Assembly (NCBI RefSeq): GCF_001696605.3
Contig: NZ_CP031716.1
Span: 3,782,001 to 3,846,000, forward strand
Origin: Acinetobacter wuhouensis
Lineage (GTDB): Bacteria > Pseudomonadota > Gammaproteobacteria > Pseudomonadales > Moraxellaceae
Length of the DNA: 64,000 nt
Direction: 5' to 3'
Shown in pieces: positions 1-64,000 of the stretch; the stretch's first letter is position 1; the number at the start of each line of letters is the position of its first letter. The notes below the pieces were generated by a model. It had not been told where the DNA came from and searched no databases. It saw only the letters and a list, made by a program, of their open reading frames with translations. Both the position numbers and the translations under genes were made by a program.

Positions 1-1021
1 TAAATTCCAGCGGGAATGTCATCACGCTTGGAGAGATATTCTGTGCATGACGACGGCTTAAATGCGTCGTACTCACCCCTTTTAAACCATCATATAAAAT
101 ATTGTAGTGCTTCTCGAAATGTTCCACGGCATTATTCGATGACTCAGGGTCATAAGGCAGTGTTGCACCCCAAACCTGATCGAACTCAGCAGCTTCATAA
201 CATTCAAAAAATTCTGTGAATCCAGCAATCAAATCCATTTTTGAAAAAACTAAATAAACAGGTGCAAAAATTTCTAAACGTTCGGTTAAATCTTGAATAC
301 GTGCTCTTAAGCTTTTTGCCAATTTAATTGATTTTTCAGGACTTTGACTAACCAATTCAGCCACACTCACAATCACAATTAAGCCGTTGATCGGAGCTTT
401 AGAGCGGTTCTTTTTGAGAATACTGAGGAAACCCAACCATTCTGAATGATCTTCCGAATAGACTGAATAACGACCAGCTGTATCCAACAACACCCCTTCT
501 GTTGAAAAGAACCAATCACAATTACGTGTACCACTTAAACCTGATGAAACTACTTTTTGATGGGTTTCTTCAAATGGGAACTTTAAGCCCGAATGGTAAA
601 TCGCAGAACTCTTCCCTGCCGCTGGGTTACCAATCACCATATACCATGGCAACTCATAAAGCGCCGCATTACCACTTTTATCACCCAATTTTGATTTACG
701 AATCAATTGGATAGAATCTTTCATTTGCTGATTAATCAGCGTTAATTCTTCTTTATCTTTTTGCTTACCGTATTCAGCCGTATTGTCTTGTTCAATCGCT
801 TCAGCTAACGCTTCACCTTGTTCAGCATGTTTACGGCGTTGAAATAACCAATAGATCCCATAAATGATCAACCCCAGTACATAGGCAGCCATCATCATCA
901 CAAAATATTTACGTGGTACGGCACTGTACGAAGATACGATTGCAACAAATATCGACAGCGCAATAATCGCTTTCGGATTTGTTACGTACTGCCAAACATA
1001 ACCTAATATTGTATATATCAT
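1..1021 (-). CDS. tssM: T6SS inner-membrane protein TssM (IcmF/VasK), N-terminal part, cut by window edge
   Basis: About 340 N-terminal residues are visible, reading leftward from an ATG at 1021; the rest lies outside the window. TssM is the large inner-membrane and periplasmic scaffold of the T6SS membrane complex with TssL and, in most systems, TssJ. Two membrane segments lie near residues 14-32 and 38-60, followed by a cytoplasmic NTPase-like domain. A P-loop, GNPAAGKSS, is at about 131-139, and the downstream LLDTAGRYSVYSE segment is typical of the family. It follows the 463-residue membrane protein by 33 bp and is the last visible gene of the leftward T6SS operon. Identification is firm from the motifs and the context. 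Confidence 0.95.
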   Translation of the reverse strand, partial: MIYTILGYVWQYVTNPKAIIALSIFVAIVSSYSAVPRKYFVMMMAAYVLGLIIYGIYWLFQRRKHAEQGEALAEAIEQDNTAEYGKQKDKEELTLINQQMKDSIQLIRKSKLGDKSGNAALYELPWYMVIGNPAAGKSSAIYHSGLKFPFEETHQKVVSSGLSGTRNCDWFFSTEGVLLDTAGRYSVYSEDHSEWLGFLSILKKNRSKAPINGLIVIVSVAELVSQSPEKSIKLAKSLRARIQDLTERLEIFAPVYLVFSKMDLIAGFTEFFECYEAAEFDQVWGATLPYDPESSNNAVEHFEKHYNILYDGLKGVSTTHLSRRHAQNISPSVMTFPLEF

Positions 1022-1054
1022 TTTCTCTATTTCTTTCTAAATTATCTGTAATGT

Positions 1055-2446
1055 CTATGCAAACTCAGTCCCAACCACAACTTGAGTCTGTTGATGATCT
1101 GCACTATATACATAAGCAAATAAAGCCTCATCTAACTGTAAACTCAACATAAAGCTGAAGATTTTAGATAATGCTTGGGTATGCCCTAAACTCTCTTTAC
1201 TATAAATATAATGATGTGCTTCGATCGCTGTATCCGCGAAGTTTTGTTCCAATTTCTTTAATTGTTTAAAATCGGTCTGATCATCCAAAACCAAAACAAA
1301 TGGCTGCTCTTGATCAAACTGTTCACTCAGGTCTAAATTTAAATGTTTTAATGTTTTTACTGCTTGATTTGAATTTAAAGTAATACGAATCGATTTACTG
1401 ACCTGTATATTTTGTAATTCAACCTTTGAATTACCAATACAACAGGTACTAATATATTCTGACGGAATATATTTTTCACTCATCCAAGTACGATCATCGA
1501 CCGTTTCTTGGTCAATTTCTGAATCTATAGCAATCAACAATGATACTTCTGAATCCTGCGATTCAATTCTTTTCAATAATTTAATCCAATCTTGATAAGC
1601 TGTTGTCTCTCCCCAATAGTGATATTCCGTATCAAACTGTTGATCGATAATGCCCAGTTCAGTTAAGTAATGATGGATCAGCTCTGATCCTTCTGTTTCA
1701 TTCCACGCATGAAATAAATTTTCAGGCAAAATTAGATGGACATTTAAACGATTTAATCGTGGAACTGCTTCAACTGTAGCTTGTTCTGTAGTTTCGTCAT
1801 CATATTCTTGATTTGGGTTTATCCAAGCCGGATGCATACGATATTCAAGTGCCAATTTAGCATCATAAAACATCGCTGAATTTTTGAGTTGTTCTGCGAT
1901 TTGATACAAGGTTTCAGTATTTTGTTCTAACTGTTGCTGAATCAGTGTGGTCATCCGCTTTTGGCGATTCGATATACTGGATTCAACATCTTCCAAATCA
2001 TCTTCAATTTCTTGAATTCGATAAGACAGAATAGGTAGCCCATAACCATTGACTAGTTTTTGATCCAGCTCCGCACTTATACCCTCTTTTAACTGGTGCA
2101 GATGCATTTCATTTTCACCTAAAGCACTCAGGCTCGAAGCGGCATATACTTTTAAAGTCACCGATTCTATTTCTTCCTCAGTGATCTCTTCAACTTCTTG
2201 TTGTTGCTCTGAACGTTTTTGCTCTTCTAATTGTTGTTGCTCTTTCTTTTCTTGACGACTGCTATACCATTTTTTGATAATGACAGGTGCTATAACCAAC
2301 ATCGTGATGCCAAGCGGGATTAAACCAAAGAAAATAAGAAAATCTGACCCACTTGGATCATATTTGGTATCACGCCAATAAAACACCACAACCAATGAAA
2401 CCAACACGAGCATGCTGATGAAGGTTCCAAGAATTAATTTAATCAT
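1055..2446 (-). CDS. Unnamed T6SS-locus membrane protein with coiled coil, between tssG and tssM
   Basis: 463 residues. Two hydrophobic segments at about 3-23 and 36-58 put the protein in the inner membrane. They are followed by a Gln/Glu-rich stretch (about 66-95) likely to be a coiled coil, then a long soluble region without a motif I recognise. The start codon abuts the tssG stop (TAG directly followed by ATG), so translation is probably coupled, and tssM begins 33 bp downstream. That position predicts a role in the membrane complex or its link to the baseplate. I know that Acinetobacter T6SS loci carry genus-specific genes here, but I cannot assign a biochemical function. The region after the membrane segments could be cytoplasmic or periplasmic. 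Confidence 0.8.
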   Translation of the reverse strand: MIKLILGTFISMLVLVSLVVVFYWRDTKYDPSGSDFLIFFGLIPLGITMLVIAPVIIKKWYSSRQEKKEQQQLEEQKRSEQQQEVEEITEEEIESVTLKVYAASSLSALGENEMHLHQLKEGISAELDQKLVNGYGLPILSYRIQEIEDDLEDVESSISNRQKRMTTLIQQQLEQNTETLYQIAEQLKNSAMFYDAKLALEYRMHPAWINPNQEYDDETTEQATVEAVPRLNRLNVHLILPENLFHAWNETEGSELIHHYLTELGIIDQQFDTEYHYWGETTAYQDWIKLLKRIESQDSEVSLLIAIDSEIDQETVDDRTWMSEKYIPSEYISTCCIGNSKVELQNIQVSKSIRITLNSNQAVKTLKHLNLDLSEQFDQEQPFVLVLDDQTDFKQLKKLEQNFADTAIEAHHYIYSKESLGHTQALSKIFSFMLSLQLDEALFAYVYSADHQQTQVVVGTEFA

Positions 2447-3439
2447 CTATGACACCCCAATGAGCGAATAGCACGTTTCATCATTATCACTTTGTAGTTT
2501 AGGCATCACAAAAGCACCTTGTGCCAAACCCACTTGAGTCTTAGAACTCAACTGCAAAGGCTGAACTTCTTCTTTAGCCAGAATCAATCGAAGATCAACC
2601 AATAAAGTTGGGCTACACCAACTTTGCAAAATTTTCTTTAATTTTTTACTGTGTTTTTTCTTTGGTAAAAAGTCTAAATACTGGGCATAACTCAAAGGAC
2701 CGATTTGAATTTCAATCTTGCCGTCAATTTGACGAATGGTTTCACCACAAAAAGTATTTACCCCCAGTAAAAAAGGCTGCTGACCACCCAATTTGGTTCT
2801 TTGCTCATCGCCTAACTTAAATTTTTCAGGAATATATTCTTTGACTTCTACCGACTCATTAAAAACACAGCCAAGCATCGTTTTCAACGCATGTGCTGTA
2901 TTATTTTGCCCTTGCATCAAGCCTGCAAATTCAGCGAAATAATCATCTAAATCATCTTGTTGATGCTGATTACGAATATAGCCATTCAGCGCATGCAAAA
3001 TATCTAAATAGTGATTTTCTTTTTCTACTTCATATCGCACAGGCAAGTTATAACTCAGACTAGCATCGACAAACTGAGCAGTGAGCTTATGATTGAATAA
3101 ACCTAGAAATTTCTGTACCTCAACACGCTGCTTACGTGGTGCCTGTTTAACTTTATTGGTATAGGTATAAGGCATCGCACCCTGCATACCTGTTAAACCT
3201 ACAATCAGATTGGTGATCTGGATCTTTTCATCATCTTGTAGCAAAGACTCAACTTCATGCTTTGGAAAATTGAGGTTCAGTGAACATTCAAATTGAAAGT
3301 CATCAGACCAATTTTTCAGTGTCGAAACTTGAGGAGCATGTCGTAACAAACGCGTGGTTTGAACAAATTCGTAGGCTGTAGGTGTTTTAAAAAGCTCATC
3401 AACTACAGAAGCTTCTTGCCACCAACGTTCTGTGCGCAT
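2447..3439 (-). CDS. tssG: T6SS baseplate protein TssG
   Basis: 330 residues, usual for TssG (VasB/ImpH, formerly DUF1305). The family assembles with TssF, TssE and TssK into the baseplate wedge in the cytoplasm. Family-like sequence includes a start near EFVQTTRLLRH and the segment LVGLTGMQGAMPYTYT. The gene overlaps the 3' end of tssF by 37 bp, so this start lies inside tssF and the two are probably translationally coupled, as TssF and TssG form a stable complex. It is followed without a gap by the unnamed membrane protein. Confidence 0.93.
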   Translation of the reverse strand: MRTERWWQEASVVDELFKTPTAYEFVQTTRLLRHAPQVSTLKNWSDDFQFECSLNLNFPKHEVESLLQDDEKIQITNLIVGLTGMQGAMPYTYTNKVKQAPRKQRVEVQKFLGLFNHKLTAQFVDASLSYNLPVRYEVEKENHYLDILHALNGYIRNQHQQDDLDDYFAEFAGLMQGQNNTAHALKTMLGCVFNESVEVKEYIPEKFKLGDEQRTKLGGQQPFLLGVNTFCGETIRQIDGKIEIQIGPLSYAQYLDFLPKKKHSKKLKKILQSWCSPTLLVDLRLILAKEEVQPLQLSSKTQVGLAQGAFVMPKLQSDNDETCYSLIGVS

Positions 3440-5211
3440 TGGTATAACTCCTGTTTAGTATTATGATCTCGGACAAAAACATCCACAAAACTGTTCATTT
3501 GTACTTTTAAATTGAAAATATGACTGATCAACTGGCTGAAAATATACAAACTATGCCCACGGAAAACTTGAGCATCAATATCGATTAGAACTTTGACGCC
3601 TCGAACAAACATCGGGAACGGTTTTGCTTCGACTAACTTATGAGTAATCTCGAATTCAATGGTTTTAATCGCATCAATAATTAAATGATTTTCTTTAGAT
3701 TTTGGTAAGTTATAAAGTTCTAATAATTCTTTAATATGACTCACTGCATCGCCTTTCATCAGCGCCAAAGTATTTAAAGAAAGATGCGAAATAATGCGCC
3801 ATTGTTCATTTTTATTTTTTTCAAATTGAAATGGTTCTGTCGGTCTTTTCAAGACCAACGCACGGCGAGCAATGGTACTGTCATTCAAATTCAAGACATT
3901 ATTCGACTGCCCCAATGCTTCATGTGGTAGATCACGATTTGAGCACAATAGCTTACAACTCACAAAATCAGACTTAATGCTTTGTGGCTCGAGATCTTTA
4001 GAGATAATTGAATAACCTGTTTCTACGAACTGATTTTGTAAAATCGTTGGATTCAGTGCATAAAAAAACTGAACATCATCGCCATGATAATGACTCATTG
4101 CAAAAAATGGTAAGATTGGATAAATCACCTGATCTTGATTACTTTTCTCACGAATCAAATTCATCTCGACAATCGAATAAACTTGATAAAACTCAGGGTG
4201 ATGTGCATCTGTAATTAAAGGATATTCTAAATTTTTATGATTGATTTTTTGTGGTTCAGCTTGCTTTTCAAATAGATTGACAACTGGGCTCGTAAACAAT
4301 TTAAAATTCGCCACATTCAATTCTGAATAATTACGAATAATCGCTTGATCATTTAAATTGAGTTTTAAATGGATTTGAATTTCAAAATTTTGCTGTTCAG
4401 ATTTCAAGTGCTTAAGAACATCTAAATTCAAATTTAAATAACTGAATTTTTCAGGAAAGCAAAAATATTCAATCAACAAACGATAAGCATGATGTGTATG
4501 CTGATCGATAGGCAATATACTTTCATTTTCATCAAAACCCATGACTTCAAATGGATTTTTAATTGAAATGACTTTTTGATTTATCCGCAGACTAAAACTG
4601 GTATCCTTATGAAAGATATGATCTAGAACTTGTAGCGGAAAATTTGAAATTGCATCTAAATAAATGGGGAGCTTCTCAAGCTTTAACCAATTCTTAGCAG
4701 GATTTAACAAATCAAATTTTAAATTTAAAGTCGCATTTTGATTGAGGTGAATATGCGCACTCGGATTGGTTTGAAAACTTAAACTTTCTAATTGGATCGG
4801 TAAAAGGCGGACTTCAGCACTCGTCGTAAACTCGCATTGCACACCTTTAAAACTTCTAGACTTTAACGACGTTCCTTTAGCAATTACATGTGCTTCTGTA
4901 AGTTGTTTTTGTTTATTAATATCTTCAAAGCTGACAACAGAACAAGCTGGAAAATGGCGTAAATATTGAGGGAACATCACCTCAAATAAAGAACGAGTAA
5001 AAATATCATAACTATCGGCTAATTTTTTATCGATACGCGCAGCAATTAAGGAAAAGGCTTGAATCAAACGTTCGATATGAGGATCATCAATTTGTTCTTG
5101 GTTTAATGATAATCGCTGTGCAATTTTAGGATATTTATCTGCAAATAAACGGGACTGCTGTCCAAATTCTTGTAGTTGCTTTTCATAATACGGTAAAAGT
5201 TCTTCGATCAC
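3403..5211 (-). CDS. tssF: T6SS baseplate protein TssF
   Basis: 602 residues, within the normal size of TssF (VasA/ImpG). TssF is a wedge protein of the T6SS baseplate, structurally like phage T4 gp6/gp7. The N-terminus is typical: the MIEELLPYYEKQLQEFGQ start, then a FAxKYPKIAQRL-type segment and DPHIERLIQAFSLIAARI. The end contains VRGVKVLIDIDAQVFRG and FSQLISHIFNLKVQMNSFVD, characteristic of the family. It sits 20 bp after tssE and overlaps tssG by 37 bp. Confidence 0.95.
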   Translation of the reverse strand: MIEELLPYYEKQLQEFGQQSRLFADKYPKIAQRLSLNQEQIDDPHIERLIQAFSLIAARIDKKLADSYDIFTRSLFEVMFPQYLRHFPACSVVSFEDINKQKQLTEAHVIAKGTSLKSRSFKGVQCEFTTSAEVRLLPIQLESLSFQTNPSAHIHLNQNATLNLKFDLLNPAKNWLKLEKLPIYLDAISNFPLQVLDHIFHKDTSFSLRINQKVISIKNPFEVMGFDENESILPIDQHTHHAYRLLIEYFCFPEKFSYLNLNLDVLKHLKSEQQNFEIQIHLKLNLNDQAIIRNYSELNVANFKLFTSPVVNLFEKQAEPQKINHKNLEYPLITDAHHPEFYQVYSIVEMNLIREKSNQDQVIYPILPFFAMSHYHGDDVQFFYALNPTILQNQFVETGYSIISKDLEPQSIKSDFVSCKLLCSNRDLPHEALGQSNNVLNLNDSTIARRALVLKRPTEPFQFEKNKNEQWRIISHLSLNTLALMKGDAVSHIKELLELYNLPKSKENHLIIDAIKTIEFEITHKLVEAKPFPMFVRGVKVLIDIDAQVFRGHSLYIFSQLISHIFNLKVQMNSFVDVFVRDHNTKQELYQCAQNVGGKKLL

Positions 5212-5231
5212 GACATACCCACTTTATATTT

Positions 5232-5705
5232 TTAAGATTTTGCTGAAATTTCATATTGTTGTGTTGTTGGTTTAAGTAAGGCATCAAAAATTACGGGTTC
5301 ATACAGTGGGTGGATATTTAAGTAAGCTTGAATACTTAAACATAAAGACCCTACATTTTGGTCATCTAATTGCATTTCTACTTTAATTTGCTTTAATCGG
5401 GGCTCATGTGCGGCAATGGATTGTTCTATTGATTGGCAAATCGTATCTCGGTCTGTTGGATTTGCAGTAGAAAGTCCTACAAAATCAATAATTCCAAATT
5501 GAACAATTGACTTTTTTGCCTGAGGATAATCATCAAAATCTGTATCAAGTTTGGCTATACGTGTATTCAGTAAGTCTTCTAAATCTTGAGCAACGGAATC
5601 TCTCAGCTCTTTTAATGAAAGCCCTTTGCTATACTCATCTTCAACGATTAAACGATCAAATAATGTAGATCGAAATCCATAGGGGTAAAGTTGATCTAAA
5701 TTCAT
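5232..5705 (-). CDS. tssE: T6SS baseplate protein TssE (gp25-like)
   Basis: 157 residues with the GPW/gp25 fold expected of TssE, a small baseplate subunit that helps initiate sheath assembly. Supporting sequence includes LFDRLIVED near residue 15, SLKELRDSVAQDLEDLLNTR and an IVQFGIIDF segment. It lies between hcp (62 bp upstream) and tssF (20 bp downstream) in the usual tssB-tssC-hcp-tssE-tssF order. Confidence 0.93.
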   Translation of the reverse strand: MNLDQLYPYGFRSTLFDRLIVEDEYSKGLSLKELRDSVAQDLEDLLNTRIAKLDTDFDDYPQAKKSIVQFGIIDFVGLSTANPTDRDTICQSIEQSIAAHEPRLKQIKVEMQLDDQNVGSLCLSIQAYLNIHPLYEPVIFDALLKPTTQQYEISAKS

Positions 5706-5767
5706 AGATTAAATTCTTATGTAGAGTAACAGAAGGGACATTGATGCCCCTTCTGTCTTACATCTAA

Positions 5768-6271
5768 TTACGCATTGAATGCTGCAGTATTTGTAGATAG
5801 AGACCATTTAGAAACAACAGTACCTTTAGCATTTCCGCTAATATCTTGTTGTAAATAAGTCCATTCTACTGCTGCATATTTCAAACCAAATGATTCAGTT
5901 GGTACACCTTCTTCATTTACAGAAGGAGTTACACTTGAAATCAGTACATGTTTCAATTTGATTTGAAGATATTTGATACGCTTTTCACCATTTGCACGAT
6001 AAAAATCAACTTGTACTTCATCAAATGTATAACCAGCAGAAGAAGCTTCCCAAAGTTTTGGACTTGTTGCATCCAAATCTTTAACGAAAACCATATCTGA
6101 ATGCTCTACACGTTCAGCAGTATGACCACCAACGCTTGATGAAGTAGCAGATTTTGGTTGACGAATATTATGAGACCAAGAATTAACTTCTAGCCAATTT
6201 TTGTGCTCAGAATCACGCGACTCGCCATCTACTTTGTATTTACCTTGAAAACGAACGTATATATCTTTCAT
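5768..6271 (-). CDS. hcp: T6SS inner-tube protein Hcp (TssD)
   Basis: 167 residues. Hcp hexamers stack to form the T6SS inner tube and are exported when the sheath contracts. Family features are the DIYVRFQGKYKVDGES start, the EVNSWSHNIRQP segment, and a C-terminal beta-rich part with LKHVLISSVTPS and VEWTYLQQDISG. No C-terminal extension is present, so it is a structural rather than an evolved effector Hcp. There is a 47-bp gap after tssC and a 62-bp gap before tssE. Confidence 0.97.
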   Translation of the reverse strand: MKDIYVRFQGKYKVDGESRDSEHKNWLEVNSWSHNIRQPKSATSSSVGGHTAERVEHSDMVFVKDLDATSPKLWEASSAGYTFDEVQVDFYRANGEKRIKYLQIKLKHVLISSVTPSVNEEGVPTESFGLKYAAVEWTYLQQDISGNAKGTVVSKWSLSTNTAAFNA

Positions 6272-6318
6272 TGGAATTACCCTTATTTTTTAAAGTTATT
6301 ATTTAGCTACACTCTAAT

Positions 6319-7803
6319 TTAATTCGAGGACTGAGGTAACTCAGTAACAAGTCGCAATGAAACCGACAACTCATCCAGCTGGAAATGTGGTCTTAAAAAA
6401 ACCACAGACTTGTAGTGGCCTGGCTCAGCAGGATTTTCTACAACTTTTACAGAAGCCTCACGAAGCGGATATTGCGCTTTAGCTTCCTGTGAAGCTCCAT
6501 CATCTAGGAGTACATATTGTGACAACCACTCATTCAGGAAAGCCTCAATATTTCCCGCAGATGCAAAACTACCGACTTTATCGCGCATCATTGCTTTCAA
6601 ATAATGTGCAATACGAGAAACAGCCATAATGTATTGAATCTGACTCGACAACGAAGAATTCGCATTGGCTGTATCACTATCATATTTCTTCGGCTTTTGA
6701 GTCGATTGCGCACCAAAAAATGCAGCGTAGTCCGTATTTTTACAGTGAACTAACGGAATAAAACCTAGATCGCTTAATTCTTTTTCACGTCGATCAGTAA
6801 TCGCTATCTCAGTTGGGCATTTAAATGCAACTTCACCATCATTAGTTTTGAACGTATGTACTGGTAAGCCTTCAACCATGCCACCACCTTCAACACCACG
6901 AATCGCAGCACACCAACCATGTTGGTCAAATGCATTAGTTAAGCGTGTACCAAAAGCATATGCAGCATTCATCCATAGATATTCATCATGGTTTTGACCT
7001 GAAACATCTTCTACAAAATTAAAGCCTTCCGTTGCCCAACCTTCTTTAGGATCATAAGGCAAACGTCCTAAAACTCTCGGCATCGTCAAAGCAACATAGC
7101 GAGAGTCATCACTTTCACGGAAAGAACGCCATTGTACGTATTCTGCTGTTTCAAAGACTTTTGAAACATCACGTGGACGATCAATATCGGTAAATGACTC
7201 TAATCCCAACATATTACTACTTGCAGCCGAAATAAACGGCGCATGGGCGGCAGCAGCTACATGTGACATTTGTTCCAACAGATACATATCTGAAGGCGTA
7301 CGGTCAAATTCAAAATCACCAATTAATGTTGCGTATGGTGCTCCACCAAATGAGCCATATTCTTCTTCATAGACTTTTTTGAATAACGTACTTTGATCGA
7401 AATCTGTCGCACCTTGGAAATCTTTCACCAACTCTTTTTTCGTTGTATTCAACATACGAATTTTAATTAAAGGATTCGAAGGTGATTCTTGACAGAAATA
7501 ATATAAACCGCGCCAAGTCGATTCAATTTTCTGAAATTGTTCGTGATGCATGATTTGGCTGAGTTGCTTTGAGATTAATGCATCAATTTCAGCGATACGT
7601 TTATCAATCGACAAAGACATATTCTCAGAAACAGTAATTGTTCCCGCCATCACCTCTTTGGCTAATTCACCAATCAAGCTTTTGGCACGATCATGCTCTT
7701 CATCATTACGTGCAATTCGACTACGTTCTACAATTGAATCAAGTAAACCAATCTCTTCTACAGCTGTATCTTGTTGTGCATTATTTGCCTGTAAATTACT
7801 CAT
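6319..7803 (-). CDS. tssC: T6SS contractile sheath large subunit TssC (VipB)
   Basis: About 494 residues from the ATG at 7803 (MSNLQANNAQQ). This start overlaps the tssB stop within ATGAGTAA, an 8-bp overlap typical of coupled sheath genes; a further in-frame ATG at 7824 is inside tssB and less likely. TssC forms the contractile sheath with TssB. Family signatures include FQKIESTWRGLYYFC, GDFEFDRTPSDMYLLEQM, HAPFISAASSNMLGLESF and the C-terminal LRPHFQLDELSVSLRLV. Full length. Confidence 0.97.
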   Translation of the reverse strand: MSNLQANNAQQDTAVEEIGLLDSIVERSRIARNDEEHDRAKSLIGELAKEVMAGTITVSENMSLSIDKRIAEIDALISKQLSQIMHHEQFQKIESTWRGLYYFCQESPSNPLIKIRMLNTTKKELVKDFQGATDFDQSTLFKKVYEEEYGSFGGAPYATLIGDFEFDRTPSDMYLLEQMSHVAAAAHAPFISAASSNMLGLESFTDIDRPRDVSKVFETAEYVQWRSFRESDDSRYVALTMPRVLGRLPYDPKEGWATEGFNFVEDVSGQNHDEYLWMNAAYAFGTRLTNAFDQHGWCAAIRGVEGGGMVEGLPVHTFKTNDGEVAFKCPTEIAITDRREKELSDLGFIPLVHCKNTDYAAFFGAQSTQKPKKYDSDTANANSSLSSQIQYIMAVSRIAHYLKAMMRDKVGSFASAGNIEAFLNEWLSQYVLLDDGASQEAKAQYPLREASVKVVENPAEPGHYKSVVFLRPHFQLDELSVSLRLVTELPQSSN

Positions 7804-8305
7804 GATCAGGACCCGCCTCTGCACTTAATTTACGAATCTGATCAGTGTTTTGCAAAACTTCATCAAGCAAATCTTCTAAACGTTCACTATTCGAAATTTT
7901 ATTTCTCAAGTCGGTTAAACGCTCACGTGCCTCAACCAATTTTTTCAGAGGATCTACCTGCTGTACAACATTCTCAGGTCTAAAATCTGCCATTGATTTA
8001 AATGTCAAATCAACTGACATACGGCCACCTTCTTCAGTCAACGTATTTTCAACTTGATAAGCTGCTCGTGGAGACAATGATTCCATAACTTCATCAATAT
8101 TTTCTAAATCAACATTGACGAATTTTTTATCTTTTAGCTTAGTTTTTTCTAATTCAGATGCTGCTGAGAAATCGCCCAACACACCAACAACAAAAGGAAG
8201 CTCCTTAACCTCTTTCCCATCACCAACTTCTACATCATAAGTAAGTTGCACACGAGGTGGCCTAATTCGTTGTAATTTTTTCTGTACACTTTCACGTTTT
8301 GCCAT
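7796..8305 (-). CDS. tssB: T6SS contractile sheath small subunit TssB (VipA)
   Basis: 169 residues, standard for TssB. It co-assembles with TssC into the cytoplasmic sheath whose contraction drives the Hcp tube. Characteristic sequence: QKKLQRIRPPRVQLTYDVE at the N-terminus, ELPFVVGVLGDFSA at about 36-49, SMADFRPENVVQQV, and a heptad-rich C-terminal helix. It overlaps tssC by 8 bp, and the AsaA-like gene is 32 bp upstream in the same operon. Confidence 0.97.
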   Translation of the reverse strand: MAKRESVQKKLQRIRPPRVQLTYDVEVGDGKEVKELPFVVGVLGDFSAASELEKTKLKDKKFVNVDLENIDEVMESLSPRAAYQVENTLTEEGGRMSVDLTFKSMADFRPENVVQQVDPLKKLVEARERLTDLRNKISNSERLEDLLDEVLQNTDQIRKLSAEAGPDHE

Positions 8306-8337
8306 TTTTGTTATCCATTAAATACTAATAAAGAAAA

Positions 8338-8997
8338 TTACATTGGGAAGTTTGGTCGCGTTGTTGTAGCAGGTTTTGGTGCTACAGGTGTAGTTGCTGG
8401 TGGCGTCGTACGTACTGGAGTCGCTCTCACTGGAGTTGTACGATTTTTTACTGTACGTACTTTTGCTGGTTTTGTTGTCTTGGTTACTGAAGATGCTTGA
8501 CTTTCCTGTTTTTCAACCAAAATAGCTGCTGGTGCTGCACTTTTAACAGCATCAACGAAACTCTTTGCTACAGGATAGGTTTTGTCTTCAGTTAAATACC
8601 TAACTTCGGTATTGATCATTTTATTCAAAGCATCCTTTGCAAGGCTAATGCCTGCAAGAAATTTAACATCAGTCAGTGTTGTGCTTTGTATATTTTGACC
8701 TTCCAAAAAATTCACGAGTTGTAATGCTTTATCATTTTTCCCAAGTTGCTGAAATTTTTCAGCAGCTGATACCAAAAGCATGTCCTTATTATCTTTGTTT
8801 TTCTTATCACAAACTTGAGCATAGATCGACAAGAGCTCTGGGCTCGTTTCACCTGCCACGACTGGATAATCTTTAATACACGATTTTTTTAGTTTGATTT
8901 CATCATCTGCGTAAGTGAAACTAGTCACAAGTGATGCTCCAAGAACTAAAAAGCATGAAATAAAATTCTTATTCAAAACTAACCTCAATATTCTCAT
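8338..8997 (-). CDS. asaA: Periplasmic T6SS-associated protein, AsaA-like
   Basis: 219 residues with an N-terminal signal peptide (hydrophobic at about 13-29, likely cleaved after SFTYA). The mature part is Lys-rich and helical, with one cysteine pair (IKDYP and VCDKK regions), and ends in a Pro/Thr/Arg-rich low-complexity tail (PVRATPVRTTPPATTP). It is the first gene of the tssB operon. In A. baumannii the T6SS core factor AsaA is a periplasmic protein that interacts with TssM; assignment here rests on position, export signal and size, not on an alignment. The tail could contact peptidoglycan or TssM, which is inference. Confidence 0.6.
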   Translation of the reverse strand: MRILRLVLNKNFISCFLVLGASLVTSFTYADDEIKLKKSCIKDYPVVAGETSPELLSIYAQVCDKKNKDNKDMLLVSAAEKFQQLGKNDKALQLVNFLEGQNIQSTTLTDVKFLAGISLAKDALNKMINTEVRYLTEDKTYPVAKSFVDAVKSAAPAAILVEKQESQASSVTKTTKPAKVRTVKNRTTPVRATPVRTTPPATTPVAPKPATTTRPNFPM

Positions 8998-9349
8998 AAT
9001 TTCAGTTTTTCAATGATTTACTATAGATGTTTTATAGGTTTGTATATTTAAAACTGCTATGTTTATTTTAAAATTTCTTCAAAATAAAACTAAAAAAAAC
9101 CTAACCCGTCAAGTTAATTTTCGTATCAAGAATATAAATTATTAATTTTTAATACTTTTTATGAAAAATAAATAATATACACAATATGACACCTTCACAA
9201 AAATTATTTTTTATGTAAAATATTTTTTAGACGAATTTTGAAAATTATTAAGTCTTTGATTTTTATATACTAATATAAATTTAAAGTATTACCAGTTAGA
9301 AAATTTATAATTTAGTCACTAGAAAACAGTGTATTCATGAGAGAAAAAA
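8998..9349. promoter_or_regulatory. Divergent T6SS promoter region
   Basis: A 352-bp, very AT-rich intergenic region separating the leftward tssB operon from the rightward clpV operon, so it must hold the promoters of both arms. On the minus strand a TTGACG hexamer (9112-9107) lies 17 bp from TTTTAT (9089-9084), a plausible promoter for the left arm. On the plus strand no -35/-10 pair with good spacing stands out, and no sigma-54 site was recognised. AT-richness of this kind often means H-NS control of T6SS, but that is inference. Confidence 0.5.
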
Positions 9350-12028
9350 ATGACAGATTTAAAAGTTTTAATTAAAAAACTATCAACTTCATCTCGTACT
9401 TCATTAGAACAATCTGCAAATTTATGTGTAAATCATCAAAATTTTGAAATCGAAATTGAGCATTTTTTTGTCAAATTATTAGAACAACCACAAAATGATA
9501 TTGAAATATTACTAAACAAATACAAAATCTCTAAAGATGGTTTAGTTGCCGATTTACTTGAATGTATTTCGCAACTCCCAAAAGGAAATACGCGTACTCC
9601 TATCTTTTCAAAATCTATAGTTCGGCTGTTAGAACAAGCATGGTTATTAGCTTCAGCTGAACAAGATCCAGTCATCCGAAGTGGTCATTTGTTGATTGCC
9701 CTTCTTACAGCATCTGATCTTTATCAAATTGCGATTCGGGCATCTAGTTTATTTGATCTGTTCCCGATCGATACAATGAAGCATAAGTTTCTAGAAATTT
9801 GCTTGAACAGTTCTGAAAATATTCAAGTGAATAATCAAGAGAATAATGCACAAGAAATAGCTGTTAATACTGAATCAGATAATGTAACTAAAAAAACACC
9901 AGCATTGGATCAATTCACGATTAATTTAACTGAAAAAGCCAAAAAAGGGGGCATTGACCCTGTCATTGGCCGTGAATATGAAATTCGCTTAATGCTCGAT
10001 ATTTTAATGCGTCGACGTCAAAACAACCCGATTTTGACAGGTGAACCTGGTGTTGGTAAGACTGCTGTTGTTGAAGGCTTAGCTTTAAAAATTTCCCAAA
10101 ACCAAGTCCCTGATGCATTAAAAAATGTGCAAGTACATTCCTTGGATATGGGACTGTTACAAGCAGGTGCAAGTGTTAAGGGTGAGTTCGAAAATCGCTT
10201 AAAACAAGTCATTCAAGAAGTCCAACAATCAGCACATCCGATTATCTTATTTATCGATGAAGCACACACTATGATTGGTGCTGGTGGGCAAGCTGGGCAA
10301 AATGATGCAGCGAATTTATTAAAGCCTGCGCTTGCACGTGGTGAGTTAAGAACAATCGCGGCAACAACTTGGGCTGAATATAAACAGTATTTTGAGAAAG
10401 ATGCAGCTTTAAGTCGTCGCTTCCAAGTGGTTAAAGTTGAAGAACCCACTGAAGAAGTGGCAATTGATATGCTACGTGCCATGATCCCAGTCATGGCAAA
10501 TCATTTTAATTTACGTATTGATGATGAAGCGATCGTAACAGCAGTTCATTCCTCACATCGTTATATCAGTGGTCGCCAACTACCAGATAAAGCAATTAGT
10601 GTACTTGACACAGCTGCAGCCCGTGTTGCACTCACTCAAAATGCTCAACCGGTGAAACTAGATCAGCTTAAAGCACAACAGCATAATTTGTATCTTGAAT
10701 TAAACATTATTGAAAATGAGCACTTGCATAATCCTATTCATGACGAGCGCTTAACTCAACTCAAAGCATCTTTGGATGTTCTCAATCAAGATATTGAAAA
10801 TACTGAAAAGCAGTGGCAAACCGAGCTTCATTTTATTCAACAAATTCAAAGCTTAGAACAAAGCGAAACTGCTGCCCAACAAGCTACAAAGGATGAAATT
10901 CTAAAAATTCGTTCGCAGCTACACGCATCCCAAGGTCAAGAACCTCTTGTTTTTGAACGTGTTAATGCACATATCATCAATGAAATTATTTCAGATTGGA
11001 CAGGTATACCTGTCGGAAAAATGGTCAATGATGAGATCAAACAGATTTTAAGTTTAGAAGAAAAACTTGAACAGCGTGTGATGGGACAAGACTATGCACT
11101 TCATCAACTGGTTCAAGGTATTAAGACCTCAAAAGCTCGTTTAGAAGACCCGAATAAGCCACAAGGTGTATTCATGCTTGTCGGTCCGAGTGGTGTGGGT
11201 AAAACAGAGACTGCTTTAGCACTTGCAAATGAACTCTATGGTGGTGAGTCACACCTCATCACCATCAATATGTCTGAGTACCAAGAAGCACATACAGTTT
11301 CATCCTTAAAAGGTGCGCCTCCAGGCTATGTCGGTTATGGTCAAGGTGGTGTACTGACAGAAGCTGTGCGTCGTAATCCGTATAGTGTTGTGCTATTGGA
11401 CGAAATCGAAAAATCTCACAGTGACGTGCAAGAGCTTTTCTATCAAGTATTTGATAAAGGCACACTTGAAGATGGCGAAGGTCGTGTGATTGATTTTAAA
11501 AATACCACGATTTTACTCACCTCAAATACTGGCTCAAATGCCATTATGCAAGCTTGCCTTAACCAGCCTGTTGAAGAGTGGCCAAATGCAGACGAACTGA
11601 TCGAACAGCTTAAACCAAGTTTATACAAACAATTCAAACCTGCTTTCCTTGGTCGTATGCGAATTGTGCCGTATTTCCCACTTCATGATGATCTTTTAGT
11701 CCGCATTATCGTGCATAAATTAGGCAAAATTACTGCGCGTTTAGAAAAACAATATGAAACAAAGGTTACGCATAGTGATGATTTAATTGAATTGATTTTA
11801 AGTCGTTGCACTGAAGTCGATAGTGGTGCACGTAATGTAGACAATATTTTAAACTCTACAGTACTACCCGCTTTAGCCACTGAAATCTTGGTTGCATTGG
11901 CTGAGCAAAAACTTCCAAAGACAATTCATATCGATGTGAAAGATGATGAAATCATTTACCTTTTAGATCCACAAGACAAAGTCGCTAAGAAAAAAACCAG
12001 TAAAAAGACAAAGAGTGTGGAAGCTTAA
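9350..12028 (+). CDS. clpV: T6SS sheath-recycling ATPase TssH (ClpV)
   Basis: 892 residues, a full-length class-B ClpV. This AAA+ unfoldase disassembles contracted TssB/TssC sheath in the cytoplasm. An N-terminal Clp-N domain covers about 1-150. AAA-1 has Walker A GEPGVGKT at about 231-238 and Walker B LFIDEAHT. A middle region follows. AAA-2 has Walker A GPSGVGKT at about 612-619 and VVLLDEIEKSH. The C-terminus is Lys-rich (KKKTSKKTKS). It starts the rightward T6SS arm with a GAGAGAAAAAA-type ribosome site just before the ATG, and tssA follows 17 bp later. Confidence 0.97.
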   Translation: MTDLKVLIKKLSTSSRTSLEQSANLCVNHQNFEIEIEHFFVKLLEQPQNDIEILLNKYKISKDGLVADLLECISQLPKGNTRTPIFSKSIVRLLEQAWLLASAEQDPVIRSGHLLIALLTASDLYQIAIRASSLFDLFPIDTMKHKFLEICLNSSENIQVNNQENNAQEIAVNTESDNVTKKTPALDQFTINLTEKAKKGGIDPVIGREYEIRLMLDILMRRRQNNPILTGEPGVGKTAVVEGLALKISQNQVPDALKNVQVHSLDMGLLQAGASVKGEFENRLKQVIQEVQQSAHPIILFIDEAHTMIGAGGQAGQNDAANLLKPALARGELRTIAATTWAEYKQYFEKDAALSRRFQVVKVEEPTEEVAIDMLRAMIPVMANHFNLRIDDEAIVTAVHSSHRYISGRQLPDKAISVLDTAAARVALTQNAQPVKLDQLKAQQHNLYLELNIIENEHLHNPIHDERLTQLKASLDVLNQDIENTEKQWQTELHFIQQIQSLEQSETAAQQATKDEILKIRSQLHASQGQEPLVFERVNAHIINEIISDWTGIPVGKMVNDEIKQILSLEEKLEQRVMGQDYALHQLVQGIKTSKARLEDPNKPQGVFMLVGPSGVGKTETALALANELYGGESHLITINMSEYQEAHTVSSLKGAPPGYVGYGQGGVLTEAVRRNPYSVVLLDEIEKSHSDVQELFYQVFDKGTLEDGEGRVIDFKNTTILLTSNTGSNAIMQACLNQPVEEWPNADELIEQLKPSLYKQFKPAFLGRMRIVPYFPLHDDLLVRIIVHKLGKITARLEKQYETKVTHSDDLIELILSRCTEVDSGARNVDNILNSTVLPALATEILVALAEQKLPKTIHIDVKDDEIIYLLDPQDKVAKKKTSKKTKSVEA

Positions 12029-12045
12029 ATATACGAGTATAGAAA

Positions 12046-13152
12046 ATGGATATTAATTTAGACGCATTATTAGAACCCATATCAGAAGAACATCCATGTG
12101 GTGATGATTTATCATTTTCTAATGATTTTCATGACATTAAAAAAGCACGCACGCATGATGATCCTTTGCTTGACCAAGGCGATTGGGTTGCCGAGCCGAA
12201 ACAAGCAGATTGGTCATTTGTAGCAGACAAAACCGTTCAATTATTGTCAGAAAAAACCAAAGATATCCGTCTACTTACGTGGTTGACGGAAGCTTGGGCG
12301 AATTTATATGGTTTTGAAGGTCTAATTAAAGGGCTTGAACTCAGTCACCGTATATTGGAACAATATTGGCTCAAGCTTCATCCTGAAATTGAAGATGACG
12401 ATTTAGATCAACGACTTGGTTTATTACAAGGGTTTACAACCCAACTTCCGAACTTAATTAAGAATGTTCCACTGATTAATATTCAACCATTCTATTCTCT
12501 TGCGCAGTATGAAAGTTTTTTACACTTACAAAATACTCGACGCAAACAAGCTGAAGATTCAGATAGTGTAGAAGCTTCTGTAGAATTGGACCAATTCAAT
12601 CAAGCACTTTTTAATACTTCTCGTACCTTTCAATACCAAAGTTATCAGCAATTTCAAGAAATTTTGCAGCACTGGAATATTATTAAACAAGTCCTTGACG
12701 CTTTAATGGAGTTAGAAGCGCCTAGTTTCGCGAGTATTGATTCACAACTTGAAAATATTCAAATGAATCTGAAAAAAATCTATAAAGCAGAATCATTTGG
12801 AAGTACGACTCATGTCGCGGCTACTGAAGATAATCCCGTACAAGCTAATCCTGTAGCAACCAATGAAAACCATGTGCATCCTATTGTTCAGCAAGCTCAA
12901 GGCTTTCAGCCTCAACCGCAAAGCCATTTACAAAATCGTGAACAAGCAATGCGTGTTTTACAAGATATTGCAGATTATTTTCAAACCAATGAACCACATA
13001 GCCCAGTCAGTTATATGCTACAAAAAACCATTAAGTGGAGCCAAATGCCTTTGCATGAATGGTTAACTCAAGTCATTAAAAATGAAAACCCTCTTGATTC
13101 TATTCAAGAATTGTTGGGTGTAAACCAAAATAATGAATCTTCAGAGTGGTAA
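12046..13152 (+). CDS. tssA: T6SS assembly protein TssA (ImpA N-terminal domain)
   Basis: 368 residues. TssA proteins prime baseplate and sheath polymerisation or cap the distal sheath. The N-terminal ImpA_N domain is recognised by LLEPISEEHPCGDDLSF, DWSFVADKTVQLLSEKTKDI and LELSHRILEQYWLKLHPE. The middle is a variable Gln/Pro-rich linker. The end (SPVSYMLQKTIKWSQMPL, then LDSIQELLGV) matches the short C-terminal domain of VasJ-like TssA. It lies 17 bp after clpV and 6 bp before tssK. Confidence 0.93.
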   Translation: MDINLDALLEPISEEHPCGDDLSFSNDFHDIKKARTHDDPLLDQGDWVAEPKQADWSFVADKTVQLLSEKTKDIRLLTWLTEAWANLYGFEGLIKGLELSHRILEQYWLKLHPEIEDDDLDQRLGLLQGFTTQLPNLIKNVPLINIQPFYSLAQYESFLHLQNTRRKQAEDSDSVEASVELDQFNQALFNTSRTFQYQSYQQFQEILQHWNIIKQVLDALMELEAPSFASIDSQLENIQMNLKKIYKAESFGSTTHVAATEDNPVQANPVATNENHVHPIVQQAQGFQPQPQSHLQNREQAMRVLQDIADYFQTNEPHSPVSYMLQKTIKWSQMPLHEWLTQVIKNENPLDSIQELLGVNQNNESSEW

Positions 13153-13158
13153 TAATTT

Positions 13159-14523
13159 ATGTTTAAAGCAGAAAAAATACTTTGGGGTGAAGGTTTATTT
13201 TTAAGACCACAGCATTTCCAATTACAAGATAGCTATCAAGAACAACGTTTAAATCATACGATTCGCTCAACAATTCCATATCCTTACGGCATAAAAAATT
13301 TACGCTTTGATGAAACTCAGCTCGGTACACATATCCTTGCTTTAGAACAGATCGACATGATTTGGCAAGATGGTGAGATTTATCAAGCACCTGCTAAAGA
13401 TTTATTACCACAGCCAATCTTATTGGATGAGCTAAATTTACGTGGTGAAATGGTCATCTATTTGGCATTACCGTTGTTACAGCCAAATAAGAAAAATCTT
13501 TCAGATGATCTGGATAAACAGCCTGCACGTTATCATTCCTATCTCAATGAAACGCATGATTTATTTACTGATGCGACACCAGCTGAGATTACATTCCTCA
13601 GACGTCGTACTGAATTCAAACTTTTTGATGTCCAAGCTGATCCGAATCAAGACTTGGATGGTTTTTTATATTTAGCAATTGGTAAAATAAAAAGACATAG
13701 TTCTGGCAGTTTTGAATTAGATACCAAATATATTCCACCGATTTTACATATCCAATCTAACGAAACATTGCTGTCGAATCTAAAACGTACGTTGAATGTC
13801 GTTCGTGCAAAAATCAAAATGATTCAAACCAATAATCGTGAAAATGAACAAAAGCTGATTGAATTTCGTTCTGGTGATATTGTTTCTTTCTGGTTGGTCA
13901 ATGCATTAAATACAGCACATGCAACATTAAACCATCTATTACAGAATCCGCAAATTCACCCAGAAAAATTATTCTTTGAATTATTACGTTTAACAGGCTC
14001 TTTGTTAACATTTTCAACGGCATATGAAGTTGAACATTTACCTCAATACCAACACCATAATTTACAAGATAGTTTTACCCAGCTCGATAAAATTTTACGT
14101 GAACTTTTAGATACGATTATCTCGAGCCGTTATATCAGCATTGCACTAAAAGAAATTCGTCCATCTTATTGGGTTGGAAGTCTTGAAACAGATAAAATCA
14201 CCAAAGAAACTAGGCTGTATATTGCTGTATCTAGCAGTATGATGCAAACCCATGAACTGATTCAGATTGTTCCATTACGCTTTAAAGTCGGTAATACCGT
14301 CGATGTTGAACAACGTGTTGTTGCTGCACTACCTGCAATTCCAATTCATCATTTGGTTCAGATTCCAACCGCAATCCCAGTACGTTCAGGTGTGAGTTAT
14401 TTTGAAATAGAACCACATCATGAAATGTATCAACGCATGCTTGATTCAGAAACAATCTGTATCTATGTCCCTGCAGGATTCCAAGACATTAGTATTGAAT
14501 TAATCGCTGTGATGAATGGTTAA
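13159..14523 (+). CDS. tssK: T6SS baseplate protein TssK
   Basis: 454 residues, the usual size for TssK (VasE/ImpJ), the trimeric adaptor linking the baseplate to the TssL-TssM membrane complex. The start is diagnostic: a KILWGEGLFLRPQHFQLQD segment followed by NHTIRSTIPYPYGI. Other typical pieces are ITFLRRRTEFKLF and, near the end, VSYFEIEPHHEMYQRM and ICIYVPAGF. It lies 6 bp after tssA and 13 bp before tssL. Confidence 0.95.
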   Translation: MFKAEKILWGEGLFLRPQHFQLQDSYQEQRLNHTIRSTIPYPYGIKNLRFDETQLGTHILALEQIDMIWQDGEIYQAPAKDLLPQPILLDELNLRGEMVIYLALPLLQPNKKNLSDDLDKQPARYHSYLNETHDLFTDATPAEITFLRRRTEFKLFDVQADPNQDLDGFLYLAIGKIKRHSSGSFELDTKYIPPILHIQSNETLLSNLKRTLNVVRAKIKMIQTNNRENEQKLIEFRSGDIVSFWLVNALNTAHATLNHLLQNPQIHPEKLFFELLRLTGSLLTFSTAYEVEHLPQYQHHNLQDSFTQLDKILRELLDTIISSRYISIALKEIRPSYWVGSLETDKITKETRLYIAVSSSMMQTHELIQIVPLRFKVGNTVDVEQRVVAALPAIPIHHLVQIPTAIPVRSGVSYFEIEPHHEMYQRMLDSETICIYVPAGFQDISIELIAVMNG

Positions 14524-14536
14524 GGAGAATAATTAA

Positions 14537-15337
14537 ATGAATCAAAATAATGCAGCTCCTTCACTATTCGATGATGGACAAATTGGTATCGGTTCTTTAC
14601 CGCAGCAACCTAAAAATACGCAAGCAACAAATTTGGTCGACTTGCTACATGATGGTTTTTATATCGTATTCCTTATCAAAAATCAGTATGTCCCTGAGAA
14701 TGCCGACCGTTTTAAAGAGAAAATTTTAGATTTACTTAATCGTTTTGAACATCAAGCGAAAAAACTACAGTTTTCACCTGAAGATATTCATGATGCGAAG
14801 TATGCCTATTGTGCACTACTTGATGAAACTATCGTGACACAACAAGATCCTGCATTTTTTAATCTGCAAAACCATTGGTTGATTAGCCCACTACAATTGA
14901 CTTTGTTTGGTTCACAGCTTGCAGGTTATCGATTTTTTGAGTTTTTAGAACTGATTCGAGGACGAGGTAAAGAACGATTGGCTTCAATGGAAGTATTTCA
15001 TTATTGCTTACTACTTGGTTTTCAAGGTAAATATCGAATTGAATCCATTGAAAGTTTGAATCATTTGGTTGCACGGGTTGGTGATGAAATTGACTATTTG
15101 AAAGGTAAAAAAACTGCTTTTTCACCATTTGCAGCACTACCAGATCAAATTAAGAATATTATTCATAAAGAATTACCATTCGCTTGGATTCTCATTTTTC
15201 TATTGATCTTTGCCTTGCTTACATTTACAGGGTTGAGATTCATGTTAAATAAAAATGAAACCTCCTCTCTCGCCAAATTTAATAATGTGATTTCAGCACC
15301 TGCGGAACAAGCCAATATTACGATTCACTTGCCTTAA
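14537..15337 (+). CDS. tssL: T6SS inner-membrane protein TssL (DotU family, no peptidoglycan-binding domain)
   Basis: 266 residues. The cytoplasmic DotU/IcmH domain (VDLLHDGFYIVFLIKNQ, DAKYAYCALLDETIV, FFEFLELIRGRGKERLASM, YCLLLGFQGKYR) is followed by one membrane segment near 213-236 (WILIFLLIFALLTFTGLRF) and only about 28 periplasmic residues. It therefore lacks the OmpA-like peptidoglycan-binding domain of extended TssL proteins. Anchoring or wall remodelling must come from another protein, which fits tagX in the same operon. It is 13 bp after tssK. Confidence 0.95.
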   Translation: MNQNNAAPSLFDDGQIGIGSLPQQPKNTQATNLVDLLHDGFYIVFLIKNQYVPENADRFKEKILDLLNRFEHQAKKLQFSPEDIHDAKYAYCALLDETIVTQQDPAFFNLQNHWLISPLQLTLFGSQLAGYRFFEFLELIRGRGKERLASMEVFHYCLLLGFQGKYRIESIESLNHLVARVGDEIDYLKGKKTAFSPFAALPDQIKNIIHKELPFAWILIFLLIFALLTFTGLRFMLNKNETSSLAKFNNVISAPAEQANITIHLP

Positions 15338-15352
15338 TGATCGGGTAATATC

Positions 15353-15925
15353 ATGACACAAGAAAAACAAACATCGATTAGAATATTACAAAGTAAACCT
15401 ACAAAGAAGACTTTAGGTAAATCTACGATTTTTTTATTAGGATTACTGACTGGTGTTATCATCGCCAGTATTTTTTTCTTAGCTTTTATGCAGATCAATT
15501 CGACAAAAAACTTAAATACAACAGCAATAACGGATTCCTCATCAGAAATACAACAATCCAATGAATCTCGTGATGAAGAGAATTCAGCATCACATCATGA
15601 TGAAAGTTCTGTCGCTTATAAACAGCATATGGATGATAAAGATTTTAATAAAATGTTTAAGCATGAAAATAAATCTACAGAACAGAAAAATCCGAGCGGT
15701 TCTCCATTTGAACAAATTATAAAACCTGAAGTTAAACAACTTCCCCCTACAATTCATAAACCACAAAGTACAACCATAAAGCCGACTACAAATCAGGTAA
15801 AACCAAAACCTGAGGCTAATATCAAAGTTGCTGCAAAAGAGATTAAGCCAGAACCAGAAGAAATTTCACCAGAAGGTTCCGTGAAAATGTCGATTGAAAA
15901 AAAGGTTGTTGAAGACAAACCATGA
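15353..15925 (+). CDS. Unnamed membrane-anchored periplasmic protein of the T6SS locus
   Basis: 190 residues. A short basic cytoplasmic start (SIRILQSKPTKKTLGK) precedes one membrane segment at about 24-46, then a low-complexity periplasmic part rich in Ser/Glu/Asn followed by Lys-Pro repeats (KPTTNQVKPKPEANIKV, IKPEPEEISPEG). That layout resembles a TonB-like spacer across the periplasm. It lies 15 bp after tssL and overlaps tagX by 4 bp (ATGA), so it is co-translated with the peptidoglycan hydrolase. Function unknown; a tether or partner for TagX is my inference. Confidence 0.75.
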   Translation: MTQEKQTSIRILQSKPTKKTLGKSTIFLLGLLTGVIIASIFFLAFMQINSTKNLNTTAITDSSSEIQQSNESRDEENSASHHDESSVAYKQHMDDKDFNKMFKHENKSTEQKNPSGSPFEQIIKPEVKQLPPTIHKPQSTTIKPTTNQVKPKPEANIKVAAKEIKPEPEEISPEGSVKMSIEKKVVEDKP

Positions 15926-16905
15926 TTTTGTTTGTTGTTTGTTGTTTTATTTTCCTTGTACTCTGCCTTAGCTTTTTAATGTCTTATGAGCTACGGCATA
16001 AAACAATAGACTTTTTTAAATCTTTAATACCGCATGGAAAAAGTAAGTTTGACTCAGCAAAAAGTTTTGCTGAGCAAATGAATCAGGCTGCATCAGCAAA
16101 TCAAACGCAAACACATTGGCATCTACAGCAGTGGTGGATCTTGATTGCTGGCTTTTTCTTATTATCAAGCATCCTAGTTTTTGCATTTACTCGTCCCATT
16201 GATCCAACTAAAGTGGAAGCTGAATATTTAAGAAAAACTGACCCACAAATTTACGCCTTACTCAACGGTGAAATTTTGAGTCCGCCGCCAGAAGTAGATG
16301 AAGGTTTAATTGATGCCGCAATTATACAAGCTCAAATATTAGAAGGACAAAATCCCGTACCAAGTCTGCAAATCCCAGCTGGCAATCCAACTGTTATTAA
16401 CAACGAAGAATTTGGGGACCAGCGTAGTAGCTTTGATACAACAATGATTGACCGTAAATGGGACAAAATGCACCCAAGCTATAAACAGCGATTACTCATG
16501 GTCTTTAAAATTATGAAAGAACGACACGGTTATGAAATGGTTCTCCTCGAAGGTTATCGTAGTCCTGAGCGCCAAACACGTTTATCTGGAAATGCAGCAA
16601 CAACATTAGCAAAAGCCTATCAAAGTTATCATCAATTTGGTTTAGCGGCTGACGTTGCATTTAAACGTGATGGAAAAGTTGTTATTTCTGAACGTGATCC
16701 TTGGGCATGGAAAGGCTATCAACTTTATGGTGTTGTTGCTGAATCTGTTGGCTTAACATGGGGAGGACGTTGGACACGTATTCATGACTATGGTCATACA
16801 GAATTCCGCATGCCAGGACTTCGTAAAAACCGTGAATCAGCGGAAAGATTGATAGCAGAAGCTCAAGGACAAGGTTTAATGGCGAACAATATTAGTCCGA
16901 ATTGA
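15922..16905 (+). CDS. tagX: T6SS-associated peptidoglycan hydrolase TagX (M15-like)
   Basis: 327 residues. Two hydrophobic segments (about 2-22 and 72-91) anchor the protein, with a periplasmic catalytic domain at about 170-315. This is a VanY/M15-type zinc peptidase: H237 and D244 in HQFGLAADV, and a later H292 in DYGHTEF, match the H-x6-D...H metal site. In Acinetobacter, TagX is known as an L,D-endopeptidase needed for T6SS function, opening the wall for the apparatus. It overlaps the preceding gene by 4 bp and ends the rightward arm. The TssL of this locus lacks a wall-binding domain, which fits. Confidence 0.93.
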   Translation: MILFVVCCFIFLVLCLSFLMSYELRHKTIDFFKSLIPHGKSKFDSAKSFAEQMNQAASANQTQTHWHLQQWWILIAGFFLLSSILVFAFTRPIDPTKVEAEYLRKTDPQIYALLNGEILSPPPEVDEGLIDAAIIQAQILEGQNPVPSLQIPAGNPTVINNEEFGDQRSSFDTTMIDRKWDKMHPSYKQRLLMVFKIMKERHGYEMVLLEGYRSPERQTRLSGNAATTLAKAYQSYHQFGLAADVAFKRDGKVVISERDPWAWKGYQLYGVVAESVGLTWGGRWTRIHDYGHTEFRMPGLRKNRESAERLIAEAQGQGLMANNISPN

Positions 16906-17224
16906 TTATCTATTTAATTTCGCTTTAATGTACGCTATAACTTACACAATGTGACGAAATCTGCATCTTTTCACATTCTTCAAAATCACCTATTCTAGTT
17001 GCATAGGGAACTGGAATTTTCCAAAATAAAAACAATAGTTTATAAAAATAGTATAAATAGATGTATCTATAAATAAGTAGTAGACAGGCAGTTTACTACA
17101 ATAATGAATACAAGAAAGCCTCGACAGGATGTCGAGGCTTTCTTAATTATATATTTCAGCGCCTTGAGTGATGGAAATGTAAACCTAAAAATACTGCCAC
17201 TTCGTACATATATTTTCCGCCCAA
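16906..17224. other. Gene-free gap between T6SS and rRNA operon
   Basis: About 320 bp of AT-rich sequence without a credible coding frame. Apart from the strong hairpin terminator at 17112-17148, I see nothing in it. The T6SS arm and the rRNA operon converge here. Confidence 0.7.
17112..17148. terminator. Bidirectional intrinsic terminator after tagX
   Basis: A perfect 15-bp inverted repeat, AAGAAAGCCTCGACA / TGTCGAGGCTTTCTT, with a 3-base loop (GGA) at 17112-17144. It is flanked by short T-rich and A-rich sequence and is well placed to stop transcription from the T6SS arm and any read-through from the rRNA operon. Confidence 0.75.
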
Positions 17225-17262
17225 TAAAAAACACCCCCTTCCTTATCAGAAGAGGGTGTTGA
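17225..17262 (-). terminator. rRNA operon terminator
   Basis: Read leftward, AACACCCTCTTC pairs with GAAGGGGGTGTT across a short loop and is followed by TTTTTTA. It lies 9 bp beyond the 5S gene, as expected for the end of an rRNA operon. Confidence 0.85.
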
Positions 17263-17269
17263 ATTTAAA

Positions 17270-17384
17270 AGCTGGCGATGACTTACTCTCACATGGGTAA
17301 CCCCACACTACCATCAGCGCTAAGAGGTTTCACTTCTGAGTTCGGGAAGGGATCAGGTGGTTCACTCTTGCTATTGTCGCCAGC
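17270..17384 (-). rRNA. rrf: 5S ribosomal RNA
   Basis: About 115 nt. Terminal complementarity (GCTGGCGA at both ends in opposite sense) and the conserved core (on the minus strand, CGAACTCAGAAGTGAAA) identify 5S rRNA. It is the last gene of the leftward rRNA operon, about 200 nt after the 23S gene. Confidence 0.95.
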
Positions 17385-17582
17385 AAACTGTTTATGATTA
17401 ATCACTTGGTCTTATTTAACTGTATTTACAGTGTGTGCCTAGCTTTGGTCAAATGAGTTATTAACAGAATAATTTGAGTTGGTAATTGTATCTAGCTTTT
17501 GAACTAAATCAAGATCAATCATTGCTGATTGTTTGGTTTTGAATCGATTGATGCATACAACACAACTGTTTGGGTGTTGTAT

Positions 17583-20474
<2,892 letters not shown>

Positions 20475-20846
20475 ACAACCCCAAACAGTCGTTAACCCTT
20501 ACAAGTAAGGTTAAGACAGATCGTGATTCTCACCACGCTCCACAGTTCGTTGTCCGTGCACCTAAGCACCGTACAGCTTCAATCTAAATTCATATACCAA
20601 AACGCTTGATTCAGTTTAATCGCTAGTAACTCAATCTCTCTTATTCATTCAAACATGTCACTTGCGTGTCATATTCTTATGTTTAATTGAAATGAGTATG
20701 AACAATTTATTTCAACTCAAATATATTCTGTTAATGATTAACTGCGTCTTCGTCAGATCGCAGCAAACTGTGATAAATCACAGAACTTAATAAGCTTATA
20801 CTTACTAAATTCTATAATCTATTTAGCCCGTACTCTTTAAAGTACG
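20475..20846 (-). other. Internal spacer between 23S and tRNA-Ala
   Basis: About 370 bp of transcribed spacer, with no tRNA beyond the two called and no coding frame. It would carry processing and antitermination signals; I could not pick out an unambiguous boxA. Confidence 0.7.
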
Positions 20847-20922
20847 TGGTGGAGACTAGGAGAGTCGAACTCCTGACCTCCTGCGTGCAAAGCAGGCGCT
20901 CTACCAACTAAGCTAAGTCCCC
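20847..20922 (-). tRNA. tRNA-Ala, anticodon TGC
   Basis: 76 nt with an encoded CCA end. The acceptor stem GGGGACT pairs with AGTCTCC, the D-arm is AGCTTAGTTGGTAGAGC, the anticodon loop is TTTGCAC (anticodon TGC) and the T-arm is GTTCGACTC. It lies in the 16S-23S spacer, as in most gammaproteobacterial rRNA operons. Confidence 0.95.
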
Positions 20923-20995
20923 AGCTTAAGACCAATATATCTAATTTTCTGTATTCTATATTTAAACTCTCATTCAAATATTTCGTTAGTCAGAA

Positions 20996-21072
<77 letters not shown>

Positions 21073-21131
21073 TCAGATACATCAATGAAGAACAACTTGT
21101 TGTGGATTCTTACCAATCGTCAATCTTTCGT

Positions 21132-22668
<1,537 letters not shown>

Positions 22669-22868
22669 TAAAATCATTAGTGACTTAAGGTCACAATTCT
22701 GGCTCATCAATTTTCTGACAAATTCTCTCAAATAAACTTCGAGTAATTTAAACCAATCAATCAATGATAATATTTCGATCAATCAATCAGTAAAAATCCA
22801 CACAAGTTGTTCTTCATATTCTCTTAATGATCTTCTCAATGCTTCGTCAGCATCAAGCTAGGTCGGCT
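22669..22868 (-). other. rRNA operon leader
   Basis: About 200 bp of AT-rich transcribed leader between the promoter and 16S. It should form the 5' strand of the 16S processing stem. No coding frame. Confidence 0.6.
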
Positions 22869-22925
22869 ATATTACTCCGAATCTCTTCAAAGTCAACCAG
22901 TAATTCAAATTATTTTAAACTTTCT
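22869..22925 (-). promoter_or_regulatory. rRNA operon promoter
   Basis: On the minus strand, TTGACT (22896-22891) and TAATAT (22874-22869) are 16 bp apart and followed by a GC-containing discriminator (AGCCGACC), a hallmark of stringently controlled rRNA promoters. The AT-rich block just upstream (22897-22925) is a likely UP element. Confidence 0.7.
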
Positions 22926-23128
22926 CTCTAAAACCCAACTCAATCAATCTTAACTAAGTCACTGTTTTATCAGAAGTTTTAATCTTCATCACCGCCGATG
23001 GATGTGCATTCTACAGCATTTCACATCCAACACAACCCCTTTTTCAAGGGTTTTTAATCGTGTGGACATTTTTTCTACCAAATTCGTGAAAAAATCGTTT
23101 TTCTATCTATTTTTTGAGCATTTTTATA

Positions 23129-23157
23129 AAAAAATCCCGCCGAAGCGGGATTTTTTG
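23129..23157 (-). terminator. Terminator of the 5'-nucleotidase gene
   Basis: Read leftward, ATCCCGC-TTCG-GCGGGAT with a stable tetraloop is followed by TTTTTTA. It sits 17 bp past the nucleotidase stop codon. Confidence 0.85.
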
Positions 23158-23173
23158 CACTTATTTATTCATG

Positions 23174-25066
23174 TTATTTGGCTTTATCGATAAACAACTG
23201 GGTACTGTACTGAGTTGTTGCCAGTTTATTGATCTTCTTCTGACCAATCTGTCCTGGAAGTGCCTGTGCGTACTTTAAAAAAGCTTCTGCATAATCTAAA
23301 CCGACATTGACACGGCGTTCACCTGTAATGGTTTTCAGTGTTGTGTAATAGTCACCACCATTTGCAAGGAAATCAATCGTGATGACTTTATAGGTTTTAT
23401 TCAGATCCAGATTTTCATATTGACCTGCATCATTGCGTACTTGAATCTGACTAAGGCGTTGTCCTTTGTTCTGAGTAAAGTCGACATTCCAGCGTAATCC
23501 ACCTGTATATGGATAACTGCCTGTGTTGTTCTGTGTAATCACACCATCTATTGCATCTTCCAGCGTCGCTTTTACTTCTGCCCCCGTCATATCCAGACGC
23601 AATAAGGTATTTTTAAATGGCAGGACATTATAGATTTTACCGACGCTGACATCGCCCAAAGCAACATCTTCACGTACACCGCCACCATTCTGGAAGGAGA
23701 TATCCGCATTGAAGAATGTCTTGCCCTGCTGTAAGAACGCCTCTGCAATGATTTGTTGGATATCACCGCCATGCTGATCTACATGCGGTTTTTTATTACA
23801 AACATCACCTAAAGAGGAACGTCCTACATCACGTTGCGTCCCAGGGACACGGCGTGAACATAAGTTATCAGTTGCTTGTCCTACGATAGTTTGCGCAAAA
23901 CTCTTTTTCTGATCTTGATACGGTTTTAAAACATCCAGCGTTTTTTGTAATGGCGCAACAACTCTAAATGGAACATTATCCGTCTTAAATTGATTAAGAA
24001 TGGCTTGCTTCTCTGTTTCTGTTACTACTTTGGCATCTTTTGCAGTACGTGCAAAATTATTTCCAATTAACACATTCGGTGTGCCACTACAGCTTTCAAT
24101 GTTGCCATTCTTATCAAACTTCACATTTAACTCACCAACGATATAGCTATATTGCCAAGCTTGAGCCACACAAACCAAATTGCCATCTTTATTCTTCAGC
24201 TGCGTTGGATACAGACCTTCTGGAGTCATATTGTATTTTTTTAGGCTCTCAGGACCCAATAATGTATGTGAATCACCACCAATAATGACATCAACACCTG
24301 TCAATGATTGCGCAAGTTGCTGATCTAGGTCGTAGCCCACATGAGTTTGTAGGATAATATTTTTAATGCCCTGAGCTTTGTATTGATCAATTTCTTTTTG
24401 TGCTGTGACGATCTCATCTGCAAATAAAGTATCTGCATTCGGTTGTGATGAGTTCTTGGTTTTCTTCGCCACAGTTAAACCAATGATGGCAAATTTCACC
24501 CCATCTTTTTCGAAGACTTGTGATTTTTGAATACGGTTGGTTTTATATAATGGTGAAGAAGCACCAAAAGTGACATTGGCAGTGAGAATTTTGGTTTTGT
24601 TTTTACATGAACCTTGATCAAGGAAATCTATAAATTTTTTCAACCCATCATCTTTGGCATCAAACTCATGGTTTCCTGGTGTAAAGGTGTCAAAACAGAT
24701 GGTATTCATTGCGTCTGCATCCGCTTTACCATCGCTTAAGTTGTAGTACAGATCCCCTGTAACTGCATCACCTGCATGAATCTTTAAAACATTCTTCTTT
24801 TCTGTTGCCAGTTGATTGATCAAGCTCGCGACTCGTGCAAAGCCCCCACTTGCGACAGAGAACTCCTCATCACCTGTCCCCACATTGGCTTTAAACTTAA
24901 TACTTTCTTCATCCAAATGTGAATGGTGATCATTAATATGTAGAATATTAAGTTCCAGTGGTTTTCCCTCAGCCTTTACAGCAGTATCATTATCATCATT
25001 ACATGCTGTCAAAAGCATCGAGAGAACCGACAACACTAAAATATGTTTTTTATTATTAATCAACAT
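23174..25066 (-). CDS. nadN: 5'-nucleotidase / metallophosphatase lipoprotein (NadN/UshA family)
   Basis: 630 residues. A lipoprotein signal ends in the lipobox LLTAC (Cys22), so the protein is anchored to the outer or inner membrane and acts in the periplasm. The N-terminal metallophosphoesterase domain has NILHINDHHSHLDE (about 39-52), GNHEFD near 132 and GGDSHTLL near 264. The C-terminal 5'-nucleotidase domain has FQNGGGVREDV and DFLANGGDYY. The family hydrolyses NAD, UDP-sugars or nucleoside monophosphates; the DHHSHL motif resembles NAD nucleotidase NadN, but substrate cannot be decided from sequence. A single gene with its own terminator. Confidence 0.85.
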   Translation of the reverse strand: MLINNKKHILVLSVLSMLLTACNDDNDTAVKAEGKPLELNILHINDHHSHLDEESIKFKANVGTGDEEFSVASGGFARVASLINQLATEKKNVLKIHAGDAVTGDLYYNLSDGKADADAMNTICFDTFTPGNHEFDAKDDGLKKFIDFLDQGSCKNKTKILTANVTFGASSPLYKTNRIQKSQVFEKDGVKFAIIGLTVAKKTKNSSQPNADTLFADEIVTAQKEIDQYKAQGIKNIILQTHVGYDLDQQLAQSLTGVDVIIGGDSHTLLGPESLKKYNMTPEGLYPTQLKNKDGNLVCVAQAWQYSYIVGELNVKFDKNGNIESCSGTPNVLIGNNFARTAKDAKVVTETEKQAILNQFKTDNVPFRVVAPLQKTLDVLKPYQDQKKSFAQTIVGQATDNLCSRRVPGTQRDVGRSSLGDVCNKKPHVDQHGGDIQQIIAEAFLQQGKTFFNADISFQNGGGVREDVALGDVSVGKIYNVLPFKNTLLRLDMTGAEVKATLEDAIDGVITQNNTGSYPYTGGLRWNVDFTQNKGQRLSQIQVRNDAGQYENLDLNKTYKVITIDFLANGGDYYTTLKTITGERRVNVGLDYAEAFLKYAQALPGQIGQKKINKLATTQYSTQLFIDKAK

Positions 25067-25280
25067 GATATTTCCAACGTTCAGTATATATTAGATCTTT
25101 ATTTTGTCTTTTATTTATTTAATTTTGATGAATAATTAAACACAATGAAAGTATTTTTATTTTCTGAATTATCATTAAAAATGATCATTTCATCAAATTG
25201 AGACATTTTCGTTGCTTTCGCCTTATAGACCACCTAGATCTGAAGGCATACACTATTTATTTGCCCGTTTATCCAATCCA

Positions 25281-25913
25281 ATGCCAAAACACTTTCTGCT
25301 TCGCTTACTCACCTTATTTTGTGGCTTAAGTTTATTGTCATTTGGCGTTGCGCTTTCGATCCGTTCTAATTTGGGTACTTCTCCAATTTCTTCAGTGCCT
25401 TATGTATTCAGCTATATTTTTCCATTAAGCGTCGGCGTACTGACCATCATCCTGCATGCAATTTTTATTCTGATACAAATGGCGATTTTAGGTAAACAGT
25501 TTCAGATGATTCAATGGCTGCAACTTGTGGTAGGCATTGTATTTGGTGTGTTTATTGATGTTGCACTCTGGCTGACGCAATCAATAGACATTCAACAATA
25601 CGTTTACCAGATGTCGGTGTCATTGATCAGTTGTGTGATCACGGCGATTGGTGTCATTTTACAGGTTAAAGCTCGTTTAATTTATCTGGCAGGTGAAGGG
25701 GTTTATCAGGCTTTTGCGATTCGTTTTCACAAAAATTATGGCTCAGTCAAAACCTATGGCGATGTGATTCTTGTGGCTTTTGCAGCGATTAGTTCTTATC
25801 TGGTGTTACATCAACTGATCGGAATTCGGGAAGGGACGATTATTTCTGCTTTTTTAATTGGAACGCTGATACGTACGATGATGCCAAAATTCAGCTTTCT
25901 AGATTTTAAATAA
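25281..25913 (+). CDS. YczE/YitT-like integral membrane protein
   Basis: About 210 residues from the ATG at 25281 (MPKHFLLRLL); a TTG at 25212 would add 23 polar residues and is less likely. Five or so membrane segments are visible, with GLSLLSFGVALSIRSNLGTSPISSVPY at the start (the SxxGTSPxSxxP motif of the family). The family (YczE/YyaS/YitT) has no firmly assigned function, with transport suggested. It stands alone on the plus strand. Confidence 0.75.
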   Translation: MPKHFLLRLLTLFCGLSLLSFGVALSIRSNLGTSPISSVPYVFSYIFPLSVGVLTIILHAIFILIQMAILGKQFQMIQWLQLVVGIVFGVFIDVALWLTQSIDIQQYVYQMSVSLISCVITAIGVILQVKARLIYLAGEGVYQAFAIRFHKNYGSVKTYGDVILVAFAAISSYLVLHQLIGIREGTIISAFLIGTLIRTMMPKFSFLDFK

Positions 25914-26215
25914 AGTGTTATGCCAATCTGTTAAATTAACTTTATATAAATTAGCCTCTTTTGCTTTTCTACATCAATTGCTTTAAACGTGGTGATGCTA
26001 TCGTGAGGCGACATGGATGTCGCTGTTGGACAAGAGCGATATGGATATCCCCTTTGTCCAACAAAGGGTTTTTGTCACTTTTGACCCTTCAAAAGTGAGG
26101 CATCAACTACGCAAAGCAATTTAAACTTTTCAACATATTTCGAGTCTGTGTAAACCTTTAATTTATATTATCTAACTTTAATCGAGTGGTATTTATTTCT
26201 TATATGACTCATCAA
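25914..26215. repeat. Intergenic hairpin-cluster, likely dispersed repeat
   Basis: A gene-free stretch holding three perfect hairpins in 90 bp: GCGACAT-GG-ATGTCGC (26008-26023), CCCTTTGT-CCA-ACAAAGGG (26050-26068) and CACTTTTGA-CCCT-TCAAAAGTG (26076-26097). None has a T-run typical of a terminator. The packing suggests a REP/MITE-type intergenic element; copy number cannot be judged from one window. Confidence 0.55.
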
Positions 26216-26253
26216 TAAAAAATCCATGTGAATTTACTGAAACTCACATGGAT
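26216..26253 (-). terminator. tau operon terminator
   Basis: A perfect 10-bp stem ATCCATGTGA / TCACATGGAT (26222-26231 with 26244-26253), followed on the minus strand by TTTTTTATTG. It lies 55 bp downstream of tauD. Confidence 0.8.
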
Positions 26254-26307
26254 CAAATCATTAAAACTATACTCTTAAAATCGTACTTTCAAACCAATAC
26301 GCTCAAA

Positions 26308-27171
26308 TCAATCCGCCTGATAAAACGGTTTATCCCCCATCAAAGTCGCACGGTTCATCACACGATGCGCAGGACGATAATCATCTACAGCATAATGGAA
26401 CGTACAACGGTTATCCCAGAAAGCTACATCATTGGCTTGCCATGACCAGCGCACCACAAACTCTGGTTTTTGAATATGCTCAAACAACATTTTCAAAACA
26501 GCATCGCTTTCCTTTGCTTCCAGTTCGTTAATGCGAGTGGTGAATCCTTCACTGACGAATAGTGCTTTACGACCTGTCACAGGGTGCGTACGAATCACAG
26601 GATGGCTGATCGGTGGATGTTTTTTCTTGGCTGCTTCCAGCTTTTCCAACTCAGCAGGATCACCACCAAAACGATCTACAGGGAATGAACGTGCAATATC
26701 ATGTGTCGCAGTCAATCCTTCTAACATATTTTGCATCGGTTTTGATAAGGCTTCAAAAGCGGCTGTTCCACTTGACCATAAAGTATCACCACCCCACGCT
26801 GGTACTTTCTTGGCGCTGAGAATTGCGCCCATTGCAGGTTCTTCAAGGAAGGTTACATCAGTATGCCAAAGTGCATTGTCACGTAAATCATTCAACTCCG
26901 TATCCAGCACCATAATTTCAGGCTGTTCTGGGATATTTGGATAGATTGGATGAACATGCAATTGACCAAACTGACGAGCAAATGCCGCGTGTTGTTGCGG
27001 TGTCATTTGCTGATTTCTAAAGAAAATTACCTGATATTTCAGTAAAGCCGCTTCAATCGAAGCTTTTTCCTCAGGTGTTAAAGGCTGATTAAAATTAACA
27101 CCTTCAATTAAAGCACCAATCGTCGGGTTCAATGGGGTCACTTTAAAAGTACTTGAAACAACAGCGTTCAT
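26308..27171 (-). CDS. tauD: Taurine dioxygenase TauD (Fe(II)/2-oxoglutarate dependent)
   Basis: 287 residues from the ATG at 27171, chosen because GAGGAAG sits at the right distance and the length matches TauD; upstream in-frame codons are in the repeat-like gap. TauD oxidises taurine to sulfite and aminoacetaldehyde in the cytoplasm to supply sulfur. The HxD...H iron site is H103-D105 (WHTDVTF) and H259 ([10 protein letters not shown]), with R270 (AHRVMNR) as the 2-oxoglutarate ligand. Last gene of the leftward tau operon, but separated from tauC by an unusual 346 bp. Confidence 0.92.
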
Positions 27172-27517
27172 TTCTTCCTCGATCATCTCATGATGTTTGA
27201 AAAGATTTAAATAACTAAAAGACTTCTTGCGAAAGTTAGTTTCAGCAGGATCTGAATCAATATTGAATGTTCCCTCTCCTTTCAGGAGATGAGCAGTACT
27301 ACTGCGCAAGGGAGAAGTTTTATTCTAAAGCCCATCCTCTTGCGGAGTTTAACTCCTCATCCATGAACCATATATGGTGCAAGAGAAGGAACTCCCAATA
27401 TTCTTTTGGATATGCTTTGAATCTAAAATTTGAACATTTTCTGACTTCTGCAAGAGGTCTAAAAATAAATATAATTGGGCAATCTGTTTTCTAACAGAAA
27501 CTTTAACTTGATAAAGC
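27172..27517. repeat. Hairpin-rich insertion-like gap between tauC and tauD
   Basis: 346 bp without a credible gene inside an otherwise tight operon. It contains TCTCCT-TTC-AGGAGA (27275-27289), the palindrome GCAGTACTACTGC (27293-27305), and a branched structure in which CTCTTGC (27337-27343) pairs with GCAAGAG (27379-27385) around two inner palindromes (GGAGTT/AACTCC at 27344-27356 and CCATATATGG at 27368-27377). It looks like an inserted palindromic element. No transposase is present. Confidence 0.55.
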
Positions 27518-28360
27518 TTACAAAGATTGCTTATCCCAAGGCACCAGTTTTCGCTGCAAACGACGCAAACCAATTTCCAAAATAAAAGCAATCACCGCAA
27601 TAATTAAGATACCGACAATCACCACATCTGTTGCTAAAAGCTGTGAAGAGGATTGCACCATAAAGCCTAAACCCTCAGATGCACCCACCAGTTCAGCGGC
27701 AACCAGTGTAGACCAACCCACACCTAAGCCAATACGGATACCCGTCAGAATATTGGGCAATGAGCTTGGTAAGATCACGTGTTTAATAATCTGCATCTGT
27801 GTTGCACCCAAAGACTGTGCTGCTCGGATTTTAGCTTGATCGACCGAACGCACACCTGTTGCAGTTGCAATCACAATCGGGGCAAAGATCGCTAAATAAA
27901 TCAGCAAGACTTTGGATAATTCACCAATACCACACCAGATCACAATCAATGGTAAATAAGCCAAAGGCGGAATCGGACGATAAAATTCAATAATCGGGTC
28001 TAAAACACCACGGACAATTTTATTGCGTCCAATCGCAATACCTAAAGGAATCGCTGTAATCACAGCAGCGATTAAAGCTGTTCCGATACGTCCCAGACTT
28101 GCACCGATATGACTCCATAAGCTGATGCTCATATAACCATTGGCGAGTAAGTCCTGAAAGCGATCTATCACTGCAACTGGCGATGGTAAGAATAAAGCAT
28201 CAATCCAGCCTAAGGTCGTTACCAACCACCACACCACAATGAGCGCAATAATCGTAATCGTGCTGATCAAAGTAATACTGGTTTCACGTGGAACTTTTGC
28301 GGAAGCCGACTGAGGTGCAGTACCTTGAGCAACCAATTCAGGATCTAAATGTGCTGTCAT
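27518..28360 (-). CDS. tauC: Taurine ABC transporter permease TauC
   Basis: 280 residues, about six membrane segments, with the inner-membrane permease (BPD) domain at about 85-270. The EAA-type loop AAQSLGATQMQIIKHVILP contacts the TauB ATPase. The N-terminal tail (about 1-30) is cytoplasmic and contains the codons that form a parS-like site at 28280-28295. The stop-to-start gap from tauB is 2 bp. The protein imports taurine or related sulfonates across the inner membrane. Confidence 0.9.
   Translation of the reverse strand: MTAHLDPELVAQGTAPQSASAKVPRETSITLISTITIIALIVVWWLVTTLGWIDALFLPSPVAVIDRFQDLLANGYMSISLWSHIGASLGRIGTALIAAVITAIPLGIAIGRNKIVRGVLDPIIEFYRPIPPLAYLPLIVIWCGIGELSKVLLIYLAIFAPIVIATATGVRSVDQAKIRAAQSLGATQMQIIKHVILPSSLPNILTGIRIGLGVGWSTLVAAELVGASEGLGFMVQSSSQLLATDVVIVGILIIAVIAFILEIGLRRLQRKLVPWDKQSL
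28280..28295. other. parS-like ParB-binding site inside tauC
   Basis: GGTTTCACGTGGAACT. The central 14 bases, GTTTCACGTGGAAC, match the conserved core of bacterial parS (TGTTTCACGTGAAACA or TGTTCCACGTGGAACA) as a hybrid of the two half-site types; only the outermost bases differ. The same 14-mer recurs at 60723-60736. It lies in the 5' coding part of tauC. Confidence 0.7.
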
Positions 28361-28362
28361 GA

Positions 28363-29169
28363 TTACACCTGCTCGACGTGTTGATTTTGATTATTGAGTT
28401 GACCATTTTGAATAAAAACACGATTCAACACATATTCACGTGTTTCAATAAATTTTGGATCTGATTTAATACTGCGTGCAGACTCGCCATTGGCATAACG
28501 CTTTGCAAAATCCAATTCCAGCTTTTCAACAATACGTCCTGGATTTGGCGCAAGAATGATGAGATCAGTTGCAAGGAAAACCGCTTCCTCAATATCATGG
28601 GTAATTAAGAACGTCGGTTTAGCTGTGCTTTTCCAAACATCTAATAATAGGCATTGCATTTGCTCACGGATAAATGCATCCAAAGCACCGAAAGGCTCAT
28701 CCATTAACAATATTTTAGGATCAGAAGCCAAAGCACGTGCTAAACCAACACGCTGACGTTGCCCACCTGAAAGTTCCCAGATATGACGCTGACCAAAACC
28801 GTCTAAATTGACCAGGTTTAATAATTCTTGTGCTTTGCTCAGTCTTGTTTTTCGATCTACACCTGCGAGTTCTAAACCAAATGCGATATTGTCCTGTACA
28901 TTTTGCCACGGCAATAACACATCATCCTGAAACACCACACCACGGTCACGACTTGGTGCAAGCACTTCCTCACCATCGAGTTTGATCGAACCCAATTGTG
29001 GATGAGTAAAGCCTGCTATCAGGTTTAATAATGTTGTTTTACCACTGCCTGAAGCGCCCAACGCTACCATCAGCTGCTCAGAACCCAACTGGAAAGACAC
29101 ATCCTGAAGTACAGGGTGTTGAGCGCCAGCATACTGCGCTTGTACATGTTCTACCGTCAATACAGCCAT
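28363..29169 (-). CDS. tauB: Taurine ABC transporter ATP-binding protein TauB
   Basis: 268 residues. Walker A GASGSGKT at 38-45, Q-loop near [11 protein letters not shown] (78-88), signature LSGGQ at 133-137, Walker B ILLMDEP at 153-159 and the H-loop in THDIEEAVF. This NitT/TauT-type ATPase drives uptake through TauC. It lies between tauA (17 bp) and tauC (2 bp). Confidence 0.93.
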
Positions 29170-29186
29170 GATGAACCCTTCCGATC

Positions 29187-30176
29187 TTATTTAGACCCGC
29201 TGATATAGCGTGTCGTAATAAATTGTTGATAATCTGGAGATACTTTTTTGACCAGACCCTGCGCTTTTAGAAAATTCACTGAATTGGCAATATTTTGAAT
29301 GGTACGCCCACCTAGATACTGCTGACTCAGTTGCACCTGGCGATTTGGATATTCCGCACCTGCTAGTAAAGTTGGTACATCCTGCGCATCTACACCTGTA
29401 ATTTTGGCAATCTTTTTGACCGCAGGAGAATGTGCCGTCCACTGTTTCTTATTACGGTTATAACTGTCGTAATAATTCAAAGTCACGGTGGAAAATTTGC
29501 TTAAAACCTCAGAATGCTTTTTGGCAAAATCTTTACGTGCCACCCAGACTTCAAACGTTGGAGAACCCCATTGACCCACCTGCCCTGCATCGGTCATGAC
29601 CTTGCCGGTTTTTTGAATATTCGCCAATGCAGGTGACCATACAAAGGCTGCATCAATATCACCACGACGCCAAGCCGCATTGATTTCCGCAGGTTTTAAA
29701 TTCAGTAAACGAATCTGATTGGTTTTAATATTCCAGTGTTTCAAAGCACCCAATAAGCTGTAATGCGCTGTAGAGGCGAATGGCGTTGCGATTTTTTTAC
29801 CAATCAAATCTTTTGGGCTATGAATCCCTGAACCATTGCGTACCACCAGTGCTTCTGCACTTTTCAGATCAGTTGAAATCAGGAACACTTCAATCGGTAG
29901 ATTATTTGCAACTGCTGCACCCAAAGGACTTGAACCGATCAACGCAATATCCACAGAACCTGAAGCCAATGCCGTTAATACTTCTGCCCCACTGTTAAAT
30001 AACCGCCAGTCCAACTTTTGCCCAATCGCTTTGTCATAGACACCATCTGCCTGCGCCACTTTGGCTGGCTCGATATTGGTCTGATAACCAATGACAATAG
30101 GACGTGCATTTGTCAGCCCACTCATGCCCAGTAAGACAGTGAATGAACTCAACAAAATCAATTGCTGAAGTTTCAT
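29187..30176 (-). CDS. tauA: Taurine-binding periplasmic protein TauA
   Basis: 329 residues with a signal peptide (cleavage near LTNARP). Solute-binding protein of the NitT/TauT class: [19 protein letters not shown] at the mature start, [25 protein letters not shown], and [22 protein letters not shown]. The ligand pocket is expected to bind taurine or an alkanesulfonate. First gene of tauABCD. No Cbl/CysB site could be recognised upstream by eye. Confidence 0.92.
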
Positions 30177-30531
30177 GAGCGATTATAAAATATGCTGAGA
30201 GAAAGGATTAAAATTCATGTTAATGGTAAGGTTTTCGTATATTAATAAAAAATATGTTTTTCAGATTTGCTTATCTTTTTAATTCATTAACTGATTCATA
30301 AATCCAAAAAATCTCATTAACCACATCAAGATTAGAAACAAATTAATGGATTTTCCCTCACAGCAATCATGTGATTAAAGTCACACTTAAACAGAGCTTA
30401 ATTATCAAAATCACATTATCCAAAATTTTCAAAGGTTTACTCGTCAGAAATAGAGTAATAACTCTATTTTTATACAGCTAAAATTACTATATTCAATTTG
30501 AAAAGATGCTTCTTAAATATAAGGATTTAGA
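30177..30531. promoter_or_regulatory. Divergent control region, tauA / solute-binding protein
   Basis: 355 bp, AT-rich, without a gene; it must hold both divergent promoters. A perfect 9-bp inverted repeat AAATAGAGT-AATA-ACTCTATTT (30448-30469) lies about 60 bp upstream of the rightward gene. It could be an operator or a small hairpin near its promoter. Confidence 0.5.
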
Positions 30532-31539
30532 ATGAGAAAAGGATTTCTTACATTTACAGCCATTTCTTTATTGGGATTTTCAAATATTGCACTAGCAAAA
30601 CAAGATGTTTGCGTTTTTGATTTACTGGGTAAGGCGGGTGAATCATATAAAATGATGGAAGAATGGGCTTTGGCTGCTAAAGCATGGAGCACCGACGTTC
30701 AACTCATCGCTTACCAAAATGAAGAACTAGCAGAAAAAGATTTTAAAAATGGTAAATGCGATGCCGTCTATTTAACTGCGATGCGTTCACGTCAGTTTAA
30801 TAAATTTGCGGGGTCTATTGATGCTTTAGGTGGCGTGCCAAGCAATGCTATTGCCTTAAAAGCTATTAATTTCGTACTTGATAAAAGAAATGTGAGACGT
30901 CTGAAATCCACAGTGGATGGCGTTGAATATGAAGTGGGTGGTATTGGTCAAATTGGCCCAGCTTATATATTCGTCCGTGACCGAAAAATTAATACGATTG
31001 AAAAAGCCACGGGTAAAACCTTTGCTGTGTTGTCCTATGACAAAGCGCAAATTGCCGCAGTAAAACGAGTTGGTGCAACACCAATTTTATCTGATATTTC
31101 TGATTTCGTGCTTAAATTTAACCAAGGTAAAGTGGATATGGTCGGTGCACCCGCCTATGCGTTTAAACCTTTAGAAATATCCAAAGGCTTAGGCAATACT
31201 GGAGCAATGTTTAATTTTCCAGTACTCAACGTCACAGCAGATCTCATTTTTAATACCACCAAGTTTTCGCCAGGTTTTGGCAACCTATCCAGAGATTGGT
31301 TCTTAAAACAAATGCCAAAACAATTTGCGATGGTTAAAAAACTCGAAGAAACCATTCCAAATAGTTATCGTATGAATCTGAGTAAAGAAGACAAAGAACG
31401 CTATCAAAAATTACTGCGTGATACTCGTTTAGAACTCACTCAACAAGGGGTTTATGATCCAACCATGATGTCGGTACTCAAACGTGCGCGCTGTACTGTG
31501 GATCGAACCAACTTTGAATGTTCTTTATCTGGTGAATAG
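30532..31539 (+). CDS. Putative periplasmic solute-binding protein
   Basis: 335 residues with a signal peptide (cleavage after NIALA). The mature protein looks like a type-2 periplasmic binding fold: VCVFDLLGKAGESYKMMEEW at the start, AVYLTAMRSRQFNKFAGS, and a VRDRKINTIEKATGKTFAVLSYDKAQ-type middle. It has two C-terminal cysteines (CTVD and FECS). I recall such proteins in Acinetobacter annotated only as putative solute-binding; no transporter genes adjoin it, so the ligand is unknown. It has its own terminator. Confidence 0.65.
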   Translation: MRKGFLTFTAISLLGFSNIALAKQDVCVFDLLGKAGESYKMMEEWALAAKAWSTDVQLIAYQNEELAEKDFKNGKCDAVYLTAMRSRQFNKFAGSIDALGGVPSNAIALKAINFVLDKRNVRRLKSTVDGVEYEVGGIGQIGPAYIFVRDRKINTIEKATGKTFAVLSYDKAQIAAVKRVGATPILSDISDFVLKFNQGKVDMVGAPAYAFKPLEISKGLGNTGAMFNFPVLNVTADLIFNTTKFSPGFGNLSRDWFLKQMPKQFAMVKKLEETIPNSYRMNLSKEDKERYQKLLRDTRLELTQQGVYDPTMMSVLKRARCTVDRTNFECSLSGE

Positions 31540-31556
31540 GTACGATTCAATCTCAT

Positions 31557-31602
31557 AAAAAACCAGACAGTGGAGGCATCCTAAAACTGTCTGGTTTTTT
31601 AT
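31557..31602. terminator. Bidirectional terminator
   Basis: An 11-bp stem AACCAGACAGT / ACTGTCTGGTT (31561-31571 with 31586-31596), flanked by A-run and T-run. It serves the solute-binding gene on the plus strand and the small lipoprotein on the minus strand. Confidence 0.85.
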
Positions 31603-31618
31603 CTACTATAAAATGATT

Positions 31619-31885
31619 TTACTGTGCAGAAGGTTGTTGTTCTAAACCAGTATCATCTGTTGCTTGTGGTGCTTGAGATTGTTGAATATTGGCATCACCT
31701 TCAACCGCTGTACCTTGTTGAGTTGGATCCACTGTAGAAGATTGAGCAGACTGTTGTTGATCTACAGATGTCGGAGCCGTTTGTGTTGTTTCAGGTGCTT
31801 TTGTTGTTTCACTTGAAGTACACGCTGTACTCATCACAGCAACACCTGCCAAAAGCATAAAAATTAAACCTGACTTTTTCATCAT
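31619..31885 (-). CDS. Small Gln/Thr-rich lipoprotein
   Basis: 88 residues from MMKKSGLIF; the upstream ATG at 31930 would give an atypical signal and lacks an SD sequence, whereas AAAGGAATTA precedes this start. The lipobox MSTAC places the acylated Cys at residue 22. The rest is low-complexity (SSETTKAPETTQTAPTS, QQGTAVEGDANIQQSQ) without a domain. Envelope-located, function unknown. Confidence 0.65.
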   Translation of the reverse strand: MMKKSGLIFMLLAGVAVMSTACTSSETTKAPETTQTAPTSVDQQQSAQSSTVDPTQQGTAVEGDANIQQSQAPQATDDTGLEQQPSAQ

Positions 31886-32560
31886 TAATTCCTTTATCAC
31901 TCTTAAATTTAAACTTAGTAAAAACGACAACTCAAGACGATGTTGTCGTGCTGACTATCATTACTATTTTTTTTGTGAACTTGGTTGATGCTTGGTAAGA
32001 ATTTTAGAGCTTTGCCGTATAAGCTCTGCAAAAGTTTGTTAAATTTAAAAATAAGATCAATTTCATGAAAATTATGATTAATCATCTGTTTTCCATCAAT
32101 AAATCATCATATTCAACATCAAATTTGATGTGATGCATTTTAATTTTATTATAAAAGTCTTACACGCTTTACATCATTAAACATTTTGTTGTGGCAAAAA
32201 AAAAAGCTTATCCAAGAGGGTTGGATAAGCATAGAAAACACATTCTAAAATAAATGTGATAATAAAAAGAAACTACAGCGATAGAATCTGAGATGGATAA
32301 TAATTAAAGATTCGGGTTAATACAAAGCTTTTTTATCAATGGTTTAATCGATTTTTACGATACATATAGATGTTTAAATGTTTAGATAAATTTTAACATT
32401 TGATAAATTTGCTTATTTTGGGATTTATCTGATTTATGAACATTCAATTTTTAGCTAAAAAATGATTAAACTTTTTTGTATACGAGTGCATCTATTTCCA
32501 ATATTTCCACCTCATTCAGTGTAAATCTGCTGTTTTTGATGAAAACCCATTAAATTAAAA
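31886..32560. other. Long gene-free region upstream of grpE
   Basis: Roughly 680 bp, AT-rich, without a credible coding frame on either strand. It contains AGAGCTT...AAGCTCT (about 32010-32030) and the strong minus-strand terminator at 32198-32230, which has no gene in front of it. Confidence 0.6.
32198..32230 (-). terminator. Orphan intrinsic terminator (candidate sRNA 3' end)
   Basis: GCTTATCCAA / TTGGATAAGC, a perfect 10-bp stem with a 5-base loop, followed on the minus strand by ten T residues. No gene is encoded upstream on the minus strand before grpE, so it probably ends a small RNA, or acts as an attenuator of the lipoprotein's long leader. Confidence 0.7.
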
Positions 32561-32568
32561 CGAAAATC

Positions 32569-32594
32569 CTTGAATTTTAGCGACTCGCCCACAT
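32569..32594 (+). promoter_or_regulatory. Sigma-32-type promoter of grpE
   Basis: CTTGAA (32569-32574) and CCCACAT (32588-32594) are 13 bp apart, close to the sigma-32 consensus CTTGAAA / CCCCATNT. It lies about 115 bp upstream of the grpE start. Confidence 0.6.
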
Positions 32595-32707
32595 TTCATA
32601 TGCATTGACAAATTAAACACTCATGGCAGTTCAGCAATGAACACAGTGTAAACTGCTGCCGATAAGGACTGTACATGTTTAAGAACCCTTTTAAACGGAG
32701 TAAATCA

Positions 32708-33259
32708 ATGGCAACTGAGCAAAATCAAGAAGCCCAAGATCTTCAAAACGAGCAAGCTGTAGAACAACAATCAGCGCAAACTCAAGCTGAAAATGAACAG
32801 GCTGAAGTGACTGTTGATTCTTTACAAGAACAAATTGCTCAACTTGAAGGTGACTTAAAACTCGAAAAAGCACGTACTGCAAATGCAGTCTATGAGGCTC
32901 AAAAAAGCGTTGAACGTATTCAACGTGAAGCTGAAAAGCATAAAGATACAGTGCTTGAAAAGTTTGCCAAAGAGTTACTGACTTCTGTAGATAACTTAGA
33001 ACGTGCAATTCAAGCAGGTGGCGAAGAAGAAACTCCTGTACTTGAAGGCGTAAAACTGACTTTAAAATCATTACTTACGACTTTAGAGAAGTTCGGCATT
33101 GTAGAAGTAGATACGATCAATGGTTTCAATGCTGACTTGCATCAAGCAGTGGGTATTGACCCAAATGCCAAAGCCAATGAAATTGGCACAGTTTTACAAA
33201 AAGGTTATGCCCTAAATGGTCGTCTGCTCCGCCCTGCAATGGTCATGGTCGGTGCATAA
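32708..33259 (+). CDS. grpE: Nucleotide exchange factor GrpE
   Basis: 183 residues from ATG 32708 ([12 protein letters not shown]), preceded by ACGGAG; an in-frame ATG at 32675 with AAGGA in front would add 11 residues. GrpE releases ADP from DnaK. A long N-terminal helix/coiled coil is followed by [35 protein letters not shown] and the beta domain with [11 protein letters not shown] and [18 protein letters not shown]. It lies 155 bp before dnaK, which has its own heat-shock promoter. Confidence 0.95.
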
Positions 33260-33303
33260 ACCCAATAAATGAGAGAGTTTTTTAGAAATTTTATCAAAAA
33301 TGA

Positions 33304-33331
33304 CTTGAAATATTTTGAATGGCTCTCATAT
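33304..33331 (+). promoter_or_regulatory. Sigma-32-type promoter of dnaK
   Basis: CTTGAAA (33304-33310), 13 bp, then TCTCATAT (33324-33331), a good match to CTTGAAA / CCCCATNT, 83 bp before the dnaK start. It gives dnaK heat-shock control independent of grpE. Confidence 0.65.
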
Positions 33332-33414
33332 CGGATTACAAGAAAATCACTTTTAATTTCTCATTATCAAAGCGAGAGATTAAAGGATTCAAAAGAATTT
33401 AGAGGAACATATTA

Positions 33415-35358
33415 ATGGCTAAAATTATCGGTATTGACTTAGGTACAACCAACTCATGTGTTGCGGTACTTGAAGGCGATAAAGTTAAAGTAATTGAAAA
33501 TGCTGAAGGCGCACGTACAACTCCATCGATTGTTGCGTACAAAGATGGCGAAACTTTGGTGGGTCAATCTGCAAAACGTCAAGCAGTAACCAACCCTAAA
33601 AATACCTTGTACGCGATCAAACGTTTGATCGGTCGTAAGTACCAAGACCAAGCAGTACAAAAAGACATCGGTATTGCACCATTCAAAATCGTGAAAGCGG
33701 ACAATGGCGATGCTTGGGTTGAAGTAAACGATAAAAAACTTGCACCACAACAAGTTTCAGCAGAAATCTTGAAAAAGATGAAAAAAACTGCGGAAGACTA
33801 CCTTGGTGAAACAGTAACAGAAGCGGTAATTACTGTTCCTGCGTACTTCAACGATGCGCAACGTCAAGCAACTAAAGATGCAGGTAAAATTGCAGGTTTA
33901 GATGTTAAACGTATTATCAACGAACCAACTGCTGCTGCACTTGCGTTCGGTATGGATAAGAAAGAAGGCGACCGTAAAGTTGCTGTATATGACCTTGGTG
34001 GTGGTACTTTTGACGTATCAATCATTGAAATTGCTGACCTAGATGGCGACCAACAAATCGAAGTATTGTCTACAAATGGTGATACATTCCTTGGTGGTGA
34101 AGACTTTGATAATGCATTGATCGACTATTTAGTTGAAGAGTTCAAAAAAGAACAAAACTTCAACTTGAAACAAGATCCTCTTGCACTTCAACGTTTAAAA
34201 GAAGCAGCTGAAAAAGCGAAAATTGAGCTTTCTTCATCTAATTCAACTGAAATTAACCTTCCGTACATCACGGCTGATGCAACTGGTCCTAAACACTTAG
34301 TGATCAATGTAACACGTGCAAAACTTGAAGGTTTGGTTGCTGACTTGGTTGCTCGTACGATTGAGCCTTGTAAAATTGCGCTTAAAGATGCTGGTCTTTC
34401 AACTTCTGACATCTCTGACGTGATCTTGGTTGGTGGTCAGTCACGTATGCCAATGGTTCAACAAAAAGTTCAAGAGTTCTTCGGTAAAGAACCTCGTAAA
34501 GACGTAAACCCTGATGAAGCAGTGGCAATTGGTGCTGCGATTCAAGGTGCGGTACTTTCAGGTGACAAAACTGACGTACTTTTACTTGACGTGACTCCGT
34601 TGACTCTTGGTATTGAAACGATGGGTGGCGTGTTAACTGCAATCATCGAGAAAAACACCACGATTCCTGCGAAGAAATCTCAAGTGTTCTCAACTGCTGC
34701 GGACAACCAACCTGCTGTAGACATTTCAGTTTACCAAGGTGAACGTAAAATGGCTCAACAAAACAAATTGTTGGGTAACTTCCAATTAGGCGATATTCCA
34801 CCTGCTCCACGTGGTGTGCCACAAATTGAAGTATCGTTCGACATCAACGCTGATGGTATCTTGAAAGTATCTGCAAAAGATAAGAGCACTGGTAAAGAGC
34901 AATCAATTCAAATTAAAGCAAACTCTGGTTTGAGCGATGCTGAAATTGAAGCGATGATCAAAGATGCTGAAGCGAATGCTGAAGAAGATCGTAAGTTCGA
35001 AGAACTTGCTAAAGCACGTAACGAAGCTGATGCACTCGTTTCTTCTGCTCAAAAAGCGGTTAAAGATTTGGGCGAGCAAGTCACTGCTGATGAAAAATCT
35101 GCAATCGATGCTGCGGTAGCTGAGTTAGAAACTGCTGCGAAAGAGAATGATGTAGATGATATTAAAGCGAAAACTGAAGCGCTTCAAAACATCATCATGC
35201 CGATTACTCAACGTGCGTATGAAGCTGCTCAAGGTCAAGGCGGAGCTCAAGGTTTCGATCCTAACCAATTCGGTGGAGACGCTGGTCAACAACAGCAAAA
35301 AGCGGACGATGGCGTTGTAGATGCTGAGTTCACTGAAGTGAAAGATGACAAAAAATAA
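33415..35358 (+). CDS. dnaK: Molecular chaperone DnaK (Hsp70)
   Basis: 647 residues. The ATPase domain (1-385) has [12 protein letters not shown] near the start and [14 protein letters not shown] near 193. The linker is [15 protein letters not shown], followed by the substrate-binding domain and a helical lid. The tail ([17 protein letters not shown]) is the standard bacterial end. SD AGAGGAAC precedes the ATG. It acts with GrpE and a DnaJ not seen in the window. Confidence 0.98.
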
Positions 35359-35380
35359 TTCGTTATTGAATGTCTAAAGA

Positions 35381-35411
35381 AAACCGCTCAAGAGATTGAG
35401 CGGTTTTTTAT
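35381..35411 (+). terminator. dnaK terminator
   Basis: AACCGCTCAA-GAGA-TTGAGCGGTT followed by TTTTA, 22 bp after the dnaK stop. Confidence 0.88.
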
Positions 35412-35448
35412 TGCCTTCTACTTGAATAAATTAAATTTGGAGTTGCTT

Positions 35449-35811
35449 TTGTTAATCTCTGATATTGCTAAAAAAACTGGGTTATCCATCCATACGCTAA
35501 GGTATTACGAGCAAATTGGATTACTCAAAAATATTCATCGTAATCAAGCAGGTCGACGTGTTTATACCCAACTGGACTTGGACTGGTTAGAATGGATTAA
35601 GCGTTTAAAATCTACAGGTATGCCTTTAGAACAGATGCAAGAATTTGCCCAATTTCGTCTCGAAGGCGATCAAACCTTGAAACAAAGGCAATTATTACTT
35701 ATGCAACATTCACAAAAATTAAAACAAGAAATTCAACGATTAAATCAAGAACTCGACATCGTCGATTATAAAATCGAATTTTATGCAGAAAAAATGCTTG
35801 AGCTAGAGTGA
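35449..35811 (+). CDS. MerR-family transcriptional regulator
   Basis: About 120 residues from the TTG at 35449, chosen because GGAG lies 6 bp upstream and the sequence then begins LLISDIAKKTGLSIHTLRYY like other MerR proteins; a TTG at 35422 is the alternative. The winged helix is at about 1-70 (YYEQIGLL, NQAGRRVYTQLDLDWLEWI), followed by a dimerisation coiled coil. No metal-binding cysteines are present, so the effector is probably organic or redox-related. 19 bp before an ABM monooxygenase. Confidence 0.85.
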   Translation: MLISDIAKKTGLSIHTLRYYEQIGLLKNIHRNQAGRRVYTQLDLDWLEWIKRLKSTGMPLEQMQEFAQFRLEGDQTLKQRQLLLMQHSQKLKQEIQRLNQELDIVDYKIEFYAEKMLELE

Positions 35812-35830
35812 ACTCTAGCAGTTAGCATCT

Positions 35831-36157
35831 ATGATTCACCATATGAATGAGAAAGAAATGATGCTGACTACAGGCTTTTATGTCACTGCTGAATTAAAAA
35901 TTAAAGATCCCAATAAAATTTTAGAGACCCGTAATGCCTTAAGTGCATTATGTAAAATCACTTTAGAACAGGAATCAGGCTGTACCCTATTTCAACTCCA
36001 TCAATGCCAAAATGATGCTACTCGTTTACTGCTTTGGGAACGCTTCGACTCAGAAGATGCCTACAATACCCATTTTCAACAATCCCATACCAAAGCATAT
36101 CTTGCACAGGATTTGACTGAGGTCATGCAGCATTTTATCAGTGACATTGTTCTTTAA
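35831..36157 (+). CDS. ABM-domain (putative quinol) monooxygenase
   Basis: Up to 108 residues; the start may instead be ATG 35846 or 35858, the latter having GAGAAAGA before it. The antibiotic-biosynthesis-monooxygenase fold is suggested by GFYVTAELKIKDPNKILE, LEQESGCTLFQLHQ, LLLWERFDSEDAYNTHFQQSH and AYLAQDL. Such YgiN-like dimers oxidise quinols or act in detoxification. It probably forms an operon with the preceding MerR gene, which may regulate it. Confidence 0.75.
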   Translation: MIHHMNEKEMMLTTGFYVTAELKIKDPNKILETRNALSALCKITLEQESGCTLFQLHQCQNDATRLLLWERFDSEDAYNTHFQQSHTKAYLAQDLTEVMQHFISDIVL

Positions 36158-36284
36158 CGTTTAGATTCATCAGAAGATGAACTGAATCCTCTAAGCTGTA
36201 GCAAACTTAGAGAATTTAGTTCAGAGTTTTTTATAGACGAAACTAAAACTATCTTTATAATCAAAATAAAAACAGGCTTAGAAA

Positions 36285-36698
36285 ATGAAAAACACCCCTG
36301 CCGTTTCCCCAACCGTGTATTACAGTCTGATCATTGCCCAATTTATTTTGCCTATCATTGCAGCATGCATTGATATGTTTAATGTTGAACCTGAATTAGA
36401 ACTTCTCGATAAAACCCTATATCTAGAACCACAATCGTGGGAACTCACTGTGATGGGCATTGCAGGAATAATTATACTCACCATTACTATTGGGTTACTC
36501 CTGAAAAAAGAATGGGCAAGAAAAGCCTATCTCTATACATTCTTCCCCACTTTTCTACTCTATTTTATGCCCTATATGCATTGGATTTATATGAGTAGTT
36601 TTGCTGCGATTTTTAATGATCTGGCTTTTGTGAGTGCAGGAATTTTGTTGATGATATTGGTCACACCTTCGCTCTATCAACCCATTTTCCAAGAATAA
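36285..36698 (+). CDS. Small integral membrane protein, unknown function
   Basis: 137 residues with about four membrane segments (near 8-27, 53-70, 82-100 and 112-130). An acidic external loop (VEPELELLDKTLYLEPQ) follows the first. No family recognised. The following membrane protein starts 3 bp after its stop, so the two are co-expressed. Confidence 0.7.
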   Translation: MKNTPAVSPTVYYSLIIAQFILPIIAACIDMFNVEPELELLDKTLYLEPQSWELTVMGIAGIIILTITIGLLLKKEWARKAYLYTFFPTFLLYFMPYMHWIYMSSFAAIFNDLAFVSAGILLMILVTPSLYQPIFQE

Positions 36699-36701
36699 AA
36701 C

Positions 36702-37226
36702 ATGATCAAAATTATACTTCTGACCATTGCACTGTATATTTTCATCGAACTGATGTGTCATGGCTTTGCGATATTTGTACGTCGAATTTTAAATAAAACC
36801 GTTGTTCAAGATCATCGTAAAGCACTTCATTTACAGTTTATTCAGCAGACTTTTTATCGTCTTATGCTAATCCTCAGCATCGTACTGATGAACCATGCCT
36901 ATACAGAAATGGCTTTCTTTGAACAAAGTGATGTTGTACGTTTTACATGGAGTGCTTTTGTCATTGTACTGATTTTATTTATTTTCTGGTGGATCAATGC
37001 TTTTATTATTCGTCAGGTTTTACAATCACAACAGCAACAATCCGTCACTGCGACATTTAAACAAAAAGTCAGTTATATCATGTTCCATCCAAAGGAGTTT
37101 CAAGACAGTTATATCAATACCACATACTTAGAAAAATCCAAATGGATAAATCGAATCCTCAGTGTGCTTGCATTTATTTTGCTGTTTATGGATCTACAAT
37201 TACTATTCAATATTGCGCATTCATAA
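36702..37226 (+). CDS. Small integral membrane protein, unknown function
   Basis: 174 residues with membrane segments near 3-24, 46-62, 82-103 and 153-170, separated by a basic loop (RRILNKTVVQDHRKALH). Starts 3 bp after the preceding gene and ends 7 bp from a convergent gene. No family recognised. Confidence 0.65.
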   Translation: MIKIILLTIALYIFIELMCHGFAIFVRRILNKTVVQDHRKALHLQFIQQTFYRLMLILSIVLMNHAYTEMAFFEQSDVVRFTWSAFVIVLILFIFWWINAFIIRQVLQSQQQQSVTATFKQKVSYIMFHPKEFQDSYINTTYLEKSKWINRILSVLAFILLFMDLQLLFNIAHS

Positions 37227-37233
37227 CGTATTT

Positions 37234-37836
37234 TTACATGCCCAAAGCACCTTCAAGATGCACACCTGTCGTATGACCTAAGACAGTAAACAATCCTATA
37301 TTGAATAAAAATAGTCCGATAAAAACAGCGGGAATTATCAATAATCGTTGCCGTTTATTCAGGCTTTTGCGTAGTTGAATTCGATATTCTGATGCTGGTG
37401 CTTTAGGAATCGTCACCACACGCTCAATCGTATTGCTGATCGCTTGATCGAGTTTGCCTAATGAAGAGCCTGCATGAACTTCAAACACATAATTTCCTGC
37501 ATCCAACTCACAAAAGTAAACCATTCGCGATGCGCGAGTAAAACTTGTTTTTGTGGCATTGCCATAACTACGGGAAAGTTTTACAGGCTGATGGTGATCG
37601 GTGTTTATAATCTGAGGTGTGCTGAATGCCATGGGCGATTTTTTCAACATTGGTCCCTCTTCCCAAATGGCAAAACCACCTTTTTCAGTTAATTTGAATG
37701 TTTTAAACTGCTCATTCAAGGGTAAATCGACCACGATACGAGTACGGAACATGATGTACAGACATTTAAACACATAGCTCCAACACCCTAAACCTGCGAT
37801 GAACATCAACACACCTAAAATTACATATATATTCAT
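37234..37836 (-). CDS. Membrane protein with central extracytoplasmic domain, unknown
   Basis: 200 residues. Membrane segments lie at about 4-27 and 165-186 and bracket a beta-rich domain (EKGGFAIWEEGPMLKK, FTRASRMVYFCELDAGNYVFEVH). A basic patch (KSLNKRQRLL) precedes the second segment. I cannot name the family. Convergent with the preceding gene. Confidence 0.65.
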   Translation of the reverse strand: MNIYVILGVLMFIAGLGCWSYVFKCLYIMFRTRIVVDLPLNEQFKTFKLTEKGGFAIWEEGPMLKKSPMAFSTPQIINTDHHQPVKLSRSYGNATKTSFTRASRMVYFCELDAGNYVFEVHAGSSLGKLDQAISNTIERVVTIPKAPASEYRIQLRKSLNKRQRLLIIPAVFIGLFLFNIGLFTVLGHTTGVHLEGALGM

Positions 37837-38036
37837 TGTTGTTATCTTCTAAATCTTTTGCTTAAGCTTAAAAGCGAATGCTCTACACGTCTGTTAAATT
37901 CTGCAATCTGCATTTTATAAAGACTGCCACAACAAGGGTTAAAACAACCATCATGTATGATCAATCTGTTTGAGTACTTGTCATTCTGATAATTTCAGAT
38001 AGATTATTCAGAACAAAAAATATTTATATACAGATC

Positions 38037-38951
38037 ATGCGTCTTTGGATTTTACTCGGTTTAATCATTTTTACGGCATATTTTGCGATACAACGCATGA
38101 TGTATCCGCAACTCAATCATAATTCTGTGATGGATCGTATTTCTCACCCTTTGGACACTCGTCTTCGCTATCGTATCGGTGAGATTGATCCACGCTTTAA
38201 TCTAAGCCAATCACAAGTGCAAGACTTGGCACAACAAGCGGCTGAAATTTGGCATATTGGTACACTGAAAAGCCTATTCGTCTATGATCCCAATGCCAAA
38301 CTGACCATTAATTTGATCTACGATGAACGTCAGGCTGAGTCGAATGCACGTTCGCAAGAAATGAAAATATTAGAAAATACCCAACAATATACGCACAGTA
38401 AAAAACAAAAAATTCAACAAATCCACGCAGAACTGGATTTAGCAAATCGTGAATTGGAACTACAGAAAGCCAATTATCAAAATAAAGTTGACCAATATAA
38501 TCAGTTAATCAATAGCATTAACCAGACCCGACAAAATATCGACTCATCAACAAAATACCAACTGGATCAGCAAAAAAACCAACTCATCATTGAACAAACT
38601 CAACTGAAACAACAACTGGATAGTTACAATCAAAAAGTCTATGAATTAAATCGACAAGTAGAGCAATTCAACTCTGTTAATCAACAATTTAATCAATCTG
38701 TGGATCATTTCAATCACCGCTTTCAACCACGTCAATTTGATAAAGGTGTTTTTGATGGACGTAGTATCAATATTTATGAATTTGAATCGAGCGATGATCT
38801 ACGTGTCACCATTGCCCATGAGCTCGGGCATGCACTTGGACTGTTACACAATGATGATCCGAAAGCACTGATGTACCCAATGATGAAAGAACAAGATTTG
38901 CAAAACTTTAAATTAACCGCAGCAGATTTAGCAATGTTAAACTCTAGATGA
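38037..38951 (+). CDS. Matrixin-like zinc metalloprotease with long coiled coil
   Basis: 304 residues. An N-terminal signal or anchor (about 2-18) precedes a long Gln/Asn-rich coiled coil (about 100-220, for example QKIQQIHAELDLANRELELQ). The C-terminal catalytic domain contains H261-E262-xx-H265-x5-H271 (HELGHALGLLH), the extended metzincin zinc motif, then LMYPMM as the Met-turn. Probably an envelope-associated protease; substrate unknown. The coiled coil between anchor and catalytic site is unusual for matrixins. Confidence 0.8.
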   Translation: MRLWILLGLIIFTAYFAIQRMMYPQLNHNSVMDRISHPLDTRLRYRIGEIDPRFNLSQSQVQDLAQQAAEIWHIGTLKSLFVYDPNAKLTINLIYDERQAESNARSQEMKILENTQQYTHSKKQKIQQIHAELDLANRELELQKANYQNKVDQYNQLINSINQTRQNIDSSTKYQLDQQKNQLIIEQTQLKQQLDSYNQKVYELNRQVEQFNSVNQQFNQSVDHFNHRFQPRQFDKGVFDGRSINIYEFESSDDLRVTIAHELGHALGLLHNDDPKALMYPMMKEQDLQNFKLTAADLAMLNSR

Positions 38952-39085
38952 ATATTCTTTTTTCAACAGTAATGCTGATATTTTAAAACCTTATTGTTTT
39001 TATGTATTTAATTGGCAATAAGATCGGTTTTATTTAAAAATCATGCTATTGTGCTTCATCTAAGCTAAGTAATGGGGAGATTCCA

Positions 39086-39463
39086 ATGAGCTATTATCAT
39101 ATTATTCTTGAAGTAAATGATCATATCAGCACGATTGAACAAACTCGTGATATTGAAATCTTTGATATTACTGAACTTCAGCCTTATCTTTATGCCATTT
39201 TGTTGCCTTATTTTAATGAACAACAAATCGAACTTGAAGAAGAAAATATCGAGTTCTCTGATATTTTACACATCGAAATTAAGCAGACTTTATTGCCTAT
39301 TCAACACCTGATTGAAGAAGAACAAAAACAACTTCCGAGTGATACGGATGTGACCATCACGGCTTATGAAATTTTTAATAATCGTGACCATACTCAAGAT
39401 GTGACTGCGGTGATTTTTGATTTACTTGAAGCTGTAAAAATTGATCAAGCGGATATTGAATAA
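39086..39463 (+). CDS. Conserved-looking acidic hypothetical protein
   Basis: 125 residues, cytoplasmic, strongly acidic (EEENIEFSDILHIEIKQ, IEEEQKQLPSDTD). SD GGGGAG precedes the ATG. No domain recognised and no membrane segment. It ends just before a strong terminator. Confidence 0.7.
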   Translation: MSYYHIILEVNDHISTIEQTRDIEIFDITELQPYLYAILLPYFNEQQIELEEENIEFSDILHIEIKQTLLPIQHLIEEEQKQLPSDTDVTITAYEIFNNRDHTQDVTAVIFDLLEAVKIDQADIE

Positions 39464-39482
39464 TCCTATGATTTAAATCAAC

Positions 39483-39512
39483 AAAGGTCTGCAATTGCAG
39501 ACCTTTTGTTTT
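39483..39512. terminator. Bidirectional terminator, perfect 24-bp palindrome
   Basis: AAAGGTCTGCAA directly joined to its reverse complement (39483-39506), then TTGTTTTG. It serves the acidic hypothetical gene on the plus strand and the transglycosylase on the minus strand. Confidence 0.8.
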
Positions 39513-39524
39513 GTTAGCGATAAT

Positions 39525-40838
39525 TTATTGCATCATACTTTTAGCCGCTTCATTTCTGAATGCATTTAAAATTTGTTGCCCTGCCCGACCTGTTGGATTT
39601 AAGCCCAACTTGGTTTGCTCTTGTTGGATTGCCTGACGCGTTTTATCACCAATCAAACCATCAGCCTCACCAATGTCATAGCCTTTTTTCAATAAATAAT
39701 TTTGAATTTCACGACGTTCAGCGCGAGATGTTCCCGCATCTGCTGTAGGCCACGCTGTTTGAAAACCACCTTTACCCTGTAAACGATCAGATAAATGAGC
39801 AATTGCCAAAGCATAACTTTCAGCAGCATTGTACGAATAAATCGCATCAAAGTTTTTAAACACTAAGAAAGCTGGGCCATTCGCCCCTGCTGGCATCATT
39901 AAACCTGCTTGTGAACTTTCAGATAAATTACCTTGAATGATTGGCGTACCATCCACACGGGTAAAACCACGATTTACCCAAGAACTTAAAGATTTTTTAT
40001 TACGACGACTTTCGCCACCCACTGAAGCACCATCAGGGATTTTAACTTCAAAGCCCCACGGCATACCTGTTTGCCAACCACGCTTTTTGAGGAAATTTGC
40101 TGTTGAAGCCAAAGCATCTGAAGTACTTGAAACCAAGTCACGGCGACCATCACCATCGAAATCGACTGCCAACTCTTCATAAGTCGACGGCATAAATTGG
40201 GTATGACCAAACGCCCCTGCCCACGATCCTTTTAACTGCTCTTCACGCAAATCGCCACGTTGCAAAATGCGCATGGTTGCAAAAAACTCGCCTCTAAAAT
40301 AGCTTTGACGACGACCTTCACAGCTCAATGTACCCAGAGCTTGGAGTAATGGATATTTACCAGAAATATCACCAAAATTACTTTCCACGCCCCACACAGC
40401 GACCACAGTTTCAGCAGGTACACCATAAGCAGCTGCGACACGGTTGAGCACATCGCGATGTTGCGCTAACATTTGACGCCCTTTTTCTACACGCTCCTCA
40501 TCGACCAAACCTGAAAGATAATCCCAGATTGGTGTAGAAAATTCAGGCTGATAATCCAGTTTACTAATCACTGAATAATCAGGTGTTAAATTTTGCGTAT
40601 AACGATCATAGGTTGAACCACTCACACCTGAAGAAATAGCCTGAGAACGTAAATTTGCAATACAGCCTTGAAAATTTGAATTTGGTGAATAACTTTGATT
40701 TTGAAAACTTTGGCTCTGAATAGGCTGATTTGTTGTCGTCGTTGTTCCAGAAGAAATCTGACCATTAATAATTAACTCAGCATTGGCATGAGTCACTGCC
40801 AATAAAGCCGATCCACAAAATAATGATAAATAACGCAT
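39525..40838 (-). CDS. Lytic murein transglycosylase (MltB family) with peptidoglycan-binding domain
   Basis: 437 residues from ATG 40838 with a signal peptide (cleavage after HANA); a GTG 9 bp upstream is less likely. The SLT-2/MltB catalytic domain has the catalytic Glu at about 152 in VWGVESNFG, plus GSWAGAFGHTQFMPSTY and DFDGDGRRDL. The C-terminal PG_binding_1 domain contains LKKGYDIGEADGLIGDKTR. It cleaves peptidoglycan glycan strands in the periplasm. No lipobox is seen, so it is probably soluble rather than a lipoprotein like MltB. Confidence 0.9.
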   Translation of the reverse strand: MRYLSLFCGSALLAVTHANAELIINGQISSGTTTTTNQPIQSQSFQNQSYSPNSNFQGCIANLRSQAISSGVSGSTYDRYTQNLTPDYSVISKLDYQPEFSTPIWDYLSGLVDEERVEKGRQMLAQHRDVLNRVAAAYGVPAETVVAVWGVESNFGDISGKYPLLQALGTLSCEGRRQSYFRGEFFATMRILQRGDLREEQLKGSWAGAFGHTQFMPSTYEELAVDFDGDGRRDLVSSTSDALASTANFLKKRGWQTGMPWGFEVKIPDGASVGGESRRNKKSLSSWVNRGFTRVDGTPIIQGNLSESSQAGLMMPAGANGPAFLVFKNFDAIYSYNAAESYALAIAHLSDRLQGKGGFQTAWPTADAGTSRAERREIQNYLLKKGYDIGEADGLIGDKTRQAIQQEQTKLGLNPTGRAGQQILNAFRNEAAKSMMQ

Positions 40839-40839
40839 A

Positions 40840-41086
40840 ATATCCACAAATTGGTTTTAAATTTAAATTATGTAAATACCATAACAGCCTGTGAATAAAA
40901 TGACAGTTGTAAATCGTAAAATTTAAATTCATTTGTACAATTTGAATTCATAATTTATAAAAAGAAGTTTTTGAATTTAAAAAAGTTACCCACAGCCAAC
41001 CAAAGTCTTTTTTCTTGTAGAAATTACGCCAAATAATTTGAATTCAAAGTTTCACCCAAAATATAGACAGAAAGTTATCCACACCT
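40840..41086. promoter_or_regulatory. AT-rich intergenic region with DnaA-box-like sites
   Basis: A 247-bp gap holding ATATCCACA (40840-40848), TTACCCACA (40986-40994), a perfect DnaA box TTATCCACA (41075-41083) and the palindrome TTTGAATTCAAA (41037-41048). No coding frame. See the matching sites at 41670-41749. Confidence 0.5.
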
Positions 41087-41626
41087 TCACTCGATCATAT
41101 CTCCTACTGGGCTGATTTCTGTAATATCTTCGCATTGCAAACGGGTATTGCCTTGTGGCGTTTGAGTTAAGCGATCTGACGTTTTCCATTGCGTTGAAAA
41201 TTGTTGTTTTAACGCTTTACTCACCTGTGATGGTTTTCCTTTAAAAACAATATAATAAGCATCACTTTGTTCTATCGCATAGCCTTTTGTCCATACTGAA
41301 ATTTTAATCACAGGCAATGTAAATTGATTAAAATTCACTGAAAAATCAGTCTGTTGACCATATTTTGTGGGATATGTTTTAACAGCGTTTATCCCACGAT
41401 AATTCGCATCATTCAATATGAATCGTTGCCCTTTAAGTACAGGTTTATTTTCACTTTTTTGAGCACTGTAATAGTTCAACAAAAAATCCTGCATTGGATT
41501 TGGAGATTCACAATTGATCGCATCCAGTGTTAATAATGTCTGAACTTGGATACTTTCTTCTGCAAAAATACTCTGTATGCAGAATGCATTGATACAAATC
41601 AGGATTGTGGATATCTTTTTATTCAT
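41087..41626 (-). CDS. Exported hypothetical protein
   Basis: 179 residues from ATG 41626 (MNKKISTILI), which is preceded by GAAGAG and gives a clean signal peptide (cleavage after SIFA); an upstream ATG at 41680 would spoil it. The mature protein has two cysteines (INCESP and LQCED) that could form a disulfide. No known family. Both flanks carry DnaA-box-like sites and an identical 12-bp palindrome. Confidence 0.7.
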   Translation of the reverse strand: MNKKISTILICINAFCIQSIFAEESIQVQTLLTLDAINCESPNPMQDFLLNYYSAQKSENKPVLKGQRFILNDANYRGINAVKTYPTKYGQQTDFSVNFNQFTLPVIKISVWTKGYAIEQSDAYYIVFKGKPSQVSKALKQQFSTQWKTSDRLTQTPQGNTRLQCEDITEISPVGDMIE

Positions 41627-41946
41627 TCTGGCTCTTCGTTTTTTATTTTCATGATTTAAATTCAAATTTTTTGAATTCAAATTAATCTCTATTGCATTTC
41701 CTAGAATCTAAGTTATTTAAATAGGCTGTGGATAAATAAATTTTCCACAAAAAATTGCCCTGCTCTATTTTTAAATTCAAATCAAATTTTTATAGTTTAA
41801 ATTTAAAAATATCTCTCAATTCAACCGATTTTGAAGGTGAATTATGCACTTAATTTGATTATTTTAATTGTGCTTTTCGGTGAAATACAGCGCTTTTCGA
41901 TCAAAGGAAAAGTGCAGGACAGGCATCATACAGAACTAAAAATAAT
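41627..41946. promoter_or_regulatory. AT-rich intergenic region with DnaA-box-like sites
   Basis: About 320 bp without a gene. It contains TTTGAATTCAAA (41670-41681), a perfect DnaA box in inverted orientation, TGTGGATAA (41727-41735), a one-mismatch box TTTTCCACA (41741-41749), and several A/T tracts. Confidence 0.5.
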
Positions 41947-41979
41947 AAAAAAGCGGTCATTTGAATGACCGCTTTTTTA
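41947..41979. terminator. purEK terminator
   Basis: AAAAAGCGGTCATT-TGA-ATGACCGCTTTTT, a near-perfect stem with A and T runs on the two sides, 17 bp after purK. Confidence 0.88.
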
Positions 41980-41995
41980 ACGCGCAATTTTTCGC

Positions 41996-43117
41996 TTAGA
42001 TGCTCATATCTTCGCTTAACGCCAACGGATTCGGTAGAATCTTCGCCAATTGACGGCATAAAGCCGTCAATTCAGCGCTGTCATTCGGCATTAACGTAAT
42101 ATGACCGATCTTACGACCTTCACGTTCAGTTTTATTGTAAAGGTGCATGTGCGCGCCTTTTAACGCCAAAACATCTTCAGATTTTGGATATTGACCAATG
42201 ATATTCACCATCACGGTTGGGCGAACTACTTCAGTTGAACCGAGCGGTAAACCAGCCACAGCACGAATATGATTTTCAAACTGTGAGCAGATCGCACCTT
42301 CAATCGACCAATGCCCTGAGTTATGCACACGTGGCGCCATCTCATTGGCATATAAGCCTTTTTCTGTTACGAATAACTCAAGTGTCAGTACACCGACATA
42401 GTTTAAATGGTTCAATAAACGTGTGATGTAATCCTGTGCCACAGGCTGTAAATCTGTGCTGTTTGGCGCAGGTACAATCGAGTGCGACAAGATACCATTG
42501 TGATGATGATTTTCAGCCAAAGGCCAAGTTTTCACATCACCATCAATACCACGTACGGCAATGATTGACACTTCACGTGAGAAAGTCACAAAACTTTCCG
42601 CTATCAATTCACCCGCAGGGCCCAGTTCAGCCCAAGCCTGATCAATTTGATCTGCTGTACGCAATACAAACTGACCTTTGCCATCATAACCACCACGTGA
42701 GGTTTTCAGGACAATTGGTAAATCGAGCTGTTCAACCGCTGCTTTTAATTCATCGAGTGAAGTCACCGCTTTATACGGCGCAACAGGGATCGCAAGCTCA
42801 TCAAACAGTGCTTTTTCAGACAAACGATGTTGTGCGATCGCCAAAGCCTGACGTGGCGGATGTAAATCTTTTTGTTTGGTCAAAACATCGACATCGATTA
42901 ACGGTGTATTTTCAAACTCAAGGCTGAATACATCTGCGCTGGCAATAAAATCTTGCAAGCCATTTTCTGCTTTGGTTGAAAATACTTGACCTAATGCAGC
43001 AGATGGACAATCTTGGCTGGCTTCAAAAAAGGTGCATTGAATATTTAGGGGCAGGGCAGCTTGTGCCATCATTCGACCCAATTGACCACCACCAAAAATA
43101 CCGATGGTTTTATTCAT
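41996..43117 (-). CDS. purK: N5-carboxyaminoimidazole ribonucleotide synthase PurK
   Basis: 373 residues. PurK carboxylates AIR with ATP and bicarbonate in purine biosynthesis. Nucleotide-binding start GIFGGGQLGRMMAQAA, ATP-grasp segments VLKTSRGGYDGKGQF and LTLELFVTEKGLYANEMAPR-type region, and HNSGHWSIEGA. Length is normal. It follows purE by 72 bp and shares its terminator. Confidence 0.96.
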   Translation of the reverse strand: MNKTIGIFGGGQLGRMMAQAALPLNIQCTFFEASQDCPSAALGQVFSTKAENGLQDFIASADVFSLEFENTPLIDVDVLTKQKDLHPPRQALAIAQHRLSEKALFDELAIPVAPYKAVTSLDELKAAVEQLDLPIVLKTSRGGYDGKGQFVLRTADQIDQAWAELGPAGELIAESFVTFSREVSIIAVRGIDGDVKTWPLAENHHHNGILSHSIVPAPNSTDLQPVAQDYITRLLNHLNYVGVLTLELFVTEKGLYANEMAPRVHNSGHWSIEGAICSQFENHIRAVAGLPLGSTEVVRPTVMVNIIGQYPKSEDVLALKGAHMHLYNKTEREGRKIGHITLMPNDSAELTALCRQLAKILPNPLALSEDMSI

Positions 43118-43189
43118 AATCTGTGTCCTGTTTTTCGCTTGGCTTGACTGACTGAATATGAAACTGACTCAATAAAAAATCAGTCGATC

Positions 43190-43702
43190 TTAAATTTGAC
43201 CTGGAATATTTTTGCTCGCCACTTTATCAGTTTGCGCAGCACGGAATTCCGCAACATTTTTTGCAATTTCTGGACGTGTCAAACCTAAAATCTGTGCTGC
43301 CATAATTGCCGCATTGGTTGCACCCGCAGGGCCAATCGCCAATGTACCCACTGCAATACCCGCTGGCATTTGCACGATAGAAAGCAAAGAATCTACGCCA
43401 TTCAAAATAGAAGATTTAACTGGAACACCCAATACAGGAAGATCAGTTTTTGCCGCACACATACCTGGTAAATGCGCCGCACCACCTGCACCTGCAATAA
43501 TCACTTGAATACCACGTTCACGTGCAGTTTCAGCATATTCAAATAAGCGGTCTGGCGTACGATGCGCAGAAACAACTTCGGCTTCAAAAGGGACACCAAG
43601 CTGTTTAAGCATATTGGCAGTGTTTTCGAGAGTCGCCCAATCAGATTGAGAACCCATGATAATTCCAACTAAAGGAGCGTCTTGTACAGCGGCCGCATTC
43701 AT
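43190..43702 (-). CDS. purE: N5-CAIR mutase PurE (class I)
   Basis: 170 residues. PurE isomerises N5-CAIR to CAIR, the step after PurK. Class I signature: [17 protein letters not shown] near the start, [32 protein letters not shown] and [22 protein letters not shown]. First gene of the leftward purEK operon. Confidence 0.96.
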
Positions 43703-43780
43703 TGCATATATTCCGTAAACGAATGTAAGGAAGTTTAAAAACTGATGATCAGTGTTTAAATGAATATCAAGAAGCTCGCT

Positions 43781-43810
43781 ATTATAGACTGATTTTTCAG
43801 CTCAAGAAAA
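43781..43810 (-). promoter_or_regulatory. Probable purEK promoter
   Basis: A perfect -10 TATAAT on the minus strand (43786-43781), about 80 bp upstream of purE. The -35 at 17-bp spacing is only TTTCTT, so activation or a weak -35 is possible. No clear PurR box was seen. Confidence 0.45.
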
Positions 43811-43936
43811 TTTTACAGATAGAGCAGGGCGATATTTTCATTATTTTTTTAGCGAATAGGAATAATTTGGATTGAACTAGGCAATAACATTGAAATTAAT
43901 TAAGATAGAACAACAACATCTGCAAGAAAATATACA

Positions 43937-44395
43937 ATGAAAAAACTTCTCAGTATTCTTACCCTAGCACTCTGCGCGACTCAGAGCTATTCAGCATTGG
44001 TTAATTTAAACACCAATGAATTCAATACAACTTTTAAAAATCTCAATAAAGAAAAAGGCTATATGGGTGAGATCAAAAGTTCTGCACTCACTGGTGGGAC
44101 GCATGAAAAATTTATCGTGACAGGGAAAAAGGTCACTTATGACAAAGAACCCATTGCCATGACAGGATATTATGTTGGCCCAACTGAGATTGGCAATACC
44201 TATTCTATTGCTGAATACCATGTGTATTGCGAAGACCAAGCCTATAATACGGTGATTTCAGGATTTGAGCCGAATGGCGAATTATCTTTTACAACTTTAG
44301 ATACAGATTATGCCTTTGATTACGAAGATCCAACTGATCGGGATAAGAAGTTTTCACAGATCCTCAAAAAAGCATGTAAATACAAAATAGATTGA
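43937..44395 (+). CDS. Exported hypothetical protein
   Basis: 152 residues with a signal peptide (MKKLLSILTLALCATQSYS, cleavage before ALVN). The mature part is mixed alpha/beta with two cysteines (VYCEDQ and KKACKYK). No family recognised; expected in the periplasm. Confidence 0.7.
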   Translation: MKKLLSILTLALCATQSYSALVNLNTNEFNTTFKNLNKEKGYMGEIKSSALTGGTHEKFIVTGKKVTYDKEPIAMTGYYVGPTEIGNTYSIAEYHVYCEDQAYNTVISGFEPNGELSFTTLDTDYAFDYEDPTDRDKKFSQILKKACKYKID

Positions 44396-44430
44396 GTTTT
44401 GACTCATTACTATCATCATTTTAAATCTAA

Positions 44431-44462
44431 GCGTTGATGTTTCAAATGATGCATCAACGCGT
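44431..44462. terminator. Hairpin between convergent genes
   Basis: GCGTTGATG / CATCAACGC, a 9-bp stem with a 12-base loop, between two convergent genes. The T-run is poor, so it may be a weak bidirectional terminator. Confidence 0.4.
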
Positions 44463-44480
44463 TTAGCGAATCTTCATGTT

Positions 44481-44828
44481 TTACTGACTTCTAAAGACAA
44501 AATAAACACAGCCCAGTAAACATAAACCTGCCCATAAATAATCAAGCTTAAAAGGTTGTTTAAATAGAAAAATCATAAAGGGAACAAAGACTAAAAGTGT
44601 CACCACTTCTTGGGTAATTTTCATCTGTCCCATCGACCAACCATGTGTTGCCAATAAACGCGTCGCGGGAATCATAAAACTGTATTCAAGTAAGGCAATG
44701 ATCCAACTCAATAAAATGGCTTTCCACAAAGGCGCATCATGCGGTAAAAATTTTAAATGACCATACCATGCCAAGGTCATAAAACAGTTGGAAATAATGA
44801 GAAGTAAAAGAGGGAGAGATAAAGCCAT
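44481..44828 (-). CDS. DMT-superfamily membrane protein (DUF486)
   Basis: 115 residues, four membrane segments. The family sequence NCFMTLAWYGHLKF, an IPATRLLATHG segment and KITQEVVTLLVFVPFM point to the small DUF486 multidrug/metabolite transporter-like group. Substrate unknown. Monocistronic. Confidence 0.8.
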   Translation of the reverse strand: MALSLPLLLLIISNCFMTLAWYGHLKFLPHDAPLWKAILLSWIIALLEYSFMIPATRLLATHGWSMGQMKITQEVVTLLVFVPFMIFLFKQPFKLDYLWAGLCLLGCVYFVFRSQ

Positions 44829-44965
44829 TTTTAGCTCAGATTTTTAGGATGATTATAGATTACACTGCTAATGTCCATCATAATAAATACTAGAGAAAAA
44901 ATTATTAAAATATGCATTTACTGTTGAACTATCGTTCAGTTAGAGAATATATAGGGAGTAATTAA

Positions 44966-45508
44966 TTGTTAAAAATACTGGAAAAATTACTGTCAAGAAA
45001 AGTAAATGCAGACATGCTATTTCTTTCAGAATTATTAACTTACAAAGGTGAAAGTCAAATTTTATTGGTCAACTATTTTGATCAAGTTACACTAGACTAT
45101 TCACTACACAGCTTAACTTTTATAGATGAATATTTACTGCTTATTCGACAATATTTTATCGAAACTAAATTAAAAAAACTGAATGAAGAAGAACATCAAC
45201 ATTTTATTCAAGATATTGTCACTATCTCTTTAAGAATTGGTGCATATGTAGGTGAAACTATCCGTGAAAATGATCAAAAACAACAATGGTATTGGATTAA
45301 ATCAAACAAGAAGAGAAAACTAAATCCAATTTTGCTTAAGGTGACGCAATCTGATCCTAAACATTCTAGTGCAATATTAACCAATGGAACACTCTATGAA
45401 TTTCCAATGAATATCGTGATTGACTTAATTACGCTCCCGCACAAAGAAAAAAATACGCTATCTCACTATGTGGATGAAGTTTTAAATTTAACAAGTCACT
45501 CGATTTAA
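44966..45508 (+). CDS. Hypothetical cytoplasmic protein
   Basis: 180 residues starting at a TTG with AGGGAG upstream. It has a helical N-terminal half and no membrane segment. Features visible: an ITLRIG-like helix, a WYWIKSNKKRKLNPI basic stretch and a C-terminal LTLPHKEKNTLSHYVDE. No family recognised. The codon pattern and SD support a real gene. Confidence 0.6.
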   Translation: MLKILEKLLSRKVNADMLFLSELLTYKGESQILLVNYFDQVTLDYSLHSLTFIDEYLLLIRQYFIETKLKKLNEEEHQHFIQDIVTISLRIGAYVGETIRENDQKQQWYWIKSNKKRKLNPILLKVTQSDPKHSSAILTNGTLYEFPMNIVIDLITLPHKEKNTLSHYVDEVLNLTSHSI

Positions 45509-45643
45509 AACATATCTATTTTACGATACAAGAAAAACTATCTTTTCCCTTAAACCCTTGCTATCGTTGCTTTCAAATCAAATGAATCACGACAACACCA
45601 CAACAACAAAGTGATGTGTCTAAAAGAAGTGGAGTGAGAACAA

Positions 45644-47011
45644 ATGCATCTGCATATCTTGGGTATCTGTGGCACCTTTATGGGTTCTTTGGCGTTATTG
45701 GCGCGTGATTTAGGACATAAGGTGACAGGTTCAGATGCAAACGTGTATCCACCGATGTCGACCCAATTGGAAAATGCAGGCATTACTTTAATGCAAGGCT
45801 ATGACCGTAGCCATTTGCAACCACATCCTGATCTAGTGATCGTGGGCAATGCCATGAAACGTGGTATTGATGCCGTAGAATATATGCTGAATGAAGGCTT
45901 ACCTTATATTTCAGGACCACAATTTCTTGCAGATCATGTTTTACAAGGCAAACACGTACTTGGCGTCGCAGGAACACATGGTAAAACTACAACCACAACC
46001 ATGTTGGCATGGGTACTCGATCAAGCGGGTTTAAATCCAGGTTTCTTAATCGGTGGCGTTCCTTTAGGTTTCAGTGAAAGCGCTCGTTTAGGTGGTGGTA
46101 AATACTTCTGTGTAGAAGCAGACGAATACGATTCAGCTTTCTTCGACAAACGTTCTAAGTTCGTACATTACCATCCTAAAACAGCGATTTTAAATAATTT
46201 AGAATTTGATCACGCTGATATTTTCGATGACTTAGCAGCGATTCAAAAACAATTCCATCATTTAGTTCGCACCATTCCAAGTGAAGGTCGCATTATTGCG
46301 CCAATCACTGAAACCAATATTGATGAAGTATTGGAAATGGGTTGTTGGACACCTGTAGTTCGTACATCTTTAGATGCCAATGACACAGCTGAAGTTTATG
46401 CAGAACAACTCTCTGCCGATGGTTCACATTTCAAAGTACTTCAACACGGCGTTGTGAAAGGTGAAGTGAAATGGACAATGACAGGACAACACAGTGTTGC
46501 CAATGCTTTAGCGACTATTGCTGCTGCTGAACATGTCGGTGTTTCGATTGAAACTGCATGTGAAGCATTGTCGAATTTTGGCGGTGTAAAACGCCGTATG
46601 GAACTTTTGGATACGGTTAAGGGCATCGAAGTCTATGATGACTTTGCACATCACCCAACGGCAATTGATACCACACTTGAAGGCGCGCGCAAGCGTTTAG
46701 GTGAACGTAAACTGTGGGCGATTATTGAGCCACGTTCAAACACCATGCGTATGGGCTCACACAAAGATGGTTTGGCACATTCTGCACGTTTGGCAGATGA
46801 AGTAATTTGGTATCAACCTGAAGGCTTAGATTGGGATTTGCAGCCTGTTATTGATGCTGCACCGAATAAAGCGGTGATTGCACGTACTTTGGATGACATC
46901 ATCCAAACTATCGTCACAGAAGCAGGCGAGGGCGATGCAGTCGTGATCATGTCAAATGGTGGTTTTGGTGGCTTACATCAAAAATTACTTACTGCGTTGA
47001 GAGCCAGATAA
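45644..47011 (+). CDS. mpl: UDP-MurNAc:L-Ala-gamma-D-Glu-meso-DAP ligase Mpl
   Basis: 455 residues. Mpl re-attaches recycled murein tripeptide to UDP-MurNAc in the cytoplasm. Mur-ligase features: MHLHILGICGTFMGSLA at the start, the P-loop GTHGKTTTT at about 109-117, EADEYDSAFFDKRSKFVHY, the LNNLEFDHADIFD segment and, late, DDFAHHPTAIDTTL and EPRSNTMRMG. SD GTGGAGTGAG. It has its own terminator. Confidence 0.96.
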   Translation: MHLHILGICGTFMGSLALLARDLGHKVTGSDANVYPPMSTQLENAGITLMQGYDRSHLQPHPDLVIVGNAMKRGIDAVEYMLNEGLPYISGPQFLADHVLQGKHVLGVAGTHGKTTTTTMLAWVLDQAGLNPGFLIGGVPLGFSESARLGGGKYFCVEADEYDSAFFDKRSKFVHYHPKTAILNNLEFDHADIFDDLAAIQKQFHHLVRTIPSEGRIIAPITETNIDEVLEMGCWTPVVRTSLDANDTAEVYAEQLSADGSHFKVLQHGVVKGEVKWTMTGQHSVANALATIAAAEHVGVSIETACEALSNFGGVKRRMELLDTVKGIEVYDDFAHHPTAIDTTLEGARKRLGERKLWAIIEPRSNTMRMGSHKDGLAHSARLADEVIWYQPEGLDWDLQPVIDAAPNKAVIARTLDDIIQTIVTEAGEGDAVVIMSNGGFGGLHQKLLTALRAR

Positions 47012-47027
47012 GTTCTGGATCCAGATC

Positions 47028-47050
47028 AACCCGCGAAAGCGGGTTTTTTA
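47028..47050. terminator. mpl terminator
   Basis: AACCCGC-GAAA-GCGGGTT followed by TTTTA, 16 bp after the mpl stop. It reaches the stop codon of the convergent gene. Confidence 0.88.
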
Positions 47051-47587
47051 ACATATAGTTGATTCTAAAATATTTAATTCTTCTAAATTATTTTCAATAA
47101 TCTTTTCCATTACATCTGGTAAATAATTTAATAAATGTTGAAAATTTAAGTTTTCGACTTTTTTAAAACCATGCTTATCTTCTAGGTACCCAATAATTTT
47201 ATTTAATTCATCTGTATGAATTTTCGTAATAGGATCTTCTAATTTATAAAGATGAAATCCTGACAGATGTATAAATCTACTACCGAATTCATACACATTA
47301 TTCGCCCACCCTAGATTGTTTGGAATATTCTTCTTCATCTCTGCATCACTTATCCTTTTATTCAGTCCCCAAAGTCCTTTCTCTACAGATTTTGTAATTA
47401 TTTCAATTTTTTTATTGTTATCTTCTAAAACATTTAGATAATTAAGTCTTATTAATGTGTCCAACTCTTGCCTTAAAAGCCCAATACAAACACCATATAA
47501 TTGCTTATCAAACAATAACTCAAATGCTTTATAATTTTCTTTCGTTCTTTCAGTAACTTGCATACTAAATTTCTCTAAATCAGACAT
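47048..47587 (-). CDS. Helical hypothetical protein
   Basis: 179 residues, largely helical and charged, with noticeably lower GC than its neighbours. Visible pieces: ERTKENYKAFELLFDKQLYG, LLRQELDTLIRLNYLNVLED and VYEFGSRFIHLSGFHLYKL. The helix pattern with RxxxxH (SRFIH) is vaguely reminiscent of HEPN-like folds, but I would not assign it. Probably accessory. Confidence 0.65.
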   Translation of the reverse strand: MSDLEKFSMQVTERTKENYKAFELLFDKQLYGVCIGLLRQELDTLIRLNYLNVLEDNNKKIEIITKSVEKGLWGLNKRISDAEMKKNIPNNLGWANNVYEFGSRFIHLSGFHLYKLEDPITKIHTDELNKIIGYLEDKHGFKKVENLNFQHLLNYLPDVMEKIIENNLEELNILESTIC

Positions 47588-47614
47588 TTTTACCTTATCC
47601 CTTTTGATATTTGA

Positions 47615-47968
47615 CTAATAAATTTCAAATTCATTCAGCTTCACCCAACCTTCCACCATTTCATTTTCTAAATCCTGCCGCTTACTGTAATACATGACAT
47701 AAACCCACTCTTGATGCGCTTTATCTTTATACAAATCATAAGCAGTGACACTATCTCCATGAATAATAAATAAACCTTTAATTTTACATTCAGCCAAAGG
47801 TGCTGAATGGAAATACACTCGTTGTTTAGATTGAACGACTAATCCCCAACGTGGAACGATTGGAACAGCTTGCTTTTCAACTTGTTCATTCATTTTTGAA
47901 CAATCTATAGCAAATGCAAAATGTGCACTTAAAAGCAATGTGAATCCTAAAATTAGCTGTTTCAACAT
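47615..47968 (-). CDS. Secreted small protein, intact member of a tandem paralogue pair
   Basis: 117 residues with a signal peptide (cleavage after HFAFA). The mature part begins IDCSKMNEQVEK and contains PRWGLVVQSKQRVYFHSAP, HGDSVTAYDLYKDKAHQEWVYVMYY and VEGWVKLNEF. The pattern resembles a bacterial SH3-like domain. It is clearly homologous to the adjacent broken gene. Function unknown, periplasmic. Confidence 0.75.
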   Translation of the reverse strand: MLKQLILGFTLLLSAHFAFAIDCSKMNEQVEKQAVPIVPRWGLVVQSKQRVYFHSAPLAECKIKGLFIIHGDSVTAYDLYKDKAHQEWVYVMYYSKRQDLENEMVEGWVKLNEFEIY

Positions 47969-48000
47969 TACTCAATACCTCTTTTAATATTGAACATATT

Positions 48001-48384
48001 TTATTTTGCTACCGCAACATAATCATCTAACTTTTTAAAATCCTTTAATTTTACCCAGCCTTCAACCAAATCGTCACTATCATCGGCATCATGCTCGGTA
48101 TTGATATACATCACATAGACCCATTTTTCTTGTGCTTTATCGGTATAAAGTGAATAAGCAATGACATGATCATTTTGAATAAGATAATCATCCACCATTT
48201 TACATACCGCTTTAGGTGCAGAATGGAAATACACCCGCTGTTTAGATATAACTGACAATTCCCAACGTGGCTGAATTTCTTGCTCATATGAATATGTTTT
48301 TAAGTCCGAAACTAAACAATCCTAAGCAAAAATCAATGATGAATTCAAACTCAATAAGCTGATAAACAGCATTTTTTTAAACAT
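48001..48384 (-). pseudogene. Paralogue of the preceding secreted protein, broken by one amber codon
   Basis: The frame runs intact from ATG 48384 (MFKKMLFISLLSL, a signal peptide) to the stop at 48001 except for a single TAG at 48324-48322, codon 21, exactly at the signal-peptide junction (LIFA-stop-DC). Downstream of it the reading frame continues, with YEQEIQPRWELSVISKQRV and HSAPKAVCK matching the intact paralogue through to VEGWVKLKDF. A TTG at 48258 could give an 85-residue cytoplasmic product, but it would have lost the signal. CAG to TAG is a plausible single-base cause. Confidence 0.85.
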
Positions 48385-48506
48385 TTTTAATCTTCTAACC
48401 GAATTTCTATAACGCTTTTACTATATTTCATCGTTCTTATGTTAAATATCACGATAGATTCTAAAATATGGTGCCCTTTTGTGAAAACGTCACAAGTTGG
48501 ATAATT

Positions 48507-48944
48507 TTATCGCGTTTTATATGCTGGCTCACTATTGTCTATTTTCAATAATAGATTGACGAAATCCTGAATATTTTCATTATTTAACTGATAAGGCTGA
48601 AACTTTTCTAAACCAAGTTTTGCAAAAAAACGAGAAATTTTTGTAGAGTCTTTGACATATTTCATCGACCATTTTGAAAAATATAACTGTTTCAATGGCT
48701 GATCTGGAAAACGATGTAAATTTATATGTCTTTGATCATTTGAGATTCTTCCATATAAATCATCTAATACAGCCTGTTGTCCTTCTAAACACTGAAAAAA
48801 AACACCTTCAGAATAATACAGCACACCATAAATTTGATGTTCCTGATTAAATTGTCTTGCCGTAGACAAAATATCACTGAGATCTTCTAATAAATTTTTA
48901 TCATGCTCCACTCGCGTACTGACATAACAGAGTCTAATAAACAT
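48507..48944 (-). CDS. BLUF-domain blue-light sensor (BlsA-like)
   Basis: 145 residues, essentially one BLUF domain with a short C-terminal tail. Flavin-site residues are in place: Tyr7 (RLCYVS), Asn33 (ARQFNQEH), Gln51 (VFFQCLEG) and a Trp near 93 (FSKWSMKYV). In A. baumannii the short BLUF protein BlsA controls motility, biofilm and metal uptake in light by binding regulators, and this gene is of that type. No output domain is attached. Monocistronic. Confidence 0.88.
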   Translation of the reverse strand: MFIRLCYVSTRVEHDKNLLEDLSDILSTARQFNQEHQIYGVLYYSEGVFFQCLEGQQAVLDDLYGRISNDQRHINLHRFPDQPLKQLYFSKWSMKYVKDSTKISRFFAKLGLEKFQPYQLNNENIQDFVNLLLKIDNSEPAYKTR

Positions 48945-49089
48945 GCTATTTCCTTTATTTATATCATTCTAATTTAATGTGTTTTAGATTTAATTTTTGA
49001 TTCAATCATTTTCTTCTAAACTCAAATATACAAGAACTTTCCCTGAATAAAAAGCCCATTTACACAGCGCGTATATGCAATCGGTCATC

Positions 49090-49124
49090 TCAAAAAAATA
49101 GCCCAACATATGGGCTATTTATCT
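49090..49124 (-). terminator. Terminator of the first GNAT gene
   Basis: Read leftward, AAATAGCCCATATGTTGGGCTATTT followed by TTTTGAG: stem AAATAGCCCA / TGGGCTATTT. It is 24 bp past the GNAT stop codon. (Described as two half-stems; key bases AGCCCA and TGGGCT.). Confidence 0.75.
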
Positions 49125-49147
49125 TTAAACTTACTTAACTTTTTATA

Positions 49148-49435
49148 TTACGCCACGACATCTGAAAAACTTTTCTCACGGCGAAACATCACTTCAACAT
49201 AGGAACAAGTCGGCACAATTTTAAGCTGTTTCTTACGTGCAAAATCAACTAAAACATCCAATAATTGGCGTGCCATACCTTGACCACGAAGTGAATCATC
49301 TACCCATGTATGGTTGGCAATAATTTTTTGCTCTCCACTCCAGACATAACTGATCTCAGCAATCCGTTTGCCTTGCTCATTGTCGAGGTAAAATTCACCA
49401 TTGTGTTGATTATCTACATGTTGGAATTGCATCAT
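49148..49435 (-). CDS. Small GNAT-like N-acetyltransferase (YjdJ type)
   Basis: 95 residues of the short acetyltransferase group. The acetyl-CoA loop is in WVDDSLRGQGMARQLLDVLV (RGQGMA being the Q/R-x-x-G-x-G/A motif), preceded by YVWSGEQKIIANHTWV and followed by LKIVPTCSYVEVMF. Substrate unknown. It is paralogous to the gene immediately upstream (49484-49771). Confidence 0.82.
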   Translation of the reverse strand: MMQFQHVDNQHNGEFYLDNEQGKRIAEISYVWSGEQKIIANHTWVDDSLRGQGMARQLLDVLVDFARKKQLKIVPTCSYVEVMFRREKSFSDVVA

Positions 49436-49483
49436 TATTTCTCATCATTCTTTATGGCACATTCCAACTGTAACAAAGTGATC

Positions 49484-49771
49484 TTAAGATTTCAAAACAT
49501 CACGAATCGATGGATCTTTATCAAACACAGATTTGGCAAAAGGGCATAAAGGAATAATTTGGATATTTTTTTGACGTGCCATATCAACCACTTGATCAAG
49601 TAGTTTGCGCCCAACACTTTGACCACGTAATTCATCTTCAACCGTAGTATGATCAATGATCAGCATGGTTTCACCTGCCCATGTATATGCCATTTCAGCC
49701 AAATGGTGATTTTCTTCACCAATATAAAATTCACCCTTTTTACCATTATCTTGATGTTTAATTTCTAACAT
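49484..49771 (-). CDS. Small GNAT-like N-acetyltransferase, second copy
   Basis: 95 residues from ATG 49771 (MLEIKHQDNG), or 97 from ATG 49777, with AAGAG just upstream. Same layout as its neighbour: GEFYIGEENHHLAEMAYTW, DHTTVEDELRGQSVGRKLLD and IQIIPLCPFAKSVF. Here the acetyl-CoA loop reads RGQSVG. The two genes are a diverged tandem duplication. Confidence 0.82.
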   Translation of the reverse strand: MLEIKHQDNGKKGEFYIGEENHHLAEMAYTWAGETMLIIDHTTVEDELRGQSVGRKLLDQVVDMARQKNIQIIPLCPFAKSVFDKDPSIRDVLKS

Positions 49772-49942
49772 GGTCATTACTCTTATATTGTTCAATTTTT
49801 TAGATTTTAAAAAATGCCACAATTCAATTTGAATTATTGTTAAATTTTGTCGGACAAACTCTAATTTTTTATATCAAAACTCAACTTAACATTTAAAAAA
49901 AATCAGCCTAAAATTTAGGACTATTCTTTTAAATTCTTGACT

Positions 49943-51154
49943 ATGTCAGCCTCTACTCCCCAAAACCCTATGCCACAACCTGCTCCCAGTGAAACTCAAC
50001 AATGGATCAGTGTGATTAGTCTGGCTTTCGCTGCATTTATTTTTAATACCACTGAATTTGTTCCTGTTGCTTTACTTAGTGATATTGGAAATAGCTTTGC
50101 CATGCCTGCAACAGATGCAGGCATCATGATCACCCTATATGCATGGGTGGTTGCTCCCATGTCATTACCAATTATGCTGTTAACCAAAAATATTGAACGG
50201 CGCTTTTTACTGATCGCACTGTTTTCTGTTTTTGTCGTGAGTCATGTTTTATCTTACTTCTCATGGAGTTTTAATGTGCTGTTGCTGAGTCGTATCGGCA
50301 TCGCATTCGCTCATGCACTATTTTGGTCAATTACTGCTTCATTGGCGGTGCGGGTTGCGCCAAAAGGCAAAGAATTACAAGCTTTGGGCTTACTCGCCAC
50401 TGGTACAGCATTGGCAATGGTCTTAGGGATTCCATTTGGGCGAATGATTGGTGAAACCTACGGTTGGCGTAATACTTTTGCGCTGATTGCCATCGGTGCA
50501 ACGCTTGTGTGCTTTATTTTGGCAAAAACCTTACCCAAATTACCAAGTGTCAATTCGGGGTCACTCAGCAGTCTGAAACTGTTTTGGCAACGCCCTAGCT
50601 TGTTGATGGTATTTGCCTTAACCGTGATTGTAGTGACGGCACAATTTACCGCCTATAGCTATATTGAACCATTTGCCTTAAATATTGCACATTTTAGCTC
50701 ATCACAAACCACAACATTATTGCTAGTTTATGGTGTCACTGGTTTTCTTGGCTCTTATTTATTTGGAAAATTTGCCCGTAAATATCCGAAATTACCAATC
50801 CCATTAAGCAGTGCTGTGATTGCAGCTGCCATGTTATTGCTCATTCCACTGTCTACAAACTTCATCAGTTTCAGCGTGATTTGTGGGCTTTGGGGCATGG
50901 CAATTATTTGTTTCAGTCTTGCGCAACAAGCCAAAACCTTGGATTTTGCTTCAGATGCAACCGATGTCTCTATGGCGATTCATTCAGGCTTATACAATGT
51001 CGGTATCGGTGCAGGTGCTTTGATTGGTGGTCTTGCCACAACAAACTTTGGTTTGAATCAAATCGGTATTGTCGGTGGAATCATTGCAGTGATAGGGACA
51101 TTATTGGCACTGGTTTTAGTACAGCGTAAAGACTTTTTAACGGGTATTAAATAA
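49943..51154 (+). CDS. Sugar-efflux type MFS transporter (SotB-like)
   Basis: About 403 residues from ATG 49943; a TTG two codons earlier is possible. Twelve membrane segments. The segment FIFNTTEFVPVALLSDIGNSF and then ITLYAWVVAPMSLPIML is characteristic of SotB/YdeA L-arabinose/IPTG exporters, as is AFAHALFWSITASLAVRVAP. It exports sugars or related compounds by proton antiport; true substrate unknown. Confidence 0.85.
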   Translation: MSASTPQNPMPQPAPSETQQWISVISLAFAAFIFNTTEFVPVALLSDIGNSFAMPATDAGIMITLYAWVVAPMSLPIMLLTKNIERRFLLIALFSVFVVSHVLSYFSWSFNVLLLSRIGIAFAHALFWSITASLAVRVAPKGKELQALGLLATGTALAMVLGIPFGRMIGETYGWRNTFALIAIGATLVCFILAKTLPKLPSVNSGSLSSLKLFWQRPSLLMVFALTVIVVTAQFTAYSYIEPFALNIAHFSSSQTTTLLLVYGVTGFLGSYLFGKFARKYPKLPIPLSSAVIAAAMLLLIPLSTNFISFSVICGLWGMAIICFSLAQQAKTLDFASDATDVSMAIHSGLYNVGIGAGALIGGLATTNFGLNQIGIVGGIIAVIGTLLALVLVQRKDFLTGIK

Positions 51155-51224
51155 ACAAATAATTTGCACATTGCTTATAAATATGCGATTCTGTGCGCAT
51201 ATTAAGAAATCAACGATTTCTTTA

Positions 51225-51350
51225 ACCCAATTTGTTGAACAAGGGGAGTAGCCTCCCATCAGACTATCGTCATTACGCATTTTTTCTGATTAAGATAAAA
51301 ATGCCGGTATCTGAGCATTATCCGCATAAGATAATGTAGGCAAGACCTTG
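51225..51350 (+). promoter_or_regulatory. yybP-ykoY manganese riboswitch (aptamer)
   Basis: The leader of the TerC/Alx gene holds the family's hallmarks: AAGGGGAGTAGCCTCCC (51240-51256 region), ATGCCGGTATCTG (51301-51313) and GTAGGCAAGACC (51336-51347), in the correct order, with paired arms between them. This RNA class binds Mn2+ and commonly controls TerC/Alx membrane proteins, which is exactly what follows. Confidence 0.85.
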
Positions 51351-51402
51351 ATCATGTTGATACAGATGTTTAATCATCTGGCAACTGATCAAGGTTTTTT
51401 TA
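51345..51402 (+). terminator. Riboswitch expression platform: intrinsic terminator
   Basis: ACCTTGATCA (51345-51354) pairs with TGATCAAGGT (51386-51395), followed by seven T residues. Its 5' strand shares bases with the 3' edge of the aptamer (GGCAAGACC), so Mn2+ binding that holds the aptamer should prevent terminator formation and turn terC on at the transcription level. Confidence 0.8.
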
Positions 51403-51434
51403 TGCCTGATTGATTGCCAGACTTGGAGAATTTT

Positions 51435-52400
51435 ATGGAATCCATTGGCAATCCATGGCTATATCTGGCGTTCTTTGCCATCGTCAGTGTCATGTTACTG
51501 ATTGACTTTCTTGGTTTTAAACAAAAAGAAGGGCAAGAAGTCAAAGTCAAAACCGCAGCCTATTGGAGTATTGCATGGGTCACTATTGCAACACTTTTTG
51601 GTGGTGGCTTGTGGTTCTATCTACAACAAACAGCAGGCGTGACCATCGCAAATGCAAAAACCATGGAGTATTTTGCAGGTTATTTACTGGAAAAATCCCT
51701 CGCAATTGATAATGTATTCGTGTGGATGATGATCTTCGCGGCATTTAGTATTTCGCCTGCATTACAACGTAAATTATTACTTTATGGTGTATTGGGTGCG
51801 ATCGTTTTAAGAACCATTTTTATCTTTATCGGTGCATGGTTCGTTCAAGAGTTCTCTTGGATTCTCTATCTCTTCGGTGCATTCCTCGTCTATACAGGTT
51901 TTAAATTCCTCAAAGGTCAGGAAGAAGAAGACACCAATATCGAAGATATGGCGATTTTAAAATGGTTACGTAAACACATGCGGATCACGCCACAGCTCGA
52001 AGGTGGCAAATTCTTTGTTCGTCAAAATGGTGTACTGTGGGCAACCCCATTATTCCTTGTATTGATCTTGGTTGAAGCATCAGATGTGATCTTTGCTGTT
52101 GATTCAATCCCTGCGATCTTTGCTGTTACCACTGACCCGTTCATTGTACTCACAGCAAACTTAATGGCAATCTTAGGTCTACGTGCGATGTTCTTCTTAC
52201 TGTCAGGTGCTGCATCGAAAATGCATTATCTACCCTATGGCTTGGGTCTGATTCTTGTGTTCATCGGCTTTAAGATGCTCATGCTCGATGTGTTCCACAT
52301 GCCAATTTGGATCTCGTTAAGTTTCATTGTGATTGTCTTGACGATTACTGCAATTCTGTCAATTCGTCATAGTAAAAAATACAACGAAACAACCTTATAA
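51435..52400 (+). CDS. alx: TerC/Alx-family manganese-homeostasis membrane protein
   Basis: 321 residues from ATG 51435 with TTGGAG 8 bp upstream; a TTG 21 bp earlier is in the same frame. Eight or nine membrane segments carry acidic residues typical of the family: LLEKSLAIDNVFVWMMIF and LVEASDVIFAVDSIPAIFAV. The family exports Mn2+ (Alx, MeeF-like). Control by the Mn2+ riboswitch in front supports that role. Confidence 0.88.
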   Translation: MESIGNPWLYLAFFAIVSVMLLIDFLGFKQKEGQEVKVKTAAYWSIAWVTIATLFGGGLWFYLQQTAGVTIANAKTMEYFAGYLLEKSLAIDNVFVWMMIFAAFSISPALQRKLLLYGVLGAIVLRTIFIFIGAWFVQEFSWILYLFGAFLVYTGFKFLKGQEEEDTNIEDMAILKWLRKHMRITPQLEGGKFFVRQNGVLWATPLFLVLILVEASDVIFAVDSIPAIFAVTTDPFIVLTANLMAILGLRAMFFLLSGAASKMHYLPYGLGLILVFIGFKMLMLDVFHMPIWISLSFIVIVLTITAILSIRHSKKYNETTL

Positions 52401-52415
52401 GTTGATTGAAAATAC

Positions 52416-52446
52416 AGAGCCTTCCGAATGGAGGGCTTTTTTATTC
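52416..52446 (+). terminator. terC terminator
   Basis: AGCCTTCC-GAAT-GGAGGGCT followed by TTTTTTA, about 17 bp after the stop codon. Confidence 0.82.
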
Positions 52447-52492
52447 CACGTAAAAACAGTAGATTAGTGATACAGCGAAATAAGAGAATAAA

Positions 52493-52888
52493 ATGAACGA
52501 TGCATGTTTAACCATTAACTTTCAAAGCAAAAATGTATCCATTGATGGACGAGCGATTACTTTAGAAAATTTGATCAATGGGTTATTTCATACTGAATTT
52601 AATCAAGAAAAACAGCTTTGGACTATTAAAAATACTTTCAAAATATATGGTCATACGGGCAATAATATCTATGTTGAACAACTGCCAACAGGGCTAAAAT
52701 TTTTTATTATGCTTTGGGCTGAAGAAGGGCATTTAGTCGATTCTAAAATCGTAAAAAAGCTTAAATCTAAACTCAAAGTTAAAATTGAGCATAATTCTAA
52801 AGTATCTATACTCGATACAGCATGGGCAAAAGCATCGCTAGACTATGATATTCGATATAATGGTATTACGCTTATCTTAGAAAACTAA
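52493..52888 (+). CDS. Hypothetical cytoplasmic protein
   Basis: 131 residues, no signal or membrane segment. The sequence appears to be a beta-rich fold (ACLTINFQSKNVSIDGRAIT, FKIYGHTGNNIYVEQLPTG). AT-rich with a good start after AATAAGAG. It overlaps the convergent nucleotidyltransferase gene by 4 bp. Family not recognised. Confidence 0.65.
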   Translation: MNDACLTINFQSKNVSIDGRAITLENLINGLFHTEFNQEKQLWTIKNTFKIYGHTGNNIYVEQLPTGLKFFIMLWAEEGHLVDSKIVKKLKSKLKVKIEHNSKVSILDTAWAKASLDYDIRYNGITLILEN

Positions 52889-53445
52889 TCTATGATTTCT
52901 AGTCTATTCCAACGCTCAAAAAACCGTTTAGATTGCACACGCTCTAAGAATACTTCGTGACTCACCAAACAATCATTCCAACGGACTTTAAGTTCAAACA
53001 AATCATTTAAACCAAATGGCGCAATGATCTCCAGATCATCATTTTTCAATAATCGTACTGCAATTGCAGTCGCAGTTTCTGGCCAAGTTGCAAGTGCTTC
53101 TGCTAATGATGAATATTGTGCAACAGAGCGACCATCATCAGTTGTATACCAAGTATGGACAAAGGCTTGATTGACCACATCCCATGTATTTTCAGGAAAC
53201 TTTTGACTGAGTAATTGTGTTAATCGTTGCTGTTCATCTTCAATAGCGTTTGTATCATAAAAAATCACATCAATCTCAGTCTGTTCAATGAGATAGTGCT
53301 GATCATGCAAAACTGACCACACCATATTGCGAATAACGCCAGCGCTTAAATAAGCAGAAGAATTTATTTCTCTGAGAAATTTTAAACGATGTAAAAATAC
53401 AGGATGTGCATAGATGATCTGCTTCAAATCTTGTGAATATTTCAT
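52885..53445 (-). CDS. Nucleotidyltransferase-family protein (DUF925)
   Basis: 186 residues. Features of the DUF925 nucleotidyltransferase-like group: SAYLSAGVIRNMVWSVLHDQ near the start, TEIDVIFYD (an aspartate pair position), WDVVNQAFVHTWY, ATAIAVRLLKNDDLEIIAPFGLNDLF and a C-terminal KRFFERWNRL. The substrate is unknown. Confidence 0.85.
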   Translation of the reverse strand: MKYSQDLKQIIYAHPVFLHRLKFLREINSSAYLSAGVIRNMVWSVLHDQHYLIEQTEIDVIFYDTNAIEDEQQRLTQLLSQKFPENTWDVVNQAFVHTWYTTDDGRSVAQYSSLAEALATWPETATAIAVRLLKNDDLEIIAPFGLNDLFELKVRWNDCLVSHEVFLERVQSKRFFERWNRLEIID

Positions 53446-53672
53446 GCCTTACCGCCTATCTCGAATGTCTATTTTGAAATAAAACTTTCCAGATGTTTTG
53501 AATATCATCCATAACATCAATTTTCAATCAAACATACTTTTTATCTTTTTTTATCCGCTCACAGACTGTACATTCACCCCTCATACTCATATTATACGGC
53601 GTATAAAATAATTTTCTTTTTTATCATTTATAAAGCAAATAGATAAAAATTCCGAATGATGTAAGGCAAATC

Positions 53673-54062
53673 ATGCGTTCAAAAAAAATCAGTCTGGTTG
53701 TCGTTCCGCTCTTAATCACTGCTTGTAGTAGTAATGACAAACCGCTTGTTCAAGATGTTTACAATAGTCAATATGATTGTTCATATGATTGGAATACAGA
53801 ACTATGTGAAGAAGAGCAAACCACGACATCTTCAAGTAGTTCACATGGCGGTGGATATTATTATGGTGGTTCAGGCACACGCTATGTCGGACCACAGTAT
53901 TATGATGGCAATCGAAAAGTGAACTATTTAGGTCGTAAAGTTGAGCCTTCGACCAATCTCAGTGTGGGACAACCCTTTGTTTCCCAAGTTAGTAAAAGTA
54001 GTAGTAAATCCTCACCTGTCCGTGGTGGCTTTGGTCGTAGTGGCTTCTCTTTTGGTGGATAA
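53673..54062 (+). CDS. Gly/Ser/Tyr-rich lipoprotein upstream of a YgiC-like enzyme (YgiB position)
   Basis: 129 residues with lipobox LITAC (Cys18). After a cysteine pair (DCSYDW, LCEEE), it is low complexity: SSSSSHGGGYYYGGSG and a C-terminal GGFGRSGFSFGG. It precedes a glutathionylspermidine-synthase-like gene by 61 bp, the arrangement of E. coli ygiB-ygiC. Envelope protein of unknown function. Confidence 0.7.
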   Translation: MRSKKISLVVVPLLITACSSNDKPLVQDVYNSQYDCSYDWNTELCEEEQTTTSSSSSHGGGYYYGGSGTRYVGPQYYDGNRKVNYLGRKVEPSTNLSVGQPFVSQVSKSSSKSSPVRGGFGRSGFSFGG

Positions 54063-54123
54063 TTTACACGTTTTACCCCCTCTATATTTAATGTTTAAGC
54101 TTTCACTATTCTCCTAATATCTT

Positions 54124-55284
54124 ATGAAAAGAAAACGCTTCCAAGCACGTCCCGACTGGCAACAACAACATGAGCAAATCGGTTTTGATTATTACAATCT
54201 CCCATCATTAGATGGCTCGATTTATTGGTCAGAAGGCGTGGCTTATGAGTTTACTTTAAAGCAAATAGAGCAACTTGAAGATGCCTCCAATGAACTGCAT
54301 CAAATGTGTATGCAAGTGGCTGGAGAAATGATTCAAAAGGGCAACTATCCTGACTATTTTCAGATTCCGCAGGCAGCAATTCCACTGATTGAACATTCAT
54401 GGCATCATCAAGCACCGATGCTCTATGGACGTTTTGACTTTGCCTACGATGGTCATCAGATCAAAATGTTGGAATACAATGCCGATACTCCGACAGGTTT
54501 ACTTGAAGCTTCTGTTGCACAATGGCATTGGATTGAACAAGTTGAAAATATTCCGCATCGTGATCAGTTCAACAGCATTCATGAAGATTTGATCAAGCGC
54601 TGGAAAACCATTTTTCCTCGTGGCTCACATATTCATTTTGCAGCTTGCCAAGAAGCAGGGCGTGAGGATTGGGGCAATCTCGAATATTTAATGGATACAG
54701 CGTTCCAAGCAGGGCATAAAGTTTCTGAACTCTCCATGGAAAATATCGGTTGGGATGGGCAAAATTTCCTTGATCTAAATGATCAAAATATCCAAAACCT
54801 ATTCAAACTTTACCCATGGGAATGGGTTTGGGAAGAAAACTTTTCACAATATTTAAAGCCTGAGACCAATTGGGTTGAGCCGTGCTGGAAAATGCTCTTG
54901 TCGAATAAGGCAATCTTAGTTGAACTGTGGAAGAAGTTTCCCAATCATCCTTTATTACTCGAATCGCATGCTTTTAAAAACGATATGCAGTTGCAAGGGA
55001 AATGGGCAAAAAAACCGATTTTAGCCCGTGAAGGCGCCAATATTCGTGTGGTTCAGGACAATGTCGATCAAGGTGCAGCTTCAGGCAGTTTCTATTTCGA
55101 TGATTATGATAAATATGGTTACATCGCGCAGAAATGGGTAGAGACACCATTGTTTGATGGCAAATTACCTACGCTTGGTTTATGGATGGTTGGACACACT
55201 TGTGCAGGCATGTCGATCCGTGAAGATGAGTTCGATATTATTGGCAATGATGCACATTTTGCGGCGCATTATTTTGTAGAATAG
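54124..55284 (+). CDS. Glutathionylspermidine synthase-like ATP-grasp protein (YgiC/YjfC family)
   Basis: 386 residues, full length for YgiC-type proteins. Typical pieces: YWSEGVAYEFTLKQIEQLEDA, YGRFDFAYDGHQIKMLEYN, ADTPTGLLEASVAQWHW, KPILAREGANIRVV and a C-terminal LGLWMVGHTCAGMSIRED. These enzymes resemble the C-terminal amide-ligase half of glutathionylspermidine synthase; the real substrate is unknown. Likely an operon with the preceding lipoprotein gene. Confidence 0.9.
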   Translation: MKRKRFQARPDWQQQHEQIGFDYYNLPSLDGSIYWSEGVAYEFTLKQIEQLEDASNELHQMCMQVAGEMIQKGNYPDYFQIPQAAIPLIEHSWHHQAPMLYGRFDFAYDGHQIKMLEYNADTPTGLLEASVAQWHWIEQVENIPHRDQFNSIHEDLIKRWKTIFPRGSHIHFAACQEAGREDWGNLEYLMDTAFQAGHKVSELSMENIGWDGQNFLDLNDQNIQNLFKLYPWEWVWEENFSQYLKPETNWVEPCWKMLLSNKAILVELWKKFPNHPLLLESHAFKNDMQLQGKWAKKPILAREGANIRVVQDNVDQGAASGSFYFDDYDKYGYIAQKWVETPLFDGKLPTLGLWMVGHTCAGMSIREDEFDIIGNDAHFAAHYFVE

Positions 55285-55373
55285 CACTCAAATTTAAGTA
55301 CACATTCTTTATCGTGAAATGAATCATTGGAATATGTTTTATATTATTTGAACTCTTTCAATGCCTCCTCTGA

Positions 55374-55502
55374 ATCAGTCTTAAAGGTTTACCAACAGCA
55401 AGTGGAGTGGCTATTCCATTACAAAATTTTATTGTCCCTTCGATTTTTATCTGTATAGGGCTATTTGTCATTTTCTTTAAAAATACTGATGATGAAATGT
55501 GA
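55374..55502 (+). pseudogene. Membrane-protein fragment, perhaps CadD-like C-terminus
   Basis: A 42-codon stretch directly after an in-frame TGA, with no start codon of its own, encoding a hydrophobic end: LPTASGVAIPLQNF then IVPSIFICIGLFVIFF and KNTDDEM. The IVPxxFIxIGLxVI pattern resembles the last segment of CadD-type cadmium transporters, but the match is short. Probably a gene remnant in the 445-bp gap; otherwise the gap (55285-55729) is AT-rich and empty. Confidence 0.35.
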
Positions 55503-55729
55503 AGCCGCATTTCCAAATTTAAAAATTCAGCATTGTTTCAAAACTGATGAAATAAAAAGCAACACTGTTAATCTTGTAATTAATTTAAATAATCCACTAG
55601 ATTATTGATAAGTAAATTTAATAAATCTAAGAGAATATTCATTCTCCAAAGCAATGAAAAATAACTTAACCCATCACATTCAATTCCAAAAGTGATCGTG
55701 GTTTTTAATGAATAAAAAGGAAAATTCTG

Positions 55730-56506
55730 ATGTCAGAACAAGCTATTGTTGAGATTTTCAAGAAGAATGTTTTAGGAAAGCGCGCTGATTCCAGTCAATA
55801 TAATACCAACCATGACGGTAAAGTCGGTCATTGGTTAGAAAAGCAAATGGGGATTAAACCCAATGCAAAAGCAGAAGCCGATCTAATGGGTTTTGAAATG
55901 AAAAACCAGACTTCAATCAAAACCACCTTTGGGGATTGGAGTCCAACTTATTTTATTTTCAATGACCCGCATATTATTCAATGGAATACTGGTGAAAATG
56001 CGCTTACCCGACGCAATAAGTACTTTTTACCTACTTTTGGAAAACCCAATGAGGATAAAGATAACCGTTTATCTTGGTCGGGCAGTGCTATTCCTAAAAT
56101 TAACCAAAGAAATCAATATGGTTGTATCCTAAAAGTAACAGCACACAATCATATTGAAATTCAATATAGCTATTCCTTTGACAATCGAACCCACAAATCA
56201 ACACTCGTCCCTGAAGAATTTAAGAAAGATGATCTGGTGATTGCCCGTTGGAGTGCAGACAAAATGCGTCAAAGGGTCAATCAAAAATTTAATCAGAATG
56301 GTTGGTTTAGATGTAAAACCGATGATTCAGGAAAATATGTAGCGATTGAGTTCGGTGAACCATTATCTTTTGAAAAATGGATCCGACTCGTCAAACAAGG
56401 CGTGATCTTTTTTGATTCTGGCATGTATGAATCAAATCGTCGCCCCTACAGTCACTGGCGAGCAAGTAATTCACTTTGGGATGCATTGGTCGTTCGATCT
56501 TACTAA
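55730..56506 (+). CDS. MvaI/BcnI-family (LlaMI-like) PD-(D/E)XK restriction endonuclease, solitary
   Basis: 258 residues. The N-terminal motif GKVGHWLEKQMGIKPN followed by D51-LMGF-E56-M-K58 (ADLMGFEMKNQ) is the catalytic site of the MvaI/BcnI type II family, related in fold to MutH. FGDWSPTYF and a late GMYESNRRPYSHWRAS are family-like. No methyltransferase is encoded nearby, so it may be an orphan nuclease, target modified DNA, or depend on a methylase elsewhere. It follows a stretch of degraded sequence, consistent with acquisition or decay at this spot. Confidence 0.8.
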   Translation: MSEQAIVEIFKKNVLGKRADSSQYNTNHDGKVGHWLEKQMGIKPNAKAEADLMGFEMKNQTSIKTTFGDWSPTYFIFNDPHIIQWNTGENALTRRNKYFLPTFGKPNEDKDNRLSWSGSAIPKINQRNQYGCILKVTAHNHIEIQYSYSFDNRTHKSTLVPEEFKKDDLVIARWSADKMRQRVNQKFNQNGWFRCKTDDSGKYVAIEFGEPLSFEKWIRLVKQGVIFFDSGMYESNRRPYSHWRASNSLWDALVVRSY

Positions 56507-56574
56507 TTTTTCTAACGTATAAAGCGCTTTAACCTTAAATTAAAGCGCTTTATTTTTAATATGTTATAAAAATA

Positions 56575-57048
56575 TTAGATCGTATGTTCAGCCACACGTT
56601 TCATGTATTTATTTAAACGGGTAAAGAAGAGTACTTGAAGAAAAATCGTAAATGCAGATACACACCACTCATACCATAGATCAAATGCCGTGTTTTCAAG
56701 TTGAAAATATTGGTAAATTCCCAATAAAACCAAACCAAAAGCAATCCCTGCTACCGTTGTTTGTAGAAGAATAGGGAAAGAAAGTGCTGTGATTCTATTC
56801 ATAAAATGCACACCATTGTCACCGCCATTCGCAACATAGCAACGCTGAATCCCAATGAACATGATCACTAATGTCAGGAGGCATTCTAAACCAATCACAC
56901 GGACATCATAATAAGGTGAATACATTCCGTAGTAATACACGGCGCTGACCACCAATGCTGCGATTAAATAATAGTTTTTATAATGGCGCTTTTCTAAAGT
57001 ATCTTCTGATAATTCATGCGCAAGGGCTTTAGTATTCCAAAAATACAT
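56575..57048 (-). CDS. Four-helix membrane protein, unknown
   Basis: 157 residues with membrane segments near 26-45, 52-69, 87-110 and 122-145. The cytoplasmic N-terminus is charged (ALAHELSEDTLEKRHYKNYY). No family recognised. Alone on the minus strand. Confidence 0.7.
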   Translation of the reverse strand: MYFWNTKALAHELSEDTLEKRHYKNYYLIAALVVSAVYYYGMYSPYYDVRVIGLECLLTLVIMFIGIQRCYVANGGDNGVHFMNRITALSFPILLQTTVAGIAFGLVLLGIYQYFQLENTAFDLWYEWCVSAFTIFLQVLFFTRLNKYMKRVAEHTI

Positions 57049-57295
57049 AAATATTATTGTCTCTTATTTCATCATTTGCCGACACTGTACCGATTCTTGA
57101 TGTAAAGATAAAGTCATCTACACAAATAATCATTGACTGATATTTTGAATCGAACATCCATTCAAAAATTTAAATTTAAGCGATTCAAAAATATCAATAT
57201 TCCATCTTCAATGTAAATAGAGCTAAAACCACGTACAGCGTCATCTTGATCTTTAGGGTACAATCAACTGAAAAAAGTCAAAACGCAGGTTAAAA

Positions 57296-58612
57296 ATGTC
57301 TTCTGTAATTGCAACGACAGCGATTCGTGGTCGTTTCCTTGATATTCAGAATACAGTTGCCCAAGCGCGTGAAATACACGACCAAGTGCGATATGTAGAA
57401 GATGGTCTACTCATTACTCAAAACGGCAAAATTAGTTGGTTTGGAGAATGGGAAGCAGGTCAACAGCACATTCCCGAAAATACGCAAATTGAACATTATC
57501 CTGAGCAACTGATTGTGCCAGGATTTATTGATACGCATATCCATTTCCCACAAACTGAAATGGTGGGCGCTTACGGCGAACAGCTTTTAGAATGGTTAAA
57601 TACCTATACTTTTCCTACTGAAATTCAATTTGCCGATAAAAACTATGCCGATCAAATCGCGCATTTTTTTGTTCAAGAACTCTTAAAAAATGGTACAACC
57701 ACAGCACTGGTTTTCTGTACCGTCCATCCACAATCTGTCAATGCATTATTTGAAGCAGCAGAACGCCACCAAATGCGTTTAATCGCAGGTAAAGTGATGA
57801 TGGATCGTCATGCACCTGAAGCACTGACAGACACAGCAGAAAGCGCTTATACCGACTCTAAAGCTTTGATTGAGAAATGGCATGGTAAAGGACGTAATCT
57901 CTACGCGATCACTCCACGCTTCGCACCAACGTCTACACCTGAGCAATTGGCAAAAGCAGGGCAGCTCAAAGCTGAATATCCCGATGTCTATGTGCATACC
58001 CATTTAAGTGAAAATAAAAATGAAATTGCTTGGGTCAAAGAATTATTTCCTGAACAAAAAGGCTATTTGGATGTTTATCATCACTATGGCTTAACAGGGG
58101 AGCGATCTGTTTTTGCCCATTGTGTGCATTTGGAAGAACATGAGTGGGATTGTATGCATGATACTGATTCTGCGATTGCATTTTGTCCTACCTCAAATTT
58201 ATTCCTTGGTAGTGGCTTATTTCCATTGAAAAAAACATGGGAAAAACAAGTCAAAGTCGGTTTAGGTACTGACATTGGCGCAGGGACTTCATTTAGCCAG
58301 TTACAAACCATCAATGAAGCCTATAAAGTTCAACAGCTACAAGCTGATAAACTGTCAGCGATGGAATCGCTTTATCATGCAACACTCGGTGGTGCAAAAG
58401 CACTGCATTTGGATGATAAGCTTGGTAATTTTAATATCGGGAAAGAAGCCGATTTTGTCGTGCTGAATCTGAAAGCCACAGCATTACAAACCTTACGCCA
58501 ACAACGTGCCAAGAATATTGAAGATGCATTATTTGCCTTATTTACCATGGGCGATGATCGCAATATTCAAGCCACGTATATTTATGGTCAAAAAGCTTAT
58601 GAGCAAGTCTAA
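57296..58612 (+). CDS. guaD: Guanine deaminase GuaD
   Basis: 438 residues, the usual length. Converts guanine to xanthine in purine salvage. Amidohydrolase metal site: HIH at 81-83 in PGFIDTHIHFPQ, the THLSEN segment, FAHCVHL and the LGTDIGAGTSFS motif with the catalytic Asp. An MSSVIATTAIRGRFLDI start is family-like. Its terminator lies at 58800. Confidence 0.95.
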   Translation: MSSVIATTAIRGRFLDIQNTVAQAREIHDQVRYVEDGLLITQNGKISWFGEWEAGQQHIPENTQIEHYPEQLIVPGFIDTHIHFPQTEMVGAYGEQLLEWLNTYTFPTEIQFADKNYADQIAHFFVQELLKNGTTTALVFCTVHPQSVNALFEAAERHQMRLIAGKVMMDRHAPEALTDTAESAYTDSKALIEKWHGKGRNLYAITPRFAPTSTPEQLAKAGQLKAEYPDVYVHTHLSENKNEIAWVKELFPEQKGYLDVYHHYGLTGERSVFAHCVHLEEHEWDCMHDTDSAIAFCPTSNLFLGSGLFPLKKTWEKQVKVGLGTDIGAGTSFSQLQTINEAYKVQQLQADKLSAMESLYHATLGGAKALHLDDKLGNFNIGKEADFVVLNLKATALQTLRQQRAKNIEDALFALFTMGDDRNIQATYIYGQKAYEQV

Positions 58613-58709
58613 AGATGATCAACCGCCTAAAAGATCAAAGCAGAAATTGATTCTGATCGGCGTGGTTTTTGTGGCGTGTGCTTTACTCCTTAAGCGCGAC
58701 GCACACTAA
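58599..58709 (+). CDS. Tiny single-pass membrane protein overlapping guaD
   Basis: 36 residues: a basic start (MSKSKDDQPPKRSKQK), one membrane helix (LILIGVVFVACALLL) and KRDAH. The ATG lies inside the last codons of guaD (14-bp overlap), suggesting coupled translation. Positive-inside topology supports a real product, but SD evidence is weak and chance cannot be excluded. Confidence 0.5.
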   Translation: MSKSKDDQPPKRSKQKLILIGVVFVACALLLKRDAH

Positions 58710-58752
58710 AACTTGACTTTGAAAATGTGAAAATTACATATCCAATTGTCAA

Positions 58753-58831
58753 AAAAGATGCATCTTGAGCTGATATGTTTTAAAATTGATGCATCTTTTA
58801 GGTGTTGCTGGTCAACGCCTTTTTTATTTTA
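58753..58831 (+). terminator. Tandem hairpins ending the guaD unit
   Basis: First, AAAAGATGCATC pairs with GATGCATCTTTT (58753-58764 with 58788-58799). Second, AGGTGTTG-CTGGT-CAACGCCT (58800-58820), followed by TTTTTATTTT, is a standard intrinsic terminator. hpt begins 31 bp later, so its promoter must lie within or close to this segment. Confidence 0.75.
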
Positions 58832-58861
58832 GAATTTGCTGTTTAGTTTTAGGTATTTCCC

Positions 58862-59389
58862 ATGACTGTTGAAATGAAAGTAATGATTTCTGCTGAAGAA
58901 ATTCATGCAAAAGTTCAAGAACTTGGTAAAAAAATTGATGCGCATTATGCCAATAGCGACAAAGAACTGGTTTTAATCGGTTTATTGCGTGGTTCAGTTA
59001 TTTTTATGGCTGATTTATGTCGTGCAATCACTAAAACTCACGAACTCGACTTTATGACAGTTTCAAGCTATGGCGGTGGTACAACATCGAGCCGTGATGT
59101 CAAAATTCTCAAAGATTTAGATGGTGAAATTCGTGGTAAAGATGTCTTAATCGTAGAAGACATCATCGACTCAGGCAACACATTGAGCAAAGTATTAGAC
59201 ATCCTTAGTACACGCGAGCCTAACTCTATTGAGCTGTGTACTTTAGTCAGCAAACCTTCACGCCGTGAGATTGATTTAGAGGTTAAATTCTTAGGCTTTG
59301 AAGTTGAAGATAAATTTATCGTTGGTTATGGCTTAGACTATGATCAAAAATACCGCCATATTCCTTTTATTGGTGAAGTTGGTCTTTAA
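58862..59389 (+). CDS. hpt: Hypoxanthine phosphoribosyltransferase
   Basis: 175 residues. Salvages hypoxanthine and guanine with PRPP. The PRPP-binding motif [13 protein letters not shown] is at 95-107, [13 protein letters not shown] at 40-52, the flexible loop [13 protein letters not shown] near 68-80 and a C-terminal [15 protein letters not shown]. Next to guaD, forming a purine-salvage neighbourhood, but separated from it by a terminator. Confidence 0.95.
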
Positions 59390-59423
59390 GCTGAATTCAA
59401 AAAATTTATAGACCTAAATTTTC

Positions 59424-59447
59424 TAAGCGACTTCGGTCGCTTTTTTA
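59424..59447 (+). terminator. hpt terminator
   Basis: AAGCGAC-TTCG-GTCGCTT followed by TTTTA, 35 bp after the stop; a UUCG tetraloop. Confidence 0.88.
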
Positions 59448-59590
59448 ATATCTGGAATTTTAAAATGAACAAAAATGCAACAACTTTTAGCATATCTAGG
59501 CTATTTCAAAACTCTAAAATATTTGAATATAGAAAGAGTTAACTTGAATAACGCAATTACGCTTAGCAATAGAAAGAAAGGAGAAATCTT

Positions 59591-59842
59591 ATGATGTCAT
59601 TAATCGGTGCCATTATCATTGGTTTTTTTGCAGGTCTGATTGCTCGCGCAATCCATCCTGGTGATGACAAAGCTGGCTTTCTAGTGACAACTGCATTGGG
59701 GATCATTGGCTCTTTAGTTGCAACTTATGGGGGACAATTTCTGGGTCTATATAAAAATGGGGCATCGGCAGGATTTATCGCTTCTGTGGTCGGTGCGATC
59801 ATCGTGTTATTTATCTATAACTTTGTTTCAAAACGCACTTAA
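59591..59842 (+). CDS. GlsB/YeaQ/YmgE-family stress-response membrane protein
   Basis: 83 residues, three membrane segments, Gly-rich. Typical start IGAIIIGFFAGLIARAIHPGDDKAG followed by GIIGSLVATYGG and VGAIIVLFIYNFV (each well below full motif length in the family). Strong SD AAAGGAG. The family responds to envelope or acid stress; exact role unknown. Confidence 0.88.
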   Translation: MMSLIGAIIIGFFAGLIARAIHPGDDKAGFLVTTALGIIGSLVATYGGQFLGLYKNGASAGFIASVVGAIIVLFIYNFVSKRT

Positions 59843-59863
59843 TTCAAAACTTTTAAAGATCAG

Positions 59864-59893
59864 CAAAAAGCACCATAAACTGGTGCTTTTTTG
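59864..59893. terminator. Terminator after the GlsB-like gene
   Basis: AAAAGCACCA-TAAAC-TGGTGCTTTT followed by TTGTG; the A-run lets it act in both directions. Confidence 0.85.
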
Positions 59894-59922
59894 TGTTTTA
59901 AACAGTGTTAAAAACACTTAAA

Positions 59923-60624
59923 TTACAATCCAAACTTTTGCCAAAGCTTTTCTATTTCATCTGCTGGATAAGCCCCCATCGCTTTATAACCATTTGAAAA
60001 AATAATAGCTGGCGTACCCTGCAAACCTAATTTTTGACCTAATTCCAGATTACGATCAATCGGTGTTGCACAGTTTGCAGGCGCAGTAGGTTTTATTCCA
60101 CTTTGAATTAAATTCTTCCAAGCGTATGCTTTATTGCTTGAACACCACACTTGCTTCGATGGAAGAATAGATTGCGCTTTGATTGGGTAAATGAATGTGT
60201 AAATCGTCACATCATTGAGTTTAGCTAAATTCCCTTCAAGAACCTTGCAATATGGGCAATTTGGGTCAGAAAAGATCGCAAGCTGACGCTTTCCATTCCC
60301 CCTCACTGTTTTAATAGCATCATTCAGAGGTAAAGTTTTAAAATCTACATAATTTTTCTGATCGACTAGATCTTTAGTTAAGTTATGTTGATCTTTTAAG
60401 CGAATCATTGAACCAATGAAAATATGTTGGGCATCTTCATTCACATAAATAATTTTATCGTCTAATGTCCCACTATATAAACCTTGCATCTCCGTTGTTT
60501 TCAGATTATCAATTTTTATATTGGGATATTGTTGAGCTAATTTCGCTTTCACAGTATCTACACTGGCAAAACTGACTGAACACAACGTAAGACTTAAACT
60601 CAATGCTATAAATTGCTTTAACAT
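59923..60624 (-). CDS. dsbC: DsbC-like periplasmic disulfide isomerase
   Basis: 233 residues from ATG 60624 (MLKQFIALSLSL), which gives a proper signal peptide (cleavage after SFA); the frame is open 38 codons further up but without sense as a signal. The N-terminal dimerisation domain is at about 21-80 and the thioredoxin-like domain at about 100-233, with the active site CPYC (Cys123, Cys126), a structural pair Cys161/Cys185, and the cis-proline GTPAII. Length matches DsbC. It rearranges wrong disulfides in secreted proteins. It starts 94 bp downstream of the metal exporter. Confidence 0.88.
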   Translation of the reverse strand: MLKQFIALSLSLTLCSVSFASVDTVKAKLAQQYPNIKIDNLKTTEMQGLYSGTLDDKIIYVNEDAQHIFIGSMIRLKDQHNLTKDLVDQKNYVDFKTLPLNDAIKTVRGNGKRQLAIFSDPNCPYCKVLEGNLAKLNDVTIYTFIYPIKAQSILPSKQVWCSSNKAYAWKNLIQSGIKPTAPANCATPIDRNLELGQKLGLQGTPAIIFSNGYKAMGAYPADEIEKLWQKFGL

Positions 60625-60718
60625 ATTTCTAAAAAAATCAAAAATCAGAATAGGCGACATTAAAACATAGTTTAGTAGGACACTTGTTTGAAAACTGTGA
60701 GGATGTTTTCTTAAAACA

Positions 60719-61714
60719 TTAAGTTCCACGTGAAACAAAGTTAAACATCGAAATCTGATTTATTTCGACTGAAATATGAATCAATTCTTCATGGATGGAT
60801 AAAGCTTGACGAATCATATCGGCATTAAGATTTTTATCACTTGTTTCAAGCGCCAAAATCACTGAAAACTTTGCTTTTCCCACTTTCCATACATGAATAT
60901 CTGTAATTTTCACCTCACTTTTGAGTTCATCAATCGCTTCACGAATTTCATTTACCACAGGCTCATCCATTTCAGCATCAAGTAAGGTTTTACCTGTTTG
61001 ACGAATCAAGCTCCATGACCAATTTGCAACGAGAAAAGCACCCACTATGCCGAGGATTGGATCTAAAAAATTCCAGCCAAAATATTTCCCTGCAATTAAT
61101 GCCAATATTGCCAAAACAGAGGTCACAGCATCAGCGACAACATGGAGAAAAGCAGCTCGATGGTTTAAATCGTGCACATCATGCGAGTGTCCATGACCTG
61201 AATGTGCATGATGTGAATGTGTATGTGAATGACCATGCCCATGATGATGCCCATGCTCGTGACCGCCATCATGTAATAACCAAGTACAAATTAAATTGAC
61301 CAATAAACCAACGACTGCAATCGGTATCGCTTCATTAAAATGAATCGGAACAGGAGAAAATATGCGTTCAATTGATTGAAATGCCATAAGAATCGCCACA
61401 AGCATCAGGATAATCGCACTGCTATATCCCGCTAAAATTTCGATTTTCCATGTTCCAAAACTAAACCGAGCATCTTGTGCATAATGCCGAGCTGCACGAT
61501 AGGCAACATAAGCCAATCCCAGTGCAATCATATGCGAGCTCATATGCCAACCATCTGCAAGCAGTGCCATAGAGTTAAATACCCAACCACCCACGATCTC
61601 AAAAATCATCATGACTGCAGTGAGTATTGTTGCAAATAAGATTTTCTTTTGTGCCAATGGATTACCTTCATCAAATTGATGACTGTGTTGGCGTTGTATG
61701 GTTTTAAATTGCAT
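60719..61714 (-). CDS. dmeF: CDF-family cation exporter, DmeF-like (Co2+/Ni2+)
   Basis: 331 residues, six membrane segments. Metal-site motifs are LLADGWHMSSHM (Asp54, His57, His61) in TM2 and HVVADAVTSVLAI in TM5. A cytoplasmic His-rich loop, HEHGHHHGHGHSHTHSHH and on, lies at about 150-180. The C-terminal regulatory domain follows (VKITDIHVWKVGKAKFSV). Divergent from an RcnR-like repressor with two operators between them, so it probably exports Co2+ and Ni2+. Its last codons form a parS-like site. Confidence 0.88.
   Translation of the reverse strand: MQFKTIQRQHSHQFDEGNPLAQKKILFATILTAVMMIFEIVGGWVFNSMALLADGWHMSSHMIALGLAYVAYRAARHYAQDARFSFGTWKIEILAGYSSAIILMLVAILMAFQSIERIFSPVPIHFNEAIPIAVVGLLVNLICTWLLHDGGHEHGHHHGHGHSHTHSHHAHSGHGHSHDVHDLNHRAAFLHVVADAVTSVLAILALIAGKYFGWNFLDPILGIVGAFLVANWSWSLIRQTGKTLLDAEMDEPVVNEIREAIDELKSEVKITDIHVWKVGKAKFSVILALETSDKNLNADMIRQALSIHEELIHISVEINQISMFNFVSRGT
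60722..60737. other. parS-like ParB-binding site at the 3' end of dmeF
   Basis: On the minus strand TGTTTCACGTGGAACT: 15 of 16 match a hybrid of the known parS forms TGTTTCACGTGAAACA and TGTTCCACGTGGAACA, with only the last base off. The inner 14-mer is identical to that at 28281-28294. The site spans the last codons (VSRGT) and ends one base short of the stop codon's end. Confidence 0.75.
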
Positions 61715-61731
61715 GAGGGACTAATCCTATA

Positions 61732-61746
61732 TACTCCCCCTTAGTA
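61732..61746. promoter_or_regulatory. RcnR/DmeR-type operator 1
   Basis: TACTCCCCCTTAGTA: TACT-N7-AGTA with a C/G tract, matching the RcnR operator layout TACT-G-tract-AGTA. It lies 18 bp upstream of the dmeF start. Confidence 0.8.
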
Positions 61747-61766
61747 TATTATTTCAATTTAAAATA

Positions 61767-61781
61767 TACTATAAGGGAGTA
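61767..61781. promoter_or_regulatory. RcnR/DmeR-type operator 2
   Basis: TACTATAAGGGAGTA: TACT-N7-AGTA, G-tract of three. It lies 21 bp upstream of the repressor start, so the repressor should control itself as well as the exporter. Confidence 0.78.
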
Positions 61782-61802
61782 TATATTTAGAGGATGATCG
61801 TG

Positions 61803-62069
61803 ATGAGTCATTTACACCAAGATAAAAAAGTCCTCAATCGTGTAAAGCGTTTAAAAGGTCAAATTCAAGCTGTTGAAGAAGCCTTAAATCAGCCAGACAG
61901 TTCTTGTATTTCAGTGCTACAGCAAGTTGCAGCAATAAAAGGGGCAGTCAATGGTTTGATGAATGAATTGATTGAACAACATTTAACTGAACATGTGATT
62001 CAAGATCCACACGCTGTAGATAAAGTAGAGTTACAGGAATTTTTAAAGTTATTGAAGCGCTATTGTTAA
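61803..62069 (+). CDS. RcnR/DmeR-type metal-sensing repressor (CsoR family)
   Basis: 88 residues from ATG 61803, selected because AGAGG is then 9 bp upstream and the protein starts MSHLHQDKK like RcnR. All four metal ligands of the RcnR W-X-Y-Z set line up with the same numbering: His3, Cys35, His60 (EQHLTE) and His64. The QQVAAIKGAVNGLMNELI helix is nearly that of RcnR. It represses until Co2+ or Ni2+ binds. Divergent from dmeF. Confidence 0.92.
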   Translation: MSHLHQDKKVLNRVKRLKGQIQAVEEALNQPDSSCISVLQQVAAIKGAVNGLMNELIEQHLTEHVIQDPHAVDKVELQEFLKLLKRYC

Positions 62070-62253
62070 AACAGAGGAATAATATTTTTCGTTATCTTTT
62101 AATTTTTGATTGACCCTAAAGTGATTAAGTTTTAATCTCCCAATATATCGTTTTTTTTCGATGCTGACGTTGATTAAACACGTTCCGCATTTTTGTCTGC
62201 AAAATTTAGGTCTATATAACGCATCTAAATTTCCTTTTTTAAGCTCTAAATCT

Positions 62254-63426
62254 ATGAATCAGCAATCATGGCGTCCATTTTTCATGGTCAGCCTTGCTTT
62301 ATGTATCGGTACGATTGGTACGGCACTTGCTAGCCCTTTATATCCAATTTATCAACAACTTTGGCACTTACTCCCAAGCCATATTACTTATATTTTTGTC
62401 GCCTATATGTTCGGTTGTATGACCACATTGTTATTTCTAGGTCGTACCAGTAATAGTTTTGGGTTTATTCGAACTTTGCAGATTGGATTGTTGTTTGCGG
62501 TCATCGGCTTAACACTTTCTGTATTTGCTTCAAATACTTACTATCTTGGATTTGGGCGCTTTATTATTGGTATTGCATCAGGTCTGATCAGTACCTCTGC
62601 CATGTTGGGTTTGATTTACACCATTCCAAATTCGCACAAACAAAATGCAGCACAATTAAGTTCAATCATTACCGTATTAGGATTCGGTCTTGGACCTTTC
62701 ATTGGTGGGGCAATTGCGCAATTTTCTGATCAACCACTCGTGACGCCTTATATCCCTGTCATTATTGCTACCTCGATCAGCTTAATTAGCCTATTTAGTA
62801 TTAAAACCATTCGACCTGAGAAACAACCTTTTTCTATTGCGCCACATTTAGAACTTCCCGAAGCTCAATTTAAAAAACAGTTTTATATTGCAAGTTTTAC
62901 AGCATTTTGTGCTTTTGGTTCGTTCAGTTTATTTGCTTCTTTAGCACCATCTTTTATCATAGATATTATCCCTTGGCATGGTCCTTTGATCAGTGGTGCA
63001 ACCATTGCCAGCATTCTTCTTGTTTCTGCAATTGTACAATTTGCAGCAAAATCAATGGATATGCATAAAGCTTTAAATGCTGGTTTAATTTTATTAATCA
63101 GCAGTTATCTCATTCTGTCCATTTGTATGATTTTAGACTTAGGCTTTATTTTCTTTATCAGTGTGATCTGTGTGGGAATGGGACATGGTATGGGTTTATT
63201 GGCTGCTTTTGCTTTGGTGCATCGCATGACCAATCCTGATAACTGTGCTGCGGTGGTTTCGACTTATTTGTTTATTGCGTATTTTGGTACGATTGTTCCT
63301 GTTATTTTTGCAGGCTATTTATCGGATCATTTTGGTTTGATAACAGGTGTTTTAGGTTTCTGTGCAGGGGTAGGTGCGCTATGTGTTTACCTGTTGATCA
63401 ATCATTTAAAGCTTAAAACCACATAA
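62254..63426 (+). CDS. MFS transporter
   Basis: About 390 residues from ATG 62254 (MNQQSWRPFFM); an ATG at 62161 is in frame but adds 31 residues without MFS character. Twelve membrane segments. MFS features: the TM2-3 loop MFGCMTTLLFLGRTSNSFG and FGRFIIGIASGLISTSAML in TM4. The substrate cannot be deduced; drug or metabolite export is likely. Confidence 0.82.
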   Translation: MNQQSWRPFFMVSLALCIGTIGTALASPLYPIYQQLWHLLPSHITYIFVAYMFGCMTTLLFLGRTSNSFGFIRTLQIGLLFAVIGLTLSVFASNTYYLGFGRFIIGIASGLISTSAMLGLIYTIPNSHKQNAAQLSSIITVLGFGLGPFIGGAIAQFSDQPLVTPYIPVIIATSISLISLFSIKTIRPEKQPFSIAPHLELPEAQFKKQFYIASFTAFCAFGSFSLFASLAPSFIIDIIPWHGPLISGATIASILLVSAIVQFAAKSMDMHKALNAGLILLISSYLILSICMILDLGFIFFISVICVGMGHGMGLLAAFALVHRMTNPDNCAAVVSTYLFIAYFGTIVPVIFAGYLSDHFGLITGVLGFCAGVGALCVYLLINHLKLKTT

Positions 63427-63452
63427 AAAAAGGCGCTTAGCGCCTTTTTATT
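63423..63452. terminator. Bidirectional terminator
   Basis: AAAAAGGCGC-TTA-GCGCCTTTTT, between the MFS gene and the convergent YgiW-like gene; A and T runs on both sides. Confidence 0.88.
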
Positions 63453-63814
63453 TAAGGAATGATTTCAATTTTAACGACTTCAATATCTGTCGGTTTATAA
63501 CGATGTGTATCCACCTCACCAACGACTTTGACTTGAGTACCTGATTTCAACTGTTTTAAATCAATCAAATCATCATCGACCTCTATTCCAATCGTTCCCG
63601 TACTATCTTTGAGTTCATAATGCTCGTGTTTAATCTGACCGACGATTGTTCCAGTCAAAGTCACCGCAACTTCATCATTGGCACGTAAAGCTTGCGCTAC
63701 AGTGATATTATTTTTAGCAGCTTCTTGAATAATGGCTTGATCATCTTTTCCCGCCCAAACATTTGCTGTTAGACCAAGTAAAATAACAGTGAGTAATAGA
63801 GGAGACTTTTTCAT
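63452..63814 (-). CDS. YgiW/YdeI-family periplasmic stress protein (OB fold)
   Basis: 120 residues with a signal peptide (cleavage after NVWA). The BOF/OB-fold sequence is typical: VTLTGTIVGQIKHEHYELKD, GTIGIEVDDD and KVVGEVDTHRYKPTDIEV. The family aids tolerance to peroxide, metals or cationic peptides. Monocistronic. Confidence 0.88.
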   Translation of the reverse strand: MKKSPLLLTVILLGLTANVWAGKDDQAIIQEAAKNNITVAQALRANDEVAVTLTGTIVGQIKHEHYELKDSTGTIGIEVDDDLIDLKQLKSGTQVKVVGEVDTHRYKPTDIEVVKIEIIP

Positions 63815-63907
63815 AAACAGAACCTTACTTTAAGGAATTCTGTTTAAGCTTAAAATATTAAGATCTGTACTGTAAATAAAATGTACTAAATGATAAATAA
63901 AATCATA

Positions 63908-63933
63908 AAAAAGCTGACATTTATGTCAGCTTA
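63908..63933 (-). terminator. Terminator for a leftward gene beyond the window edge
   Basis: AAGCTGACA-TTTA-TGTCAGCTT (63911-63932), followed on the minus strand by TTTTATG. It implies that a leftward gene ends just outside or near the right edge. Confidence 0.65.
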
Positions 63934-64000
63934 AATAAAACATTAAAAATAAATAAATTTTCTAATCTAGGGTAAATTTGACTTGATATCCTAAGCACAT

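Follow-up and report, generated by a model that had tools for sequence, protein, structure and literature searches.

A predicted chromosomal parS site across the last codons of dmeF, close to oriC in Acinetobacter wuhouensis

ParABS systems act through CTP-dependent ParB clamps, and in the textbook layout their par genes lie near oriC; a survey of parS sites is said to have been made by Livny and colleagues in 2007. For Pseudomonas aeruginosa, the accessible part of PMC4368675 describes parS1-4, which, like the site analyzed here, are palindromes of the same kind present in several copies close to oriC. The same part indicates that nine of the ten P. aeruginosa parS sites most likely lie in coding sequences, that any one of the four origin sites suffices, and that parAB is located ~7 kb from oriC, compared with 1.58 Mb here. 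The consensus parS TGTTNCACGTGAAACA, as given in the accessible part of PMC7022226, shares with the present site the exact core form GTTNCACGTGNAAC and the clustering at the origin; the site departs from this consensus by two mismatches (G for A at position 12 and T for A at position 16) and, unlike the consensus parS as presented in that part, overlaps the terminal codons of a gene whose presence varies within the genus. The membership of this site among chromosomal parS is well supported, and the surprise is the location of parAB far from the origin. Among the matches listed in the open literature we found no report on chromosomal parS in Acinetobacter, and no title among the matches listed had codon constraint at parS as its subject.

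Position of the 16-mer and clustering of exact cores

The window, that is, the whole 64-kb stretch of DNA analyzed, spans C8:3782001-3846000 of a 3,851,088-bp contig in the 3.96-Mb genome of A. wuhouensis (G000). The 16-mer TGTTTCACGTGGAACT, found on the minus strand at 60722-60737 with its 14-base core at 60723-60736 (Table 1), differs from TGTTTCACGTGGAACA solely in the final base and from TGTTNCACGTGNAACA by one mismatch across 16 bases, and its core matches the form GTTNCACGTGNAAC exactly. It encodes VSRGT, the last five sense codons of dmeF, with the TAA stop directly after, which confirms the original prediction of a minus-strand 16-mer one base away from a hybrid parS at the end of a metal exporter gene. 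The dnaA gene occupies C8:7-1380, and just before the contig end there are six DnaA-box-like sequences (five TTATCCACA and one TTATTCACA, with starts at C8:3850711-3850996), at which the GC skew changes sign, being negative to the left and positive to the right. Because this cluster and the skew switch place oriC, the distance from the 16-mer is ~8.0 kb to oriC and 8.4 kb to dnaA. The window also contains an rRNA operon with tRNA-Ile and tRNA-Ala (17270-22670) and encodes the type VI secretion ATPase TssH/ClpV (9350-12028).

Table 1. Features of the window that bear on the predicted parS site
Feature	Coordinates	Strand	Evidence and remarks
Predicted parS site TGTTTCACGTGGAACT	60722..60737	-	Overlaps last five sense codons of dmeF
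dmeF, Co(II)/Ni(II) efflux transporter, CDF family, 331 aa	60719..61714	-	NF033827, 382.4 bits, cut-off 250 (NCBIfam); ORF passes through parS
dsbC-like disulfide isomerase	59923..60624	-	NF008129, 81.7 bits, under cut-off 215, hence called DsbC-like
RcnR/FrmR-like metal-sensing repressor gene	61803..62069	+	NF008464, 74.1 bits, and NF011613, 71.9 bits, both under cut-off; divergent from dmeF, neighbour only
Second exact parS core, GTTTCACGTGGAAC on + strand	28281..28294	+	40.8 kb from dnaA, inside tauC
tauC, taurine ABC transporter permease	27518..28360	-	NF007545, 351.5 bits, cut-off 342; parS codes VPRET near N-terminus

Exact copies of the 14-base core GTTYCACGTGRAAC number five in the genome and two in the window, compared with 0.08 expected per 3.96 Mb and 0.0013 per 64 kb under an order-3 Markov model whose training sequence was the window plus 60 kb from its vicinity. 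A genome-wide search for clustering at the origin, proposed together with the original prediction, placed 5/5 exact cores between -80.1 and +35.5 kb of dnaA, in recF (+3.1 kb), rsmB (+35.5 kb), dmeF (-8.4 kb), tauC (-40.8 kb) and ssuC (-80.1 kb); the tauC core was absent from the earlier reading of the window. In four of the five exact cores the two arms differ in form (TTTCAC/GTGGAA), and the looser pattern GTTNCACGTGNAAC adds a single match genome-wide, at -863 kb within a cheA-like frame. With up to two mismatches to the core, the whole genome yields 59 matches versus 49 for the reversed pattern; since this grade is near background, the two-mismatch matches in the window at 5928, 8846, 20089 and 34309 were discarded. 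A search over all 16 bases that allowed as many as three mismatches (at least 392 matches versus 256 in the control) was used solely for the mismatch count of the site at 60722-60737.

In three closed relatives (G047, G012 and G021), whose contigs begin close to the origin and whose dsbC sites lie at the same contig start, 22 of the 23 exact cores lie no more than 233 kb to either side of the contig start; the sole outlier is a core at 1.10 Mb in G012, far from its origin. Moreover, the three loci that reach far enough (L023-L025) carry a core ~3.1 kb from the dnaA start, which is the place of the recF site. Cores with one mismatch number 14 in the A. wuhouensis genome, all within 863 kb of dnaA (mean 0.23 replichore, simulated P 1.5e-4). 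Elsewhere, there are eight in G012, none farther than 554 kb from the contig start, five scattered ones in G047 and one in G021, with three, one and three matches at up to one mismatch for the reversed controls of G047, G021 and G012, respectively. An origin-centred halo of one-mismatch sites, being present in A. wuhouensis and G012 but not in G047 or G021, was rejected as a general trait.

Conservation beside dsbC and relationship to the exporter gene

The exact core is present in every one of the 149 genus genomes searched, in 1-10 copies each; the reversed-core control is found in none of 148 of these genomes and once in the remaining one (G102). A dsbC match was obtained in 148 of the 149 genomes, and up to 1 kb upstream of dsbC was scanned in the 140 genomes with an origin-type dsbC, the other nine consisting of eight in which the weak best dsbC match was taken as a paralogue (G014, G030, G031, G077, G097, G131, G143 and G144) and G032, with no dsbC match. 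Upstream of dsbC, the core is exact in 134 of the 140 genomes, has one mismatch in two and two mismatches in one (G093, whose single exact core stands elsewhere); no core was detected within 1 kb upstream of dsbC in G098, G026 and G148, in which dsbC is merely 43-48% identical. The core starts 77-190 bp upstream of dsbC (median 118, n = 136 with at most one mismatch), and 112 bp upstream in the window. Across most of the genus, dsbC is the constant neighbour of the core.

As for dmeF, 67 of the 136 loci with zero or one mismatch have the end of this gene no farther than 60 bp from the core, two (L111 and L192) have it at a greater distance, and in the other 67, including L180, where the stretch stops at the contig end, no dmeF is found in the stretch. 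In 34 of the 67 dmeF-adjacent loci the ORF runs into or through the core, which in L199 supplies the dmeF stop codon with its own TGA, and in 33 the ORF ends 0-13 bp before the core. Furthermore, among 41 dmeF loci (11 of 29 loci, namely one of Alkanindiges and ten of Acinetobacter, the genus to which every named dmeF locus of at least 66% identity belongs, together with the best 30 among 109 genomes with a match), the site is present in 20/20 beside dsbC and in 0/21 elsewhere, the latter amounting to 20 distinct loci given that L027 and L079 are apparently the same place. On a dsbC tree (FastTree, 135 of the 136 loci, the other one having no dsbC frame above 150 aa), dmeF adjacency changes at least 17 times, a minimum that may be too high because the tree is built from one short gene, and the through/before state at least nine times, and the site is kept meanwhile. 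The core variant also changes at least 17 times on this tree, with all variants still parS. Six loci without dmeF (L132, L140, L144, L160, L212 and L213) have a match to the RcnR/FrmR-like regulator of the dmeF side, which would fit dmeF loss. The parS site is independent of dmeF, and the exporter gene comes and goes in the genus.

Codon choice within the core was analyzed in the 33 ORFs that read it as V[PS]R[EG] (L199, which uses a different frame, was set aside). The limit of at most one mismatch, which favours invariant codons, excluded among dmeF-adjacent loci only L197, in which dmeF stops 63 bp short of a degenerate site. The core codons are GTT in all 33 ORFs, CCA in 28 or TCA in five, CGT in all 33, and GAA in 28 or GGA in five, without any synonymous change in the first four codons of the core; the codon that follows extends one base beyond the core and is seen with all four third bases (ACN in 31 ORFs, TCA and GCA in two one-mismatch loci). 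Outside the site, GTT accounts for 31% of the Val codons of these ORFs, and CGT for 56% of their Arg codons. Among 174 conserved columns, four use a single codon: the V and R columns of the site, together with one Asp and one His column, both twofold degenerate. Among the 102 conserved four- or sixfold-degenerate columns, this holds solely for the V (GTT 33/33) and R (CGT 33/33) of the site; the P/S and E/G columns, which do not reach the 90% residue limit, are outside this comparison. The summed log10 P for the codon freeze is -48.6, which, given that the species are related, is not a probability.

The codon comparison among related species suggested at the outset accordingly revealed a choice frozen across species at V and R. 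Residue changes coincide with the degenerate Y and R positions of parS, except in L099 and L100 (core base 13), and the peptide takes the forms VSRGT, VPRET, VPRGT and VSRET. Given that the synonymous positions are frozen and the residues vary mainly at degenerate bases of parS, selection is acting to preserve the DNA. The earlier claim that VSRGT is constrained by the site is supported, with the refinement that the item kept is the DNA and not the protein: the peptide varies, and the site persists in the roughly one half of the loci that have no exporter. In the unrelated genes tauC, rsmB and ssuC (L002, L004 and window 28281-28294), the core is read in the frame that it has in dmeF, and the peptide V[PS]R[EG]T recurs there. 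Most simply, the VSRGT tail of the exporter is a by-product of reading through parS.

The predicted ParB protein and the location of parAB

The A. wuhouensis genome encodes one TIGR00180 ParB match, and the parB gene is adjoined by a parA-like ORF and an RsmG-like ORF, which presumably encode ParA and RsmG. Residues 5-249 of the protein align to chain 6t1f, the best solved relative, which we take to be Caulobacter ParB. Six of ten DNA-contact or specificity positions are kept (G170, K171, R173, N178, G201 and R204) and four differ (Q162H, S172A, T179L and A184S), with no Lys at 179 or 184; Q162 and S172, here H and A, are two DNA-contacting positions. These ten positions come from the accessible part of PMC7383237, which also names 6t1f as Caulobacter ParB and, so far as that part goes, describes R173 and G201 as absolutely conserved in ParB orthologues and a change of both, together with a permissive lysine, as shifting binding to the Noc site. 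By this alignment, the predicted ParB carries both residues that mark parS-type specificity, R173 and G201.

According to the accessible part of a review (PMC7022226), the presence of par operons within the origin domain is a conserved feature. Here, in contrast, the single parAB pair is located at C8:2260051-2260587 (L018), with parB 1.58 Mb, or 0.82 replichore, from the origin-side dsbC. The distance of parB from the origin is 0.74-0.96 replichore in 19/19 genus genomes measured (our own and 18 of the 19 searched, all but G022). In another ten genomes of the family, each a single contig (three from this genus, seven from genera g9, g11 and g12), dnaA and parB are 0.59-0.98 replichore apart, with sizes rounded to 0.1 Mb and nine multi-contig family genomes left aside. 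No ParB match was obtained in the single contig of G196 (genus g11, listed as 100% complete), though most of its congeners have one. Among the matches listed in the open literature there was no report of such a distant parAB in Acinetobacter or its family, although the layout may be in print in subscription journals.

Alternative explanations and implications

Taken together, the sequence, the proximity to oriC, the clustering, the conservation on the dsbC side, the independence from dmeF, the frozen codons and the ParB specificity residues are the grounds on which the site is identified as parS. We consider it highly probable that the 16 bases are a conserved chromosomal parS across the 3' end of dmeF, on which ParB likely loads as a CTP-dependent clamp so that ParA would move the newly copied origin region. 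We infer ParB binding, clamp loading, spreading and ParA action at the site as follows: the one chromosomal ParB would load on the dsbC-side core and on the other origin cores, the loaded clamps would slide into the neighbouring DNA, and ParA would then move the newly copied origin region at cell division.

A different, improbable reading is that the palindrome serves mainly as an operator ~118 bp upstream of dsbC, through which this gene is controlled by a transcription factor or by ParB in a repressor role, hence the tight core-to-dsbC distance. In the accessible part of PMC5521831, P. aeruginosa ParB is reported to repress promoters beside the intergenic parS3 and parS4, and by this analogy a mild ParB effect on dsbC is possible, which would be compatible with the parS explanation. 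A dsbC operator leaves unexplained, however, the same core within the recF, rsmB, ssuC and tauC frames near the origin, and a promoter/terminator scan of the stretch found two elements, a number that does not clearly exceed that in shuffles (mean 1.1, sd 1.2), which is weak evidence. That the motif is kept because the exporter needs a C-terminal V[PS]R[EG]T peptide could be argued from the presence of V[PS]R[EG] at or near the end of 33 genus ORFs, and yet we regard this as extremely unlikely: in 33 further cases the dmeF gene at this locus stops before the core, dmeF copies elsewhere are without the site, the site persists in 67 loci where no dmeF was found, the synonymous positions of the site are frozen while residues change, and the unrelated TauC, SsuC and RsmB carry the same peptide at other cores. 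Chance resemblance to parS, which nothing favours apart from the shortness of the motif, has next to no likelihood against two cores per window and five per genome, far above expectation, and an exact core in this position in 134 of the 140 genomes.

Under the preferred parS explanation, the dsbC-side site is probably singly redundant, by analogy with P. aeruginosa, in which any one origin parS is enough. With less assurance, but still as the likelier course, we propose that ParABS is split in Acinetobacter and its family, with a parS array at the origin, anchored by the old dsbC-side site, and parAB towards the terminus. Such a split across the chromosome would uncouple origin copy number from ParB gene dosage, and the fixed sites would leave V[PS]R[EG]T in the overlying proteins.

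The present analysis provides a mapped centromere-like landmark 8 kb from oriC in a genus that includes natural transformers and hospital germs. Moreover, the site is a clean example from nature of DNA-level selection within a reading frame; since half of the loci have the site without the gene next to it, this selection can be told apart from selection on the protein. Finally, the distant parAB makes it testable whether closeness of par to the origin matters.
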